From an uncultured Bacteroidota bacterium (GTDB taxonomy: Bacteria; Bacteroidota; Bacteroidia; Flavobacteriales; Schleiferiaceae): a stretch of 60,000 nt of DNA. The notes under the pieces are model-generated. The model ran no database searches and was not told where the DNA came from. It worked only from the letters and a program-made list of their open reading frames with translations. Below are positions 1 through 60,000 of the stretch, piece by piece (position 1 is the first letter of the stretch; every line of letters starts with the position of its first letter). The translations under genes and the position numbers were made by a program. The stretch spans positions 1 to 60,000 of the forward strand of contig CAJXNI010000017.1 in assembly GCA_913057235.1 (NCBI GenBank), in the 5' to 3' direction.

Positions 1-471
1 TTTAACCAAGGCATGCTGAACTACTTTGAGTATTGGAAATTCAAACACCCGGCCCCGCATGATTTTATCACCGTAATGGAAAAAACCAGCGGCCTGCAAT
101 TAGATTGGTATTTAAACTTTTGGATGAATACCACCAAAACCATAGACTACGGCTTTAAAAAGGTAACCAGCCAAAAAGGCGGCACCCTGATTACACTTGA
201 AAAACTGGGCGAAATGCCCATGCCGGTTCGTTTGACGGTAACCTTAAAAAGTGGCTTGGAGCAAGAGTTTTACATTCCGGTGGTAAGTACGTTTGGTGCT
301 CCAAAGCTATCGGTGCAAACCCAAGCGCCCTGGCCCTGGACCCACCCCGAGCACCAATTTATGGTGCCTTACGCCTTTAAAGATATTGCCAAAATGGAAA
401 TAGACCCTTTGGGCTTTACAGCCGATGTAAACCGCGCCAACAATAGCTACCCTAAGCAGGAGGGGCAGTAA
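1..471 (+). CDS. M1-family metallopeptidase, C-terminal fragment
   Basis: The reading frame is open from the first base, so the gene begins outside the window and only the last 156 codons are seen. The visible part resembles the C-terminal region of Bacteroidota M1 (gluzincin) aminopeptidases: a helical stretch with LDWYLNFWMNTTKTIDYGFK followed by a beta-rich domain ending in a line about the Pro-rich PWPWTHPEH segment. The zinc site (HExxH) would lie upstream and cannot be checked. It converges on the LysE-type gene, with 8 bases between the two stop codons. The assignment rests on recalled family resemblance of the C-terminal domain only. Confidence 0.6.
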   Translation, partial: FNQGMLNYFEYWKFKHPAPHDFITVMEKTSGLQLDWYLNFWMNTTKTIDYGFKKVTSQKGGTLITLEKLGEMPMPVRLTVTLKSGLEQEFYIPVVSTFGAPKLSVQTQAPWPWTHPEHQFMVPYAFKDIAKMEIDPLGFTADVNRANNSYPKQEGQ

Positions 472-479
472 AACATAGA

Positions 480-1103
480 TTAGTGATGCAAATAAAAATG
501 CCGGGCAATTATGAATAGGCCAAAAACGATGAGGCCAAAGCCCATGAGCTTTTCAATTACTTGCATTTTACGCCCGGCCAGCTGCTGTTTAAACTTATGG
601 GCAAAGTAGATTTTAAAAAGGTCTATCAGCAGGTAAACTCCCAAAGTGGCAGCATAAAAACTAATCATTTTGGGGGCTTGGTGATCTAGCATACTGCCCA
701 CGGCCACGGTGCTGGTGATCCAAAAAAGCAGCACGCCAATGTTTAAAAAATTGAGCAAAAAACCTTTGAGAAAAAAGAAACGCTTGCGCTCTACGGGTAG
801 GGGTTGCGAAAGCTGCCCGCTGCGCTTACTCTTTTTCAAATAGTAAATCCCAAATACAGAAACGGCTAAACCACTTACAATGGCCAGCCAATAGTTGTTT
901 TTTAAATAGGCTAAAAAGGCCTGGCTGCTGTAAAAGGCAATGGCTATAAAAATTAAATCTGCCGTAACAGCGCCTAGGTCCAGGCTTAAGGCTTTGCTGC
1001 GCCCTTGGTTTATGCTGGTTTCAATAATTACAAAAAAGATGGGGCCGGCTGCAAAGCTCAGCGTAATTCCAAGAGGAATGGCGTACCATAATTCTTCATC
1101 CAC
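480..1103 (-). CDS. LysE/RhtB-family amino-acid exporter
   Basis: 207 residues with about six hydrophobic segments, the usual size and layout of LysE/RhtB exporters. The N-terminal segment with GITLSFAAGPIFFVIIETSI matches the family's conserved G-x-x-x-GP region, followed by a Gly/Ala-rich second helix (GAVTADLIFIAIAF). It probably exports amino acids or similar metabolites through the inner membrane; the substrate cannot be read. The start is GTG: there is an in-frame stop two codons upstream and no early ATG in frame. It is the last gene of the leftward rnr operon, 36 bases after the broken sulfotransferase. Confidence 0.8.
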   Translation of the reverse strand: MDEELWYAIPLGITLSFAAGPIFFVIIETSINQGRSKALSLDLGAVTADLIFIAIAFYSSQAFLAYLKNNYWLAIVSGLAVSVFGIYYLKKSKRSGQLSQPLPVERKRFFFLKGFLLNFLNIGVLLFWITSTVAVGSMLDHQAPKMISFYAATLGVYLLIDLFKIYFAHKFKQQLAGRKMQVIEKLMGFGLIVFGLFIIARHFYLHH

Positions 1104-1139
1104 TATTCAGATATTTTTGGGAAGAATAGACTTCACAGC

Positions 1140-1747
1140 TTAGGCGGGGCTTTTGTTTACCGGACTTAAATTAGCTTCCACCGGCCAGGGTGTGGTTTCC
1201 CGGTGTGTAATTAAGCGCACCACTTCATCGGGCTTACCCTTATTAATAAAGGCACACAAAGCCGTGCAGGTTTCCAAAGGCTTGGTTATTAGCTTTTCAT
1301 AGCTCAAAAGTAAAAAGGAGTATTTAGAACCATACTTTTTATAGGCCTGGATCATTTTTTGGTTATAAATGGCAGGGCGTTCCAGCACTTTTTCCAACTC
1401 CTTTTTTTGCTGATTGCGCTTTTCACTTTGGGCTACCGCTAAAGGGTCTCGAATAATGAGTACTACTTTGGGTTTATCCAGTAGGGGTAGCATCGTTTTA
1501 AAGTGCAGGAAAATGGCGGGATACTTGGCCACCCAATTTGGGTGCTCAGCATTATTTTGCTCAAAAAGCGTTTTAAGCCTTTTGCGGGAAGGTTTTTTAA
1601 CTTGGTGCAGCTCTCTTTGCAGGCGCAAGTCTTCATAGTTCTTGCCAAATGACCCTGGCAGGCTATAACCCGCAGCTACTATTAAACGGGTTACTACCGA
1701 AGTACCCCTCTAAAATTGCCTCCCACCAAGACAACTTGGTTTTTCAT
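1140..1747 (-). pseudogene. Sulfotransferase-family gene with a one-base frameshift near its start
   Basis: The intact 3' frame (1140-1628) contains PKVVLIIRDPLAVAQS, typical of the 3'-phosphosulfate-binding region of PAPS sulfotransferases. Upstream, an ATG at 1747 begins MKNQVVLVGGNFR and then hits two stops, but shifting one frame gives GTSVVTRLIVAAGYSLPGSF leading straight into the downstream frame. Joined, they form the 5'-phosphosulfate loop (G-G-N-F-R-G-G-T-S). The switch lies at the C4 run at 1705-1708 (G4 on the coding strand), where five would restore the frame. The gene lies 12 bases after the coiled-coil gene and is either a frameshift mutant or carries a homopolymer sequencing error. 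A later start could yield only a protein lacking the sulfate-binding loop. Confidence 0.75.
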
Positions 1748-1759
1748 GGTGCAGGTGGT

Positions 1760-2161
1760 TTAAGACTTCTCCTCTTTTTCTTGAGCTTTAAGTTTGGATT
1801 CTAACTCCTGAATACGCCCCTCACTTTTCTCCAGTAAGCCTTCCTTTTCTTTAAGGCTCTGTTGCAGTTCCTGTTGTTTTTGCTGCAATTCTTTTAGTTG
1901 ACTATCCCGCTCCGCAATCGTTTTGTCCTTGCGTTGAATTTCTTCTTTTAGCCCTTCTATGTGGTTGTTTAAACCGCGTATTTCTTTTTGCAGGCTACTG
2001 GTGTTCATAATGCTGTAAACGATGTATACCAAAAACCCCAGGGGAAAAATGAAATTTGCGATACCGGGAGCACCACTATCTGATAACATAAAAAACAGGC
2101 CAACGCCAATTACGATCACTCCGGCTGCTAAAACAATGGTCTCCAGTTGTTTTCTTTTCAT
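1760..2161 (-). CDS. Small membrane protein with coiled-coil tail
   Basis: 133 residues, not recognised as a named family. Two hydrophobic helices lie at about residues 8-26 and 35-51. From residue 55 onward the chain is almost entirely charged and glutamine-rich heptad-like sequence (QRKDKTIAERDSQLKELQQK and onward), predicting a long cytoplasmic coiled coil. It starts at ATG 2161, 38 bases after the RNase R stop, and precedes the sulfotransferase by 12 bases, so it is probably cotranscribed with rnr. Such a protein could be a membrane-anchored spacer or oligomerisation module; no function is claimed. Confidence 0.75.
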   Translation of the reverse strand: MKRKQLETIVLAAGVIVIGVGLFFMLSDSGAPGIANFIFPLGFLVYIVYSIMNTSSLQKEIRGLNNHIEGLKEEIQRKDKTIAERDSQLKELQQKQQELQQSLKEKEGLLEKSEGRIQELESKLKAQEKEEKS

Positions 2162-2199
2162 AATACTGCTTGCTAAAGAGGGTTAAAAATAGCTGTTTT

Positions 2200-4338
2200 T
2201 TACACAGGTAAAAAATCCAATTGTTTCTTTTCCAGATTTGCGTTTTTCACTTTAATCGCCAGATTGTCGCCCAGCTGAAATACCTTACCATTGCGTTCTC
2301 CCACAATGCAAAAGTTGCGCTCATCAAAAAGGTAGTAGTCGTCTTTAAAGTCCCGGATGCGGATCATGCCTTCGCAGAGGTTGTCGCGCAGTTCTACAAA
2401 AACGCCCCACTCGGTAACCCCGGTAATAGTACCCATAAACTCCTGGCCTACCTTGTCTTCCATAAACTTTACCTGCATGTATTTTATAGAGCTTCGCTCT
2501 GCATCGGTGGCCATTTTTTCACGGTCGCTGCTGTGTTCGCAAAGCTCTTCGTAGGTATTGCGGTTTACGGGTGCGCCACCATCCAGGTAGTGCTGTAAAA
2601 GGCGGTGCACCATCATATCGGGGTAACGCCTAATAGGCGAGGTAAAATGCGTGTAGTAGTCAAAGGCAAGACCATAGTGGCCAATATTTTTGGTGCTGTA
2701 CACGGCTTTGGCCATAGAGCGGATGGTGAGGGTACTCACCATGTTTTCCTCAGCCTTGCCTTTTACATCACTTAGCATTTTGTTAAGGCTTTTAGAAACC
2801 GATTGCCGGTTTTGCACCTGTACCTTGTAGCCAAATTGCCGCACAAAATTGCCCAGCTCCATCAGCTTATCGGGGTCTGGGCTGTCGTGAATACGATAGA
2901 CAAAAGTATTTTTAGAGGCCTTGCCATCTTTAGCCCGGCCAATAAAGGCGGCAACACTGCGGTTGGCCAAAAGCATAAACTCTTCAATCAGGTGGTTGGC
3001 GGCTTTACTTTCTTTAAAATACACTTTCGTGGGATGGCCCTGGTCATCCAAAACAAACTTGGTCTCCGCCCGGTCAAAGGCCAGCGCACCATTTTGCATG
3101 CGCGCCTGTCTGAGCTTTACCGCTAAATCATTCAGCAGGTTTACTTCGCGCGAAAGCGGCCCGTTTTTAGTTTCTATCACCTCTTGTGCATCTTCATAGG
3201 CAAAGCGGTGATCACTGTAAATAACGGTACGGCCAAACCATTCCTTTTTTACTTGCGCCTGTGGCGTAATTTCAAACACCGCTGAGAAAGTAAGCTTTTC
3301 CTCGTGCGGGCGCAGGGAGCAAACCTTGTTGCTCAGCTTTTCAGGCAACATGGGCACCACGCGATCTACCAAATACACAGAGGTAGCACGCTCGCGACCC
3401 TCGCGTTCCAGCTCGGTACCTTCTTGTACGTAGTGGGTTACATCAGCAATGTGCACGCCCACTTCAAAATTACCGTTATCCAGTTCTTTGAAAGAGAGAG
3501 CATCGTCAAAGTCCTTGGCATCAGCGGGGTCAATGGTAAAGGTGAGGGTGTCTCTGAAGTCCCGTCTTTTGGCAATTTCAGCCTGGGGAATTTCTTCTTG
3601 TACTTTTTCCGCTTCGCGTTCTACCTCAGGGGGAAAAGCACGCGGTAAACCAAACTCGGCTAAAATGGCGTGCATTTCAACATCCGTATTGCCAGGAGCA
3701 CCTAAAACCTCCAACACTTCCCCAAAAGGACTGCTGGCTTTTTCAGGCCAACTGGTAATGGTGGCAATAGCTTTTTCTCCGTGCTTGGCGCCTTTCAGGT
3801 GTTCTTGCGGAATGTAAATATCTACCAGCATATTGCGACTATCAGGCACTAAAAAGCCATAGTTTTTACTCAGCTCAATGGTGCCCACAAACTCGGTGCG
3901 GGCGCGTTCCAGAATTTCTACAATTTCGCCCTCAGGCTTCTTGTTTTTGCGCTGGGCGTACATCAGCACTTTTACAATATCGCCTTGCAAGGCATGCCCC
4001 ACGTTGCGGGGAGTAATGTATACGTCTTGGTCTAGTTCATCAGATATCACGTAGGCGCTGCCTTTGGCGGTAAGGTCAACTTTGCCCACCACAAAATGGT
4101 CGGTATGCTTGTAGCGATACTTACCACGGCCCACTTCTTCAATGGAATCGTTTTGCTTGAGGGCGGCCAGGCTTTTCAGCACCAGGTCGCGTTCATTGTG
4201 ATCGTTAATATTGAGTTTGGCAGAGAGTTGTTTGTAGTTGTACTGCTTTAGGCGGTCTTCGCGGAAAACGCGCAATAAAGCTTTTTCTAATTTGGCTAGG
4301 CGCTTGAGGCGCTTGTGCGTCTTATTTTGTTTCTTCAT
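2200..4338 (-). CDS. rnr: Ribonuclease R (RNB/S1 exoribonuclease)
   Basis: 712 residues, the normal size for RNase R. The order is an N-terminal winged-helix and cold-shock-like region (about 1-230), the RNB catalytic domain (about 250-590) and a C-terminal S1 domain (about 625-710, GTITGVTEWGVFVELRDN). The RNB active-site signature TFTIDPADAKDFDDALSF, with its cluster of Mg-binding aspartates, is intact. The enzyme degrades structured RNA 3' to 5' in the cytoplasm. The long Lys-rich tail of some proteobacterial forms is absent. It is the first gene of a leftward operon. A weak -7-like box (TACCTTTA on the minus strand, 4345-4352) sits just before the ATG. Confidence 0.97.
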   Translation of the reverse strand: MKKQNKTHKRLKRLAKLEKALLRVFREDRLKQYNYKQLSAKLNINDHNERDLVLKSLAALKQNDSIEEVGRGKYRYKHTDHFVVGKVDLTAKGSAYVISDELDQDVYITPRNVGHALQGDIVKVLMYAQRKNKKPEGEIVEILERARTEFVGTIELSKNYGFLVPDSRNMLVDIYIPQEHLKGAKHGEKAIATITSWPEKASSPFGEVLEVLGAPGNTDVEMHAILAEFGLPRAFPPEVEREAEKVQEEIPQAEIAKRRDFRDTLTFTIDPADAKDFDDALSFKELDNGNFEVGVHIADVTHYVQEGTELEREGRERATSVYLVDRVVPMLPEKLSNKVCSLRPHEEKLTFSAVFEITPQAQVKKEWFGRTVIYSDHRFAYEDAQEVIETKNGPLSREVNLLNDLAVKLRQARMQNGALAFDRAETKFVLDDQGHPTKVYFKESKAANHLIEEFMLLANRSVAAFIGRAKDGKASKNTFVYRIHDSPDPDKLMELGNFVRQFGYKVQVQNRQSVSKSLNKMLSDVKGKAEENMVSTLTIRSMAKAVYSTKNIGHYGLAFDYYTHFTSPIRRYPDMMVHRLLQHYLDGGAPVNRNTYEELCEHSSDREKMATDAERSSIKYMQVKFMEDKVGQEFMGTITGVTEWGVFVELRDNLCEGMIRIRDFKDDYYLFDERNFCIVGERNGKVFQLGDNLAIKVKNANLEKKQLDFLPV

Positions 4339-4435
4339 AAAGTGTAAAGGTAAAGCAATGCGCAGGCTTGTTGTTTACAATTCAGAATAATTAACAAAGG
4401 GGTAAAGCAAGAGCCCCACAGGAATTTACCTGACT

Positions 4436-4473
4436 AAGCAACTTTACCTCCTAAAAAGGGAAGGTTGCTTTTT
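4436..4473 (+). terminator. Hairpin with T-run, terminator-like
   Basis: Stem arms 4436-4445 (AAGCAACTTT) and 4461-4470 (AAGGTTGCTT) pair with one G-U, separated by 15 bases, and the right arm runs into TTTTT. It is weaker than the hairpin at 4538-4567. Confidence 0.45.
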
Positions 4474-4537
4474 AGAGCGTATTGTTGCAAATGCAGATTG
4501 ATTAGTAAACGCTTAAAGTCAATGCTACTAGTCTCAT

Positions 4538-4567
4538 AGCCCCTTTAGAGATTCAAGGGGCTTTTTT
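4538..4567 (+). terminator. Intrinsic terminator
   Basis: A perfect 8-bp stem, AGCCCCTT (4538-4545) with AAGGGGCT (4555-4562), a 9-base loop and a run of six T. The shape is canonical for an intrinsic terminator on the plus strand. No recognised gene ends just upstream on this strand. Confidence 0.75.
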
Positions 4568-4655
4568 GGTTAATTTAACCGAGTAAAAATTTTTTTTACC
4601 CTCAGGCAACCCTAACAAATCATTGGGGTGTCATCTATTTGTACACCAAACAAAA

Positions 4656-5219
4656 ATGGGAAAACTGTTTCAACTACCTACACAAGAAGAGAAGCTGGTA
4701 AAGCAGTGCCGCAAAGGCAAGGCTTCGGCTCAGCGTGAGGTTTTTGAAAAATACAGCACCCAAATGTTGGCCGTGTGCAGGCGCTACACCAAGTGTGTGC
4801 AAGATGCCGAGGAAGTTCTTTCCAATGGTTTTATTAAGGTATTCCAGAAAATAGATCAATATTCTGGAGAAGGCGCTCTAGGCGGATGGATACGGACCAT
4901 TATGGTGCGAGAGTCTTTGAACTACATCCGCTACCAAAAGAACCTCTTTGTAGAAGTAGAGGAGGAGCGCCAGGAGGAGTTTGGGCACCAAAAAGAAGTA
5001 GAAGCTTTAAACACCCAACACCTGATGAAGCTCATTGACGAACTGCCCTTAGGCTACAAAACGGTTTTTAACCTCTATGCCATAGAGGGGTACAACCACC
5101 GGGAAATTGGCGAAATGCTGGAGATTTCAGAGAACACCTCAAAATCACAACTCAGCAAAGCCCGCAAGCAATTGCAAAAGCACCTGAATGAACAAGAAGT
5201 ACTGTATAAAGAAAAATAA
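4656..5219 (+). CDS. ECF-type RNA polymerase sigma-70 factor
   Basis: 187 residues from the ATG at 4656; an in-frame TTG lies 11 codons earlier but is less likely. Region 2 (about 20-90) includes FEKYSTQMLAVCRRYTKCVQDAEEVLSNGFIKVF, and region 4 (about 125-180) includes the helix-turn-helix LPLGYKTVFNLYAIEGYNHREIGEMLEISENT. Region 3 is absent, as in ECF factors. The next gene starts one base after the stop and encodes a single-pass membrane protein, the usual place for an anti-sigma factor. The factor therefore probably responds to an envelope signal, with the barrel gene downstream as a likely target. Confidence 0.93.
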   Translation: MGKLFQLPTQEEKLVKQCRKGKASAQREVFEKYSTQMLAVCRRYTKCVQDAEEVLSNGFIKVFQKIDQYSGEGALGGWIRTIMVRESLNYIRYQKNLFVEVEEERQEEFGHQKEVEALNTQHLMKLIDELPLGYKTVFNLYAIEGYNHREIGEMLEISENTSKSQLSKARKQLQKHLNEQEVLYKEK

Positions 5220-5220
5220 G

Positions 5221-5970
5221 ATGTCAGATCAAAACCCCATAGACCAGCTTTTTAAGGAACGCCTTGAAAAGCACCAGCTGAGCCCCAGTGAGGGGGTTTG
5301 GGAAAAAGTGCAGGCGGCCCAACCGAAAACCACGGCCAAGGCGGGTGGTTGGTTTGTGCTGCGGGCCGCCACAGTGGCCCTGCTCATAGGCCTTAATGCT
5401 ATGTTTTATTTCACTAATCACGAAGTAACGCTAAGTTCGGTTGAGCCTTTGGCCGGCCCCGCTATTGAGCAGACCGAGGCCAATAACAACCCTACGGAGA
5501 CTCCATCGGCCACCGAGCCTAAAAAAGGGACGAGCACCAAAAAGGCACAACCAGCGCAAAAAGAGCCTGCTGCCCCAAAAAGTAAAAAGGAGCCCGCTAA
5601 GGTGATTCCCGCCCTTAGTCAGCCCAGTAAGGCCACCCAAATTTTTGTAGATAATGCCTTGCCGGTAGCTAAAGAGGCCGCCCTGACCCATGAGCAGGAG
5701 GAGCCTTTACTGGCTTCAGTGGCGCTAAACAAAGACTTGGATTTACCCTACACCATTACCATACGCGACTTACCCGAAACCCGCGGTTACTACGGTAAAG
5801 ACACCGCCCAGGTGCCGGAAACCAACTTTAGCGACAAGCTTTGGGCTTATGCCAGCACCCAAGTGAACCGGTTGTTAGCGGGCGAAAAGCCGCAGCTACC
5901 CAAAACCAATAAAACTCCGCAGTTGGCCATAGCCCTGCCTAAGTTTTTATACCCAACCGATCAGCCCTAA
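5221..5970 (+). CDS. Putative membrane anti-sigma factor
   Basis: 249 residues starting at ATG 5221, one base after the sigma stop. The N-terminal 45 residues (MSDQNPIDQLFKERLEKHQL..) form a short charged cytoplasmic domain containing a WEKVQ segment. One membrane helix follows (about 49-65, FVLRAATVALLIGLNAMFYF). The remaining ~180 residues are a low-complexity Thr/Pro/Lys/Ala-rich linker and a less repetitive end, predicted to lie in the periplasm. No zinc-binding HxxxCxxC motif is seen. Gene order and topology suggest an anti-sigma partner of the preceding ECF factor; no catalytic motif is present. Confidence 0.7.
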   Translation: MSDQNPIDQLFKERLEKHQLSPSEGVWEKVQAAQPKTTAKAGGWFVLRAATVALLIGLNAMFYFTNHEVTLSSVEPLAGPAIEQTEANNNPTETPSATEPKKGTSTKKAQPAQKEPAAPKSKKEPAKVIPALSQPSKATQIFVDNALPVAKEAALTHEQEEPLLASVALNKDLDLPYTITIRDLPETRGYYGKDTAQVPETNFSDKLWAYASTQVNRLLAGEKPQLPKTNKTPQLAIALPKFLYPTDQP

Positions 5971-6001
5971 AATTGAAACAAAACCCTTAAAAACAACGAA
6001 A

Positions 6002-7291
6002 ATGAGAAAACTAGTAAGCTTAGCGCTTTTAATTGTACTAGGATTTACAGCAGGCGCGCAGGCAGACAGTACCCAAAAACGGAAAGAGGTAGAAATTAAG
6101 GTAGGTGAGGACGTAATGGCTTTTGAGGCCAATGTGAACAAAGAAACAGATATGGCCTCTATGGTTTTTAAAGTAACCGCCCAAATGATGAAAATTCAAA
6201 AGCAGAATCAGGCGGCTATGAATCGCATCAATGAATTGGAGCGCAGCGGTGAGCTTTCGCCCGAAGAGGCAGAAACCCGTAGAGAGCTGGTAGAAGAGCG
6301 CACAGAAGAAAGCCTGGAGGCCTTAGAAGATATTATGGAAACATGGGGTGAGGCCTATGAGGCACGCATGGAAGCCTGGGGCGAAGCCTATGCGGCCAAG
6401 ATGGAAGCCTGGGAAGAAGAGGCCGAAAAAGCAGAGGAAAACGGGGAGCCTATACCTCCTATGCCGCCTATTCCTCCGGTACCCATGTCGCCCCAGGGCA
6501 AAAAAGAAGTGCGCAATAAAATTGTGATTACTGAGGAGGGGGTACGCGTAGAAGCGGATAGCACTGATGAAGGGGACGACTCTGTAGCCTTTGAACTGAA
6601 AGAAAAAGAAGAAAGTTTTGACAAAGGCCTGAGGAAATCCAAGCGGGTAGACCGCACTGAGGGCTACTTTGACATTCATTTAGGTACCAACCAGCAACTG
6701 GAAGAAGGCCAGTTTTTGATTCAAGATCAACCTGGTGAGCTGGAGTTTTGGAACACCTCTTTTAACTTAGGGGTGGGCGCTAAAACGAGGATAGGGAGCC
6801 CCTACAGCCACTTCTACATTAAATACGGAACTGATTTTAGCTGGCATAATTTTAATTTAGTAGATGATAATGTGCTAGACCGCGGGGCAGACGGGGCCGT
6901 TTACAACCCGGTGGATTCTATAAACTTTGATGAAAACAAATACCACATTGCCTATTGGAACTTCCCGCTTATGTTACAGCTTGATTTTAGTGACGTAGGT
7001 GAAATGGACGAGAGTTGGACCTTTGGCCTGGGAGGGCAAATAGGGTTTCGTATCAACTCCAAAAGAGAATTGGAGTACGGCAGTGATCGCTTTGATGTGG
7101 TAGAAGAAACAGCCCGCGATGATTTTTACACCAGCGCTGTCCGCTACGGTTTATTGGCTCAGGTAGGCTACGGCTCCCTCAAGCTTACCGCCAGCTATGA
7201 TTTAAATCCCTTCTTTCGCGCGGGCAAAGGGCCATCTATTGGCGGCTTTGATTACAACATGGTAAACGTAACCGTGGGCTTTACCTTTTAA
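6002..7291 (+). CDS. Outer-membrane beta-barrel protein with coiled-coil N-terminal region
   Basis: 429 residues. A signal peptide (residues 1-20, ending GAQA) is followed by a long Glu/Ala-rich helical region (about 35-145) with near-repeats of the type WGEAYEARMEA, a short proline hinge (PIPPMPPIPPVP) and, from about residue 215, alternating polar/aromatic strands ending in VTVGFTF, typical of an outer-membrane barrel. It lies 31 bases after the anti-sigma-like gene and completes a sigma/anti-sigma/barrel set. The helical region would sit in the periplasm and might contact the anti-sigma domain; that is inference. Confidence 0.75.
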   Translation: MRKLVSLALLIVLGFTAGAQADSTQKRKEVEIKVGEDVMAFEANVNKETDMASMVFKVTAQMMKIQKQNQAAMNRINELERSGELSPEEAETRRELVEERTEESLEALEDIMETWGEAYEARMEAWGEAYAAKMEAWEEEAEKAEENGEPIPPMPPIPPVPMSPQGKKEVRNKIVITEEGVRVEADSTDEGDDSVAFELKEKEESFDKGLRKSKRVDRTEGYFDIHLGTNQQLEEGQFLIQDQPGELEFWNTSFNLGVGAKTRIGSPYSHFYIKYGTDFSWHNFNLVDDNVLDRGADGAVYNPVDSINFDENKYHIAYWNFPLMLQLDFSDVGEMDESWTFGLGGQIGFRINSKRELEYGSDRFDVVEETARDDFYTSAVRYGLLAQVGYGSLKLTASYDLNPFFRAGKGPSIGGFDYNMVNVTVGFTF

Positions 7292-7491
7292 AACCGCGTG
7301 AAGGGGCATAAAACATCATTAACAAGTGAGTTGTTCGCTTTTTTCGATCACTTGAAGAGAGACAGGCCTTCAAGAAAAAAACTGTTCTGATTGAAGTGGA
7401 AACCTAGTAAGATCGGGAAGCTCCGAGATTTCGAGGAGATCACCCGTTCGCACTTGGTTTTTACGAAAAGCAGGTTGTTTTTTTCTTGGGA

Positions 7492-7525
7492 GCCTTGATC
7501 TTTTTGGTTCTTTTTGCATCAAGGC
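7492..7525. repeat. Inverted repeat GCCTTGAT...ATCAAGGC
   Basis: Perfect 8-bp arms at 7492-7499 and 7518-7525 enclose an 18-base T-rich spacer. A very similar palindrome with the same T-rich centre recurs between genes in many Bacteroidota genomes (recalled, not searched). It is probably a dispersed repeat rather than a terminator, because no clean T-run follows. Confidence 0.45.
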
Positions 7526-7610
7526 AAAAACGAACTAAGGTTCATTTTTTAAGGTATTAAAATGTACAGTATTGCTCTAATTACCTGTAGAGCTTTTAAA
7601 GTATTTTTAA

Positions 7611-7642
7611 AAATCGGCTTTGGCTCAAGGCCGATTTTTTTT
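7611..7642 (+). terminator. Intrinsic terminator upstream of methyltransferase
   Basis: Perfect 8-bp stem AAATCGGC (7611-7618) with GCCGATTT (7630-7637), an 11-base loop, and eight T at 7635-7642. It lies 320 bases after the barrel gene and shortly before the methyltransferase ATG at 7679, which argues against the upstream in-frame start at 7562. Confidence 0.75.
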
Positions 7643-7678
7643 CGGCTTGAGATAAGCTATTTGGCTAAATTGCGGGCT

Positions 7679-8584
7679 ATGATTAAAAAGCTAGCGCAGT
7701 TCTTACAAGACAAAAGTGGCATAACGGAGAACCGGCAGCGCATGGCCAAGTTAGAGCAGGAGGTACAGCGGCAAAACCTCTTTAACCTCAGCTTCCTGCA
7801 ACTGCTCACCGCAGACGTGCTGCCCATAAACCCCAGTGTTTCCAACGCAGCGGTGAAACGCTTGCAAGCCCAATATGGGCTAAAGCCTTTTCCTCTGGCC
7901 ATTCATAAAAATGACGTAATGCTGGCCTACCATCTCTACTCCAATGCTCCCAACATTTTAGAAGCCTATGAAAGCTATTTTAGAGTGGGCATTAGGGCGG
8001 TAAAGGCCTTAGCAGACTTAGCGCAGGCCCAAGGTTGGCAGCCCCAAAAAATCATGGATTTTGGCAGTGGCTACGGCCGCATGAGCCGCTTTTTACCCCA
8101 GTTTTTTCAAGCCGAAATCATTCCCACAGAGGTAAAGCAACAAGCCATGCTCTTTCAAGAAGAGCACCTTGGTTTTAAGGGGGTAGCGCATGGGTCGCAG
8201 CCCGATGATTTTAAGGCACCCAAGGTAGATTTGATTATTGCCCTTTCAGTTTTTAGTCATTTGCCTCAAGCCCTTACCGAGGCTTGGTTGAAAACCCTGG
8301 TTTCTAACTTGCAAGAAAAGGGTAGGCTGGTGTTTACCTACCACCCGTTAGAAGGTTATCCCCACTTAGCTAGAGACCATGGGCACTACGCATTTTTGAC
8401 TAAAAATGAAGACTTGCTTTTCCCCACCTCAGACGATCACCTGCACGATGCCCAAACCTACGGAGTAAGCTTTTTTACCCAGGCATTTTTTGAACGCTTT
8501 TTCAAAGAACAAGGTTGGTCTTACCAGTTTTTAGAAAACCAGTTGGCCACTACGCAAAAAGCCTTTGCGGTATGGAAAGACTAA
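7679..8584 (+). CDS. Class I SAM-dependent methyltransferase
   Basis: 301 residues from ATG 7679, chosen because a terminator lies just upstream. After an N-terminal helical region (about 1-110) the Rossmann-type SAM motif I appears as IMDFGSGYGRMSRFLPQF, followed by the acidic strand-2 position (AEIIPTEV) and a motif II/III-like VDLIIALSVFSHLP, which fits the class I fold. The substrate is unknown. The stop overlaps the next ATG by 13 bases, and a FkbM methyltransferase lies two genes on, so the three genes form one operon of small-molecule or glycan-modifying enzymes. Confidence 0.8.
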   Translation: MIKKLAQFLQDKSGITENRQRMAKLEQEVQRQNLFNLSFLQLLTADVLPINPSVSNAAVKRLQAQYGLKPFPLAIHKNDVMLAYHLYSNAPNILEAYESYFRVGIRAVKALADLAQAQGWQPQKIMDFGSGYGRMSRFLPQFFQAEIIPTEVKQQAMLFQEEHLGFKGVAHGSQPDDFKAPKVDLIIALSVFSHLPQALTEAWLKTLVSNLQEKGRLVFTYHPLEGYPHLARDHGHYAFLTKNEDLLFPTSDDHLHDAQTYGVSFFTQAFFERFFKEQGWSYQFLENQLATTQKAFAVWKD

Positions 8585-9051
8585 CTTGGGTCTTTAAGAA
8601 CTTATCGGCTTTAAAGCCAGAGGAGTTGCACGCCCTTTATCAGTTGCGCACGGCCATTTTTGTGGTAGAGCAGGCTTGCGCTTACCAAGAGGTAGATGAA
8701 CACGACCTGCAAAGTCTGCACCTTTTGGCCTGGCAAGGCGCAGAGTTGGTGGCTTGCGCCCGAATTTGCCCGCCTCATACGGTGTACCAACAAGCCAGCA
8801 TTGGCCGGGTGGCCGTGGCTGAGAACCACCGTGGCCAGGGCTTAGGCCGCCAGGTTTTCCAGCGCGCTTTAAACCTTAGTCTAGAGCGATACCCCGGGCA
8901 AGAGCTGAAAATTCAAGGGCAATGTTACCTGGAAAAGTTTTACCATAGTTTTGGTTTTAAAACCGTGTCTGAGCCCTACCCCGATTGGGGCATTATGCAC
9001 GTAGATATGATTTGGCCAAGCAATAAAGATAAATCATTACGCCATGTATAA
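8572..9051 (+). CDS. GNAT-family N-acetyltransferase, ElaA type
   Basis: 159 residues from ATG 8572, overlapping the methyltransferase end. The N-terminus LYQLRTAIFVVEQACAYQEVDEHD matches the ElaA subgroup (LR..VFVVEQ.C.Y.E.D..D). The acetyl-CoA motif A follows (IGRVAVAENHRGQGLGRQVF), then a C-terminal FYHSFGFKTVSEPYPDWGIMHVDM strand typical of this group. It acetylates an unknown amine in the cytoplasm. It overlaps the FkbM gene by 8 bases, so translation is probably coupled. Confidence 0.88.
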   Translation: MERLTWVFKNLSALKPEELHALYQLRTAIFVVEQACAYQEVDEHDLQSLHLLAWQGAELVACARICPPHTVYQQASIGRVAVAENHRGQGLGRQVFQRALNLSLERYPGQELKIQGQCYLEKFYHSFGFKTVSEPYPDWGIMHVDMIWPSNKDKSLRHV

Positions 9052-9886
9052 AATTTTAAAGTTTCTAAAGTGGCTGCTTCCCCATGGTTTGGTGCTAGCT
9101 CTTAGGCAAAGGCGTGAACGTCAAAAGGAGCAAGAGGCCAAAGCAGCAAGCGATAAGGTGAAACTACCTCCGGTAAAAACGCATACACTTTCCCTCACCC
9201 GCAGCCCAGGCCTCAATGCCTTTAGCCAGGGCGGGGAGGATTTATTGCTGCGCGCTTTCTCTGATCTTGATCAAAAAGCGAAAGGTTTTTACGTAGACAT
9301 TGGCGCCTTCCATCCGGTGGCAGGCTCCAACACCAAGCATTTTTACGATTTGGGTTGGCAGGGCATTAACATTGACCCCAACCCCGACACCTACGCTCTT
9401 TTTCAAGAGAAACGTCCGCGTGATATCAACCTCAACATTGGCGTTTCGGACCACAACGGCACCTTAGACTACTACTACTTTGGCCCCAATAAAAGCATCA
9501 ACACCTTTGATGCGGAGCTGGCCCAGAAGTTTGCCCGGAGTTTTCGGCTGCCATCCGCTGAAAAGCGAGCGGTACCCGTACGGGCCATAAGCGAGGTTTT
9601 GGCTGAGCATGTGCCTAAAAACACGCCTATTGATTTTTTGAGCCTGGATGTTGAAGGGATGGAAAAACCCATATTGCACAACTGGGATTTTGAAAATTTT
9701 GCCCCCCGTTACCTTTTGGTTGAAGACCTAACACTTGAAAGCCAAAACCTAAGACAAGTTGATTGGAACCGCTTGCAGACTTCCGAGCAGCACCAGTTTT
9801 TGACCAGCCGTGGTTACGTTTTCAAGGGCAAGACCGTACTTACTTTGCTGTATGCCCTGGAAAAAACGAGTAGACTAAAGCTCTAG
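9044..9886 (+). CDS. FkbM-family methyltransferase
   Basis: 280 residues. The FkbM domain occupies about residues 62-250. It begins FSQGGEDLLLRAFSDL, then has the SAM-binding stretch GFYVDIGAFHPVAGSNTKHFYDLGWQGINIDPNP, a strand with NLNIGVSDHNGTLDYYYF, and the late motif IDFLSLDVEGMEKPILHNWDF. FkbM enzymes O-methylate sugars, polyketides or other surface molecules; the acceptor here is not known. The N-terminal ~55 residues are basic and could lie along the membrane. It is last in a three-gene overlapping operon and its stop overlaps the opposing broken gene by 4 bases. Confidence 0.88.
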   Translation: MYKILKFLKWLLPHGLVLALRQRRERQKEQEAKAASDKVKLPPVKTHTLSLTRSPGLNAFSQGGEDLLLRAFSDLDQKAKGFYVDIGAFHPVAGSNTKHFYDLGWQGINIDPNPDTYALFQEKRPRDINLNIGVSDHNGTLDYYYFGPNKSINTFDAELAQKFARSFRLPSAEKRAVPVRAISEVLAEHVPKNTPIDFLSLDVEGMEKPILHNWDFENFAPRYLLVEDLTLESQNLRQVDWNRLQTSEQHQFLTSRGYVFKGKTVLTLLYALEKTSRLKL

Positions 9887-10095
9887 GCGAGTATCAGCGC
9901 CACAAATTGAAAGATAAAACCCAAGGTAAAAATCAGGGCGGCAATAATTAAAGCCGTTTTTCTTGACGCATGATTGTGCGTGAGCTTTTGCACCAGAGGA
10001 ATGGCTAAATGCAACTTTAACCACTTTTAGGTGCGCTTGGCAAAAACCGTAAAATACAGCACCAGAAAAATGGAAATAAAAAGAATGCCACCCAT
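9883..10095 (-). pseudogene. Small two-helix membrane protein split by an in-frame TAA
   Basis: From ATG 10095 the frame reads a hydrophobic helix (MGGILFISIFLVLYFTVFAK), then TAA at 10027-10029, then continues without further stops for 47 codons: a basic loop (KWLKLHLAIPLVQKLTHNH) and a second hydrophobic helix (TALIIAALIFTLGFIFQFVALILA), ending at TAG 9883-9885. Read through, it is a 70-residue two-helix protein, much like its neighbour. The gene lies 6 bases after the 78-residue membrane protein. The first 22 codons alone would make a bare helix. It is either a nonsense mutant or an assembly error. Confidence 0.6.
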
Positions 10096-10101
10096 GGTAA
10101 G

Positions 10102-10338
10102 TTAGATGTGCGAAGCTTCACCTTTGGCGGCATTTAAGCCCGTGCGAATGCCGTACAAAGACATACCAAAGCCGGCTCCTGTAGCCACTAAGGCGATGAG
10201 TAACGTGGGCACTTTGGCCAAAATAGAAATCAAGCCTTTTTCAAAGCGGGCCAGCGTTTGTGGCCCCAACAATTCCGGGGCGGCAAACCAAAAAGCGAAA
10301 AACTGCAAGCTTAAGCCGAGTAAGTTGAGCCACTTCAT
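10102..10338 (-). CDS. Small membrane protein of unknown function
   Basis: 78 residues, two hydrophobic segments (about 5-20 and 44-65) separated by an amphipathic stretch with Glu, Arg and Lys. No family was recognised. ATG start at 10338, 57 bases beyond the PaaE stop in the same direction, so it may be transcribed with paaE. A second small membrane-protein gene, broken by a stop, follows after 6 bases. The pair looks like a two-gene unit. Confidence 0.65.
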   Translation of the reverse strand: MKWLNLLGLSLQFFAFWFAAPELLGPQTLARFEKGLISILAKVPTLLIALVATGAGFGMSLYGIRTGLNAAKGEASHI

Positions 10339-10395
10339 GGGGTTAAAGCTAGCACTTTAGCAGCAGCTTACTGGCGGAGCAAAACCCTTCAACCG

Positions 10396-11544
10396 TTACT
10401 CATCAAAACTAACCACCACCTTTTCACTGGTAGGGTGGCTTTGGCAGGTTAAAATGTAGCCGTCTTCCACCTCATCGTCTTCCAGGGCGTAGTTCATTTC
10501 CATTTCTACTGAGCCTTCCAGCACTTTGGCGCGGCAGGTACAGCAAACCGCCCCTTTGCAGGCGTAAGGCACATCGGCCCCGGCATCCAGGGCGGCATCT
10601 AAAATTACGTCCCCGTCACTGGCCAAATCAAAGTGGGTTTCATCACCGTCTAGCACAACCGTAAGAGCGCTCTTGAGCTTTTCACTGCTTTCTTTAGGCG
10701 CTTTCACCTTGGTTTTACCGGCAATACTTTGGGCAGGGGAGGTAAACAACTCGTAGTGAATTTTTTCCTTGGCAACCTCCAGGCCTTTGAGCGTTTCACT
10801 CACATTATTGATCATCGCCTCAGGGCCGCACAAGAAATAGGCATCAATGTCTTGTGGATTAAAGAACTTCTGCGCGAAAGAAATGCATTTTTGCTCGTCA
10901 ATCCTACCTTTCAAATAATCACTCCCCTGGTCTTCACGGCTTAAAATATGGTGCACTTCCAGGCGGTTCATATACTTGTTTTTTAAGCCGTCCAGCTTAT
11001 CGCGAAAGATTACAGATTGGGTGGTTTTGTTGCCGTAGAATAAGGTGAAGTTACTGTTAGGCTCCATTTCCAGCACTGATTTAATAATGCTGTAGATAGG
11101 CGTAATTCCCGAGCCTGCCGCAAAGCCCACGTAATTTTTGGCCTTAGACTCCTCAATGTGAACCAGAAAATTCCCGTCTGGAGTCATCACGCGCATTTCG
11201 GTGCCTACTTGAAGGCTTTCGTTCGCATAGGTAGAAAAACGGCCTCCTTCCACTTTTTTTATGGCTACCCGCAACTCCCCATCAACCGGACTGCTGCAAA
11301 GTGAGTAAGACCTGCGTACAGCCTCACCATCAATAGAGGCTTCAAGAGTAAGGTACTGGCCAGGCACAAACTGATAGCTTTCGGCTAATTCTTCAGGCAC
11401 TTCAAAGGCTACCGAAACGCAGTCATCAGTTTCACGGGTGATATCCTGCACCTTTAAAGTGTGAAACTTAGGACGGCCAGAAGATTTAGTAGGTGTGAAA
11501 AGCGACTTCTTAGCCGCGGATTTATTTTTAAAGAATCCCAACAT
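10396..11544 (-). CDS. paaE: PaaE, reductase of the phenylacetyl-CoA epoxidase
   Basis: 382 residues from ATG 11544; a longer frame to 11604 is rejected because a good promoter lies inside it. The order is an FAD domain with RSYSLCSSP, an NAD domain with GFAAGSGITPIYSIIKSVL and YFLCGPEAMI, and a C-terminal plant-type [2Fe-2S] domain with the four cysteines of CKGAVCCTCRAKV and LTCQSHP. This layout passes electrons from NAD(P)H to the di-iron oxygenase PaaAC. A 20-residue Lys/Ser-rich leader is extra. The gene is divergent from paaABCD, so the complex is encoded from both sides of one promoter region. Confidence 0.93.
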   Translation of the reverse strand: MLGFFKNKSAAKKSLFTPTKSSGRPKFHTLKVQDITRETDDCVSVAFEVPEELAESYQFVPGQYLTLEASIDGEAVRRSYSLCSSPVDGELRVAIKKVEGGRFSTYANESLQVGTEMRVMTPDGNFLVHIEESKAKNYVGFAAGSGITPIYSIIKSVLEMEPNSNFTLFYGNKTTQSVIFRDKLDGLKNKYMNRLEVHHILSREDQGSDYLKGRIDEQKCISFAQKFFNPQDIDAYFLCGPEAMINNVSETLKGLEVAKEKIHYELFTSPAQSIAGKTKVKAPKESSEKLKSALTVVLDGDETHFDLASDGDVILDAALDAGADVPYACKGAVCCTCRAKVLEGSVEMEMNYALEDDEVEDGYILTCQSHPTSEKVVVSFDE

Positions 11545-11567
11545 TGGTGTCTGTATTGTATTTTGTA

Positions 11568-11597
11568 CAAAAGTATTTAGGAAAAGGAAAGGAACAA
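11568..11597 (-). promoter_or_regulatory. Bacteroidota-type promoter for paaE
   Basis: On the minus strand a -33 TTG (11595-11597) and a -7 box TACTTTTG (11568-11575, matching TAnnTTTG) are separated by 19 bases, inside the usual range for Bacteroidota sigma factors. Transcription would begin about 20 bases before the ATG at 11544. Confidence 0.6.
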
Positions 11598-11630
11598 TCC
11601 CCACTGGCTATAAGTTTCATTATTGATAAT

Positions 11631-11638
11631 TATCTTTG
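11631..11638 (+). promoter_or_regulatory. Probable -7 box for paaABCD
   Basis: TATCTTTG fits TAnnTTTG, 28 bases before the paaA ATG. No TTG at a proper -33 distance was found, so an activator may be needed. Confidence 0.45.
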
Positions 11639-11666
11639 TAAAATTCACAAAAAACGTAAGTAGGCC

Positions 11667-12623
11667 ATGACGAAAGAAATGAACTTAGAAGAACGATTTC
11701 AGAACTACGTTGACCAGGAAAATAAAATTGAGCCCAAAGACTGGATGCCCGAGAAGTATCGCAAGACTTTGGTGCGTCAAATTAGTCAACATGCACACTC
11801 TGAAGTGGTAGGAATGTTGCCAGAGGCCAACTGGATTACCCGCGCCCCCAGCTTGCGCAGAAAAGTAGCGCTGCTGGCCAAGGTGCAAGATGAGGCCGGC
11901 CATGGTTTATACCTCTACTCAGCGGCAGAAACCCTGGGTGCAGACCGAGCAGATATGGTGCAAGACCTGCTGGATGGAAAAGCAAAATATTCATCCATCT
12001 TTAATTACCCCACCCCCACCTGGGCCGATATGGGCGCCATTGGTTGGTTGGTAGATGGGGCCGCTATCGCCAATCAGGTGATGCTATGCCGCACCTCCTA
12101 CGGTCCTTACAGCCGGGCTATGGTGCGCATTTGTAAAGAAGAAAGCTTTCACCAACGCCAGGGTTATGAAATTATGATGACTTTGGCTAAGGGTACTGCA
12201 GTGCAAAAGAAAATGGCGCAAGATGCCTTAAATCGCTGGTGGTGGCCCGCCCTAATGATGTTTGGCCCTACTGATGATGAGTCGCCTAACTCCGCGCAAA
12301 GCATGAAGTGGAAAATTAAACGTAAAAGCAATGATGAGCTGCGTCAGGAGTTTATTGACAAAACAGTGCCTCAGGCAGAGTACTTGGGTTTAACCATTCC
12401 AGATGAGCACTTAAAGTGGAACGAAGAAACCGGTCACTACGATTTTGGTCCCATTGACTGGGAAGAGTTTTACAACGTAATTAAAGGCAATGGCCCGTGC
12501 AATAAGCAACGCTTAGGAGCCCGCCAGAAAGCCCATAAAGAGGGCGAGTGGGTACGCGAAGCGGCCAATGCCTATGCCAATAAGCAAGCCGAAAGAGCCC
12601 GCAAAGAAAAAGGCGCGGCTTAA
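11667..12623 (+). CDS. paaA: PaaA, catalytic subunit of phenylacetyl-CoA epoxidase
   Basis: 318 residues, typical of PaaA. The carboxylate-bridged di-iron ligands appear as two motifs: [17 protein letters not shown] (Glu and His ligands) and [15 protein letters not shown] (second E..H set). Regions [13 protein letters not shown] and [12 protein letters not shown] are also characteristic. With PaaC it forms the hetero-oligomer that epoxidises the aromatic ring of phenylacetyl-CoA, using O2 and electrons from PaaE. It is the first gene of the rightward paaABCD unit, 18 bases before paaB, divergent from paaE. Confidence 0.97.
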
Positions 12624-12641
12624 TTCTAGACAAAACAGGAT

Positions 12642-12932
12642 ATGACCCAGAAAGACAATTGGAAAATTTGGGAGGTATTTATTCGCTCCAAAAATGGCTT
12701 GAGCCACAAGCACGCGGGGAGTTTGCACGCGCCAGATGCGGAAATGGCTATTAAAAACGCCCGCGATGTGTACACCCGCAGAAATGAAGGTATCAGCATT
12801 TGGGTGGTAGAGTCAGAAGCAATCACCGCCTCAAGCCCCGATGATAACGACCCATTATTTGCTCCGGCCGATGATAAGGTGTACCGCCATCCCACCTTTT
12901 ACGAGATTCCAGACGAGGTAGGCCATATGTAA
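12642..12932 (+). CDS. paaB: PaaB, structural subunit of phenylacetyl-CoA epoxidase
   Basis: 96 residues. The conserved PaaB fold is recognisable: WKIWEVFIRSKNGLSHKHAGSLHAPDAEMAIKNARDVYTRRNEG, then a short WVVESEAITASSPDD segment. PaaB bridges PaaAC heterodimers and is needed for full oxygenase activity. The gene follows paaA after 18 bases. A hairpin occupies the gap to paaC (12939-12959). Confidence 0.95.
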   Translation: MTQKDNWKIWEVFIRSKNGLSHKHAGSLHAPDAEMAIKNARDVYTRRNEGISIWVVESEAITASSPDDNDPLFAPADDKVYRHPTFYEIPDEVGHM

Positions 12933-12938
12933 AATGCT

Positions 12939-12959
12939 CCCGGTGCGCAGCGCATCGGG
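12939..12959 (+). other. Hairpin between paaB and paaC
   Basis: Arms 12939-12948 and 12950-12959 are complementary over ten positions with one G-U; the tip must open, leaving about a 7-8 bp stem. No T-run follows, so it is not a terminator. It may stabilise the upstream mRNA segment or set subunit ratios, or it may be chance. Confidence 0.35.
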
Positions 12960-12981
12960 GTAACCCAAAACCAAAAAAGTT

Positions 12982-13734
12982 TTGAAAAAAGAACTATTGG
13001 AATACACCTTACGCTTAGGCGATAATGCCCTGATTCTGGGTCAACGCCTGGCGGAGTGGTGCGGCCACGGACCCATTTTAGAACAAGATATTGCTCTTTC
13101 AAACATCGCCTTAGATCATTTGGGTCAAGCCCGAATGCTGATGAATTATGCGGCCAAACAGAAAGAAGACGGCTCTACGGAAGATGACATAGCCTTTAAG
13201 CGTGATATTTTTGATTACCACAACCTTTTGCTAGTGGAGCGGGAAAATGGCGATTGGGGTAAAACCGTGATGCGCCAGTTTTTATTTGATACCTACAACT
13301 ACTTTTTTTATACCCAGCTTTTAAAAAGCAAAGACGCCAAGCTAAGAGACATCGCCCATAAGGCCATAAAAGAAATCACCTACCACGCCCAGTGGAGCGC
13401 TGAGTGGGTTATACGCTTAGGCGATGGCACCGAAGAGAGTCACCAGCGTGTGCAAGACTCCTTAAATGATTTGTGGGAGTACACAGGCGAAATGTTTACC
13501 ATGGATGCCGTAGACGAGAAAATGGTTGCGGAAGGAATTGGAGTAGACCTGAATCCAATTAAAGATTTGTGGTATGAAAAAGTGGCCGAAATTTTAGATA
13601 TGGCTACGCTGCAACAGCCTGAGGATGGCTGGATGCAAAGCGGAGGCAAGCAGGGAGAACACAGTGAGTACTTAGGCTATGTGCTGGCTGAAATGCAGCA
13701 TTTACCCCGGATGTACCCTGAGGCGAGTTGGTAG
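12982..13734 (+). CDS. paaC: PaaC, structural partner of PaaA in phenylacetyl-CoA epoxidase
   Basis: 250 residues, normal for PaaC. The N-terminus KELLEYTLRLGDNALILGQRLAEWCGHGPILEQDIALSNIALDHLGQARMLM is strongly conserved in the family, as are EITYHAQWSAEWVIRLGDGTEES and the C-terminal GKQGEHSEYLGYVLAEMQHL. PaaC pairs with PaaA and lacks a functional metal site in characterised members. The start is TTG at 12982: a stop lies seven codons upstream with no ATG or GTG between, and the conserved N-terminus starts here. Confidence 0.95.
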   Translation: MKKELLEYTLRLGDNALILGQRLAEWCGHGPILEQDIALSNIALDHLGQARMLMNYAAKQKEDGSTEDDIAFKRDIFDYHNLLLVERENGDWGKTVMRQFLFDTYNYFFYTQLLKSKDAKLRDIAHKAIKEITYHAQWSAEWVIRLGDGTEESHQRVQDSLNDLWEYTGEMFTMDAVDEKMVAEGIGVDLNPIKDLWYEKVAEILDMATLQQPEDGWMQSGGKQGEHSEYLGYVLAEMQHLPRMYPEASW

Positions 13735-13753
13735 GTTTTGGTTTAAAGTCAAC

Positions 13754-13776
13754 AGACCACAGACTACAGACCACAG
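13754..13776 (+). repeat. Heptamer tandem repeat AGACYAC
   Basis: Three consecutive 7-base units (AGACCAC, AGACTAC, AGACCAC) lie in the 89-base gap between paaC and the probable paaD start. Similar ACAGACYACAGAC stretches occur between genes in other Bacteroidota (recalled). No function is claimed. Confidence 0.6.
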
Positions 13777-13823
13777 AATTGACCCAAAGTATCTAAACAG
13801 TTAAAACCATTAAACGAGAACCA

Positions 13824-14309
13824 CTGACAACAGAAAAGCAAATATGGACTTGGCTAGAGGAGGTTTCAGACCCTGAGATACCCGTGCTGACGGTGGCTGA
13901 TTTAGGGATTGTACGTGAGGTGAAGTTTGACGGTGACCAACCCACAGTGGTGATTACGCCCACTTACAGCGGTTGCCCGGCTATGAATGAGATTGAGCAG
14001 AATATCTTGCAAAAGCTTAAAGCTGAGGGCGTAGAAAACGCCAAAGTTAAAACGGTACTGCATCCCGCCTGGACAACCGATTGGATGACCGAAGAGGGCA
14101 AGCGTAAACTGAAAGAATACGGTATTGCGCCCCCCGAGGGCTCATCGGCCGATAAGTCGGTTTTGTTTGGCAAACCCAAGCAAGTACAGTGCCCGCACTG
14201 TGGTTCTAAAAACACCCAAATGGTGAGTCAGTTTGGTTCTACGGCCTGTAAGGCGCTACACAAGTGCCTAGACTGCCAAGAGCCCTTTGATTATTTTAAG
14301 TGTATTTAA
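13824..14309 (+). CDS. paaD: PaaD, MIP18/DUF59-type maturation factor of phenylacetyl-CoA epoxidase
   Basis: About 161 residues if translation begins at CTG 13824. The domain opens TEKQIWTWLEEVSDPEIPVLTVADLGIVREV, continues through TYSGCPAMNEIEQNI, and ends with a four-cysteine knuckle, CPHCGSKNT...CLDCQEP, typical of PaaD. The first standard start codon in frame is GTG 13884, but that would delete the conserved SDPEIP segment. The frame is open back to 13797 with no ATG, GTG or TTG. Start at CTG 13824 gives the family's usual length (about 160-167). PaaD is thought to help assemble iron into the epoxidase. Confidence 0.88.
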   Translation: MTTEKQIWTWLEEVSDPEIPVLTVADLGIVREVKFDGDQPTVVITPTYSGCPAMNEIEQNILQKLKAEGVENAKVKTVLHPAWTTDWMTEEGKRKLKEYGIAPPEGSSADKSVLFGKPKQVQCPHCGSKNTQMVSQFGSTACKALHKCLDCQEPFDYFKCI

Positions 14310-14314
14310 AACAT

Positions 14315-15112
14315 CTATAGCGGCCCTTTACCCACGTAAGAGGGCTTGAAGTGAAAGACTATACCTGCGGAAATAAACAGAAAATTATAGTCCAGACTTT
14401 GATCGCTTAGTAAAATGGAGCTTCCCACCTGGGTTTGAACCTTTAAAAAGCGATAACCAAACCTAAAGGTGAGGGCCGGCTCTAAAAAAAAGTAATTTTC
14501 TGGTTCAACCGGGGCCGAGTACGACCGAAGATAGCTGTCGTTTGCAGCCTCAGGATTTAACGAGGAGAAAGCAAAATTTACATTATTAAAGTTTACCAGA
14601 CTGGTTTTTAAAGAGCCGGCAATGTCAACCAAATCATTGCTGAAGCCCAGTTCAGGTTGTAAGAAGTAGCGGTTGTAGCCAAACTCAGCCGGGCCTAATT
14701 CTAAACTGTTGGTGTTGCCAAAAAAGTAACCATATCCTCCATAAAAGCCAGCGGCAAAACCATCATTTCCTAAGGGGCTGTACCACCCTACCGAACCTTC
14801 TATAAGATTTCCATTTAGGCCATAGTTGCCATCACTGCTTACAAGGGTGTCTCGCAAATTGGTAAAACGAGCCCCGTTAAGCTTAAATGCCAGGTGATCG
14901 GTTGCGCTATAAGCACCTTGAAAATTAATAATACGGGTACTATTGCTGAGGCCGGCACCGGCACTAAACTGCACCTCGTTTTTTTCGGTGAAAACCGGCA
15001 CATTGGGAGCGTTGGCACTGTAGTAGGTGGCTGAGCAAGCGCTGAGTAAAGCGCCAAGGCCCACCCCAAGGAGCAAGGGTAAAAAACGTAAGGCACACAG
15101 CCGGCTATGCAT
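14315..15112 (-). CDS. Outer-membrane barrel-like lipoprotein
   Basis: 265 residues. The N-terminal signal LPLLLGVGLGALLSAC has a lipobox (LSAC), so the mature chain is probably lipidated at Cys. The rest alternates short strands rich in Tyr, Phe, Gly and Asn (GSVGWYSPLGNDGFAAGFYGG..) and ends with FLFISAGIVFHFKP, as in small outer-membrane barrels. The function is unknown. The gene faces paaD (5 bases between stops) and precedes another barrel-like gene in the same orientation, so the two form an insertion on the opposite strand within the paa region. Confidence 0.7.
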   Translation of the reverse strand: MHSRLCALRFLPLLLGVGLGALLSACSATYYSANAPNVPVFTEKNEVQFSAGAGLSNSTRIINFQGAYSATDHLAFKLNGARFTNLRDTLVSSDGNYGLNGNLIEGSVGWYSPLGNDGFAAGFYGGYGYFFGNTNSLELGPAEFGYNRYFLQPELGFSNDLVDIAGSLKTSLVNFNNVNFAFSSLNPEAANDSYLRSYSAPVEPENYFFLEPALTFRFGYRFLKVQTQVGSSILLSDQSLDYNFLFISAGIVFHFKPSYVGKGPL

Positions 15113-15227
15113 GGATTTTTATTTTATAACAGCGTGAGAAGAGCTAACCAAGAGCGCTTCAGTTTCTTTTTACGGTGAAAATACAAAAGAGGTTTGGAAT
15201 TAAAACCAGAGTGTTTGCCCCTAGTAT

Positions 15228-15947
15228 CTAGCGACCCGTTTGTAGTGATACCCGCACCCCAAATTCAAAGCCAGTGCCTTTGTAGCTCCCCAGGTTAAAA
15301 ACGGCTAAGCTATTCGCCCAAGAGTAGTTTAAAACCGCAATATCTGTTACGCCTTGGGTGAGGTTCAAATACAGCCCTCCCCAGAAGTTTTTGCCTAATT
15401 TTTTCTGGTACTCCACGCCCACACGCAGCAATACAAAGCTGCTGTTAGGATCCACAAAAAAAGGTCCGCTTTTAAAGGGGTATTCCTCTGGGCCGGTGGT
15501 TAGGTGTATTTCGGTGCCGGCACTCAAATTGAAAAGATTACCATGTTTTTGTTTGAAGTTGTAAATCAACTGAGGCGTAAGAAAAAAGCTGGCAAAGCTA
15601 AACTCACCGTTTTATTTTCCGCTAAACCTGGCTTGAGTAGGCTCATCCCGCACATTCATTAAAAAATTTTGGTAGCCAAAATCCAATCCATAGCCCAGGC
15701 CATCTGTTTTTATAAAATGGCTGTGCAAGGCAAAGCGGTAGGTTTCAAAGCCAAGTATTGCACTATTGGTGAGAAACAAATTGCTGGGATTATCAACAGC
15801 ATAGGCCACTTGGTGTGGGGTGCCAGCCGAAAATCCCAAACTGAAAAAGCGGCTTGAGTCTTGCTCAAAGCTCTTTTGGCCCAGCAAGGCCACACTGAAA
15901 AGAACCCCGAAAAGGGTGGTGAGTAAAAGCAATAAGGGCCTAGGCAT
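15228..15947 (-). pseudogene. Barrel-like secreted protein gene interrupted by an in-frame TAA
   Basis: From ATG 15947 a signal peptide (LLLLLTTLFGVLFSVALLGQ) leads into barrel-type strands up to ARFSGK, then TAA at 15612-15614. The same frame continues open for 128 codons, starting NGEFSFASFFLTPQLIYNFKQKHGNLF and ending in strand-like sequence FEFGVRVSLQTGR before TAG/TAA at 15228. Joined, it would be about 239 residues, similar in size and style to the lipoprotein gene downstream (14315-15112). Loss of the second half should abolish barrel formation. A premature stop or a base-call error explains it. Confidence 0.7.
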
Positions 15948-15962
15948 GCGGGTTAATCTTTT

Positions 15963-15970
15963 TACTTTTG
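15963..15970 (+). promoter_or_regulatory. Probable -7 box for paaG
   Basis: TACTTTTG, the same octamer as at the paaE promoter, 15 bases before the paaG ATG at 15986. No clear -33 TTG is at the right distance. Confidence 0.4.
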
Positions 15971-15985
15971 AAGCAAAACGTAAAA

Positions 15986-16765
15986 ATGGCTTCATATATA
16001 TTTTCAGAATTACAAAACTCAGTTTTAAAGCTTACCCTAAACCGCCCCCAAAAGTTCAACAGCTTTGTAAGAGAAATGGCTCTTGAGCTGCAAAAGCAGT
16101 TAACCGAGGCCGCGGCCAATGAGCAAGTGCGCGCCATTTACCTCACAGGTAAAGGTAAGGCCTTTTGCGCAGGGCAAGACCTGGGTGAAGCTACCGACCC
16201 CAACGGACCGGAGCTTACCAAAATTGTAACTGAGCATTACAACCCCATTATTTTACAAATCCGCAGTATTGCCAAGCCCGTGGTTTGTGCCGTTAATGGG
16301 GTAGCTGCCGGGGCAGGTGCCAACATTGCCTTGGCAGGCGATGTGTGCGTAGCCGCTGAGTCAGCCAGCTTTATTCAGGCATTTTCAAAAATTGGCTTGA
16401 TCCCCGATAGTGGGGGTACTTACACCTTACCCCGTTTGATTGGTCAGCAAAAAGCTTCGGCACTTATGATGCTGGGCGATAAAATCTCCGCCACCCAAGC
16501 CGAAAAGATGAACATGATTTACCAGGTTTTCCCCGATGCAGAGTTTGAAGAGCAGTCTTTAAAAATCGCGGAAACGCTAAGCCAAATGCCCACGCTGGCT
16601 CTGGCCCGCACCAAAGAACTTTTAAACCGCAGCTTTGAGAACAGTTTAGAAGACCAGCTGAATTTAGAAGACCGCTACCAAACTGAGTGCGGCCACAGCT
16701 ATGATTATGCCGAGGGTACCAAGGCGTTTTTGGAAAAGAGAAAGCCGGAGTTTAAGGGGCGTTAA
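15986..16765 (+). CDS. paaG: PaaG, ring-epoxide/oxepin-CoA isomerase (crotonase family)
   Basis: 259 residues from ATG 15986. Crotonase features are present: the CoA-binding GKGKAFCAGQDLGE, the oxyanion-hole region GVAAGAGANIALAGDVCVAAESA, and GLIPDSGGTYTLPRLIG, in which the aspartate of PDSGG is the catalytic residue of PaaG-type isomerases in place of the glutamate of hydratases. PaaG converts the 1,2-epoxide of phenylacetyl-CoA to oxepin-CoA. It follows paaD after the opposing pair of barrel genes and is followed by paaH across a REP-like repeat. Confidence 0.9.
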   Translation: MASYIFSELQNSVLKLTLNRPQKFNSFVREMALELQKQLTEAAANEQVRAIYLTGKGKAFCAGQDLGEATDPNGPELTKIVTEHYNPIILQIRSIAKPVVCAVNGVAAGAGANIALAGDVCVAAESASFIQAFSKIGLIPDSGGTYTLPRLIGQQKASALMMLGDKISATQAEKMNMIYQVFPDAEFEEQSLKIAETLSQMPTLALARTKELLNRSFENSLEDQLNLEDRYQTECGHSYDYAEGTKAFLEKRKPEFKGR

Positions 16766-16787
16766 TTGGCATGTAATAATTTAAGGA

Positions 16788-16865
16788 GGGCGCTTCGACT
16801 GCCGCTCAGCGTGACATGCAGACAGATAACCCAAACGCCAGTCACCCTGAGCGCTAGTCGAAGGG
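16788..16865. repeat. REP-like inverted repeat between paaG and paaH
   Basis: Two imperfect inverted copies of a sequence of the type GTCACCCTGAGC..GTCGAAG: right copy 16841-16865, left copy (reversed) 16790-16815. The intergenic hairpin resembles the REP/BIME-like element found dispersed in many Bacteroidota genomes (recalled). It could stabilise paaG mRNA or be a mobile palindromic element. Confidence 0.65.
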
Positions 16866-16889
16866 CTCCATCAAAACCCAAAAGAATTT

Positions 16890-18062
16890 ATGGAATCAAC
16901 TAATATGAAAATAGGTATCATAGGAGCCGGAGCCATGGGTTCAGGCATAGCACAAATAGCCGCCACCCAAGAACACACGGTAGTAATAACAGATACACAC
17001 CGCAGTGCGCTGGACAAATCGCAAAAAGGTCATGCAAAAATTTTGGCTCGGCTGGTTGAAAAAGGCCGGCTGGAGCAGGGCCAAGACCACGAAATACTAA
17101 GACGCATCAGCTACAGCACCAACCTAAACGACTTGGCCGAATGCGACTTGATTATTGAAGCGGTGGTGGAGAACCTGGCGGTTAAAAAAGAAATTTTCAA
17201 GAATCTGAGTGATCTGGCTAAGCCAGATGCTATCCTGGCCAGTAACACCTCCTCACTCAGCATTGCCAGTATTGGTGCTGCGGTAGAAGACGCCTCCCGG
17301 GTCATTGGCATTCACTTCTTTAATCCCGCCCCGCTCATGCCGCTGGTAGAGATTATTCCGGCCATCTCTACCGCTCCTGAAGTGACCAAAAAGGCCAAGG
17401 AAATGATTGACGCATGGGGCAAAACCACCGTACTGGCCAAAGACACTCCTGGTTTTATAGTGAACCGCCTAGCCCGCCCCTTTTACGGAGAGGCAGTACG
17501 CATTTACGAGGAGGGTCTTGCAGACCCAGCTACCATTGACTGGGCCATAACTGAACTGGGCGGCTTTCGCATGGGGCCCTTTACCCTTATGGACTTTATT
17601 GGCCATGATGTTAACTACGCAGTAACCGAAACCGTATTTAAGGCCTTTTACTTTGATCCGCGTTATCGCCCCAACTTTACGCAAAAGCGCTTAGTAGAGG
17701 CGGGCTGGTTAGGGCGTAAGACGGGTCGCGGGTTCTACAACTATGCCGAAGAAACCGATAATCCGCAACCCCAAAAAGACGAGGAGTTGGGTCAGCACAT
17801 CCTTTGGCGCATTTTGGTGATGCTCATCAATGAAGCCGCAGATGCCCTCTACCTAAACATTGCTTCCGCAGAGGATATTGATTTGGCCATGACCAAAGGC
17901 GTGAACTACCCTAAAGGCCTTTTAGCCTGGGCCAATGAAAAAGGAATTGCCCATTGTGTAGAAACCCTGGATCGCTTGCAGTCTGAGTATGGAGAAGACC
18001 GTTATCGCTGTTCACCATTACTGCGAAAAATGGCACGAGAAAATACTACCTTCAAACTCTGA
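16890..18062 (+). CDS. paaH: PaaH, 3-hydroxyadipyl-CoA dehydrogenase (3-hydroxyacyl-CoA dehydrogenase family)
   Basis: 390 residues. The NAD-binding motif is IGIIGAGAMGSGIAQIAA; the Rossmann part also shows DLIIEAVVENLAVKKEIF and LASNTSSLSI. The catalytic region contains IGIHFFNPAPLMPLVEII and TPGFIVNRLARPF, and a second C-terminal helical copy of the 3HCDH fold follows (about 290-390), as in PaaH. It oxidises 3-hydroxyadipyl-CoA to 3-oxoadipyl-CoA, the PaaJ substrate. ATG at 16890 is used; ATG 16905 is possible. The next gene starts 12 bases on. Confidence 0.9.
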   Translation: MESTNMKIGIIGAGAMGSGIAQIAATQEHTVVITDTHRSALDKSQKGHAKILARLVEKGRLEQGQDHEILRRISYSTNLNDLAECDLIIEAVVENLAVKKEIFKNLSDLAKPDAILASNTSSLSIASIGAAVEDASRVIGIHFFNPAPLMPLVEIIPAISTAPEVTKKAKEMIDAWGKTTVLAKDTPGFIVNRLARPFYGEAVRIYEEGLADPATIDWAITELGGFRMGPFTLMDFIGHDVNYAVTETVFKAFYFDPRYRPNFTQKRLVEAGWLGRKTGRGFYNYAEETDNPQPQKDEELGQHILWRILVMLINEAADALYLNIASAEDIDLAMTKGVNYPKGLLAWANEKGIAHCVETLDRLQSEYGEDRYRCSPLLRKMARENTTFKL

Positions 18063-18074
18063 TGTGTTAGAATC

Positions 18075-18809
18075 ATGTTCAAGTTTAGAAGAAGCAAGCA
18101 GCGCCATTCAGACGCTGACATTATTGGCAAGTGGGGCCGCACTCCAGACCCATTTTATACGCAAGTTTTTAATGAGTCTTTAGCCCTTGAAGGCCTGCCT
18201 GAAGGTGGCCGGGCCATCCGCTTTTGGCAGTTCATACAGCTATTTAAAGCTACCCAGCACTTGCCGGGAGAAATTGCAGAAGCGGGCTGTCTTTACGGAC
18301 TCTCAGCGCTGCTTATGAGCGCTTATGAAAAACAGCGGGACCCTAACTGGCAAGGAGAGACCCTGCATCTTTTTGACTCCTTTAGGGGATTTGACAAATA
18401 CCACCCCCATGATTTAGGCGCCAATGGCTCTAAGAACAAGTATATAAAAGATTTAAGCACAGAGGAGGCCTTTCAAGACGCCCCTTCTTTTTTACATCAA
18501 ACGCAAAAAAATCTGGCCAAGTACCCCAAGATTAACTTTTGGGAAGGCTGGATTCCAGAGGTTTTTGAAAACCAACCCAAGCGCCAGTACCGCTTTGTAC
18601 ATCTTGATTTAGACCTCTATGAGCCTACATACGCGTCTTTATCTTATTTTTATCCTTTGCTGGCGGTGGGCGGTTACATTGTTCTGGATGATTTTGGTTT
18701 TGTTGATTGGCCCGGTGTAAGTAAGGCCACCACAGATTTTTGCAGCCAGCACAATTGTAGCGTTGTACCCCTTTTTACCGGAAACGCTTACATTCATAAA
18801 ATAGCCTAA
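18075..18809 (+). CDS. TylF/MycF-like O-methyltransferase family protein
   Basis: 244 residues. TylF-family marks are GEIAEAGCLYGLSALLMSAYE, LHLFDSFRGFDKYHPHD, NFWEGWIPEVFENQ, FVHLDLDLYEPTYASLSYFYPLL and GGYIVLDDFGFVDWPG, with the Asp residues that bind metal and SAM in macrocin O-methyltransferases. The acceptor is unknown; family members methylate sugars or other hydroxyls. It sits 12 bases after paaH but has no known role in phenylacetate breakdown, so it may share only the transcript. The FkbM gene at 9-9.9 kb is a related activity. Confidence 0.85.
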   Translation: MFKFRRSKQRHSDADIIGKWGRTPDPFYTQVFNESLALEGLPEGGRAIRFWQFIQLFKATQHLPGEIAEAGCLYGLSALLMSAYEKQRDPNWQGETLHLFDSFRGFDKYHPHDLGANGSKNKYIKDLSTEEAFQDAPSFLHQTQKNLAKYPKINFWEGWIPEVFENQPKRQYRFVHLDLDLYEPTYASLSYFYPLLAVGGYIVLDDFGFVDWPGVSKATTDFCSQHNCSVVPLFTGNAYIHKIA

Positions 18810-18833
18810 GGTTAAATACAAAGTTTAAAGCCC

Positions 18834-20318
18834 ATGTTTGCCACATTGCTTCAACAGCACGTAAAAAAAACCTTACGCAGTAAATATTTTACCCAAGGCT
18901 GGGGAATCAAAATTCTCATCGGCTTTTTGGTGCTTTATTTTGGTGCCTCCTTTTTGTTTTTGGGTATATTTTTACCCGAAATACTAGAAGATAGCCATCC
19001 TAAGGCTCAATCTATTACAGCGGTATTCAACAGCTATATTTTATATTATCTGCTGGTAGATTTAGCCATGCGTTTTTTCCTGCAAGATTTAAACCTACTG
19101 AGTGTACAACACTACTTACTGCAAAGGGTCAAGAAATCAACCGTTATCAACTACTTGCTCAGCACCAGCCTCTTCAACTTTTTCAATTTGCTCCCCCTAC
19201 TCTTTATAGTGCCTTTTGCCATAAGAGGGGTTTCCCCCGAAAGGGGCAGTACAGAAGCTACTCTATGGCTTCTCAGCATGCTTTTGGTGGTGCTCTTTAG
19301 CCACTTTGTAGTGATTTTGGTAAAGCGGGCCTCAGCCGTAAAGCAATGGGTGTTTTTCGCTTTTGCCGGATTGGTAGCCGTCCTTTTCACGGCCAATAGC
19401 CTGGATTACATTTCGCTGCAAGATAGCTCAGCCTTGATTTTTGGCGCATTGGGTAAGCTCTTGCCACTAGGCATTCTGGCCTTTTTGGTGGCCTTGGTGT
19501 ACCTGGCCAACTTCAAATTTCTGCATCAACAGAGCTACATAGATCAATGGAAAAAACAATCTAAAGAGGCCACCACGCAAGACTTTGGCTTTTTAGAGTC
19601 TAAAGGAGCCTTAGGCACCATGCTGGCCAATGAGCTTAAATTAATTCTAAGGAACAAGCGCACCAAAAGCGTTTTGGTGATGACCCTGCTTTTTTGTCTG
19701 TACGGGCTTTTGTTTTACGGAGGAGATGACGTGCTGGACGGAGTTTACGCAGGCTTTGGCTGGAAAATTTTTGCCGGCATTTTCATGACGGGCATTTTCA
19801 TGATCAACTATGGTCAGTTTCTCATTGGTTGGGAAGGGGCGTATTTTGACGGTATTTTAACCCGGGCCTACCCCATAGAAACCTTCTTTAGAGCCAAGTT
19901 TTGGCTACTGGCTTTAAGCGCGGTAATAACCTATATACTCACCTTAGGCTACGTATACTTCACTATAGATGCCCTTTGGATTAACACCGCCTGCTTTCTT
20001 TACAACCTGGGCGTCAACAGCTTTGTGCTGCTTTTTGCCAGCACCTATCAAAAAAAGAAAATAGACCTTAGTAAAGGTTCTGCTTTTAATTACCAAGGCA
20101 CTAGTGCCACCCAGTTTATTATTGTGCTGCCTTTAATGGTACTACCCATTTTAATTTTTGCGGGCTTTAACGTTTTCGGCAAGCCCTACTACGGTCTAGC
20201 GGCCTTGGGCGCAGCCGGTTTGCTAAGCTTGGCTTTTAGCCGATATTGGTTTCAGGAAATCATCAAAAACTTTAAGGAGAAAAAATATAAAAATGCGGCT
20301 GGCTTCCGCGAAAACTAG
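18834..20318 (+). CDS. DUF5687-type ABC transporter membrane protein
   Basis: 494 residues with about ten to twelve hydrophobic segments and no soluble domain of note. Size, topology and pairing with the next ATPase gene fit the Bacteroidota DUF5687 permease-like family. Short motifs include FLQDLNLLSVQHYLLQRVKKS near residue 80-100 and GTMLANELKLILRNKRTKSVL at about 260-280, the family's central cytoplasmic segment. Its transport substrate is unknown. Six bases separate it from the ATPase gene. It lies inside the paa region without an obvious catabolic role. Confidence 0.75.
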   Translation: MFATLLQQHVKKTLRSKYFTQGWGIKILIGFLVLYFGASFLFLGIFLPEILEDSHPKAQSITAVFNSYILYYLLVDLAMRFFLQDLNLLSVQHYLLQRVKKSTVINYLLSTSLFNFFNLLPLLFIVPFAIRGVSPERGSTEATLWLLSMLLVVLFSHFVVILVKRASAVKQWVFFAFAGLVAVLFTANSLDYISLQDSSALIFGALGKLLPLGILAFLVALVYLANFKFLHQQSYIDQWKKQSKEATTQDFGFLESKGALGTMLANELKLILRNKRTKSVLVMTLLFCLYGLLFYGGDDVLDGVYAGFGWKIFAGIFMTGIFMINYGQFLIGWEGAYFDGILTRAYPIETFFRAKFWLLALSAVITYILTLGYVYFTIDALWINTACFLYNLGVNSFVLLFASTYQKKKIDLSKGSAFNYQGTSATQFIIVLPLMVLPILIFAGFNVFGKPYYGLAALGAAGLLSLAFSRYWFQEIIKNFKEKKYKNAAGFREN

Positions 20319-20324
20319 AACACC

Positions 20325-21086
20325 ATGAGCATAATTTCAGTAAAAAACTTGAGCAAAAGCTATAATGGCGAAACGGTATTAAATATACCTCAGTTAGAAA
20401 TTGAGGCCGGTAAATCCTTTGGCCTGGTAGGCAACAACGGAGCAGGTAAAACTACCTTATACCGCTGCTTGCTAGACCTCATTCAGCCAGACCAAGGCGA
20501 AGTGCTCTTGAACGGAGTGCCCGTTGCCAAAGATGAAAGCTGGAAAAACTTTACCGGTAGTTTTATTGACGAGGGCTTTTTAATTGATTACCTCACGGCT
20601 GATGAATACTTTAAGTTTATAGCCAAACTGCACGATATTTCGCAAGAAGACTTGGCTCAGGGATTGAAAAAGTATGAAGAGTTCTTTAAAGGAGAGATAT
20701 TGGGCCGCAAAAAATACATTAGAGATCTGAGCAAGGGCAATCAAAAAAAGGTAGGAATAGTGGGCGCCTTAATTGGCAATCCAAGCATTTTAATTTTAGA
20801 TGAACCCTTTGCTAACTTAGACCCTTCTACCCAATTTCAATTACGCGATCAGTTAAAGACCTTGGATGAGCAAACAGATATTACCATGCTCATTTCATCG
20901 CATGACCTGGGGCATGTTACTGAGTTTTGCCAGCGCATCGTAATTTTAGATCATGGTCAGCTGGTGAAAGATATTCACACCACCAGTGAAACCTTAAAAG
21001 AGCTGGAAGACTTCTTTGTAAATAAGGTGCGTGATGCAGCCCCTTCATCAGAAGCTTCAGCAACAGTAACACCCACCGAAAAGTAG
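20325..21086 (+). CDS. ABC transporter ATP-binding protein
   Basis: 253 residues. Walker A GLVGNNGAGKTTLYRC (about 33-48), the signature-like DLSKGNQKKVGIVGAL, Walker B SILILDEPFANLDP and the H-loop SSHDLGH are all present, so the ATPase is complete. It probably drives the DUF5687 membrane protein encoded 6 bases upstream. A short Ser/Ala/Thr-rich tail follows. The gene is also only 3 bases from the ferredoxin gene, whose GTG start lies just after this stop. Confidence 0.93.
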   Translation: MSIISVKNLSKSYNGETVLNIPQLEIEAGKSFGLVGNNGAGKTTLYRCLLDLIQPDQGEVLLNGVPVAKDESWKNFTGSFIDEGFLIDYLTADEYFKFIAKLHDISQEDLAQGLKKYEEFFKGEILGRKKYIRDLSKGNQKKVGIVGALIGNPSILILDEPFANLDPSTQFQLRDQLKTLDEQTDITMLISSHDLGHVTEFCQRIVILDHGQLVKDIHTTSETLKELEDFFVNKVRDAAPSSEASATVTPTEK

Positions 21087-21089
21087 CGA

Positions 21090-21407
21090 GTGCCCACGGT
21101 AAAATTTAAAGGCCAAACGCTAGAAGTAAAACAAGGCCAAAACCTAAGGCAGGCTTTGCTAAAAGCTGAGCTGAGCCCGTATAACGGCAATGCACGCTGG
21201 CTAAATTGCCATGGCTTAGGCACCTGTGGTACTTGCGCGCTAGAGGTAAAGGGAGCCGTTTCTGAAAAAACAGCGGTAGAAAAATGGCGGCTCAACTTTC
21301 CGCCCCATCAGGAAAAAAATGGCCTGCGCCTCAGTTGCCAATGCACCGTACAAGGTGATTTAGAACTGGTGAAGCAACCGGGGTTCTGGGGTGAGAAAGT
21401 TGGTTAG
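21090..21407 (+). CDS. [2Fe-2S] ferredoxin
   Basis: 105 residues starting at GTG 21090. The plant-type cluster motif is CHGLGTCGTC with a distant fourth cysteine at LRLSCQCTV, giving C-x5-C-x2-C...C; a hydrophobic beta-grasp N-terminus (TVKFKGQTLEVKQGQNLRQAL) precedes it. It should be a small cytoplasmic electron carrier. PaaE already has its own fused ferredoxin, so the partner is not evident. It could serve another oxygenase or a desaturase. Confidence 0.85.
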   Translation: MPTVKFKGQTLEVKQGQNLRQALLKAELSPYNGNARWLNCHGLGTCGTCALEVKGAVSEKTAVEKWRLNFPPHQEKNGLRLSCQCTVQGDLELVKQPGFWGEKVG

Positions 21408-21518
21408 GCAAGTGCCTTCTTCTCTTAAATATTATTCTTTGGCCTTTTGCAAACAAACCCGTTCACTCAATAAACTTGCTGACCCCATCAATTATCTAAC
21501 CAGTCCACCCAATCCTCT

Positions 21519-21526
21519 TACCTTTG
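21519..21526 (+). promoter_or_regulatory. Probable -7 box before gene 21531
   Basis: TACCTTTG fits TAnnTTTG, but lies only 4 bases from the ATG at 21531, so the transcript would be leaderless or nearly so. Chance occurrence is possible. Confidence 0.3.
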
Positions 21527-21530
21527 CCCT

Positions 21531-22034
21531 ATGAGTAATTTTAAAAGAGATCACATAGCGGCTTCCATAGCCGATTATGAAGCCATGAAGGATAGCGAAA
21601 GGGGGCAGCTTTTGGGCCAAATATTGGAGGACCAACCTATGCTAATGGGGTTTTTAACCAACCTGGCCGATGACTTCAGCGACAGCGAGCATGAAACTTT
21701 GGTTGACTCCGCGGTAATTCTCATCAACGCATTTATTGCCGCTGGCATTCCGGTGAAAACCGTGCCCGATGGCTTAATTAAAGAAGTAATTGAAGAGAAG
21801 GTAACCCGCTTTGAAGAGCTAAGCCCCGAAAACGAGGCAGAGGAAGAAAAATGGAACGAGCTCTCTGATAGTCCGGTAGTGCTGCAAGACCTAAGGGCCC
21901 GCGCACTGGTTAAGAGCGATTTACGAGAAGAAAGCACCCTGGGTCAGCAAAACTTCCTGCTGATTTTAGATGCCGTTTTGGCTATGATAGAACGAACCGC
22001 CTCTTTAACCGTAGAGGAAAAAGAGGCTCCATGA
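21531..22034 (+). CDS. Hypothetical acidic protein coupled to paaI
   Basis: 167 residues, not recognised. It is soluble, acidic (many Glu and Asp), and mostly helical in appearance, with segments LLGQILEDQPMLMGFLTNL, ETLVDSAVILINAFIAAGIP and QQNFLLILDAVLAMIERTA that look like packed amphipathic helices. No cysteines, signal peptide or catalytic motif stand out. The last four bases overlap the paaI start (ATGA), so translation is coupled. Position argues for a role linked to PaaI or the paa pathway; that is inference only. Confidence 0.75.
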   Translation: MSNFKRDHIAASIADYEAMKDSERGQLLGQILEDQPMLMGFLTNLADDFSDSEHETLVDSAVILINAFIAAGIPVKTVPDGLIKEVIEEKVTRFEELSPENEAEEEKWNELSDSPVVLQDLRARALVKSDLREESTLGQQNFLLILDAVLAMIERTASLTVEEKEAP

Positions 22035-22438
22035 AAACGGCTGAGCAAGTTGTAAATACCATGTATGAGGGTGACGCTTTTAGTCAATGGCTGGGCATTA
22101 AACGCCTAAAAGAGCGCCCGGGCTATTGCCAATTACAAATGACCGTGCGGCCCGAAATGACCAACGGTTTTAAAATTGCCCATGGGGGTATTACCTACAG
22201 TTTGGCCGATAGTGCTCTGGCCTTTGCCAGTAACGGGCACGGCACCCAAGCAGTGAGCCTTGAGACCAGCATTTCGCACACTAAGCCAGTGCAAGCGGGA
22301 GATGTTCTATTGGCTACAGCCGAAGAAAAAAATCTCACCCGTAAAACAGGCATTTATGAGGTACGCATTACCAATCAGAAAGAAGAGCTGGTGGCCTTGT
22401 TTAAAGGCACGGTGTACCGCACGGGTAAAGAGTGGTAA
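22031..22438 (+). CDS. paaI: PaaI, hotdog-fold acyl-CoA thioesterase
   Basis: 135 residues. The family motif appears as MTNGFKIAHGGITYSLADSALAFASNGHG: the HGG loop and following Asp form the active-site region of PaaI thioesterases. A C-terminal strand pattern DVLLATAEEKNLTRKTGIYEVRI completes the hotdog fold. PaaI hydrolyses phenylacetyl-CoA derivatives that stall the pathway and so frees CoA. It overlaps the upstream hypothetical gene by 4 bases and precedes paaJ by 30. Confidence 0.93.
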   Translation: MKTAEQVVNTMYEGDAFSQWLGIKRLKERPGYCQLQMTVRPEMTNGFKIAHGGITYSLADSALAFASNGHGTQAVSLETSISHTKPVQAGDVLLATAEEKNLTRKTGIYEVRITNQKEELVALFKGTVYRTGKEW

Positions 22439-22468
22439 ACGCACACAAATTTTAAAAGACGAAGACTT

Positions 22469-23677
22469 ATGAACGAAGCATATATAGTAGACGGCATTAG
22501 AACCCCTATTGGCAAATTTGGGGGCTCCCTGGCCGCGGTAAGAACCGATGATTTAGCCGCTCATGTACTGGCTCAATTACTCAAACGCAACCCAAACCTG
22601 GATCCATCGGCTGTAGCCGATGTAATTATGGGCTGCGCCAACCAAGCCGGTGAAGACAACCGCAATGTGGCCCGGATGGCTTTGCTCCTGGCTGGCTTGC
22701 CCCATAACGTGCCGGGTGAAACGGTAAACCGACTTTGCGCCAGCGGTATGAGTTCAGCTGCGCAAGCCATGCGGGCCGTACGCAATGGTGACGGAGAGGT
22801 ATTCATGGCGGGAGGCGTAGAAAACATGACCCGCGGGCCCTACGTAATGAGCAAACCCAGCCGCGCCTACGGAACCGATAGCAAGATGTATGATAGCAGC
22901 TTTGGCTGGCGCTTTGTAAACCCCAAAATGTTTAAACAGTACGGCACCGATGCAATGGGCGAAACGGCTGAAAATTTGGTGGAGAAATTCAGCATTAGCC
23001 GTAAGGATCAGGATGCTTTTGCTTTGGCTAGTCAATTGAAGGCGGCTGAAGCACAGAAAAGTGGCCGGCTGGCAAAAGAAATAGCAGCGGTTGAGATCCC
23101 GCAGCGCAAAAAAGAGCCTGTTATTTTTGATCAGGATGAATTCATAAAGCCCAACACTAGCGCAGAGATTTTAGCACAGCTTAGGCCAGCCTTCAAAAAA
23201 GAAGGCGGGTCGGTCACAGCCGGAAACGCCTCAGGACTAAATGACGGGGCGGGGGCGCTTTTAATAGCTTCTGATCAAGGGCTTAAAGAGCATAATTTAA
23301 AGCCCATGGCGCGCATTGTTTCCATGGGCGTAGCGGGAGTAGAGCCGCGCATCATGGGCATCGGGCCGGTATACGCCTCTGAAAAAGCCCTCGCTAAAGC
23401 GGGTTTAACCTTGGCCGAAATGGACATCATTGAGCTCAATGAAGCATTTGCCGCTCAGGTTTTAGCCTGCACCCGTAAAATGGGTCTAGCCGATGATGAT
23501 CCGCGCATCAATCCCAATGGTGGGGCCATTGCCTTAGGTCACCCCCTGGGCATGAGTGGTACGCGTTTGTTGCAGACAGCCGCTATTCAACTACAGGAGA
23601 CCAATAAGCAATACGCGCTTTGCACCATGTGTATTGGTGTGGGGCAAGGCTATGCGGTTATCCTGGAAAGAGCCTAG
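22469..23677 (+). CDS. paaJ: PaaJ, 3-oxoadipyl-CoA / acetyl-CoA C-acyltransferase (thiolase)
   Basis: 402 residues, the usual thiolase length. The nucleophile cysteine is in RLCASGMSSAAQAM, the active-site His in NPNGGAIALGHPLGMSGTRL, and the second catalytic cysteine in ALCTMCIGVGQGYAVIL. The GVENMTRGPYVM segment is typical of the PaaJ/PcaF group. It cleaves 3-oxoadipyl-CoA to succinyl-CoA and acetyl-CoA at the end of phenylacetate catabolism. It lies between paaI and paaY, consistent with the role. Confidence 0.93.
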   Translation: MNEAYIVDGIRTPIGKFGGSLAAVRTDDLAAHVLAQLLKRNPNLDPSAVADVIMGCANQAGEDNRNVARMALLLAGLPHNVPGETVNRLCASGMSSAAQAMRAVRNGDGEVFMAGGVENMTRGPYVMSKPSRAYGTDSKMYDSSFGWRFVNPKMFKQYGTDAMGETAENLVEKFSISRKDQDAFALASQLKAAEAQKSGRLAKEIAAVEIPQRKKEPVIFDQDEFIKPNTSAEILAQLRPAFKKEGGSVTAGNASGLNDGAGALLIASDQGLKEHNLKPMARIVSMGVAGVEPRIMGIGPVYASEKALAKAGLTLAEMDIIELNEAFAAQVLACTRKMGLADDDPRINPNGGAIALGHPLGMSGTRLLQTAAIQLQETNKQYALCTMCIGVGQGYAVILERA

Positions 23678-23761
23678 ACGTTAACGCTGGTCAAGGGGCC
23701 AGTGATTCATTGATAGAAAATTATTCTGCCCGGCAATAAAAGAACCCAAAAGCACTACTCC

Positions 23762-24355
23762 ATGATTTACGAGTTTGAAGGATATAAACCAGTTATTCAC
23801 CCCAGTGCCTTTGTGCACAAAACCGCCAGTGTAATTGGCAATGTGCACATCGGTAAAAACGTATACATAGGCCCGGGGGCAGCCTTACGAGGTGATTGGG
23901 GAGAGATCATTATAGAAGACGGCTGCAATGTGCAGGAAAATTGCGTGGTGCACATGTTTCCCGGGGTAAGCTTACGTCTAGAGGAGTCAGCTCACATCGG
24001 CCATGGAGCCATCATTCACGGAGCACAAATAGGGCGCAATTGTTTGGTGGGCATGAATGCGGTACTTATGGATAATGTAAAATTAGGCTCCGAAAGTATC
24101 GTAGGCGCCTTGTCATTTATAAAAGCTGAAACTGAAATCGCTCCCCGCAGCTTGGTAGTAGGCAATCCCGCCAAGGTGATTAAGAAAGTGAGTGATGAGA
24201 TGCTCAACTGGAAAACCCAAGGCACGCAACTTTACCAACAACTTCCTGCCCAATGTTACGCCTCTTTAAAAGAGTGTAAACCTCTAACTAAACCAGAGCC
24301 TCACCGGCCCAAACAGCAACAGGTTTATGAGACCTGGCAAAATAAAAAAAGCTAA
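23762..24355 (+). CDS. paaY: PaaY, gamma-class left-handed beta-helix thioesterase/carbonic anhydrase-like protein
   Basis: 197 residues. Hexapeptide repeats run from about residue 15 to 150 (VIGNVHIGKNVYIGPGAALRGDW..), with the metal-binding histidines of gamma carbonic anhydrases visible in NCVVHMFPG and AHIGHGAIIHGAQIG. PaaY proteins in paa clusters are reported to act as thioesterases that clear a dead-end thioester. The C-terminal tail with LYQQLPAQCYASLKECKPL fits PaaY. It ends this block of paa genes and is followed by the giant T9SS gene. Confidence 0.88.
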   Translation: MIYEFEGYKPVIHPSAFVHKTASVIGNVHIGKNVYIGPGAALRGDWGEIIIEDGCNVQENCVVHMFPGVSLRLEESAHIGHGAIIHGAQIGRNCLVGMNAVLMDNVKLGSESIVGALSFIKAETEIAPRSLVVGNPAKVIKKVSDEMLNWKTQGTQLYQQLPAQCYASLKECKPLTKPEPHRPKQQQVYETWQNKKS

Positions 24356-24468
24356 AATTCTGTAATACAGGGGTTAACATAGTTCTTTAAGAGATTTTAT
24401 TGGTTGACGGTGGAAAAGTTGTTTATAAACTATTAACTTTCGGCCAGGAAACCAATCGAAATAGTTCT

Positions 24469-27400
24469 ATGAGAAGAAGATTACGCGACCTCTGGCTAGC
24501 GGTTTTAGCCGTGGCCTTTAGTCAAGCCCTGTATGCACAAAACACCTGTGCAACGGCTACACCAATTACCACTTCTGGATTAATATCCGCTCCCGGACCT
24601 TCCAGCGGTTCAGGTTGTTTTAATTGTGGTGGCTCTGCTGCCAATGCTAATTGGTACTCATTTACCGCTCCTGCGGATGGCACCATTGACATCAGCGCTT
24701 GTGGCTTATCCGCTACAGATACGCGCCTGTGGGTGTATGACGGTAGTTGCGGCACTTTAAATCAAATTGCTGCTGATGATGACGCCTGCGGTTTTGCCGA
24801 TGGCTACGCATCAGCGGTTACAGGTTTGAGCGTGACTAACGGAACCACCTATTATTTGGAGTGGGACGATCGTTGGAGTACAAGTTCCTTTGATTTTAAT
24901 TTCACCTTTACCCCAAGCTTGGTTACAGGAAATAACACCTGTGCCAGTGCTGCTGTTATTACTAGTAGCTATGACACCATATCCGATAGCGGGCCCTCCA
25001 GCGGTGCAGGTTGTAATAACTGTTCAAGTGGGGCGGTTAACGCTAGCTGGTATGCCTTTACCGCTCCTGCGGATGGAGTGCTGGATATTTCGGCCTGCAA
25101 TCTTTCAGCGGTAGATACCCGTTTATGGATTTATGAGGGATCGTGTGGTTCCCTAACTCAGGTAGCCAGTGATGATGACGCTTGTGGTTTTGCCGATGGC
25201 TATGCTTCTGAGGTAGTAGGCGTTCCCGTTACCGCTGGCTTAACCTACTATTTAGAATGGGACGATCGCTGGTCAGGCAATGGCTTCGATTTTATTTTCT
25301 CCTATCAACAAAACGGAGCTTCTTGTGGAAACCCCAACATAATTACTACTAACGGCCTTTATTCAGATCCAGGTCCTGGTAGCGGTGGAGGATGTAACAA
25401 TTGTACTTCTGGAGCGTCCAATGCTAGTTGGTACGAGTTCACGGCTCCTGCCAACGGAACAATAGATATTTCAGCTTGCGGTCTTTTAGCTACTGATACC
25501 CGCCTTTGGGTGTATGATGGAAGTTGCGGAAGCCTAAACCAAATTGCCGCTGATGATGACGCTTGCGGTGGAGCTGACGGCTTTGCTTCTGAAGTTTTGG
25601 GGGTTCCTGTTTCGGTAGGTGTTACCTATTACCTGGAGTGGGATGATCGCTGGAATGCTGCTCCTTTTGACTTTAACTTTACTTTTAATGCCGCCTCTTG
25701 TGCTTTGGCGGGTACTTACACCATTGATGCCGGGCAGCCTGCCTCGGCTACCAACTACCAAAGCTTTTCTGCCGCTGCAGCGGATCTAATGGGCTGCGGT
25801 GTGTCGGCCCCTGTTACCTTTAATGTGGCAGCCGGAACTTATACCGATACGGTTTATTTAGGTTCTTTCACCGGAGCCAGTGCTGCTAACCCAGTGGTTT
25901 TTGACGGTGGCGATAGCGCTACCACTACCATTGTTTACAATACAGCCGCCACAGATCAGAACGCAGTAATTCTTTTAGATGGAGCTGATCATGTAACCTT
26001 TAGAAATTTAACCTTATCTCACACCACGGCCACGGATGATGCCTTTGGAGTGCGTTTGCAAAACCGCGCTGATACCAATGCTTTAGACGCGGTGCGAATA
26101 GAACTTGCCACCGTTAGTGCTTTTGGCGAAGTGATAGGCGTTCTTGGAAACGGAAGCTCAACCAGCGCCTTTAGCCCAGGTGATGCCGTAAATGGCCTAA
26201 CCATCACAAACAGCGCAATTGTTGACGGTTACTACGGGGTGCGTTTTGAAGGTAGTGGAGGTTCGCCTTCTTCAGACTCTACCATAACCATACAAAATAC
26301 ACACTTTGATGGAAACTATGGTTACGGAGCTTTCTTTGATGACATTCACGTGGTACGTTTAATAGACAACGTAGTTGACGGACCCGGCATTTCTTCTAAA
26401 GACGGTTTTTACTTTACGGACGTGGTGGATTTCATCATTACCGGAAATGAAATTAACGTGCCAGATTGGGGCATGTATTTTAGTGATGCAAACTTTGACG
26501 CTGCTCCAACGGCACAAAGCTTAATTGCCAACAACATTGTGTTTAGCTCAGATGATGAACCGTTATATGGTACCGACTTTGAGTCCTGTAACGTGTATTT
26601 CAACACCTTTGTGACTACCAGTAGCAGTACCTCCGCTTACGGCTTCTACGTAAACGATCCCGTAAATCTGGATATACAAAACAATGTTTTTTACTCCGAA
26701 GGAAGTTACGCGTTTTACTCTCCAGATGATGTTTCTACCGCCACTAACGTAACGGTGGACTACAATTTGTATTATACCAACAGCAGCGATTTAATTTACA
26801 ATAGCTTTTCCAATATTCACACCGACTTAGCGGCTTGGCAAGCGGCCAACTCGTCTTTGAATGTGAACTCGGTACAAGGAGATCCCGTTTTTGTGGATAT
26901 CACCTCTAACTGGCGCCTGCTTGGCCTACCGGCTAATAATGCCGGTACCCCCATTGGTGGCATTACCACAGATATTGATGGAGATCCTCGTTCAGCCACA
27001 ACACCAGATATTGGGGCTGATGAATTTATGCCGGCCACTTGTTTCCCTTCTTCCAACATGATAGCCCCGGTTACTGGACCAGATAGTATAGTAGTAAACT
27101 GGGTAGGCGGTGCCGGAACGGCCAACTTTAATATAGAGTATGGGCTAACGGGCTTCACCCTAGGAACAGGTACGCAGATTACTGCCTTAACGGATACCTT
27201 TGCAACAGTTAATGGCTTAACTCCAAACACCACCTACGACTTTTATGTGCAAGACAGTTGTGGCGTAGGTGATGTAACCATGTGGGCGGGGCCATTTACG
27301 TTTAGCACTTCTTGTTTAAGCTTTGCCCTTCCTTATTCGGAAGGATTTGATGGAGGCTTTCCAAGTTGTTGGTCAACCAACGACCCAACCTATGCTTTCA

Positions 27401-30400
27401 CTTCATCTTGCGCATTATCCGGGCAAGGGCTAATTATTTATTCTCCTAACGGAACCTATGCAGAAACTCCGGTGATTGACGCTTCTACTGTAAGCAAGGT
27501 TAAACTAGCTTATTTCTACCGCGGAGGTGGATCTGGGTGCGGGAACTCCCCGGAAAGCTCTGACAGCACCAGTATTGAGTATTGGGACGGAACGCAATGG
27601 GTAAACATTAAAAACTACAATGGCTCAAATGAGCCAACCACTTTTACGCGAGACTCTGTGATTATCTCTACAGGTCTTACAGCTGGTCTTAAGTTCCGGT
27701 TTGTGTTGGCAAGTGGAACGGGAACTAATTTTGATAGCTGGAGCTATGATAGCGTTACGGTGGAAGAAGTGCTACCCTGCGCAGATCCTACTGCTTTAGG
27801 TGCTACTAATATAGATACGAGTTCAGCGGATTTATTCTGGACCTCATCAGCCGCAGCTACGCAGTGGGCGGTAGAGATTGATACGGCTGGGTTTGCCTTA
27901 GGCACCGGCACACGCACGATAGTAACCAATGATACTTCCAACATAAGTGGGCTTGCTACGGCCACGGCTTATGATTACTATGTAGCGGCTATTTGCTCGC
28001 CTGGAGACACCAGTGCTTTTGTAGGACCATTTACCTTTTACACGAACGCAGCAAGCTTAGCACCAATCGTTTGTACATCAGGCGGGACATCAGTGGTTTT
28101 CACCGAAGAGTTTGACAACGGAGCCAACGGCTGGACCGGAGACATTAACTCCGGCAACGGTTCCTGGGAAATTCCCGGAGGACCCACTTCTGCCAACACT
28201 GGTCCAAATAATGCTCACAGCGGAGCCAGCGGAAGCTTTATGAGTTATGAGGCTTCGTCTACCACGGCCAACTCGGGTAGTGCGGTATCACCGGCCATTG
28301 ACTTAAGTGCCGGCAACAGTGGCGCCCAACTGTCTTTTTGGATGTACGCCTATGGGGCCAGTATTGGTACCATGGATGTAGGCGTGGGCACATCGCCTAC
28401 CGGCCCTTTTACCACCGAGTTCACGTGGTCGGGTCCATTACAAACATCGGGCAACGACCCCTGGATAAACGTACAGTTAGACTTAAGCGCGTATGTGGGT
28501 CAGACCATTTACCTGGAGTTCTTTAACACCGATGCCGTTGGCGTAGGCTCTGGATTTGATGGAGACATTGCCATAGACCTTGTTGAAGTATCCACTTGTG
28601 TGAGTTGTCCGGCCCCAACCAATCCGGGCGTTATTGGTGTAACTGCGACTACGGCCGATATCTACTGGACGGGCGGTGGCGCCAGCAACTGGAACGTGGA
28701 GTACGGTCCGATTGGGTTTACACCAGGAACCGGCACAGTTGTAAACGCCAGTAACGATACCATCACCCTAACCGGCTTAAGTTCGGCTACCGATTATGAG
28801 TATTATGTGCGCGATAGTTGTGGTTTAGGTGACGTAAGCCCATGGGTAGGGCCTACACCATTTACCACCCCTTGTGTGGCCTTTGTGGCGCCATACACAG
28901 AGAGCTTTGACAATACCACTATACCGAACTGCTGGGCTACTTCAGCAACTACCGGTGGTCCGTGGGTCTTTGGTGGCCCCGGCTTCTTCTGGAATTCATC
29001 TGGCTGTTCAGGTACTCCAACCGATCACACTGGCAACTCCGGAAGCTTTGCGGCTCTGGATCATTCCAGTACCGATGTTGGGGTGTTATTGGAGATGCCA
29101 GATGTAGACGTGTCAGCCTTAACCACGCCTTATTTAGAGTTCTACTTCTGGATGTGTAGCACCGGCTACAGCCCCAGCAATAAGCTGTACATTGAAACCT
29201 TTGACGGAACCAGCTGGACAGTGTTTGACAGTATCACCAGTGCAGGCGCTTCCTGGAACCTTTTTGGTTTTGATGTGTCTGCCGCTACTCAGTCCAATAA
29301 CTTGTTAAAAATTCGCTTCCGGGCAGAGTCAGGAGGAGATGTCTTTGACTTTTACGGAGATAATGCCATTGATGATGTAAGCATTATTGAAGCTCCTACC
29401 TGTTTTCCTCCATCTAACTTGGGCGCCTTTAACGTTACTTCTACAAGCGCTGAAGTATTCTGGACCACAGGAGGTTCTTCCAATTGGAATGTAGAGTATG
29501 GTGCGGCCGGTTTCCCTCTTGGGACTGGTACTCAAGTGGCAGCTACGAATGATACTTTGGCACTATCAGGACTTATGGCTACAACCACCTATGATTTTTA
29601 CGTTCAGGATAGCTGCAGTGTGGGAGATGTAAGTGCTTGGGTAGGGCCATTTAGCTTTACTACGTCTTGCGCACCCATTATTCCTCCTAGTACAGAAGAC
29701 TTTAGTGCCGGATTCCCTCCGACCCAATGCTGGGATGAGGCCGATGGCGGAGACCCTTCTACTGGTCCGGGAACATTAGGTACCGGAGCCTGGACTTCTG
29801 ATGGCTTTGGTAATAATGGATTTAGTGGTGCCATCAAGATCAACCTGTACAACCTTGGAGATCAAGACTGGGCCTTAACGCCCCAGTACGACTTAGGTAC
29901 CTCAGGTAATTGGCGAGTTGCTTTTGACTTTGGTGTTTTCACATGGAGTACTACCAACCCCGGAACCTTAGGTTCTGATGATGAGGTGATTCTCCTGATT
30001 AGTGATGATAACCGTGCAAGCTGGGATACTTTGGCCATTTACAATAGCTCATACGTTACTACGGCTTCTGGAAACTTTGAAACCTTTAGCTTGGCCAGTT
30101 ATTCGGGCGTAGTAGAGTTTGCATTCTGGGGAACAGAGGGCTCTGTAGATGACCCTGAAGACAACGACATCTTTGTAGACAACTTCTCGGTTAGTCTTCC
30201 CTGCGCAGACCCTACTGCTTTAGGTGCTACTAATATAGATACGAGTTCAGCGGATTTATTCTGGACCTCATCAGCCGCAGCTACGCAGTGGGCGGTAGAG
30301 ATTGATACGGCTGGGTTTGCCTTAGGCACCGGCACACGCACGATAGTAACCAATGATACTTCCAACATAAGTGGGCTTGCTACGGCCACGGCTTATGATT

Positions 30401-33400
30401 ACTATGTAGCGGCTATTTGCTCGCCTGGAGACACCAGTGCTTTTGTAGGACCATTTACCTTTTACACGAACGCAGCAAGCTTAGCACCAATCGTTTGTAC
30501 ATCAGGCGGGACATCAGTGGTTTTCACCGAAGAGTTTGACAACGGAGCCAACGGCTGGACCGGAGACATTAACTCCGGCAACGGTTCCTGGGAAATTCCC
30601 GGAGGACCCACTTCTGCCAACACTGGTCCAAATAATGCTCACAGCGGAGCCAGCGGAAGCTTTATGAGTTATGAGGCTTCGTCTACCACGGCCAACTCGG
30701 GTAGTGCGGTATCACCGGCCATTGACTTAAGTGCCGGCAACAGTGGCGCCCAACTGTCTTTTTGGATGTACGCCTATGGGGCCAGTATTGGTACCATGGA
30801 TGTAGGCGTGGGCACATCGCCTACCGGCCCTTTTACCACCGAGTTCACGTGGTCGGGTCCATTACAAACATCGGGCAACGACCCCTGGATAAACGTACAG
30901 TTAGACTTAAGCGCGTATGTGGGTCAGACCATTTACCTGGAGTTCTTTAACACCGATGCCGTTGGCGTAGGCTCTGGATTTGATGGAGACATTGCCATAG
31001 ACCTTGTTGAAGTATCCACTTGTGTGAGTTGTCCGGCCCCAACCAATCCGGGCGTTATTGGTGTAACTGCGACTACGGCCGATATCTACTGGACGGGCGG
31101 TGGCGCCAGCAACTGGAACGTGGAGTACGGTCCGATTGGGTTTACACCAGGAACCGGCACAGTTGTAAACGCCAGTAACGATACCATCACCCTAACCGGC
31201 TTAAGTTCGGCTACCGATTATGAGTATTATGTGCGCGATAGTTGTGGTTTAGGTGACGTAAGCCCATGGGTAGGGCCTACACCATTTACCACCCCTTGTG
31301 TGGCCTTTGTGGCGCCATACACAGAGAGCTTTGACAATACCACTATACCGAACTGCTGGGCTACTTCAGCAACTACCGGTGGTCCGTGGGTCTTTGGTGG
31401 CCCCGGCTTCTTCTGGAATTCATCTGGCTGTTCAGGTACTCCAACCGATCACACTGGCAACTCCGGAAGCTTTGCGGCTCTGGATCATTCCAGTACCGAT
31501 GTTGGGGTGTTATTGGAGATGCCAGATGTAGACGTGTCAGCCTTAACCACGCCTTATTTAGAGTTCTACTTCTGGATGTGTAGCACCGGCTACAGCCCCA
31601 GCAATAAGCTGTACATTGAAACTTTTGATGGAACCACTTGGACGGTGTTTGATAGTATTGTTAGCGCCAGTGCCTCATGGACTAAATATGGCTTTGATAT
31701 GTCTGGTCAGGCGCAGAGCAATAACATCCTTAATGTTCGCTTCCGGGCAGAGTCAGGAGGAGATATCTTTGACTTTTACGGAGATAATGCCATTGATGAC
31801 GTTAGCATTATTGAGTTACCGAGCTGCAATGCGCCAACCAGTCCGGTGAGTTTCAATATAACCACCACTAGTGCAGATGTAACCTGGACCACGAACAACA
31901 CGCCAGTGGCTGGATCTTTCATTATAGAGTACGATACGGCTGGTTTTGCACCAGGCACCGGAAATACGGTAATCGTTACTAATGATACGGCCACTATTTC
32001 GGGCTTGACCCAAAATACGGCCTATGACTATTACGTAGCTGCTATTTGTGGGCCAGGAGACACCAGTGCCTTTGCCGGCCCGCACACCTTCTTAACGAAT
32101 TGTGCGATAATAGCGCTGCCGTACACCGAAACGTTTGAACCCAGCAGTACTACGCTATCTTGCTGGACAGTTGGAGCGAATTGGGGTTTAGGGGCCGCAG
32201 GTGGCTTTGGTACCAGTAACACAAGTGTGGCTTTCCCGTTCTACAGTGTGAGCGCTAATACTCCATTCCTGGCTATCAGTCCAGAGTTCAGTCCGGCTCC
32301 AATGGGATACCAGCTTTCAGTAGATCATGCGTATGCAACCTACATTAATGAAGTAGATTCTATCATTGTAGAGTACTCAACCGATGGCGGCTTAACATAC
32401 ACCAATTTGGTTGTGTTAGACGGAGGCTTAAACGGACCGCTAAACACAGCAGGATCTACTACGGCATCTTTTACGCCAACCGCTACACAATGGTCTAATT
32501 TCAGCACACCGATACCAATGGGCACAAACCGAGTAAGACTAACGGCTATTTCAGCTTTTGGTAACAATGCTTACTTTGATAACTTTACTATTGAGCCCCT
32601 GCCTGCTTGTGATGCACCGGATAGTGTTGCCGTGGCTAATCTGACCACCACAACAGCCGATGTGAGCTGGGTATCTTCAAGCTCGGCTGTTAGTAGCTAT
32701 ATTGAATATGGTCCGGTTGGCTTTACTCCGGGTACTGGAACCGTGGTTTCACCCGCCAGCAGTGTACAAACACTGAGCGGCCTGATGCCAGCAACCAATT
32801 ATCAGGTTTGTGTGTATGACCTATGTAGCGCTAATGATACCAGCGCTGCTTCTTGCGAGTTTTTCACCACATTGTGTGCTCCTATTAGCAGCTACCCTTA
32901 TCTGGAAGATTTTGATGCCACCACCGGAGCGGACGTTCCGCCTTGCTACGCATCAATAGCCACTGCTGCTAACGGAATATTTAGTTGGAGATCCAATGCC
33001 GGGCCAACCGCTAGTACTAGTACCGGCCCCTCAGTAGATCATACCTTGGGTAACGCAACCGGCCGTTATGTCTACACCGAGGCATCTTCTCCGGCTTCAC
33101 AAGGAGATACCGCTTATTTGGAACTTCCTGAGTTTGATTTAACCTCACTGGCTGTTCCAGAATTGGTATACTGGTACCATATGTATGGTGCAGATATCAC
33201 ACGTTTAAATTTGGAGATCTTTAATACTACTACCTCCACCTGGGATAGTGTATTCAGCATTGTTGGAGAGCAGCAAACGGCTAATTCAGACCCTTGGTTG
33301 CAGCAGCGTTATGACTTAAGTGCGTACACAAGTGCTACTAATTTGAGAATGCGCTTTGTAACCTTCAGAGGTGCCTCCTTTAACGGAGATGTATCTTTAG

Positions 33401-35391
33401 ACGATATAGGAGTGCGTGAAACACCGGCCTGTATTGATCCTATAAATCTAGTGGCCACCAATGCCACCGCTTCTTCCGTAAGTTTAAGTTGGCAAAGTGA
33501 TACCAATATTGTGTCTTCAACCATTGAGTATGGTTCCGTAGGCTTCACACTGGGCACCGGAACTCAAGTAACCAGCGCCCCCGCGGGAGGCACAGTTACC
33601 GGTTTGGCCGGAGCAACCTGTTATGATTTTTACGTAAAAGACAGCTGTAGCACTTCCACCAACTGGATAGGACCTGTTACCGTTTGTACCCTGGCCAGTT
33701 GTAACGTAAGCACTTCACCAGCCTCTGCTACAGATGATACTTTAGGATGCTTTGGCGGATCAGCAGACTTATCGGCTGTAGCCAGTACCAGTAATGACTT
33801 ACTGTGGATGCTTAATGGTGAAGTAAGAGAAGTAGGCGATGAATACGCTACCGATAGTCTTACTTTTACCAATGTATTTGACGTGGCTGAATATACCAGC
33901 ACGGCTCCTAGATTAACTTTGGGACCAAGCACTAATATTGCAGCTGCCGGCTTTGGTAACTTTACCAATGGCCAGTACATCACCGTATTGGATACGGTTA
34001 TTATTGACAGTACCACCGTGCGTGCAAATGGTGATGTTGAAGCCTTTGTTCAAATAACAGACTTAGCACAGAGCCGGGTAATTCAACGAGGAGACACTTT
34101 TACCACTCCTGCAGGTGTAACCGCTGATTATCAAGTGCCGGTAAACATAGTGCTTACCCCAGGAACCTATCAAATCAACGTGGATTTCTTAGGAGGCAGT
34201 GGTCAGCTATTTAGGGCCACTGGCGGTGCTAGTTACCCTTATACGCTACCAGGTTTAATAAGCATTGATAGTGTGAACTTTGCTTCTCAAGTCCGCTATT
34301 ACTATACCTTTGAAATGAGAGTGCGCAAAGCTTGCATTGGTCCAAGTATTCAAGCTACGGCCTTGTTGCCTGGTTCTAATGCGGGTACCAGTGATTCATT
34401 AGAAGTTTGCGCCAATAATGCTGCAGTAGACCTTACAACCGGTCTAGGCGTGTATGACTTTGGCGGAACATGGTTAGATGATGATGCTACTGGCGCTTTG
34501 ACAGACAGTATTTTTGATGCGAATGCTGCTGGGGCAGGGAGCTACAACTTTACATACGTAGTGCCAGGCTTAAACAATTGCCCTGGAGACTCAGCTACCA
34601 TTACGGTAACGGTAACTCCCGAAGCTGATGCAGGCGCAGATAGTAGTATTGCTCTTTGTGAAACAGCGGGTGCACTACGCCTGAGCAACCTGCTAACGGT
34701 TAATAGCTTTGGCGGATCTTGGGTAGACTTGGATGGCTCTGGAGCTTTTAATGTGAACAGCTCTATCTTCAACCCAGGTAATGCGGCCGCAGGTAACACC
34801 TACCGCTTTGCATTCATTTCGCCAGGAGGTGTGTGTCCTGATGATTCGGCTATCATAGCCGTAACCGTTGATGCTGCGGTTAGCGCGGGAACCAATGTAA
34901 ACGATACCGTATGTGATACTGCCACGGCAGTTGACTTGAACAACTTCCTAGATCCATCCGCTACAGCGGGCGGTACCTGGGTAGACGTTACCACCACCGG
35001 AGCATTGACCGGATCAATCTTTGACCCGAGTGCGGTGGCTAGTGGCGTAGGCTACAACTTCCGTTACGTGGTGAATTCCGCTTGTGGCGATGACTCTGTG
35101 CTCGTTAATCTATTTGTGAAAGACTGTGATATTAGCTTGCCAGAGCTAGCAGCTAATGCACTTAAGGTGTATCCTAACCCTACTCAAAATGTTGTGAACA
35201 TTGAGCAGGAAGGTAATCACACCGAGCTGAGTATAAAACTTTTCTCAGCCAACGGTCAGCTGCTTATAAGCAAGACCTTTACCAAAGAAGATGACAAGCG
35301 CTTAGATCTAAGCAACTTTGCCGCGGGGGTATACACCTTACGCATTGTTTCGCCCGATGGATTTAGCGTGAAACAAGTTGTGAAGCAGTAA
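24469..35391 (+). CDS. Giant T9SS-secreted multidomain protein (FN3, jelly-roll, beta-helix)
   Basis: 3,640 residues from ATG 24469 (signal peptide 1-24, ending LYAQ). Three tandem Cys-rich domains with YYLEWDDRW cover about 25-408. A right-handed beta-helix (about 413-851) follows. Then nine FN3-like domains alternate with jelly-roll/MAM-like domains; each FN3 carries a GF-x-x-GTGT motif. An internal copy of 475 residues occurs twice (27775 and 30199). Three short repeats with GGTW/GGSW lie at about 3300-3550, and a T9SS type A sorting domain ends the protein (VYPNPTQNVVNIEQ... LDLSNFAAGVYTLRIVS). It is probably a surface adhesin or matrix protein; no enzyme motif was seen. A terminator follows. 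Confidence 0.93.
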   Translation: MRRRLRDLWLAVLAVAFSQALYAQNTCATATPITTSGLISAPGPSSGSGCFNCGGSAANANWYSFTAPADGTIDISACGLSATDTRLWVYDGSCGTLNQIAADDDACGFADGYASAVTGLSVTNGTTYYLEWDDRWSTSSFDFNFTFTPSLVTGNNTCASAAVITSSYDTISDSGPSSGAGCNNCSSGAVNASWYAFTAPADGVLDISACNLSAVDTRLWIYEGSCGSLTQVASDDDACGFADGYASEVVGVPVTAGLTYYLEWDDRWSGNGFDFIFSYQQNGASCGNPNIITTNGLYSDPGPGSGGGCNNCTSGASNASWYEFTAPANGTIDISACGLLATDTRLWVYDGSCGSLNQIAADDDACGGADGFASEVLGVPVSVGVTYYLEWDDRWNAAPFDFNFTFNAASCALAGTYTIDAGQPASATNYQSFSAAAADLMGCGVSAPVTFNVAAGTYTDTVYLGSFTGASAANPVVFDGGDSATTTIVYNTAATDQNAVILLDGADHVTFRNLTLSHTTATDDAFGVRLQNRADTNALDAVRIELATVSAFGEVIGVLGNGSSTSAFSPGDAVNGLTITNSAIVDGYYGVRFEGSGGSPSSDSTITIQNTHFDGNYGYGAFFDDIHVVRLIDNVVDGPGISSKDGFYFTDVVDFIITGNEINVPDWGMYFSDANFDAAPTAQSLIANNIVFSSDDEPLYGTDFESCNVYFNTFVTTSSSTSAYGFYVNDPVNLDIQNNVFYSEGSYAFYSPDDVSTATNVTVDYNLYYTNSSDLIYNSFSNIHTDLAAWQAANSSLNVNSVQGDPVFVDITSNWRLLGLPANNAGTPIGGITTDIDGDPRSATTPDIGADEFMPATCFPSSNMIAPVTGPDSIVVNWVGGAGTANFNIEYGLTGFTLGTGTQITALTDTFATVNGLTPNTTYDFYVQDSCGVGDVTMWAGPFTFSTSCLSFALPYSEGFDGGFPSCWSTNDPTYAFTSSCALSGQGLIIYSPNGTYAETPVIDASTVSKVKLAYFYRGGGSGCGNSPESSDSTSIEYWDGTQWVNIKNYNGSNEPTTFTRDSVIISTGLTAGLKFRFVLASGTGTNFDSWSYDSVTVEEVLPCADPTALGATNIDTSSADLFWTSSAAATQWAVEIDTAGFALGTGTRTIVTNDTSNISGLATATAYDYYVAAICSPGDTSAFVGPFTFYTNAASLAPIVCTSGGTSVVFTEEFDNGANGWTGDINSGNGSWEIPGGPTSANTGPNNAHSGASGSFMSYEASSTTANSGSAVSPAIDLSAGNSGAQLSFWMYAYGASIGTMDVGVGTSPTGPFTTEFTWSGPLQTSGNDPWINVQLDLSAYVGQTIYLEFFNTDAVGVGSGFDGDIAIDLVEVSTCVSCPAPTNPGVIGVTATTADIYWTGGGASNWNVEYGPIGFTPGTGTVVNASNDTITLTGLSSATDYEYYVRDSCGLGDVSPWVGPTPFTTPCVAFVAPYTESFDNTTIPNCWATSATTGGPWVFGGPGFFWNSSGCSGTPTDHTGNSGSFAALDHSSTDVGVLLEMPDVDVSALTTPYLEFYFWMCSTGYSPSNKLYIETFDGTSWTVFDSITSAGASWNLFGFDVSAATQSNNLLKIRFRAESGGDVFDFYGDNAIDDVSIIEAPTCFPPSNLGAFNVTSTSAEVFWTTGGSSNWNVEYGAAGFPLGTGTQVAATNDTLALSGLMATTTYDFYVQDSCSVGDVSAWVGPFSFTTSCAPIIPPSTEDFSAGFPPTQCWDEADGGDPSTGPGTLGTGAWTSDGFGNNGFSGAIKINLYNLGDQDWALTPQYDLGTSGNWRVAFDFGVFTWSTTNPGTLGSDDEVILLISDDNRASWDTLAIYNSSYVTTASGNFETFSLASYSGVVEFAFWGTEGSVDDPEDNDIFVDNFSVSLPCADPTALGATNIDTSSADLFWTSSAAATQWAVEIDTAGFALGTGTRTIVTNDTSNISGLATATAYDYYVAAICSPGDTSAFVGPFTFYTNAASLAPIVCTSGGTSVVFTEEFDNGANGWTGDINSGNGSWEIPGGPTSANTGPNNAHSGASGSFMSYEASSTTANSGSAVSPAIDLSAGNSGAQLSFWMYAYGASIGTMDVGVGTSPTGPFTTEFTWSGPLQTSGNDPWINVQLDLSAYVGQTIYLEFFNTDAVGVGSGFDGDIAIDLVEVSTCVSCPAPTNPGVIGVTATTADIYWTGGGASNWNVEYGPIGFTPGTGTVVNASNDTITLTGLSSATDYEYYVRDSCGLGDVSPWVGPTPFTTPCVAFVAPYTESFDNTTIPNCWATSATTGGPWVFGGPGFFWNSSGCSGTPTDHTGNSGSFAALDHSSTDVGVLLEMPDVDVSALTTPYLEFYFWMCSTGYSPSNKLYIETFDGTTWTVFDSIVSASASWTKYGFDMSGQAQSNNILNVRFRAESGGDIFDFYGDNAIDDVSIIELPSCNAPTSPVSFNITTTSADVTWTTNNTPVAGSFIIEYDTAGFAPGTGNTVIVTNDTATISGLTQNTAYDYYVAAICGPGDTSAFAGPHTFLTNCAIIALPYTETFEPSSTTLSCWTVGANWGLGAAGGFGTSNTSVAFPFYSVSANTPFLAISPEFSPAPMGYQLSVDHAYATYINEVDSIIVEYSTDGGLTYTNLVVLDGGLNGPLNTAGSTTASFTPTATQWSNFSTPIPMGTNRVRLTAISAFGNNAYFDNFTIEPLPACDAPDSVAVANLTTTTADVSWVSSSSAVSSYIEYGPVGFTPGTGTVVSPASSVQTLSGLMPATNYQVCVYDLCSANDTSAASCEFFTTLCAPISSYPYLEDFDATTGADVPPCYASIATAANGIFSWRSNAGPTASTSTGPSVDHTLGNATGRYVYTEASSPASQGDTAYLELPEFDLTSLAVPELVYWYHMYGADITRLNLEIFNTTTSTWDSVFSIVGEQQTANSDPWLQQRYDLSAYTSATNLRMRFVTFRGASFNGDVSLDDIGVRETPACIDPINLVATNATASSVSLSWQSDTNIVSSTIEYGSVGFTLGTGTQVTSAPAGGTVTGLAGATCYDFYVKDSCSTSTNWIGPVTVCTLASCNVSTSPASATDDTLGCFGGSADLSAVASTSNDLLWMLNGEVREVGDEYATDSLTFTNVFDVAEYTSTAPRLTLGPSTNIAAAGFGNFTNGQYITVLDTVIIDSTTVRANGDVEAFVQITDLAQSRVIQRGDTFTTPAGVTADYQVPVNIVLTPGTYQINVDFLGGSGQLFRATGGASYPYTLPGLISIDSVNFASQVRYYYTFEMRVRKACIGPSIQATALLPGSNAGTSDSLEVCANNAAVDLTTGLGVYDFGGTWLDDDATGALTDSIFDANAAGAGSYNFTYVVPGLNNCPGDSATITVTVTPEADAGADSSIALCETAGALRLSNLLTVNSFGGSWVDLDGSGAFNVNSSIFNPGNAAAGNTYRFAFISPGGVCPDDSAIIAVTVDAAVSAGTNVNDTVCDTATAVDLNNFLDPSATAGGTWVDVTTTGALTGSIFDPSAVASGVGYNFRYVVNSACGDDSVLVNLFVKDCDISLPELAANALKVYPNPTQNVVNIEQEGNHTELSIKLFSANGQLLISKTFTKEDDKRLDLSNFAAGVYTLRIVSPDGFSVKQVVKQ
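24541..25692 (+). repeat. Three tandem ~125-residue Cys-rich domains within the giant gene
   Basis: Units at about 24541-24912, 24934-25305 and 25315-25692 share NWY/SWY..FTAPA, DISAC, DTRLW(V/I)Y.GSCG, DDDACG and YYLEWDDRW. Each has conserved cysteine pairs. They have diverged at the DNA level, so are old duplications. A similar domain layout occurs in other Bacteroidota surface proteins (inference). Confidence 0.85.
27775..29198 (+). repeat. First copy of a 1.4-kb direct repeat within the giant gene
   Basis: Matches 30199-31622 at a constant offset of 2,424 bases (808 codons). The only mismatch I found in the block is at 27786/30210; identity ends at 29199/31623. It encodes FN3, a MAM-like domain, FN3 and most of another jelly-roll domain. 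The exactness, including synonymous positions and alternative frames, implies recent duplication or gene conversion. Confidence 0.92.
30199..31622 (+). repeat. Second copy of the 1.4-kb direct repeat
   Basis: Corresponds base for base to 27775-29198 apart from position 30210. After 31622 the two copies diverge quickly (for example AGCTGGACA against ACTTGGACG), showing that the border falls inside a jelly-roll domain rather than at a domain boundary. Confidence 0.92.
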
Positions 35392-35411
35392 ATTAGCTAG
35401 TAATTTAATAG

Positions 35412-35447
35412 AAGCCGCCTCGAAGTATTTCGGGGCGGCTTTTTTTG
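35412..35447 (+). terminator. Intrinsic terminator after the giant T9SS gene
   Basis: Stem AGCCGCCTCGAA with TTCGGGGCGGCT (one G-U), short loop, followed by seven T. It lies 20 bases after the stop, before the prolyl oligopeptidase gene. Confidence 0.85.
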
Positions 35448-35503
35448 GACCCAACCACATAAGCAGCTAAATGCTACTTTCACAGCACTAAAAACAGAAA
35501 AGC

Positions 35504-37666
35504 ATGCTAAAACAAAAAGCGCTTATGATTTTTGGTCTAGCCGCAGCTACGGTAGCCTGCAGTGGACCAGAAACTAAAAAAGAAAGTAAAGAAATGGCTT
35601 TGAATTATCCTGAAACACGTCAGGGAGATGTGGTAGACACCACCCACGGTACCGTTGTAAAAGATCCATACCGCTGGCTGGAAGACGACCGCTCTGAAGA
35701 AACAGCAGAGTGGGTAAAAGCTCAAAACGAGGTTACCTTTAACTATTTAGAGCAGATTCCTTACCGGGATACCCTCAAAAACAAGCTCACTGAAATTTGG
35801 AATTACGAGAAAATTGGCGCCCCTTATCGTCATGGCAGCTATTTCTATTTTTCTAAAAATGATGGCCTCCAAAACCAAAGTGTGGTGTATAGGTACCCTG
35901 TGGAGGGATCGCCCGAAGAGGCCGAAGTCTTTTTAGACCCTAATACGTTTTCAAAAGAGGGTACCACTTCATTGGCGGGCTTAAGTTTTACCAAAGACGG
36001 AAGTATGGCCGCCTATCAGATTTCAGAAGGAGGCTCTGACTGGCGCAAGATTATTGTGATTGATGCAGAAACCAAAGAGCAAATTGAAGACACGCTTGTA
36101 GATGTAAAGTTTTCAGGCGTAAGCTGGTACAAAAATGAAGGCTTTTTTTACAGCAGCTATGATAAACCCCAGGAAGGAAGTCAACTCTCAGGCATAACCA
36201 ATCAACATAAGCTGTACTACCATAAGGTGGGGCAGCCACAAAGTGACGATCAATTGATTTTTGGTGGCAACGAAACACCGCGCAGGTATGTAGGCGGTTA
36301 TACCACAGAAGATGAGCAGTTTTTAATTATTTCGGCTGCAGAGTCTACAACCGGTAATGAGTTGTACCTAAAAAAACTAGATGAAGAGAATTCACCCATT
36401 GTTCCCATGATTACAGGTTTTGAAGCCGATGCGGGCGTGGTGCATAGCAAAGACAACCTGCTGTTTATTGAAACCAATCTAGAGGCGCCCAACGGTAGAG
36501 TGGTAACGGTTAATGCTCAAAACCCACAAGCCGAAAACTGGCAAAACCTTATTCCGGAAACGGAAAATGTGCTCAGTGCCAGTTCGGCAGGTGGAAAGCT
36601 TTTTGCCACCTATATGATTGATGCTACCGAGAAAGTGTTTCAGTACAATTTACAGGGCCAGCAAGAGCGGGAGATTGAATTACCGGGCCTTGGCTCAGCC
36701 GGAGGCTTTGGAGGCCGTACGGAGGATACGGTGCTTTATTACAGCTTTACCAACTACGTATACCCCAGCAGCACCTTTAAGTACAATATAAAAACGGGTG
36801 AGTCTGAACTGTTCCGCAAACCAAACATCAACTTTGACAGTGAAAATTATGAGTCTAAGCAGGTTTTCTACCAGAGTAAAGATGGCACTAAAATCCCCAT
36901 GATTATTACGCATAAGAAAGGCCTTGAGTTAAATGGTAAAAACCCCACGCTACTTTACGGCTACGGTGGTTTTAACATTAGCCTTACGCCCGGCTTTAGC
37001 ACCAGCAATACTGTGTTTTTGCAGCAAGGTGGGGTGTATGCTGTAGCCAATCTTAGGGGAGGCGGTGAATACGGAGAAGCATGGCACATGGCTGGCACTA
37101 AAATGAACAAGCAAAATGTATTTGATGATTTTATTGCTGCGGCAGAATATCTGATAGAAAAACAATACACTAGCAGTGAAAAGCTGGGTATAGCAGGAGG
37201 CTCCAATGGAGGCTTACTAGTAGGTGCTACCATGACCCAACGGCCTGATCTAATGGCTGTAGCCTTACCAGCCGTTGGAGTTTTAGATATGCTACGCTAC
37301 CACAAGTTTACCGCTGGGGCGGGATGGCATACGGACTACGGTACTGCTGATGATAGTGAAGAAATGTTCCAATACCTTTACAAATACTCACCGGTGCATA
37401 ATACCAATGAGGGCACAGCCTATCCGGCAACTATGGTTACAACTGGCGACCATGACGACAGAGTGGTGCCGGCCCATAGCTTTAAGTTTGCAGCGGCCTT
37501 ACAGCGAGACCATGCCGGGGAGGCGCCTGTCTTAATTCGAATAGAAACCAAAGCCGGCCATGGTGCTGGCAAACCAACGGCCATGATTATTGAGGAACAA
37601 GCCGATAAATGGGCCTTTTTGCTTTGGAACACAGGCTTTAAAAGCTTGCCCAACAGCTACCAATAG
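35504..37666 (+). CDS. Prolyl oligopeptidase, S9A family, lipoprotein signal
   Basis: 720 residues. N-terminal signal with lipobox-like TVACSG suggests a lipoprotein exported to the periplasm or outer membrane. The N-terminal beta-propeller starts YPETRQGDVVDTTHGTVVKDPYRWLEDDRSEETAEWVKAQN. The catalytic triad is intact: Ser567 in GGSNGGLLVG, Asp652 in GDHDDRVVPAHSFK, His686 in KAGHGAGKPT. It cuts short peptides after proline. The gene has its own terminator on each side (35412-35447 and 37687-37710) and is a single-gene unit. Confidence 0.95.
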   Translation: MLKQKALMIFGLAAATVACSGPETKKESKEMALNYPETRQGDVVDTTHGTVVKDPYRWLEDDRSEETAEWVKAQNEVTFNYLEQIPYRDTLKNKLTEIWNYEKIGAPYRHGSYFYFSKNDGLQNQSVVYRYPVEGSPEEAEVFLDPNTFSKEGTTSLAGLSFTKDGSMAAYQISEGGSDWRKIIVIDAETKEQIEDTLVDVKFSGVSWYKNEGFFYSSYDKPQEGSQLSGITNQHKLYYHKVGQPQSDDQLIFGGNETPRRYVGGYTTEDEQFLIISAAESTTGNELYLKKLDEENSPIVPMITGFEADAGVVHSKDNLLFIETNLEAPNGRVVTVNAQNPQAENWQNLIPETENVLSASSAGGKLFATYMIDATEKVFQYNLQGQQEREIELPGLGSAGGFGGRTEDTVLYYSFTNYVYPSSTFKYNIKTGESELFRKPNINFDSENYESKQVFYQSKDGTKIPMIITHKKGLELNGKNPTLLYGYGGFNISLTPGFSTSNTVFLQQGGVYAVANLRGGGEYGEAWHMAGTKMNKQNVFDDFIAAAEYLIEKQYTSSEKLGIAGGSNGGLLVGATMTQRPDLMAVALPAVGVLDMLRYHKFTAGAGWHTDYGTADDSEEMFQYLYKYSPVHNTNEGTAYPATMVTTGDHDDRVVPAHSFKFAAALQRDHAGEAPVLIRIETKAGHGAGKPTAMIIEEQADKWAFLLWNTGFKSLPNSYQ

Positions 37667-37686
37667 CACGTTCAAACAAAAAAAAA

Positions 37687-37710
37687 CGCCCCGAAAACCG
37701 GGGCGTTTTT
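37687..37710. terminator. Bidirectional intrinsic terminator
   Basis: Perfect 7-bp stem CGCCCCG (37687-37693) / CGGGGCG (37699-37705) with a 5-base loop, six A's on the left (seen as U-run from the other strand) and five T's on the right. It separates the converging prolyl oligopeptidase and fasciclin genes and can serve both. Confidence 0.85.
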
Positions 37711-37735
37711 AGTTTCAGTAAAACGGAAAAACGTA

Positions 37736-38713
37736 TTAAGGCAATAAAACGGCATCCATAATGTGCATAACTCCATTGCTGGCCACCACATTAGTGGTGG
37801 TAACAATAGCTGGTCCAGAAGTTAGACCAGAGTTATCAAACAAGCGAATAGGAAGACCATCTGCGTCAATAATTACATCAGTACCCAAAGCGGTAGTGTT
37901 GGGGCCGGTGGTTAAGTTTTCGGCCAAGGTTTCACCGTTTAAGGCATGATAGAGCAAAGTATTGGTTAAGTCTGTAGGACCTAACTCAGCAACCAACTCA
38001 TTTAAGGTACTCACGTTAGGGTAGTCTGCTATGAGGTTGTCAAATGCTTGATTGTCTGGTGCAAACAGGGTGTATCTACTGCTACCCGAAAGGGTAGCCA
38101 CTAATCCTGAGCTTGCCTGCAGAGCTGCGTCTAAAGAGCTCAGGTTAGGGTTGGCAATTATCAAGTCATATAAAGTAGCCGGTAGCAATACCTTGTTCAA
38201 AGCATGCACTACACCATTGGTAGCATCAATATCTGCTTGTTCAAGACCAGCTCTGTCATTAATTCGAAGGCCGCCTGAGGTAGCAATGTAAGCCATCATG
38301 TAATTGCCATTGGTATTGAGCGAGAAGGTTTCAATGTAACCGGCATTTACATCGGCTGAAGCCACCGCTTGATTAAGTACATGGTAAAGCAAAATTCTCT
38401 TGAGTGCCTCATTGCCTATGTTAGACTCAAGCTCATTAAGGTTGGCTACCTGTAATTCCGCAAACAAATCGGAAAAGGCCGCATTAGTTGGGGCAAACAA
38501 GGTAGCCTCGCTCTCAGAATCTAAGGTGGCATCTAAGCCTGTGCGTTCAAGTGCGCTGCGTAAAATGCTAAAACGGGCATCGCGTTCTACAATACCACTA
38601 ATGGTAGTGGGTTCTTGAGATCCTCCGTTGTTGTTTTCAGAGTCGTCACTACAACGGGTAAACAAAGAAATCCCTAGCACCAGGGCCAGGGATTTAATCC
38701 ATAATTTTCTCAT
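37736..38713 (-). CDS. Two-domain fasciclin (FAS1) protein with atypical lipobox
   Basis: 325 residues. Signal-like N-terminus ends LFTRCSDDSENNNGG: the position before the cysteine is Arg, not the Gly/Ala/Ser of a normal lipobox. Two FAS1 domains follow (about 40-170 and 180-325), each with the H-box type DATNGVVHALNKVLLP or ASNGVMHIMDAVLLP. FAS1 domains mediate adhesion. The paralogue at 38746-39747 lies 32 bases upstream in the same direction, so this is a tandem duplication. The Asp/Asn-rich tether is typical of surface lipoproteins of this phylum. Confidence 0.9.
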   Translation of the reverse strand: MRKLWIKSLALVLGISLFTRCSDDSENNNGGSQEPTTISGIVERDARFSILRSALERTGLDATLDSESEATLFAPTNAAFSDLFAELQVANLNELESNIGNEALKRILLYHVLNQAVASADVNAGYIETFSLNTNGNYMMAYIATSGGLRINDRAGLEQADIDATNGVVHALNKVLLPATLYDLIIANPNLSSLDAALQASSGLVATLSGSSRYTLFAPDNQAFDNLIADYPNVSTLNELVAELGPTDLTNTLLYHALNGETLAENLTTGPNTTALGTDVIIDADGLPIRLFDNSGLTSGPAIVTTTNVVASNGVMHIMDAVLLP

Positions 38714-38745
38714 GGTGAAATAAGGGTTAGTAAAATTAGAATAAA

Positions 38746-39747
38746 TTATTGCGGCAATAATACTGCATTTATTCCATGCACCACCCCGTTAGTGCCAGTC
38801 ACGTCTACTAAGGTCACGTCTGCATCTTCAGTGTCTGGAGACAAATCAGAGATACGTACGTCACTGCCGTTAATATTCACATTAAACTGCAGATTTCCGC
38901 CCGCTCCATCAGAGGCTGCGGTGGTAACTGCACCAATTTGTAAATCTCCAGAGCGCACCTCGCCAGGCACTACGTGGTAAAGTAATACGGTGCTTAGCAC
39001 ATCAGTACCTAAAGCGGCTACCAATTCTCCTAAATTATTCACATTAGGGGTATTGGCTACTAGTGTGTCAAAAGCAGTATTACCGGGGGCAAAAAGGGTA
39101 TAATCGTTATCATCGTCAGAAAGTACCACATCTAAGTCACCATCTGCCAATAGTAAAGCCGACTCTAAAGAACTGTATACGGGATTTACCTCTACCAATT
39201 CAAAAACGTTAAGCGGCAAAATAACCTTATTAATTACATGTGCTACTCCGTTGCTCGCTACAAGGTCAGTTTCACTTACCATAGCCCTATTATTAAGCAT
39301 CACATTATTAGAGGTATTTACGTAAGCAGAAAGGTTGTTGCCGTTGCCGTTTACCGCTAAAGTAGTGATGTAGCCAGTGCTCACGTCTGCTGCGCGCACT
39401 TCAGCACCCAGCACATGGTATAATAGAATATTTTCTAAACCATCTAGGCCTACGGCATTAACCACGGCATCTAAATCGGCTAGCTGAAGTTCTCCAAGAA
39501 GATCACCAAAGGCCTCGTTGGTGGGAGCAAACACGGTGTATTCACCTTCTGCGTCTAAGGTTGCGTCTAGGCCTGTGCGTTGCAAGGCATCAAGCAGAAT
39601 AGTAAAACGGTCGTCATCTGCAACCAGAGCTGCCAGAGTAGGGGTAGGCTGCGGGTTATTGTTGTTGTCGTCATCATCATCACTACAGCCGGTGAATAAG
39701 GCCACCGCAAAGCTGAGGAAGAAAGCTTTAAATAAAATCGATTTCAT
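38746..39747 (-). CDS. Two-domain fasciclin (FAS1) lipoprotein
   Basis: 333 residues. The lipobox is normal (LFTGCSDDDDDNNNN), followed by an acidic tether. Two FAS1 domains cover about 38-170 and 180-333, with VASNGVAHVINKVILP and GTNGVVHGINAVLLPQ as the conserved ends. It should sit on the outer membrane, possibly exposed at the surface. It is first of a tandem pair with the gene at 37736-38713. Confidence 0.93.
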   Translation of the reverse strand: MKSILFKAFFLSFAVALFTGCSDDDDDNNNNPQPTPTLAALVADDDRFTILLDALQRTGLDATLDAEGEYTVFAPTNEAFGDLLGELQLADLDAVVNAVGLDGLENILLYHVLGAEVRAADVSTGYITTLAVNGNGNNLSAYVNTSNNVMLNNRAMVSETDLVASNGVAHVINKVILPLNVFELVEVNPVYSSLESALLLADGDLDVVLSDDDNDYTLFAPGNTAFDTLVANTPNVNNLGELVAALGTDVLSTVLLYHVVPGEVRSGDLQIGAVTTAASDGAGGNLQFNVNINGSDVRISDLSPDTEDADVTLVDVTGTNGVVHGINAVLLPQ

Positions 39748-39922
39748 GGTATTTGAATTTAGTTTAACTTATGCTTGTAAACGTTAAACAAAGCCACAAA
39801 GTTGGCTTAGAGTTTAAGTTTTTTTAATATGGCCTTAATTAAGCCTTAATATTGGGTTCACTTTCTAAAACTCAGTGACATGGATTGCTGAAAGCTCCCT
39901 GCCTGAACAATAGTTTTACAGT

Positions 39923-40180
39923 ATGAAACAACTAACGTGCTGGAGTGCCCAAAACCTGGGAATAATTTTTTTAGCCTGCCTCACTTTAGGTTTAGCCCCT
40001 TTTTTCCCTGAGCCCCATCTCTGGCAAAAAATATCTTGGTTAAAGGCAGGTTCGCCTACCTTGGTTTGGTATGATTGGTTTGACATTTTCCTGCACGGAG
40101 CACCGTGGGTTTTATTGTTGATAGGTTTGGGGGCTAAAGTTTTTAAAGCATTGCCCCAATCAAACGAAAAGACGGGCTAG
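39923..40180 (+). CDS. Small conserved-looking membrane protein
   Basis: 85 residues. Two hydrophobic helices (about 9-27 and 54-72) flank a loop with EPHLWQKISWLKAG and a Trp-rich WYDWFDIFLHGAPWVLLLI segment. The regular spacing of Trp, His and Pro suggests a real protein of a small family found in this phylum (recalled, name unknown). Its stop is followed by a weak hairpin (40192-40220). Confidence 0.7.
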   Translation: MKQLTCWSAQNLGIIFLACLTLGLAPFFPEPHLWQKISWLKAGSPTLVWYDWFDIFLHGAPWVLLLIGLGAKVFKALPQSNEKTG

Positions 40181-40191
40181 ATTTAAAAAGG

Positions 40192-40220
40192 GCGCTTTGG
40201 TAATTATCAAAAGCGCTTTT
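40192..40220 (+). terminator. Weak terminator-like hairpin
   Basis: GCGCTTT (40192-40198) pairs with AAAGCGC (40210-40216), 11-base loop, then TTTT-C-TTT. It lies between the small membrane protein and the ketosynthase gene, arguing against the in-frame start at 40197. Confidence 0.5.
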
Positions 40221-40250
40221 CTTTCTAACTTGCCGGGCTTTAAATGGGCT

Positions 40251-41315
40251 ATGAACTTGGAGATTACAGGAACCGGCAGCTACATACCTGAGACAAAAGT
40301 GGCAAACGCAGATTTTCTAGCGCATCATTTTTTTACCCCTAAAGAAGAAAGCATTGATTTGCCGGGTGAAGAAGTGGTAGAAAAATTTAAGGCCATTACG
40401 GGTATAGAGGAAAGACGTTATGCCCGCACCAACCAAATGGCTTCTGACCTGGGAGCTCAAGCTTCTAGGCAGGCGCTGGCCTCATCGGGCGTTGACCCAG
40501 AAACTTTAGACGGTATTATTGTAGCCCACAACTTTGGGGATATGACCCACAACGGAAGGCAAGTTGACATTTTACCCAGCTTGGCCACCCGCGTAAAGTA
40601 TCAGCTTAAAATTAAAAACCCCAATTGCATAGCTTTTGACATATTATACGGTTGCCCCGGATGGTTGCAAGGCCTCATAGTAGCTTACACCCATATTAAG
40701 GCCGGACAAGGCCAAAAGTATCTGATTGTGGGTACAGAAACTCTATCTCGAACTTTGGATCCACACGATAGAGACTCTATGATTTTTGCCGATGGAGCAG
40801 GGGCTTGCGTGGTAGAAGCGCGTGAAGACAAGGGTAACTCCGGGATTTTAAGTACGGCCAGCCAAACCTTTACAGAAGAGGAAGCTTTTTACCTTTTTTA
40901 CGGGGCCAGTAATAACCCTAAAGAAAAAGACCATAGGCGCTATATTAAGATGCATGGCTCCAAAATTTTTCAGTTTGCTTTAACCCACGTTCCGGCCGCT
41001 ATGCAAAAATGCCTGGACTCATCAGGGGTAGGCATAGATGAAGTAAAAAAAATATTGATTCACCAGGCCAATGAAAAAATGGATGAGGCTATTGTGAAGC
41101 GGTTTTACCGCTTGTATAAGAAGCCCGCACCTGAAAAGATTATGCCCATGAGCATTGGCTATTTAGGAAACAGTTCAGTGGCCACCGTACCTACTTTGTT
41201 AGATCAGCTTTTAAAAGGTCAGCTTAAAGGCCATAGCGTGCAAAAAGGAGACGTACTTTTGTTGGCCTCTGTAGGGGCTGGCATGAGTATAAATGCCGTT
41301 ACGTACCGGGTTTAG
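40251..41315 (+). CDS. 3-oxoacyl-ACP synthase III-like ketosynthase
   Basis: 354 residues from ATG 40251. The FabH/KAS III triad is present: Cys135 (LYGCPGWLQG), His271 (LIHQANEKM) and Asn307 (YLGNSSVATVPTLL). The N-terminal GTGSYIPETKV and the ITGIEERRYAR region are typical. It condenses an acyl-CoA starter with malonyl-ACP or a related partner in the cytoplasm. It may be an accessory enzyme rather than the main FabH because its length is above average and its neighbourhood holds no fab genes. Its stop overlaps the opposing sulfotransferase by 17 bases. Confidence 0.88.
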   Translation: MNLEITGTGSYIPETKVANADFLAHHFFTPKEESIDLPGEEVVEKFKAITGIEERRYARTNQMASDLGAQASRQALASSGVDPETLDGIIVAHNFGDMTHNGRQVDILPSLATRVKYQLKIKNPNCIAFDILYGCPGWLQGLIVAYTHIKAGQGQKYLIVGTETLSRTLDPHDRDSMIFADGAGACVVEAREDKGNSGILSTASQTFTEEEAFYLFYGASNNPKEKDHRRYIKMHGSKIFQFALTHVPAAMQKCLDSSGVGIDEVKKILIHQANEKMDEAIVKRFYRLYKKPAPEKIMPMSIGYLGNSSVATVPTLLDQLLKGQLKGHSVQKGDVLLLASVGAGMSINAVTYRV

Positions 41316-42675
41316 CCCTTAGCTTTAACCGCTCATAAATTTTTAAGGCCTTTGCCAACCGCTCAGTTTGCTTAGGTTCTTCAACCTTTCGCTTATTTGA
41401 GAATCCCTGGGCAATTTCACCCGAAAACTCCAATCCTATTTTTGAGGACAAGTTATCCAAGACGGCTGCTGGGTTTTGGCAAAGCTCATGGTAGTTTATA
41501 AAAACAGTGTTAGCATCCTCTATTTCAAGGGCTTTTTGATAATAATTTATCCAAACCTCCAGCCAATAATCGAGCGTGTCTTTTGGGGTAGCGGGTGGGG
41601 TGTGCCCCGAAAAGGCAAACCATTTGTGATTTTGACCAAATTCATGATGTCCCAGCCAATTCATGTACTCTAAGACAAAAGGGTCTTGGCTTTGCAATTG
41701 GCTGTAACGCTTATGCATGGCCAATAGCGAAGCGGCCTGATACAAGGGATGCCTAAAAAGCAAAGCAAATAGAAAATTGGGAAAAGCTTTGCGTACTGAG
41801 CGGTAGCGCAGCAAAAAATTATTGTTTTTAGCCAAATACAATTGGTTGGGCCCGGCAATTAAACGTTGATACCGGGCATACAGTGCGCACTCTTTGGGCG
41901 AGAGATGGTGCTCTTTTAAAGTGCTTTTGCCCAGGTAGGCATCATTTAAAAGGGCCTTAAAAAAATATTCTTCCAGTGCCTCGCTAGACTGGTAACTAAT
42001 TTGAATACCGTCTTTATGGCTGCGCTCTTTCACTTTTTTAGAAGAAGGTTTGTACCACTTTTGCCAGGTTCTGGGGCTCAATAAAAAAGGCATTTGGGCA
42101 TAGCTTAAGCTGGTGAAGCATGGCTCCTGAACCAACAAATTCATAAGGCTGGTGGTGCCAGCCCGGGCCAGGCCTGAAACAATAACAAATGGTTGTTGCG
42201 GGTTTACTGGCTGGGGCGCGTGCTTCTTAAGCTCCCACTTTAAAAGCCTGAGCCCCAAATAGTAGTGGTTTAAAATGAGACGGTGCAGCAACTGAGCCAA
42301 CTCAGAGTACCCTGAAGCTTTTTGGGGCAATGGAATAAAAAAGGGCACGGAGGCTCCGGCCGAAACGGCCAGCCCCCAGTACAGCGCATTATATACATCG
42401 GGCTTGACCCAGCCCAAAGTGCCTTTAAGCAATAGAGGAATGTAAAGAATACCCGCAGCTGTTACCAGCAGCAGCATTATCAACAAGAGCCAAATTAACA
42501 GCCCGGTGGCGCTCTTTTGCAAACTTTGCAGTTTGGCTTCATCCTCTTCAGGGCTTAAAATGCTGTTAAGCGTGGCTAAGGTATGTTGTGCCAGTTGGTA
42601 AAAAGGCTTGCGGACAACTCGCAAAAACCAAACGGCTAAAAATCCGCTGGCAAGCGTAAGGCCGTAAAAAATCAT
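41299..42675 (-). CDS. Membrane-anchored sulfotransferase
   Basis: 458 residues. An N-terminal hydrophobic region (helices about 3-20, 57-80 and 97-116) precedes the cytoplasm-type catalytic domain. The PAPS-binding loop is VIVSGLARAGTTSLMNLL (about 164-181) and the 3'-phosphate region is FLFALLFRHPLYQAASLL (about 301-318). The ATG start at 42675 overlaps the stop of the 46-residue gene (ATGA), and the final part overlaps the ketosynthase gene end by 17 bases on the other strand. It would sulfate a lipid, glycan or protein at the membrane. It forms a three-gene cassette with the arylsulfotransferase-like gene. Confidence 0.9.
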   Translation of the reverse strand: MIFYGLTLASGFLAVWFLRVVRKPFYQLAQHTLATLNSILSPEEDEAKLQSLQKSATGLLIWLLLIMLLLVTAAGILYIPLLLKGTLGWVKPDVYNALYWGLAVSAGASVPFFIPLPQKASGYSELAQLLHRLILNHYYLGLRLLKWELKKHAPQPVNPQQPFVIVSGLARAGTTSLMNLLVQEPCFTSLSYAQMPFLLSPRTWQKWYKPSSKKVKERSHKDGIQISYQSSEALEEYFFKALLNDAYLGKSTLKEHHLSPKECALYARYQRLIAGPNQLYLAKNNNFLLRYRSVRKAFPNFLFALLFRHPLYQAASLLAMHKRYSQLQSQDPFVLEYMNWLGHHEFGQNHKWFAFSGHTPPATPKDTLDYWLEVWINYYQKALEIEDANTVFINYHELCQNPAAVLDNLSSKIGLEFSGEIAQGFSNKRKVEEPKQTERLAKALKIYERLKLRAKPGT

Positions 42676-42812
42676 TTTTTGTTTTTAAACAGGCTTTTCA
42701 CCTTAAGCCAAATTATGTAGCCAAAGGCAAAAAGCACCAATGCGGCAATGGCAAAGATGAGTATAAGCGTGCCTGCCCCCATGCCAGGGCCTATGTAAAG
42801 TAGCTGCGTCAT
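42672..42812 (-). CDS. 46-residue membrane protein in the sulfotransferase cassette
   Basis: The ATG at 42812 overlaps the TGA of the upstream gene, and its TGA at 42672-42674 overlaps the next ATG, giving ATGA junctions on both sides. The product begins MTQLLYIGPGMGAGTLILIF, has a single long hydrophobic helix (about 12-36) and ends in a basic tail (LKVKSLFKNKK). The double overlap, with correct strand and frame, is strong evidence that it is translated. It may tether or assemble the two flanking enzymes at the membrane. No homologue is known to me. Confidence 0.85.
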   Translation of the reverse strand: MTQLLYIGPGMGAGTLILIFAIAALVLFAFGYIIWLKVKSLFKNKK

Positions 42813-44101
42813 GGTTTGTAGTTATGTAAAATTCGGGTCCAGTTCGGCAGGTGGTGATGCCCTGCGTGTTGTGAGGGTAAAGCATTTTTGTAGACCACCT
42901 CTTGGTTTTTTAAAACCCACAAAATACCACTGTTTTGCTCTTCCACAAAAAGCAGGCTATCATTAAGCATTTCGCTCATGCCCTCTGTGTAGGTATAAAT
43001 TTGGTTTTCACCGAAGGCCTCCTTGTATAAATAGGAATACCGTTGGTTTTTAAGGTCATAGGTTATTACGTTAGAGTGAAAGTTTCCCGCTTCCAAGCGT
43101 TCTGGAGAAACCAAATAGCTAAAAGAGCGGTCTACCCACAGTGTGTGCGCGTTGTTATTGAAAAAGTAAATAACACTGTCGTTTAAAAAATCTACGTCAT
43201 GCTGGCTGTAAAACATCCCTTCTAAAACCTGCAGCACTTTATTGGTCTCGGGCCGATAGTGCAGTATAGCAGACAAGTTCCGGAAGCTTAAGAATAAATC
43301 GCCCTCTTGGTAGTAAGGGGTGGTTTTTAAGGCGGGCTGAACATCATTCAGGTGAATGGGGTCATCTCCTTTATCTGATTTTAACAGCAAATTGCTCAGC
43401 CCGTTTTCCTTTAAAATTTCAGTGATGGATTTATGAAAAAGCACCTCACCTGTTTCAGCGTGAAGTCTGGAAATGGTATTGTCTATAAAAAATATTTCGC
43501 GGCTGTCTAGCTCATAGCGCCCCTTGAAAATGATGAAAGAGCTGTCTTTTTCCCGGGTGTAACTACAGGCCCAAATATGTCCGGCACTATCTACATTTAA
43601 ACTGTGATGATGGGCAATTTGGTCTTGCTTCCAAAGCACATTTCCGGCAGAGTCTAGCTTTGTTAATCCCGTTTTGCCGTTGTAGGAGAAACAAAGGCTT
43701 TTGTTTGGTAACAACAGGGGATCCATGATACGGTCATGTGCCTCAAAAGGATTGGCAATTTTCCATTGGTGAAATACGGAGTCACTGGCTAAATCGCGAA
43801 TTTCTACGGTGCGCTCTTTCTTTTTACTGGTGTAGGAAATGAGGGCATATAGGGGTTCTTCCAGTTTATTTACTCTTTCAAAGTCCTGGGGGGTGGGTAC
43901 AAAAGTGCGGGGCAGCGTTTTCACCTCTTCTACTGACTCTTCAAAAAGGTCTAAAAAACTCACGTAGGTATCCAGGTAATAGTTTACGCGATCACCAAAA
44001 GGGCTGCGTCCTAAAGTAACTTCTTTTATAACCCAACCAAAAACAGAAAAGGTAAAAAGTAAGATAACCACTATTGAGAAATAAGTAAGCAGCTTTTTCA
44101 T
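42809..44101 (-). CDS. Arylsulfotransferase (ASST)-like beta-propeller protein
   Basis: 430 residues. One N-terminal membrane helix (about 7-28) leaves the rest outside the cytoplasm. The chain shows repeated propeller strands and the ASST-family segment IAHHHSLNVDSAGHIWACSY, plus a later HDVDFLNDSVIYFFNNN and HHHLPNWTRILH. ASST enzymes transfer sulfate from phenolic donors without PAPS. Catalytic roles of individual histidines here are inference. It starts a cassette of three overlapping genes with a PAPS-type sulfotransferase. A -7-like box lies upstream at 44118-44125. Confidence 0.8.
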   Translation of the reverse strand: MKKLLTYFSIVVILLFTFSVFGWVIKEVTLGRSPFGDRVNYYLDTYVSFLDLFEESVEEVKTLPRTFVPTPQDFERVNKLEEPLYALISYTSKKKERTVEIRDLASDSVFHQWKIANPFEAHDRIMDPLLLPNKSLCFSYNGKTGLTKLDSAGNVLWKQDQIAHHHSLNVDSAGHIWACSYTREKDSSFIIFKGRYELDSREIFFIDNTISRLHAETGEVLFHKSITEILKENGLSNLLLKSDKGDDPIHLNDVQPALKTTPYYQEGDLFLSFRNLSAILHYRPETNKVLQVLEGMFYSQHDVDFLNDSVIYFFNNNAHTLWVDRSFSYLVSPERLEAGNFHSNVITYDLKNQRYSYLYKEAFGENQIYTYTEGMSEMLNDSLLFVEEQNSGILWVLKNQEVVYKNALPSQHAGHHHLPNWTRILHNYKP

Positions 44102-44426
44102 GCGCTCTAAAAAACGGCAAAGATAAAATTCCGGTAAGGAATGCTTTATAAGCGTAAATGAGGTTTAGGTCTCACTTGCCAGGCCTCTGCTGCTCTTACC
44201 CATTTGCGGCACGGCTGCTTTTCCAGGAATGGCGCTTAAAACCATACATCCATGAATATTTTGCCAACATTTACTCCCAGGGTATGGGCCAGGAAGAATT
44301 TCAATCAAACAGATTTCTCCTGTTGCTAAATGTCAGTCACTCCCCAATAAGAACGGTTTCTTAAAAGTCCTTTTTACAGCTCAGCCTATCCACTTACCTT
44401 AGCTGCTCTGTTCTAAAAATTAAAGC
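44102..44426. other. 325-bp divergent intergenic region
   Basis: Separates the leftward arylsulfotransferase-like gene from the rightward paaZ. Apart from the -7 box at 44118-44125 nothing firm was recognised. A 68-codon open frame (44158-44364) has no family resemblance and no start context, and is not called. Confidence 0.5.
44118..44125 (-). promoter_or_regulatory. Probable -7 box for the arylsulfotransferase cassette
   Basis: TATCTTTG on the minus strand, same octamer as before paaA, 17 bases before the ATG at 44101. No -33 TTG at the right spacing was found. Confidence 0.45.
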
Positions 44427-46475
44427 ATGCAGTATATACAGAATTACGTTTTGGGTAAATGGGTAAACGGTGAAGGCGAAGAACTCATAGCCAAAGACGC
44501 TATTACCGGAGAAGATATTGGCATTGTTTCCAGTCAGGGCTTAGATTACCGGGCTATTTTAGAGTACGGCCGTAAAACGGGTGGCCCTGCCCTGCGTAAA
44601 ATGACCTTTATTGAAAGGGGTCTAATGCTCAAAAAACTGGCCCTGCACCTGGTAGAGATTAAAGATCAGTTTTACGAAACCAGCTTTAAAACCGGGGCCA
44701 CCAAAATTGACAGTTGGGTGGATATTGAAGGGGGGTTTGGAAACCTATTTGCCAATGCATCTTTGCGCAGGCAGTTCCCAGACCTTCCCTACTACGTAGA
44801 CGGGCAACACGCACCACTCTCTAAAAACGGCACGTTTATAGGTCACCACATTATGGTACCCAAACGGGGCGTAGCCGTGCACATCAACGCCTTCAACTTT
44901 CCCGTTTGGGGCATGCTGGAAAAAATTGCCGTGAATCTTATGGCTGGGGTACCGGCCGTAGTAAAGCCCTCTGAGTACACCTCTTTTCTTACTGAGCACG
45001 TGGTGCGTGAAATCATTAAATCGGAGATTTTACCAGAAGGCGCCCTGCAATTGGTTACAGGCTTAGGCCGAGGTATTTTAGACCACGTGACCACCGGAGA
45101 TACCGTAACCTTTACCGGTAGTGCGGCTACCGGCAAGAAGCTTCAAAGCTTACCCCATATTATTGAACGCTCTGTAACTTTTAACCTGGAGGCAGACTCG
45201 CTCAATGCAGCCGTGCTTGGTCCTGATGTAGAACCGGGTATGCCTGAGTTTGACATTTTTATAAAGGAAGTTCAACGCGAAATTACCACCAAGGCCGGCC
45301 AAAAATGTACTGCGGTACGCAGGATTTTAGTGCCTGAAGAAAAAATGGATGCCGTGCAGGAGGCCCTAACTGCCCGTCTGGCAAAAACCACCATTGGAAA
45401 CCCGCGCAGTAAAGAGGTGCGCATGGGTTCCTTGGCCTCCACTATTCAGGTTGAGCGTCTTATGGAAAATGTAGAGCGCCTCAAAAAGTCGCAAGAAGTG
45501 GTGTATGGCGATTTACGTGACTACCCGGTGGTAGACGCTGACCGCGACAAAGGCGCCTTTGTTTCGCCCATCCTCTTCCGCAATAGCGACCCCTTTAAAA
45601 ACACCGATGTGCACGAGGTGGAATGCTTTGGCCCCGTTAGTAGTCTTTTACCCTACAAAGATTTGGCGCAAGCCGTTGAGATTGCCAATATGGGTAAAGG
45701 TTCCCTGGTTTCAACCATAGTTACAGCAGATGATAAAATAGGGCGTGAGTTTGTAGTGGAAGCCGCTCACATGCACGGCCGTATTCAAGTGCTTAACGCC
45801 AAGAGTGCCAAAGAAAGCACCGGCCATGGTTCGCCCATGCCTTTGCTCACCCACGGTGGCCCAGGCCGTGCCGGAGGCGGTGAAGAAATGGGCGGCAAGC
45901 GCGGTATTTTACACTATTTGCAACGCACCGCCATTCAGGGTCACCCCGATAGCATTATGGAAATAACGCAGGTATACCAGCCGGGTGCCCATCGCCCTGA
46001 GGCAGAAAAACACCTCTTTCGTCAACACTTTGAAGAGCTTAAAGTGGGCGATACCGTGTACACCCACAAACACACCGTTACCGATGCCGATATTGCCAGC
46101 TTTGCGCAGGTAAGTGGTGATAATTTTTACGCCCACGTAGACGAAACTTCGCTAGACGGAACCATTTTTGAAGGCAAGGTGGCCCATGGCTACTACATCC
46201 TCAGCAAAGCGGCCGGCATGTTTGTAGACCCTAAAAAAGGGCCGGTGCTGCTCAACTACGGCATTGACGAATGCCGCTTTACCAAACCCGTGTACCCAGG
46301 CATGACCATTGGCGTGAAATTTACCGTAAAAGAGAAAATCAACCAAGAGAAAAAGAGCGAAGACGATATTGCCAAGGGAATTGTGAAGTTCAATGTTGAT
46401 GTTTATGATGAGGAGAATGAAACGGTAGCTCTGGCCACCATTCTTACCATGGTGAAAAAATTAGATCAGGGCTAG
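44427..46475 (+). CDS. paaZ: PaaZ, bifunctional oxepin-CoA hydrolase / 3-oxo-5,6-dehydrosuberyl-CoA semialdehyde dehydrogenase
   Basis: 682 residues, full length. The N-terminal aldehyde dehydrogenase domain (about 1-520) has Glu255 (NLEADSLN) and nucleophile Cys294 ([10 protein letters not shown]), matching the expected spacing. The C-terminal MaoC-type hydratase domain (about 535-682) shows [14 protein letters not shown] and [13 protein letters not shown]. The protein opens the oxepin ring and oxidises the resulting aldehyde. It lies about 20 kb from the main paa block and starts a rightward group that includes a second enoyl-CoA hydratase. Confidence 0.96.
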
Positions 46476-46478
46476 GTT

Positions 46479-46557
46479 GGCTTCGGCTCCGCTCAGCCAC
46501 CTTGGTTATTGCTTGACTTTTTACTACTCTAGGTCATTGAGCGAAGCCGAAGTAAGC
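46479..46557. repeat. REP-like inverted repeat after paaZ
   Basis: GGCTTCGGCTCCGCTCA (about 46479-46495) is mirrored by TGAGCGAAGCCGAAG (46538-46552) across about 42 bases. It is similar in character to the repeat at 16788-16865 and both lie directly after paa genes. Confidence 0.55.
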
Positions 46558-46598
46558 CATATAAAACACAAAACCTTAAAAAACGGGTTCAAACAAAA

Positions 46599-46946
46599 AT
46601 GCAAACGCACTGGAAAAATGCGGCACCCCAGCCACCCTTTTATGCGGTAGTCTTTGTCTCCATTAAAAGAGAAGACTTAGAAGGATACCAAGCCATGGAT
46701 GAGCTCATGATGACCGAAGCTCAAAAACAACCAGGCTACCTGGGCTATAGCTCGGCTGGGCAAGGGAAGGGAGGCATTTTTATAAGCTATTGGCAAGACC
46801 AAAATTGTATAGAAAACTGGCGGCAGCATGCCGGGCATATGCAGGCTAAGGGCCAGGCTACCCGCTGGTACCAGTATTTTCACACGCTAATTTGTGAGGT
46901 TAAAAGCCATCGCGAGTTTTTAAGTGAAAGTAAATTCTTAGGTTAG
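46599..46946 (+). CDS. ABM-domain (antibiotic-biosynthesis monooxygenase-like) protein
   Basis: 115 residues. The single ferredoxin-like domain (about 14-105) has the family's features: AVVFVSIKREDLEGYQAMDELMMTEAQKQPGYLGYSSA, then ISYWQDQNCIENWRQHAGHMQAKGQ with a conserved WR.H region. Members include small monooxygenases and stress-response proteins. It sits just after paaZ and 4 bases before the CBS-domain gene, so may be cotranscribed. A role in phenylacetate breakdown is possible but unsupported. Confidence 0.82.
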   Translation: MQTHWKNAAPQPPFYAVVFVSIKREDLEGYQAMDELMMTEAQKQPGYLGYSSAGQGKGGIFISYWQDQNCIENWRQHAGHMQAKGQATRWYQYFHTLICEVKSHREFLSESKFLG

Positions 46947-46950
46947 GCGC

Positions 46951-48006
46951 ATGGCTCTTTTGATTTTTTACCTCCTTTTGGCCTTGGTCGTCTCCTTTTT
47001 ATGCTCAGTGTTAGAGGCGGTATTGTTAAGCGTTACTCCCAGCTTTATTCAAGCTAAACTGGCCGAAGAAAAAAAATGGGCTCAGCGCCTCTTTCAATTT
47101 AAAAAAGACATTGACCGTCCCTTGGCGGCCATTCTCAGCCTCAACACCATTTCGCACACGGTTGGCGCAGCCGGGGTAGGCGCGCAGGCGGGGCTGGTGT
47201 TTAGTAATGTGTCAGTAGGCATAATTTCAGGCATACTTACCCTTTTAATTCTGGTTATTTCAGAGCTCATTCCAAAAACCATTGGGGCCAGTTATTGGAA
47301 GAGCCTGGCCCGCTTTACCACGCAAACCCTGGTTGTTCTCAATGTGCTCATGTATCCCTTAGTACTCTTGGCTCAAATTGTAACCAAAGTATTTAAACAA
47401 GAAGGGGAGCCATCAGTAGAGCGTAGTGAGGTGGTGGCTTTGGCCGATATTGGTTTGAAAGAAGGCGTGTTTTCTAAAGAAGAAGCCCTGATTCTTAAGA
47501 ATCTGATAAGCATGCGTTCCCTTACCGTGCGCGATGTGATGACCCCCCGCATGGTTATGGTAGCCGCCCATGAAGACCTTACTGTGCAGGCCTTTTTTGA
47601 AGCCGAAGAGTTTTACCGCTTTACGCGGATTCCGCTGTACGGTCAAAATAAAGACGACATTACCGGCTTTGTGCACAAACACGATATACTTTCAGAAATA
47701 GGCGCACAGCGTAAAGACACAAAACTTAAATCGCTGAAAAGAGAATTAGCCGTAGTACCAGATGTGCAAAACCTTTACACGCTCTACAGCTTTCTTACCC
47801 AAAACAACCATCACCTGGCCTTGGTAGTAGAAGAGTTTGGCGGTACAGCCGGACTCATTACTATGGAAGACGTGCTGGAAACGCTCTTAGGAATGGAAAT
47901 TATAGATGAGTTTGATAATAAGGAAGACCTTAGGGCCTACGCCCGTAACCGCTGGAAACAAAGAGCCCAACGCCTGGGAATTAGCCTGGGGGGAAAATCC
48001 TCCTGA
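46951..48006 (+). CDS. CNNM/HlyC-type DUF21-CBS membrane protein
   Basis: 351 residues. Membrane helices occupy about 1-25, 55-75, 85-105 and 118-140, forming the DUF21 region, including LSLNTISHTVGAAGVGAQAG and LILVISELIPKTIGASYWK. A tandem CBS pair follows (about 195-310), with VRDVMTPRMVMVAA and VVEEFGGTAGLITMEDVLETLLG, then a short tail. The CorC_HlyC C-terminal domain is missing. Such proteins are linked to Mg2+/Co2+ efflux or regulation; it is not part of the paa pathway. Confidence 0.88.
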   Translation: MALLIFYLLLALVVSFLCSVLEAVLLSVTPSFIQAKLAEEKKWAQRLFQFKKDIDRPLAAILSLNTISHTVGAAGVGAQAGLVFSNVSVGIISGILTLLILVISELIPKTIGASYWKSLARFTTQTLVVLNVLMYPLVLLAQIVTKVFKQEGEPSVERSEVVALADIGLKEGVFSKEEALILKNLISMRSLTVRDVMTPRMVMVAAHEDLTVQAFFEAEEFYRFTRIPLYGQNKDDITGFVHKHDILSEIGAQRKDTKLKSLKRELAVVPDVQNLYTLYSFLTQNNHHLALVVEEFGGTAGLITMEDVLETLLGMEIIDEFDNKEDLRAYARNRWKQRAQRLGISLGGKSS

Positions 48007-48080
48007 AAACCACTAATTTCTGCTCAAAGTACTTAGCCTGATTGGGTTAGAACTGCTAAGTTTACCGAAAATTTAGCTAA

Positions 48081-48854
48081 ATGTCAGATGCGCTTACTCA
48101 GGGCCACATTCAAACACAAGTAAAAGACGGCCTGGCCACCGTTGAGTTTTTTCACCCATTAAGCAACTCTTTGCCAAGCCGGCTACTCTCAGAGCTGGCC
48201 CAAGCCATTACCAAGGCCGGCCAAGATAATGCGGTAAAAGTAATCTTGCTAAAATCGGCCGGTGAGCGGGCCTTTTGTGCCGGGGCTTCTTTTGATGAGC
48301 TTATCTCCATTCAAAATTTAGACGAAGGCAAAAAGTTTTTCAGTGGTTTTGCCAATGTAATTAATGCCATGCGCAAATGCCCCAAGTTCATTGTGGGCCG
48401 TGTGCACGGTAAAGCCGTTGGCGGAGCGGTAGGTTTGGCTTCTTCAGTAGATTACTGTTTTGCCACCCAATATGCCTCCGTTAAGCTTTCAGAATTGGCC
48501 ATTGGCATTGGCCCCTTTGTGGTAGGCCCGGCCGTAGAACGTAAAATTGGGCTGAGCGGGATGAGCGAATTGGCCATAAACGCTACTGAGTGGCGTAGTG
48601 CCCAATGGGCCCACCAACGCGGCATTTACTATCACTTGCACGATACTGTGGAAGAGATGGATGAAGCCATTGCTCAACTCATTCACCGGCTCAGAGGCTT
48701 TAACCCAGAAGCCATGCAACACCTTAAAAAAGTATTTTGGCGCGGCACTGAAAACTGGGACGAGCTTTTGGCAGAAAGGGCCGCACTCAGTGGAGAACTG
48801 GTGCTTTCAGAATTTACCCGTAATGCGATTAACGCCTTTAAAAACAAGGAATAA
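48081..48854 (+). CDS. Enoyl-CoA hydratase/isomerase, PaaF-like
   Basis: 257 residues. Crotonase marks are AFCAGASFDEL (CoA site), GRVHGKAVGGAVGLASSVDYCFA (oxyanion hole) and KLSELAIGIGPFVVGPAVE. Glutamates in SELAIG and GMSELAIN occupy the positions of the two catalytic glutamates of crotonase, so hydratase activity is plausible. Position after paaZ suggests it hydrates 2,3-dehydroadipyl-CoA (the PaaF role), but the family is broad and the symbol is therefore left blank. The DUF3078 gene follows 17 bases later. Confidence 0.85.
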   Translation: MSDALTQGHIQTQVKDGLATVEFFHPLSNSLPSRLLSELAQAITKAGQDNAVKVILLKSAGERAFCAGASFDELISIQNLDEGKKFFSGFANVINAMRKCPKFIVGRVHGKAVGGAVGLASSVDYCFATQYASVKLSELAIGIGPFVVGPAVERKIGLSGMSELAINATEWRSAQWAHQRGIYYHLHDTVEEMDEAIAQLIHRLRGFNPEAMQHLKKVFWRGTENWDELLAERAALSGELVLSEFTRNAINAFKNKE

Positions 48855-48871
48855 ACCAACATAGCAAGCAA

Positions 48872-49837
48872 ATGAAAAAGCAAATTTCCGTGCTTTTATT
48901 CCTGGGCATGGGCCTAAGTGTGCAAGCTCAAACCAATACCGTGGGCTCTGATACCGCTGCCAGGAAGTTCGCCAGTGATGCAGTGCAGGCCTTGTCAGAA
49001 GAGGTTAAAGACACCGCTTGGAAAGTGGGCGGTAATATCGGACTTCAGTTTAATCAGGCTGCTTATGAAAACTGGCAGGCGGGTGGTGTAAACTCCATTT
49101 CGGGTAACGGTTTGCTCAACCTTTTTGCTAATTATGATAAAGGCGGGAAGTGGACCTGGGTGAACAGCCTCACCTTAGGCTACGGCCTTAACTTTCAAGA
49201 CACGGTTTTCAATAAAACTGATGACCGCATAGAGCTGGAATCCCGCATGGACTATGCCTTGAACAAAAAGTGGGGAGCCAGTGCCCTGTACAATTTCCGT
49301 TCTCAGTTTACGGCAGGTTTTGCCAACCCAGGTGAAACAGCTGACAGCATTAAAATTTCTGATTTTATGGCCCCCGGCTATATGCTCATCGGCCTGGGAG
49401 CCACCTACAAGCCCAACAAGAAAATTAGCGTTTTTACGTCTCCGGCCACGGCCAAACTCACCTTTGTAATGGATGAAAGGCTTTCCAATCTAGGCGCCTT
49501 TGGCGTAGACAGCGGTGAAACCAGGCGCTTTGAATTGGGGGGCTACCTGAATTTCACTTACAAGCAAAACATCATGAAAAATGTGGATCTACAGGCACGC
49601 TTAGACCTCTACAGCAACTACCTGGAAGACCCTACGCTTATTGACGTGAACAGTGAGGTGCTGCTTTTTATGCAGGTGAATAAATACATTACCGCCAATC
49701 TTTCACTCAACCTTATTTATGACCATGATGTGAAGTTTGACGTGGATAATAACCCAGACACACCTGGGGTACCGCGCACCCAGTTCAGAGAAATTATTGG
49801 GGTAGGTTTTGCCTACAATTTTGGCGACAAAAAATAG
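48872..49837 (+). CDS. DUF3078 outer-membrane protein
   Basis: 321 residues. Signal peptide (about 1-19, ending VQA) is followed by the DUF3078 region: WKVGGNIGLQFNQAAYENWQAGGVNSISGNG, then ADSIKISDFMAPGYMLIGLG and KISVFTSPATAKLTFV, and a terminal strand FAYNFGDKK. It is predicted to be a barrel or barrel-like protein of unknown role, common in Bacteroidota. It shares a likely transcript with the enoyl-CoA hydratase and ends at a strong terminator (49871-49914). Confidence 0.92.
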   Translation: MKKQISVLLFLGMGLSVQAQTNTVGSDTAARKFASDAVQALSEEVKDTAWKVGGNIGLQFNQAAYENWQAGGVNSISGNGLLNLFANYDKGGKWTWVNSLTLGYGLNFQDTVFNKTDDRIELESRMDYALNKKWGASALYNFRSQFTAGFANPGETADSIKISDFMAPGYMLIGLGATYKPNKKISVFTSPATAKLTFVMDERLSNLGAFGVDSGETRRFELGGYLNFTYKQNIMKNVDLQARLDLYSNYLEDPTLIDVNSEVLLFMQVNKYITANLSLNLIYDHDVKFDVDNNPDTPGVPRTQFREIIGVGFAYNFGDKK

Positions 49838-49870
49838 TTTAAGCCGCAAACCAAGCGTCTATTCTTAATG

Positions 49871-49914
49871 AGCCTTTGCTTCAACCCTTCTGCGGTTGAC
49901 AAAGGCTTTTTCTT
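49871..49914 (+). terminator. Strong intrinsic terminator
   Basis: Two-step stem: AGCCTTTG (49871-49878) with CAAAGGCT (49900-49907), and TCAACC (49881-49886) with GGTTGA (49894-49899), then T-rich sequence. It ends the paaZ-DUF3078 run and shows that the E1 gene starts at 49952, not at the upstream in-frame ATG 49868, which would translate the hairpin. Confidence 0.85.
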
Positions 49915-49951
49915 TATTGTTTCCGATATTTGCCTCACCAAAAAACGCAAT

Positions 49952-52039
49952 ATGGCAAGTGCTCCGGAGCAGGTTACAATAGGTCAAAAAATTTTAAAAG
50001 AAGCCTTTCGGCTGATGGCCTCCGCAAAGGCTATGGCCGAATTATACGAGGCCAACAAAGACGTAACGGCCAAATACGTGCACGCCACCTCCCGGGGCCA
50101 TGAGGCCATTCAATTGGCTTGTGGCATGCAGCTAAAACCACAGGACTGGGTGGCACCCTACTACCGCGATGATTCTATTCTTCTGGGCATCGGCATGAAG
50201 CCTTACGACTGCATGCTGCAGCTTTTAGCCAAAAAAGACGATCCTTTCTCAGGCGGCCGCACCTACTACTCGCACCCCAGCTTACGCGCTGACGATAAAC
50301 CCAAAATCCCGCACCAGTCTTCGGCCACCGGCATGCAGGCTATACCCACCACCGGGGTAGCCATGGGCATTGCACTACAGGAAATACACAATTTAGGGGA
50401 AGATTATGGCGATGAAAAGCCGGTAGTGGTTTGCAGCATTGGTGATGCGGCCATGACCGAGGGTGAAATTGCCGAAGCTATGCAGATGGCCGCTCTTAAG
50501 CAACTGCCCATTATCTACCTGGTGCAAGACAATGGCTGGGATATTTCGGCCAACGAAGAAGAAACCCGCGTAATGAACGCAGCGGAGTATGCACTGGGCT
50601 TTAAAACCATAGAAACCCGCAGCATAGACGGTACGCGCTTTACAGAGAGTTACCAAACCCTGCAAGAGGTGATTGCTACCGTACGCAAAGAACGCAGACC
50701 CTTTTTGGTCCACGCTAAAGTGCCCCTGCTTAATCACCACACCAGTGGGGTGCGCATGGAGTTTTACCGCCATGACCAGGAAGAACTGGCCGAAGCGCGC
50801 AGCCGCGATCCCTATCCTAAAATGATAGAGGAATTAAAAGACGCGGGCGTTTCAGAAGAAGAAATTGACCAATTAGCTACCGAGGCAAAGCAACAGGTGG
50901 AGGCCGATTACGAAAAAGCCTTGGCCGCTCCTGACCCGCAGCCGGAAGATCTTTTTACTCATGATTTTGCGGAAACGCCCATCACTGAGGAGCAAGGCGA
51001 GCGCGCCCCGGCCGGTCGTGATAAAACCGTGATGGTAGATGCCGCTCTGTTTGCCATTAAGGAATTGATGCATAAGCATCCGGAGGCATTGCTTTATGGC
51101 CAAGATGTGGGTGCCCGCATTGGTGGCGTGTTTAGAGAGGCGGCCACCTTGGCGCAAACCTTTGGAGACGATCGTGTTTTCAACACCCCCATTCAAGAAG
51201 CCTTTATTATTGGCAGCACTGTAGGTATGAGCGCGGTAGGCTTAAAGCCGATAGTAGAAGTGCAGTTTGCGGACTACATTTGGCCGGGCTTAAACCAGCT
51301 GTTTACCGAGGTAAGCCGCAGCAATTATTTGAGCAATGGTAAGTGGCCAGTAAGCGCAGTTATTCGCGTTCCTATTGGGGCCTACGGTAGCGGAGGCCCA
51401 TACCACAGTAGTTCAGTAGAAAGCATTTTAACCAACATCCGCGGTATAAAAATCGCCTACCCTAGCACCGGAGCTGACCTTAAAGGCTTAATGAAAGCGG
51501 CCTTTTACGATCCTAATCCGGTGGTAATGCTGGAGCATAAAGGCCTGTACTGGAGTAAAATTAAAGGCACTGAAGACGCCAAAACGGTAGAGCCTTCAGA
51601 AGACTACGTGGTGCCCTTTGGTAAGGCCCGCATTGCCTATCCGGCTGCAGCCGATAAAATAGAAGAAGGAAGCTCCATGTTGGTAGTTACCTACGGAATG
51701 GGCGTGTACTGGGCCAAAAAGGCTGCCCAAGCTTTTGAGGATGCGGTGGAAATACTAGATTTAAGAACCTTGTATCCGCTGGATGAGAATTTGATTTTTG
51801 AGCGCGTAAAAGCCCACGGTAAATGTTTGGTGGTATCTGAAGAACCTAGTAAAAATGGCTTCCCGCAAGGATTAGCGGGACAAATTCAGGAAAACTGTTT
51901 TGAATTTTTAGATGCACCCGTTAAAGTGGTGGGGGCTGAAAATATGCCGGCTATTCCATTAAATAGCACCTTAGAAGAAACCATGATTCCTAATGCCGAT
52001 AAAGTAGCTTCAGCCTTAGGTCAATTGCTAGACTACTAA
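49952..52039 (+). CDS. Fused 2-oxoacid dehydrogenase E1 (alpha-beta), branched-chain type
   Basis: 695 residues from ATG 49952. The alpha part (about 1-345) has the ThDP-binding stretch GDAAMTEGEIAEAMQMAALKQLPIIYLVQDN; the beta part (about 360-695) has ALLYGQDVGARIGGVFREA, EVQFADYIWPGLNQLF, GAYGSGGPYHSSSVES and ALGQLLDY. The fused alpha-beta architecture is common in this phylum for branched-chain 2-oxoacid (2-oxoisovalerate) dehydrogenase E1. It decarboxylates the oxoacid and passes the acyl group to E2. E2 and E3 genes are not in the window. Confidence 0.92.
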   Translation: MASAPEQVTIGQKILKEAFRLMASAKAMAELYEANKDVTAKYVHATSRGHEAIQLACGMQLKPQDWVAPYYRDDSILLGIGMKPYDCMLQLLAKKDDPFSGGRTYYSHPSLRADDKPKIPHQSSATGMQAIPTTGVAMGIALQEIHNLGEDYGDEKPVVVCSIGDAAMTEGEIAEAMQMAALKQLPIIYLVQDNGWDISANEEETRVMNAAEYALGFKTIETRSIDGTRFTESYQTLQEVIATVRKERRPFLVHAKVPLLNHHTSGVRMEFYRHDQEELAEARSRDPYPKMIEELKDAGVSEEEIDQLATEAKQQVEADYEKALAAPDPQPEDLFTHDFAETPITEEQGERAPAGRDKTVMVDAALFAIKELMHKHPEALLYGQDVGARIGGVFREAATLAQTFGDDRVFNTPIQEAFIIGSTVGMSAVGLKPIVEVQFADYIWPGLNQLFTEVSRSNYLSNGKWPVSAVIRVPIGAYGSGGPYHSSSVESILTNIRGIKIAYPSTGADLKGLMKAAFYDPNPVVMLEHKGLYWSKIKGTEDAKTVEPSEDYVVPFGKARIAYPAAADKIEEGSSMLVVTYGMGVYWAKKAAQAFEDAVEILDLRTLYPLDENLIFERVKAHGKCLVVSEEPSKNGFPQGLAGQIQENCFEFLDAPVKVVGAENMPAIPLNSTLEETMIPNADKVASALGQLLDY

Positions 52040-52363
52040 ATGTAAGTAGGTTTAACTGGCCAAAGAGGTAACTCGGCCGCAGTTAAAACGGTAATTGTAT
52101 TTTTTGAAAACGTCTTTTCGATTAGCCGTTTTATTTGGGCGCTTGGGTGGCCGGTTGATGGCCGCTGCTTTCCGTATTTTAGATTGTAAAAAGCTCCAGA
52201 ATCCCCCCCCTGTTTTTGGTCATGTGCAAAATATTTTTGGCCCCCTAAGCTAGTTTCCAAAAACTTTTTTTGCAAATGTAAAGTCTTATTTTTCAGCAAA
52301 TTGTAGTTAATCCCAGTGTGGACACGGCTTTAGTAGCCGCGGTTACTAACACTTTATTAACAA
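52040..52363. other. 324-bp intergenic region, no gene supported
   Basis: An 87-codon leftward open frame (52036-52299) exists but overlaps the E1 stop, has no recognisable fold, and contains a run of eight C (52203-52210). No ribosomal RNA, tRNA or terminator was recognised. Confidence 0.5.
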
Positions 52364-52825
52364 TTACTGACAGTGCTTATGGGCACCGCAACTGGCGGCC
52401 CATGAAAATGGCTTCCCGGCTCCTTGGAATCCCATGGAAGTGATTAGCCCAATGCTGGCATCATACAATTGATGACTGCGGTATTTGGGGTTGGAGTTAA
52501 TGTCTACGTGTACGGTAATTTCACCAAGGTCTTTCAGTTCCTCGGCTGTTTCTACCGCGCGGGTAACTTCGGCCCAAAGCCGCGTGTAGGAATCTGGAGG
52601 TCTTTGAATCACCTCGTTTTTATAAATTTCACTCACCCCTTTGCCTATGTTCCAGAGGCAAATAGCAGTGGAGTATTTCACCAGGTCGCCCCGCACTTTA
52701 GAGTCGCAGCCTACAAATATTTTACCCCTGGGGTGCTTTTTAAGCCAGGCTTGCACAAACTGGCGCGGTTCCTCAATTTCATTTCCCTTATGATCTCTGA
52801 ATACGGCATTTTGGGTCAACTTCAT
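52364..52825 (-). CDS. YkuK/DUF458-like RNase H-fold protein
   Basis: 153 residues. FVGCDSKVRGDLVKYSTAICLWN fits the first strand-Asp of an RNase H-like fold, followed by ITVHVDINSNPKYRSHQLYDASIGLITSMGF and a terminal GKPFSWAASCGAHKHC, all typical of YkuK-family proteins. Biochemical function is not established. The gene stands alone: 161 bases from the M28 gene and 324 from the E1 gene. Confidence 0.82.
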   Translation of the reverse strand: MKLTQNAVFRDHKGNEIEEPRQFVQAWLKKHPRGKIFVGCDSKVRGDLVKYSTAICLWNIGKGVSEIYKNEVIQRPPDSYTRLWAEVTRAVETAEELKDLGEITVHVDINSNPKYRSHQLYDASIGLITSMGFQGAGKPFSWAASCGAHKHCQ

Positions 52826-52986
52826 GGCTTAGCTATTAATAAATAGGGTTTTGGTATGTCTAAAATTAAAAGAAATACTTTAAGATTTCCTAAAAGTTAA
52901 AAAGGCTTTTACCGGCAAGAGAAGTTTTTGGGCATAAAACTATGTACCGATTGGGGACTGGCAGAAAACTTCAAAGGTTGCAGCCA

Positions 52987-54366
52987 TTAAGGTTGCACCA
53001 CAATATCATACTTATCCAAAAGATATAGGAAGGCCGCCATGGTGGCGCTGCCCATTTCCAATTCGCGGGCGTTTACATTTTCAAATACGTCACGGGCGCT
53101 GTGGTGTACTTCAAAGTAGCGGTGACTATCGGGGCGCATACCAATTAGAACTACATCTTCAGCGGCAATCTGATTAATATCGGCTCCAGCCCCACCTACC
53201 CCAAAACGGTGGATGCCGTAAGGTTCCAGCAAAGGCCGTAGGGCTCTTATCTGAGCAACAACCGTATCAGGTGCCACCATGCTAATGCCACGGGGTGAAA
53301 ATCCTCCGCCATCACTTTCAAAGGCAATTACGTGTTTAATCCCATCGGCTTTAGCCTGGCGGGCATAAGCCTTGGCCCCTGTTAAGCCAAACTCTTCATT
53401 CATGAAAAAGACTAGGCGCAGGGTGCGTTTTAAGCCCAGGTTTTGACTTTTTAAAAGATGCGCGGCATGCATGGCGTGCATAGAGCCAGCGCCATCGTCA
53501 TGGGCTCCGGTGCCTAGGTCCCAGCTGTCTATGTGCCCACCAATCAGCACGTATTCATTGGGTTTTTCTGTGCCGGGTAAATCAGCAATAAGGTTGTAAG
53601 AAGTGGTGCTGTCTTGCCAGGCACTTTGAATGGTGTATTCCAGTCGCAGGCTTCCGCCCGATGTGGCCAGGGCTTTACTCAGCTCTTCGGCCCCTTTGGT
53701 ACTTAAGGCCGCAGCCGGAATTTTGTACGGAGCCCCCTCATAGGTCATGCTGCCCGTGTGGGGATAATCATTGATGCTGCTGCTTAGTGACCGGATAACC
53801 ACCCCAATGGCGCCCCGCTTGCTGGCTTCTACCGCCCCGGCCCAACGTTGGGTTACCGCGCTGCCGTAGGCATAAAAGGTGCGAATAAAGGTGGGGTCCA
53901 TCGGTATGTTGAAGAAGGCAATTTTGCCCTCCAGGTCTACACTGTCTAGTTGATCAAAGTTGGTGATTTCTACTACTTCTCCCTTAAGGCCTTCTTCAGG
54001 CGTGGGTACCGATCCGCCCAGAGCGGTAATATTTAAGCCAATTTTTAGGGCGCCCGTACCAAAGGAGTAAGCGGCTGTTTCTTGCGGTCCCCGTTGCCAA
54101 ACGGGAACCGTAACTTCCTGCAGTTGGGTTTCAAAGCCCAGGGAATCCAGAATTTCTTTAAAGCGAAAAACCGCCTGATTGGCCTGAGCGGTGCCGGCAA
54201 AGCGCGGCCCGATATCGGTTAGCTCTTTCAGCCATTTATAGCCCTGCTGTTGGGTCAGTGCCTGGTTGTACAGGTTGCGAATAATGGGGCCATCGGTCTC
54301 TTGATTTTGGGCTAAGCTAAGATCCGCGCAAGCGAGGCTAAGAACTAATAGGAGAAGTCTTTTCAT
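52987..54366 (-). CDS. M28-family metallopeptidase, secreted
   Basis: 459 residues with a signal peptide (1-19, SLAQN cut). An inserted PA-type domain lies at about 115-240, within the M28 fold. Zinc ligands are GGHIDSWDLG (His), GAHDDGAGS (Asp), NEEFG (Glu), FESDGGG (Asp) and VHHSARD (His). It should be a periplasmic or outer-membrane aminopeptidase or carboxypeptidase. It lies 32 bases after the DUF819 gene in the same direction, sharing a likely promoter. Confidence 0.93.
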   Translation of the reverse strand: MKRLLLLVLSLACADLSLAQNQETDGPIIRNLYNQALTQQQGYKWLKELTDIGPRFAGTAQANQAVFRFKEILDSLGFETQLQEVTVPVWQRGPQETAAYSFGTGALKIGLNITALGGSVPTPEEGLKGEVVEITNFDQLDSVDLEGKIAFFNIPMDPTFIRTFYAYGSAVTQRWAGAVEASKRGAIGVVIRSLSSSINDYPHTGSMTYEGAPYKIPAAALSTKGAEELSKALATSGGSLRLEYTIQSAWQDSTTSYNLIADLPGTEKPNEYVLIGGHIDSWDLGTGAHDDGAGSMHAMHAAHLLKSQNLGLKRTLRLVFFMNEEFGLTGAKAYARQAKADGIKHVIAFESDGGGFSPRGISMVAPDTVVAQIRALRPLLEPYGIHRFGVGGAGADINQIAAEDVVLIGMRPDSHRYFEVHHSARDVFENVNARELEMGSATMAAFLYLLDKYDIVVQP

Positions 54367-54398
54367 TGAAAATATTTAGAAGTACAACACGGTTGTGG

Positions 54399-55796
54399 CT
54401 AAGGTGCCACCACCTGCATTAAAATACCGCAAAGCCAGGCTCCGTATGTACCTAAGGCATAACCCAGTACGGCCAATAAAACCCCTACAGGTGCTAAGCT
54501 GGGGTGAAAAGCCGCGGCCACTACCGGTGCACTGGCAGCTCCCCCAATATTGGCTTTTGAGCCTACCGCCAAAAAGAAATAGGGCGCTTTGATGAGCTTA
54601 GCCATAACTACCAGCAGTACCACGTGTACCACCATCCAGGTAAGGCCCACCAAAAACAGGGCGGGGTTATCAAATATGGCCATGATGTTCATTTTCATAC
54701 CGATGGTTACCACCAAAATGTAAATGAAAACACTGCCAATTTTGGAGGCCCCTGCCCCCTCGTAATTGCGGGCCTTGGTAAAGGATAGGATGATGCCAAA
54801 AGTGGTAGCTAAAACAATCAGCCAAAAGAAGCCACTACCTAAACTGAAGGTTTCCGCCAGGTAGGGCGCGTTTTCCTTCATCCAGGGGGCTATGCCATCT
54901 GAGAGTAAGTGGGCCAGCCCGGTGCAGCCCAAACCAATACCGCCTACTACCATTAAATCGGTAAAGCTGGGAATGCGGGCAATACGCTGGCTAAACTCTT
55001 GCATGTGGTTTTTCAGGTTAGTTACAGCCGAGCTATCAGCCTTAAAAAACCGGTCAATTTTATCGGCTTTACCTACGCCTAGCAGCAAAAAGGCCATCCA
55101 TATTTCCGCTACAATAACGTCTACCGTAATCATTACCGAAAAGATTTTACCAGAGATGGGCTGAAAAACTTCAAACATGGCCGCCTGGTTGGCACCACCA
55201 CCAATCCAGCTACCAGCAATGGTAGTCATGCCACGCCACACTTCATTAGGGGCCGCGCCACCCACCACATCGGGGGCAACCGCACTAAAAAGTAAAATGG
55301 CCAAGGGGCCGCCAATAACAATACCCACCGTACCGGTAATAAACATGATTAAGGCTTTGGGCCCTAGCTTAAAAACTTCTTTGAGGTTAATGCTGAGGGT
55401 AAGCAAAACTAAACTGGCGGGTAAAAGGTAGCGTGAGGCCACAAAATACAACTGGCTTTTGCCGATGTAAGGCTCTAGTATTTCTTTGGGAATTTCGTTT
55501 TCAACGGCCCAGGCACGGAATTGCTTCAGCGTTTCAATGCCGCTTAAATTGTAGCCCTGCGTTTGCAAGGCGGCAATGGCCGTGTCCAGGTCTATCCAGT
55601 GCGGGGAGATGATACCCAGGGTACTAAACACAGAAGGCAGAAAATAACAAAGCAGTAAGGCTGGAACCACTTTGTAAAACTTCTTGAAGGAGGGGATTTC
55701 AGTGGTTCTGAAAATAACCAGTAGTAGGGCCATTAAAATGCCAAACACTACGGCATCATTGGTAATCAAAGGAATATCCGAAACAACTTCTTCCAT
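54399..55796 (-). CDS. DUF819-family membrane protein
   Basis: 465 residues, about ten to eleven hydrophobic segments. The glycine-rich central segments WIGGGANQAAMFEV and GSKANIGGAASAPVVAAAFHP are characteristic of DUF819, which has a fold related to sodium/solute transporters. Substrate unknown. It is the first gene of a leftward pair with the M28 peptidase, so peptide or amino-acid uptake might be involved (inference). A promoter-like TATTTTTG box lies at 55817-55824. Confidence 0.9.
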   Translation of the reverse strand: MEEVVSDIPLITNDAVVFGILMALLLVIFRTTEIPSFKKFYKVVPALLLCYFLPSVFSTLGIISPHWIDLDTAIAALQTQGYNLSGIETLKQFRAWAVENEIPKEILEPYIGKSQLYFVASRYLLPASLVLLTLSINLKEVFKLGPKALIMFITGTVGIVIGGPLAILLFSAVAPDVVGGAAPNEVWRGMTTIAGSWIGGGANQAAMFEVFQPISGKIFSVMITVDVIVAEIWMAFLLLGVGKADKIDRFFKADSSAVTNLKNHMQEFSQRIARIPSFTDLMVVGGIGLGCTGLAHLLSDGIAPWMKENAPYLAETFSLGSGFFWLIVLATTFGIILSFTKARNYEGAGASKIGSVFIYILVVTIGMKMNIMAIFDNPALFLVGLTWMVVHVVLLVVMAKLIKAPYFFLAVGSKANIGGAASAPVVAAAFHPSLAPVGVLLAVLGYALGTYGAWLCGILMQVVAP

Positions 55797-55816
55797 GGTT
55801 TATTTTTGATTGTGGC

Positions 55817-55824
55817 CAAAAATA
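55817..55824 (-). promoter_or_regulatory. Probable -7 box for the DUF819-M28 pair
   Basis: TATTTTTG (TAnnTTTG) on the minus strand, 21 bases before ATG 55796. No -33 TTG in the correct place. Confidence 0.4.
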
Positions 55825-55929
55825 GGGAAAGAAGGGGGAAATTCTTTGCGTAGCGAGTACCGCACCAAAAATGAGTGTTTCTAGGTTTAAACTAAAAGTA
55901 TAGACCCAAGGAGTGGTAAAATCAGCTGT

Positions 55930-56835
55930 TTACTTTTTGATGAGCTTGAGAGCTTGCCAATTATTGGCCCGCTCTCTTTTCAAGAAATAGATGCCAGGCG
56001 GCAGATCTGATAAATCCCAAAGCGAATCTCCTGCAGGAGCGATAGTGCGGCAAATAAGTCTTCCCGTTGTGTTTACCAGCAAAAGAGGGTAAGGATCGGT
56101 ACCAGTATTTGAGATATGTAACTCACCTTCCACCGGGTTAGGGTAGAAAGATAAGGCCTCTGTTTGCTCAGCATTTGGCAAACCTAGGTTGGTGTACTCA
56201 CAACTTGCATATTGCTGTGTGCTGTAAAAACCTATGTCTGAGTCTTGATAACAACGTAGGCCGGCTGAGAAATTCCCATCGCAATTGCGCATCATGCCAA
56301 AATTAAAAAGGTAGCGTAAATCGCCTAGGCGCTCTACTATGCGAGACTGCCTGGTGGGCCAAAAACCACTGGCTTGGGTTTGATAGCTTACGTGCATTAC
56401 ACGTAGGGAGTCATTATTTATGAGCTGGTAACTTGCCGAGTCTACCGTAACCCGCATAGTCCTTGATGTAGCATCCATAAGATCATAATAATCAAATTCC
56501 CAAAAACTGTTTACAGCGTTGTTGTAAACCGTAATGGGCTGAAAACTGAGTAAATTATTATCCCAGGCAAAAACGGTATCACCGCGGCTAAATACGTATT
56601 CTTTAAGGTTGCGCCCCGCGCAAACTTGGGTGGTGTTTTTTTGCAGGATGCGGCAGGCTTCTCCTTGAAAAACGGTGTCTTTTACTGCCTCAATTTTTAT
56701 AAAGCGAATGTCTGGGTAAAACCCGTGCCGTTCTGTATAATGCCAAGTAGCCCCTAAGGGTGCAAAGTTTTGGCCACTGAGTAAAGTCCCCAAAAAGGAT
56801 AGCATTAGAATTAAAAGTGGGGAAAGTCTTTTCAT
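55930..56835 (-). CDS. T9SS-sorted secreted protein
   Basis: 301 residues with a signal peptide (about 1-21, LLSGQN). The middle is unassigned, rich in aromatic residues and strands (ATWHYTERHGFYPDIRFIKIE...) with several cysteines. The C-terminal ~75 residues are a type A T9SS sorting domain: LSFYPNPVEGELHISNTG... LWDLSDLPPGIYFLKRE..WQALKLIKK. It is exported through the type IX system to the cell surface or medium. Role unknown. Confidence 0.88.
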   Translation of the reverse strand: MKRLSPLLILMLSFLGTLLSGQNFAPLGATWHYTERHGFYPDIRFIKIEAVKDTVFQGEACRILQKNTTQVCAGRNLKEYVFSRGDTVFAWDNNLLSFQPITVYNNAVNSFWEFDYYDLMDATSRTMRVTVDSASYQLINNDSLRVMHVSYQTQASGFWPTRQSRIVERLGDLRYLFNFGMMRNCDGNFSAGLRCYQDSDIGFYSTQQYASCEYTNLGLPNAEQTEALSFYPNPVEGELHISNTGTDPYPLLLVNTTGRLICRTIAPAGDSLWDLSDLPPGIYFLKRERANNWQALKLIKK

Positions 56836-57235
56836 AGCGATTAATGGAGTTTAGTCTTAAATTTATAAAAACATCCACTAAATTTAATAAAAGGAAAACA
56901 CTGTAAACCTGAGTAGTGCGCATGGGGAGCACTATGGCAGAGCGGTAGTGCTCACAGCTTGTCAATATTCATCCTTCGCTAACTCAGGGACCCCCCTTTG
57001 ATACACCTTGAAAGCTTTGGGGACACTAAGAGAGGCACCCTTCTTTGAGAAGAGGTAATAAGTGGTGGCAACCTAAACGCTACTTGTAACGCTCAGTGCT
57101 CACTTAAGGGAGGCGCTTAGAAAGTTAGAAGCAAGAAGTGTTTCTTATGGGTAAGTCACTTTTTCTTTCAAAGTGTTTCGCCAAAAGCCAGAAAATCTAT
57201 TGGAACAGCGTAATTTTACCCAATACCTAAAAATT
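56836..57235. other. 400-bp intergenic region with a small inverted repeat
   Basis: Contains GAGCACTA (56927-56934) and its perfect inverse TAGTGCTC (56946-56953) with an 11-base loop and no T-run. Otherwise nothing was recognised. An open frame at 57173 leads into the next gene but its first 21 codons are not signal-like, so the start is placed at 57236. Confidence 0.5.
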
Positions 57236-58120
57236 ATGCGGCCCTTGAAACAGCCTGTTTTTTTACTCCTTATCCTCTTAGGTGCAAGCTTTGCTAAAGC
57301 TCAGTTTGAAAGTGTTATTGTAGATAGCCTTTCGGGCAAACCGATACCCTATGTTAATATTTGGGTGCAAGAAGAGCGCATAGGCACCACAAGTAACCGC
57401 CATGGAAATTTTAGTTTAGATGTAGGTGATAGCTCTAAAACCCTAATTATTTCTGCAGTAGGCTACAAGCTCAAAAAAACTTTGTTGAACCACTTGAAAG
57501 ACACTACAACACTTGCTCCGGTAAACACCCTTTTAGAAGAAGCCATCATTAGGCCAATGTTGGGCCGTGAGACCATTGTGGTAAACCCATTTAAAAAAAG
57601 AGACGGTACCCACTTTTTGTTTGGATTGCTCTGTCACTGGAATATTGGGGAAGACTTACAACTGATGGCTAGAAAGTTTCAGTTTGAAGAGCGATATGCG
57701 CAAACTCCATTCTTAACAGGAATTAGTCTGCTAACCGATAGCGATGTGAAAGAAGCACTCTTTAGGTTACGTTTTTACCGTGTGAATGATACCGGGGGCG
57801 TTGGATCACTTTTAATATACACGCCTGTGGAAGGGGTGGCCCAAAAGGGATTAAAAAAAACTTTTGTGGATTTAGCAGATTACAAAATAAAATTCCCTGA
57901 AAATGGTCTTTTTATAGCCATTGAGCATTTGGGCTTGGCTCAAAATGAGTATTTAATGGACGATTACCCCGAGAGCTATTAAGGAAAGTGTTACGCTCCT
58001 AAAATTGTAAGTGTTAAACAAGATAACTTCGGTGTAACTCACCTTTATTATAAAGGCATTTGGCACAGACATATACTTGATCATTGTTTACCCGCCATGG
58101 AGTTGGTTCTATCTAACTGA
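57236..58120 (+). pseudogene. Carboxypeptidase-regulatory-domain protein gene with a premature TAA
   Basis: From ATG 57236, a signal peptide (QPVFLLLILLGASFAKAQ) precedes a CarboxypepD_reg-like beta-sandwich (about 20-110: VDSLSGKPIPYVNIWVQEERIGTTSNRHGNFSLDV...). A second half (about 115-248) is unassigned. TAA at 57980-57982 ends it, but the same frame remains open for 45 more codons (GKCYAPKIVSVKQDNFGV...PAMELVLSN) to TGA 58118-58120; the tail is protein-like. As in two other genes here, a nonsense codon truncates an otherwise open frame. The protein would normally be about 294 residues. Confidence 0.65.
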
Positions 58121-58134
58121 GCAAATCTTTAAGG

Positions 58135-60000
58135 CTAATCACCTTTCTTATTGGCCTTATTCCCACTAGGCTTCTTAAAACTCTTCTTCCGTTTTTTCTT
58201 TTTAGGCTTCTGGCCGATGGGTGCGCTGGCTGGCACAAAACGCTCGCGCTCCATAAGCGAGCTGAGGTTGCCACCCAAAGCAATTTTGTACTTGTCGCCC
58301 TGCTTTTCCAAAATGGTACCGGTTAGGCCTGAATCCAGCACCCGAATTTCGTCTCCTACTTTTACAGGAGCCTGCGTGTATTTTTCTACCTTTTGCAAAT
58401 GGGCCTTGCTTTGCTTTTTGTGGGTGGTTTTTTCGGTTTTTTCCACTTCGCCCGAGCGTTGGTTAAGCATGGCAATAAAGCGGGCTACCACCGCTTTTTT
58501 ATCCTTTTGGGTTTTTTGATCCATCCAGGCATCAATCAACTTTTGAAAGCGGCCGCCCCAATACAGCAAACGGTCATTTTCTTCGTTTACCTTGGTTTGT
58601 TTGCTCAGCTTGTCTTCTAACTTGGCAATGGTTTCGCGCTGCTCGGCCTGCAATTTTTTAAGCTTGCTTACCTCTTGATTTTGGCGTTGCTTAATTTTCT
58701 CCAGGCGAATTTTATCGTCCTGAACCTGCACCAATAGCTGGTCTACTTGGAGAGTGTTTTGCTGCACTTTACCGCGCGCACTTTCTATCAGGTGCTTGGG
58801 AATGCCACTTTGCTGGGCTACCTCAAAGGTGTACGAACTGCCCGGTTGGCCCACCTGAAGCTCATAGCGCGGTTCAAAGGTTTTGCGGTCAAAAAGCATC
58901 GCTCCATTTTCCACGCCCTCCACTTCGGCTGCCAGCGCCTTAATGGCATTAAAGTGCGTAGTAAAAATGCCTACACTCTGGTAACTGTTTAGCCGTTCTA
59001 AAAACACCTGGGCCAGGGCGCTGCCCAGCTCAGGGTCGCTGCCCGACCCAAATTCGTCTAGCAAGAGCAAACTTTGATCATCGGCTGCAGCCAAAAAATG
59101 CCGCATCTTTTGCAATTTACTGCTGTAGGTGCTTAGTTCATTTTCAATGCTTTGGCTGTCACCAATGTCGCCCATGAGCTGGCTGAAAATTCCCATACGG
59201 CTATCGGGGTGCACCGGTACTAAAAGGCCACTTTGCAGCATGAGTTGCAGCAGGCCTACTGTTTTTAGGCTTAGCGACTTCCCTCCGGCATTGGGCCCGC
59301 TAATGACTAAAATGCGTTGTTGGGCACCCAGCTTTAATGTAAGCGGAACGGTTGTCTTGCCTTTTTCCTGGTTAAAATGGCGCAGCACCGGATTGTAGGC
59401 CTCTTTAAGATCTAAAAGGGGCTCCTGCACCACTTGGGGCAGGCAGCACTTTTCCTGGTAGGCCCAAAGGGCTTTGGCCCGGGTAAAATCTAAATAGTTT
59501 AGCAGATGCGTACAGCGCAAAATGTAAGGGTGGTAAGGGCTCAAGGCCGAAGTGAGCTCACGCAGGATCCGTTTAATTTCTTCCTGCTCCTGCTCCAGCA
59601 GTTCCGAAACCAGATTGTTGATTTCTACGGTTTCGCCCGGCTCAAAAAAGCTGATGCTTTGTTTGCTGCTACTGCCGTGCAAGATGCCCTGCACCTGCCC
59701 TTTGTAAGTGCTTTGAATGGCCAGTACTCTGCGGTTTTCAGAGACGCTCTGATCAAAATCGGCCAGGTAGCCTTTATCCCGAAATTTTTTAAGCACCCGG
59801 TTAAAAATACGGTCGGCACTGGCGCGGCTTTTCACCAGGTTCTTGCGGATTTTGGCTAATTCCGGGGAGGCGTTGCTACGCATTTTGCCGCGTTCATCTA
59901 GCACCTCGTCAATGGTTTCCACAATAAACTTTTCCGGTTCGTGAAAACGCACCCGCTCCCACAAACCCGGCAGGCGTTCCTGCTTATTTTTTAAGTAACG
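58135..60000 (-). CDS. mutS2: MutS2-family ATPase, C-terminal part (5' end outside window)
   Basis: The frame is open to the window edge; 621 residues are seen (the last 12 codons before the edge read RYLKNKQERLPG). The MutS core ATPase has Walker A ISGPNAGGKSLSLKTVGL, Walker B SLLLLDEFGSGSDPELGSAL and TTHFNAIKALA. A long coiled-coil region (about 430-500 from the visible end) and a KOW-like strand segment (GDEIRVLDSGLTGTILEKQG) follow. It ends in a Lys-rich tail (KKKKRKKSFKKPSGNKANKK) with no Smr nuclease domain, unlike many MutS2 proteins. MutS2 acts in recombination control and ribosome rescue rather than mismatch repair. Confidence 0.92.
   Translation of the reverse strand, partial: RYLKNKQERLPGLWERVRFHEPEKFIVETIDEVLDERGKMRSNASPELAKIRKNLVKSRASADRIFNRVLKKFRDKGYLADFDQSVSENRRVLAIQSTYKGQVQGILHGSSSKQSISFFEPGETVEINNLVSELLEQEQEEIKRILRELTSALSPYHPYILRCTHLLNYLDFTRAKALWAYQEKCCLPQVVQEPLLDLKEAYNPVLRHFNQEKGKTTVPLTLKLGAQQRILVISGPNAGGKSLSLKTVGLLQLMLQSGLLVPVHPDSRMGIFSQLMGDIGDSQSIENELSTYSSKLQKMRHFLAAADDQSLLLLDEFGSGSDPELGSALAQVFLERLNSYQSVGIFTTHFNAIKALAAEVEGVENGAMLFDRKTFEPRYELQVGQPGSSYTFEVAQQSGIPKHLIESARGKVQQNTLQVDQLLVQVQDDKIRLEKIKQRQNQEVSKLKKLQAEQRETIAKLEDKLSKQTKVNEENDRLLYWGGRFQKLIDAWMDQKTQKDKKAVVARFIAMLNQRSGEVEKTEKTTHKKQSKAHLQKVEKYTQAPVKVGDEIRVLDSGLTGTILEKQGDKYKIALGGNLSSLMERERFVPASAPIGQKPKKKKRKKSFKKPSGNKANKKGD

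Follow-up and report, generated by a model that had tools for sequence, protein, structure and literature searches.

PAPS is a product of the cytoplasm, and little is known of the means by which bacteria deliver activated sulfate to reactions beyond it, or of the natural donors that most ASSTs use. A locus within the window, a 60,000-nucleotide stretch of DNA from an uncultured Bacteroidota bacterium of the family Schleiferiaceae, encodes in succession an ASST-like propeller enzyme, a small membrane protein and a PAPS-type sulfotransferase.

The three open reading frames lie on the minus strand in the transcriptional order propeller, 46-amino-acid membrane protein, sulfotransferase, and both junctions are 4-nt ATGA overlaps (Table 1), so that the coordinates bear out the three overlapping genes described in the initial annotation. 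This arrangement is far beyond chance, and both enzymes look intact from their sequences. Just upstream of the propeller ATG there is a match to TAnnTTTG, which we take to be the Bacteroidota −7 box; the pattern is no commoner than chance in this locus, and a promoter and terminator scan upstream of the trio found nothing exceeding chance level. No structured RNA at positions 40000–45000 matched Rfam at gathering score, and a defence system was discounted on the lack of a PADLOC match for any of the three proteins.

Table 1. Features of the sulfotransferase locus, in window coordinates.
Feature	Position	Strand	Description
KAS III-like gene	40254..41315	+	Convergent with the trio; not regarded as a module member
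PAPS-type sulfotransferase, 458 aa	41299..42675	-	Two N-terminal membrane helices by hydropathy, plus a likely third
RHPLYQAAS motif	41728..41754	-	R308, P310 and S316 in 81/81 sequences
GLARAGTT loop	42151..42174	-	G168, R171, G173 and T174 in 81/81 sequences
46-aa single-helix membrane protein	42672..42812	-	Carries a YIGPG motif and a basic C-terminus; encoded by its own gene in the window
ASST-like propeller enzyme, 430 aa	42809..44101	-	Signal anchor at the N-terminus, with a TM segment at about residues 7-25
His301 codon (QHD)	43199..43201	-	Best candidate for His436; two low-probability local runs
Arg274 codon	43280..43282	-	Aligns with Arg374 in a low-probability run and a global run
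His250 codon (HLN)	43352..43354	-	Aligns with His356, and N252 with Asn358 (E. coli numbering)
His166 codon	43604..43606	-	Aligns with E. coli ASST His252 (profile alignment, 86.6%)
Intergenic stretch	44102..44426	-	Likely site of the trio promoter

The propeller protein belongs to PF14269 (Arylsulfotran_2; E 2.4e-31, 109.7 bits against a cut-off of 27), and the classic AssT family, PF05935, had zero matches in this genome. Hydropathy and charge pattern place its propeller domain, by prediction, outside the cytoplasm. The closest VIA fold matches of its AF2 model (pLDDT 82.7) were Cpz4 (Z 27.4) and E. coli ASST (Z 25.4), with the first structure not titled ASST following at Z 20.9. No ASST was recovered when PDB sequences were searched with the propeller profile, and the structural link to ASSTs therefore rests on the predicted fold. 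Profile alignment with PF05935 ASSTs (probability 86.6%, E 4.5e-6; E. coli residue numbers taken from the 3elq alignment) identified H166, H250 and N252 as counterparts of the active-site residues His252, His356 and Asn358. Across 70 propellers, the His166 column holds histidine in 68, with 2 gaps, the His250 column holds histidine in 70 of 70 (a count that includes fragment L169, which is unable to truly cover the position), and the Arg274 column holds arginine in 52, lysine in 16 and gaps in 2.

In E. coli ASST, His436 is the residue that is transiently sulfated. The best candidate for its counterpart, His301 (histidine in 68 of 70 propellers, 2 gaps), was lined up with it in two low-probability local runs, one of them at a probability of 2.9%. 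Global runs, one a profile alignment that paired the 66 best propellers with PF05935 proteins and one confined to a sub-region, did not align the two residues. His301 is thus a weakly mapped candidate for the sulfated nucleophile. Loss of ASST catalytic residues, a point on which the initial annotation had left its reading to be judged, was not observed, as the aligned residues are kept in these propellers, with the His436 counterpart weakly mapped. By analogy with ASSTs, the propeller may carry out PAPS-independent transfer from aryl sulfates via a His-sulfate.

The sulfotransferase is a member of PF13469 (Sulfotransfer_3, E 9.3e-14), and its catalytic domain is predicted to be cytoplasmic. 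The modelled fold of a fused relative was nearest to STF9 (Z 16.6) and STF1 (Z 15.3), and all 50 among the matches listed were sulfotransferases. The invariant residues in Table 1 fall in GLARAGTT, presumably the 5'-phosphosulfate-binding loop, and in RHPLYQAAS, which we take to be the 3'-phosphate-binding motif. PAPS is the predicted sulfate donor, and an APS kinase is encoded in the same genome. The two families and their predicted topology support the earlier proposal that two unrelated sulfate-transfer chemistries are made together, one outside and one at the membrane.

The small protein of the window matches no Pfam family above its cut-off, and the best E-value of any of 22 aligned small proteins against Pfam was 0.0065, in agreement with its original description as a protein of unrecognised family. 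Helices of the YIGPG type may also open some proteins of the AlkP superfamily. The charge pattern predicts that the C-terminus of the small protein is inside. Comparison of 27 disjoint pairs of relatives gave pN < pS in all 27 for the small open reading frame, which, together with its recurrence in 80 of 80 loci, indicates that it behaves as a real gene under purifying selection. In these loci (the best 80 of 366 sulfotransferase relatives, nearly all from Bacteroidota), the small module stands as its own gene in 70, is fused to the sulfotransferase in 3 and forms part of the propeller protein in 7. For the latter 7 loci, loss of the module was ruled out, and the absence of a small gene at the junction in relatives, raised at the outset as evidence against a shared function, turned out to reflect these fused copies. 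When 395 genomes of the phylum were searched with the small-protein profile, there were 2 non-self matches; the stronger sits between a propeller and a sulfotransferase gene, and the weaker (G089, E 5e-4) adjoins neither enzyme and is taken as chance. A model of a fused protein has a pLDDT of about 34–60 over the small helix, so its packing is not resolved in that model, and no contact of the helix is visible because confidence is low in that part.

The same loci show how closely the two enzymes are associated: the propeller gene is directly upstream of the sulfotransferase gene in 69 of 80, and 11 of 80 have no adjacent propeller. Among 395 genomes of the order, a propeller (E <= 1e-30) is present in 34 of the 36 with the sulfotransferase, unlinked cases included (Fisher p 1.5e-40, with no kinship correction). 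Separate conservation of the enzymes, which had been put forward as a sign of independence, is limited to 6 genomes with a propeller and no sulfotransferase and 2 with the reverse; in one of the latter (locus L208, genome G083) a renewed search again found no propeller. Pairwise protein distances across 58 trios correlate at 0.90, 0.85 and 0.83, values in which joint function and shared descent of the hosts are not separated. The flanks vary among loci and only the three trio genes persist; the association expected from the initial annotation holds well beyond the window. Among named isolates, the trio is carried by members of Winogradskyella, Xanthomarina, Hanstruepera and Formosa.

The convergent KAS III-like gene, whose end overlaps the 3' end of the sulfotransferase gene by 17 nt, had been read as a hint that a lipid acceptor is made nearby. 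In 6 of 80 loci, all of them from a single genus within the family of the window, the trio has a homologue of this gene nearby, and this suggestion was dropped. PaaZ was likewise rejected as a partner, with close homologues in 5 of these 6 loci and one remote match elsewhere. No carrier, flippase or acceptor gene beside the trio is common to more than single clades in the 80 loci.

A precedent for the two chemistries acting in sequence exists in the biosynthesis of caprazamycin by Streptomyces, where PAPS-dependent Cpz8 and then the PAPS-independent ASST Cpz4 perform a two-step sulfation in which the phenolic sulfate made by the PAPS enzyme is the donor for the ASST (PMC6731281, PMC4257720). 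The trio resembles this system in combining both chemistries, in encoding a PAPS enzyme and an ASST together (adjacently in the trio), and in having Cpz4 as the nearest solved structure to its propeller. In contrast, the caprazamycin enzymes belong to an antibiotic cluster and use a triketide pyrone carrier, whereas the trio is found in Bacteroidota, has membrane-anchored enzymes predicted on opposite faces, and includes a small membrane module. No gene for phenolic-carrier synthesis or polyketide synthase beside the trio is common beyond single clades (KAS III-like, 6 of 80 loci). The propeller is also like AssT of E. coli CFT073 (PF05935) in its fold (Z 25.4), in its counterparts of His252, His356 and Asn358, and in candidate counterparts of Arg374 and, weakly, His436, but it differs in belonging to PF14269, in its signal anchor, and in being linked to a small helix and a PAPS enzyme. 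The best fold matches of the fused sulfotransferase relative are mycobacterial STF1 and STF9, with which it shares 12–17% identity over the aligned part; the trio family is set apart from them by a membrane segment at the N-terminus and by the small module. No description of the trio was found among the matches listed from a PMC library that covers few subscription papers. The first impression that no described system has this combination therefore stands for the membrane-bound form and the small module, and gives way to Cpz8/Cpz4 for the two chemistries in sequence. What is new in the trio is its membrane-bound form, opposed predicted topology, unnamed small module, alternate fusions and broad spread.

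The recurrence of the small protein and its fusions to either enzyme suggest a hitherto undescribed machine for moving sulfate out of the cell. We propose that the trio products form one membrane-bound sulfation unit that acts as a transmembrane sulfate relay, to which we assign a probability of about 0.5. Linkage, retained active-site motifs, predicted opposite topology, co-occurrence and alternate fusions support this reading at the level of sequence, and from it we infer complex formation, a lipid carrier, a final acceptor and the outward direction of transfer. Counting against it are the lack of a carrier, flippase or acceptor gene common beyond single clades, the 11 loci with no propeller next to the sulfotransferase, the few genomes with one enzyme alone, the weak mapping of His301 and the low confidence of the small helix in the fused model. 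The sulfotransferase would use PAPS at the cytoplasmic face to sulfate an acceptor soluble in the membrane, with a phenolic or quinol lipid as the likeliest candidate, and the small helix, as its fusions and co-conservation suggest, would keep this enzyme beside the propeller on the opposite face. The sulfated lipid would then traverse the membrane and, given the homology to ASSTs, donate its sulfate to a propeller histidine, probably His301, from which a ping-pong reaction would deliver the group to an extracytoplasmic acceptor. The fully specified version for Bacteroidota, in which a membrane lipid, such as a quinol or other phenolic one, receives sulfate from PAPS on the inside, flips and donates to the ASST outside, with a new small-protein family coupling the enzymes, is more tentative, and we would put it somewhat short of an even chance.

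The most durable alternative is that two sulfations run in parallel: the inner enzyme would use PAPS to sulfate a lipid or glycan precursor, the outer one would draw on environmental aryl sulfates to sulfate another site, and the small protein would merely co-locate them. The lack of a carrier gene adjoining the trio in the 80 loci and the existence of propeller paralogues away from the propeller-sulfotransferase pair are in keeping with this, as is the E. coli ASST, which is periplasmic, moves sulfate among small phenolics, and is thought to have urine-derived natural substrates (PMC13426309). Co-occurrence of the enzymes even when unlinked is a better fit to dependence, and we regard parallel sulfation as unlikely, if still a serious competitor. 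It is decidedly less probable that the propeller works in reverse or as a hydrolase, desulfating an exported sulfated lipid for recycling or sensing and leaving the sulfotransferase as the sole anabolic enzyme; water or another group could accept the sulfate, and the nucleophile mapping is weak, but the nearest structure, Cpz4, is a transferase and the active-site motifs match those of ASSTs that transfer sulfate. An ordinary operon of unrelated envelope genes with the small protein as a hitchhiker, although small open reading frames are common in operons, is close to refuted by the persistence of these three genes alone amid changing flanks, the fusions of the small module to both partners, the purifying selection on it, and the position of the stronger non-self profile match between the two enzyme genes.

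If the transmembrane relay is correct, sulfate would cross the membrane on a lipid, much as undecaprenyl or dolichol phosphate carries sugars across. A conserved unit connecting a PAPS enzyme with an ASST on the other side of the membrane would, if true, provide a natural donor for an ASST, a membrane route for sulfate, and a testable family of small proteins.

The three overlapping genes described in the initial annotation were recovered at the coordinates assigned there, all on the minus strand and running from the propeller through the small protein to the sulfotransferase, and both junctions of this trio are 4-base ATGA overlaps. At its 3' end the sulfotransferase gene also overlaps a convergent KAS III-like gene by 17 bases; this neighbor had been taken as a clue to a lipid acceptor. 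This clue did not survive comparison with relatives, as a homologue was present at just 6 of 80 loci, on contigs of genus g6, and genes flanking the trio at these 80 loci are shared only within clades. Elsewhere in the window lie two tandem genes for fasciclin-domain proteins of one cluster (37736–38713 and 38746–39747), plus phenylacetate-degradation-like genes (44427–48854; PaaZ, enoyl-CoA hydratase), between which sit genes for an ABM-domain protein and a CNNM/CBS protein.

Genes of the trio, with family assignments
Gene	Coordinates	Strand	Description
Propeller	42809–44101	-	First of trio, 430 aa, PF14269 Arylsulfotran_2, E 2.4e-31
Small protein	42672–42812	-	Middle of trio, 46 aa
Sulfotransferase	41299–42675	-	Last of trio, 458 aa, PF13469 Sulfotransfer_3, E 9.3e-14

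The propeller model (pLDDT 82.7) is closest in structure to Cpz4, the PAPS-independent arylsulfate sulfotransferase (ASST) of caprazamycin biosynthesis (Z 27.4 over 310 residues, rmsd 3.1), which Foldseek also ranked first, followed by E. coli ASST (Z 25.4); the best structure without an ASST title scored Z 20.9. Roles of His252, His356, Asn358, Arg374 and His436 in E. coli ASST are described in an excerpt of PMC13426309, and their positions in proteins of the classic AssT family, PF05935, were taken from the 3elq alignment. When a profile of 66 propellers was compared with PF05935, H166, H250 and N252 of the window propeller lined up with His252, His356 and Asn358 (probability 86.6%, E 4.5e-6). 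R274 pairs with Arg374 in a global run and also in a local run of lower confidence (probability 20%, E 0.0011), whereas H301 paired with His436 in low-probability local runs only, being unpaired in global runs. H301 lies in QHD followed by FNNN, and His436 in QH followed by FDN; H301 is the best candidate for the His436 counterpart. The later profile runs make the ASST link as a whole stronger and this one assignment weaker, two effects that balance out in the overall odds. Loss of the putative catalytic residues, a check proposed with the initial annotation, was for the most part not seen among 70 propellers (69 loci plus the window), where H166, H250, N252 and the weakly mapped H301 are each kept in at least 68: H166, N252 and H301 in 68, and H250 in all 70, including a fragment (L169) whose histidine there cannot truly match. 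R274 is arginine in 52/70 and lysine in 16/70, and the remaining cases are gaps and one substitution, all in truncated or frame-broken genes (L145, L169, L172).

The sulfotransferase fold was modelled on a natural fusion with the small module from a relative (pLDDT 77.3, reliable only from about residue 170), and all 50 structural matches listed are sulfotransferases, with mycobacterial STF9 and STF1 at the top. R171, G173, T174, R308 and S316 of this enzyme are invariant (81/81). The window's genome encodes an APS kinase, and no PF05935 ASST was found in it; such ASSTs occur in 55 of 198 sampled phylum genomes, with up to 9 matches per genome, many in long open frames.

The small open reading frame is a real gene by the sequence evidence, with pN < pS in 27/27 disjoint pairs. 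Its 46-aa product has no Pfam or NCBIfam match above cut-off, and 22 aligned relatives searched against Pfam gave a lowest E-value of 0.0065, the weak matches being spread over unrelated membrane families. A profile of the small protein found two matches beyond the window in 395 phylum genomes, the stronger between a propeller and a sulfotransferase and the weaker not. The sulfotransferase alignment, run against named genomes, yielded 366 confirmed relatives, of which the best 80, a sample biased to near kin of the query, were analyzed; by record titles these are Bacteroidota (Flavobacteriales, Bacteroidales, Chitinophagaceae, Saprospiraceae and others), with one exception titled Verrucomicrobia. 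Among these best 80, the propeller is immediately upstream on the same strand at 69, and the small module is present at all 80, as a separate gene at 70, joined to the sulfotransferase N-terminus at 3 and to the propeller N-terminus at 7. An apparent absence from the last 7 was rejected, since a genome search matched the module in 7/7, fused to the propeller of that very locus each time; a junction lacking the small gene, which had been named as evidence against the trio, thus exists at these loci, but the module itself is retained. In 62 trios with a separate small gene, its start (nearest start codon used) lies between 21 bases ahead of the propeller stop and 13 bases beyond it, save in one trio, where the figure is 54. 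Across 58 trios, pairwise distances for each protein correlate with those for the other two (r 0.90, 0.85 and 0.83; best permutation at most 0.16), which shows descent as a unit that this measure cannot distinguish from host kinship.

The initial annotation also asked whether the two enzymes are conserved without each other, and mostly they are not: in 395 genomes of the Flavobacteriales (E ≤ 1e-30), 36 have the sulfotransferase, 40 the propeller and 34 both. In 88 Schleiferiaceae genomes (E ≤ 0.001), the propeller occurs in 46, and the sulfotransferase and the small protein in 40 each, with both enzymes in 38, the propeller alone in 8 and the sulfotransferase alone in 2 as read by hand from the lists (Fisher p 1.3e-14, kinship disregarded); in one propeller-only genome (G001) the contig ends right after the small gene. 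Of the 38 genomes with both enzymes, 17 have the whole trio side by side. At 11 of the best 80 loci the propeller does not adjoin the other two genes; ten of these are from Schleiferiaceae, nine of which carry a propeller elsewhere, and none was found in the genome of L208 (G083), repeat search included. The eleventh (L148) has just upstream only a 33-residue C-terminal propeller piece, whose frame contains a stop. The unlinked propellers examined have various neighbors, including an S15 peptidase, a PKD/CHU_C protein, and a TonB-plug protein together with a nitroreductase. Co-occurrence of the enzymes even when unlinked argues for a functional tie.

Propeller paralogues at L111–L114, L116, L118 and L128 are flanked by an ~800-aa gene and a second gene, which in the copy scanned (L111) encode a TonB-plug domain and a nitroreductase, respectively. 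Those at L115, L119, L120 and L129 have an ~540-aa gene directly upstream, whose single scanned copy, that of L119, encodes PKD and CHU_C (type IX secretion) domains. Two propeller genes occur at L150 (opposite strands) and L206 (tandem). In one Schleiferiaceae genus a 324-aa gene of one cluster follows the small protein–sulfotransferase pair (L104 10212–11186, L105 3061–4035, L106 662–1636); at L104 its product is a further Sulfotransfer_3 protein (85.9 bits), and this gene is absent beside the window's trio.

Hydropathy predicts a single membrane helix each in the propeller and the small protein, and two in the sulfotransferase, where a further helix at about residues 93–116 is likely as judged by eye. 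From charges and the positive-inside rule, the propeller domain is predicted outside, and the sulfotransferase domain and the basic C-terminus of the small protein inside. With two chemistries on predicted opposite faces and a helix that can be fused to either enzyme, the trio products read best as a single assembly. Paired PAPS-enzyme/ASST chemistry is already known: excerpts of PMC6731281 and PMC4257720 describe how, in caprazamycin biosynthesis, PAPS-dependent Cpz8 sulfates a triketide pyrone and Cpz4 then takes its sulfate, a chemical precedent for the trio. The proposal that no such combination had been described falls for the chemistry; the three-part, membrane-bound arrangement, the small-protein family and the fusions it forms were not found in open-licence papers among the matches listed. 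The main rival to a relay is that the two enzymes sulfate in parallel. In a relay, by analogy with caprazamycin, an aryl sulfate soluble in the membrane would form on the inner side and be consumed on the outer, with carrier, acceptor, flipping and a physical complex as putative elements; because ASSTs use aryl sulfates, a phenolic lipid would suit as carrier, and menaquinol or another such lipid may, as a guess, fill this role.
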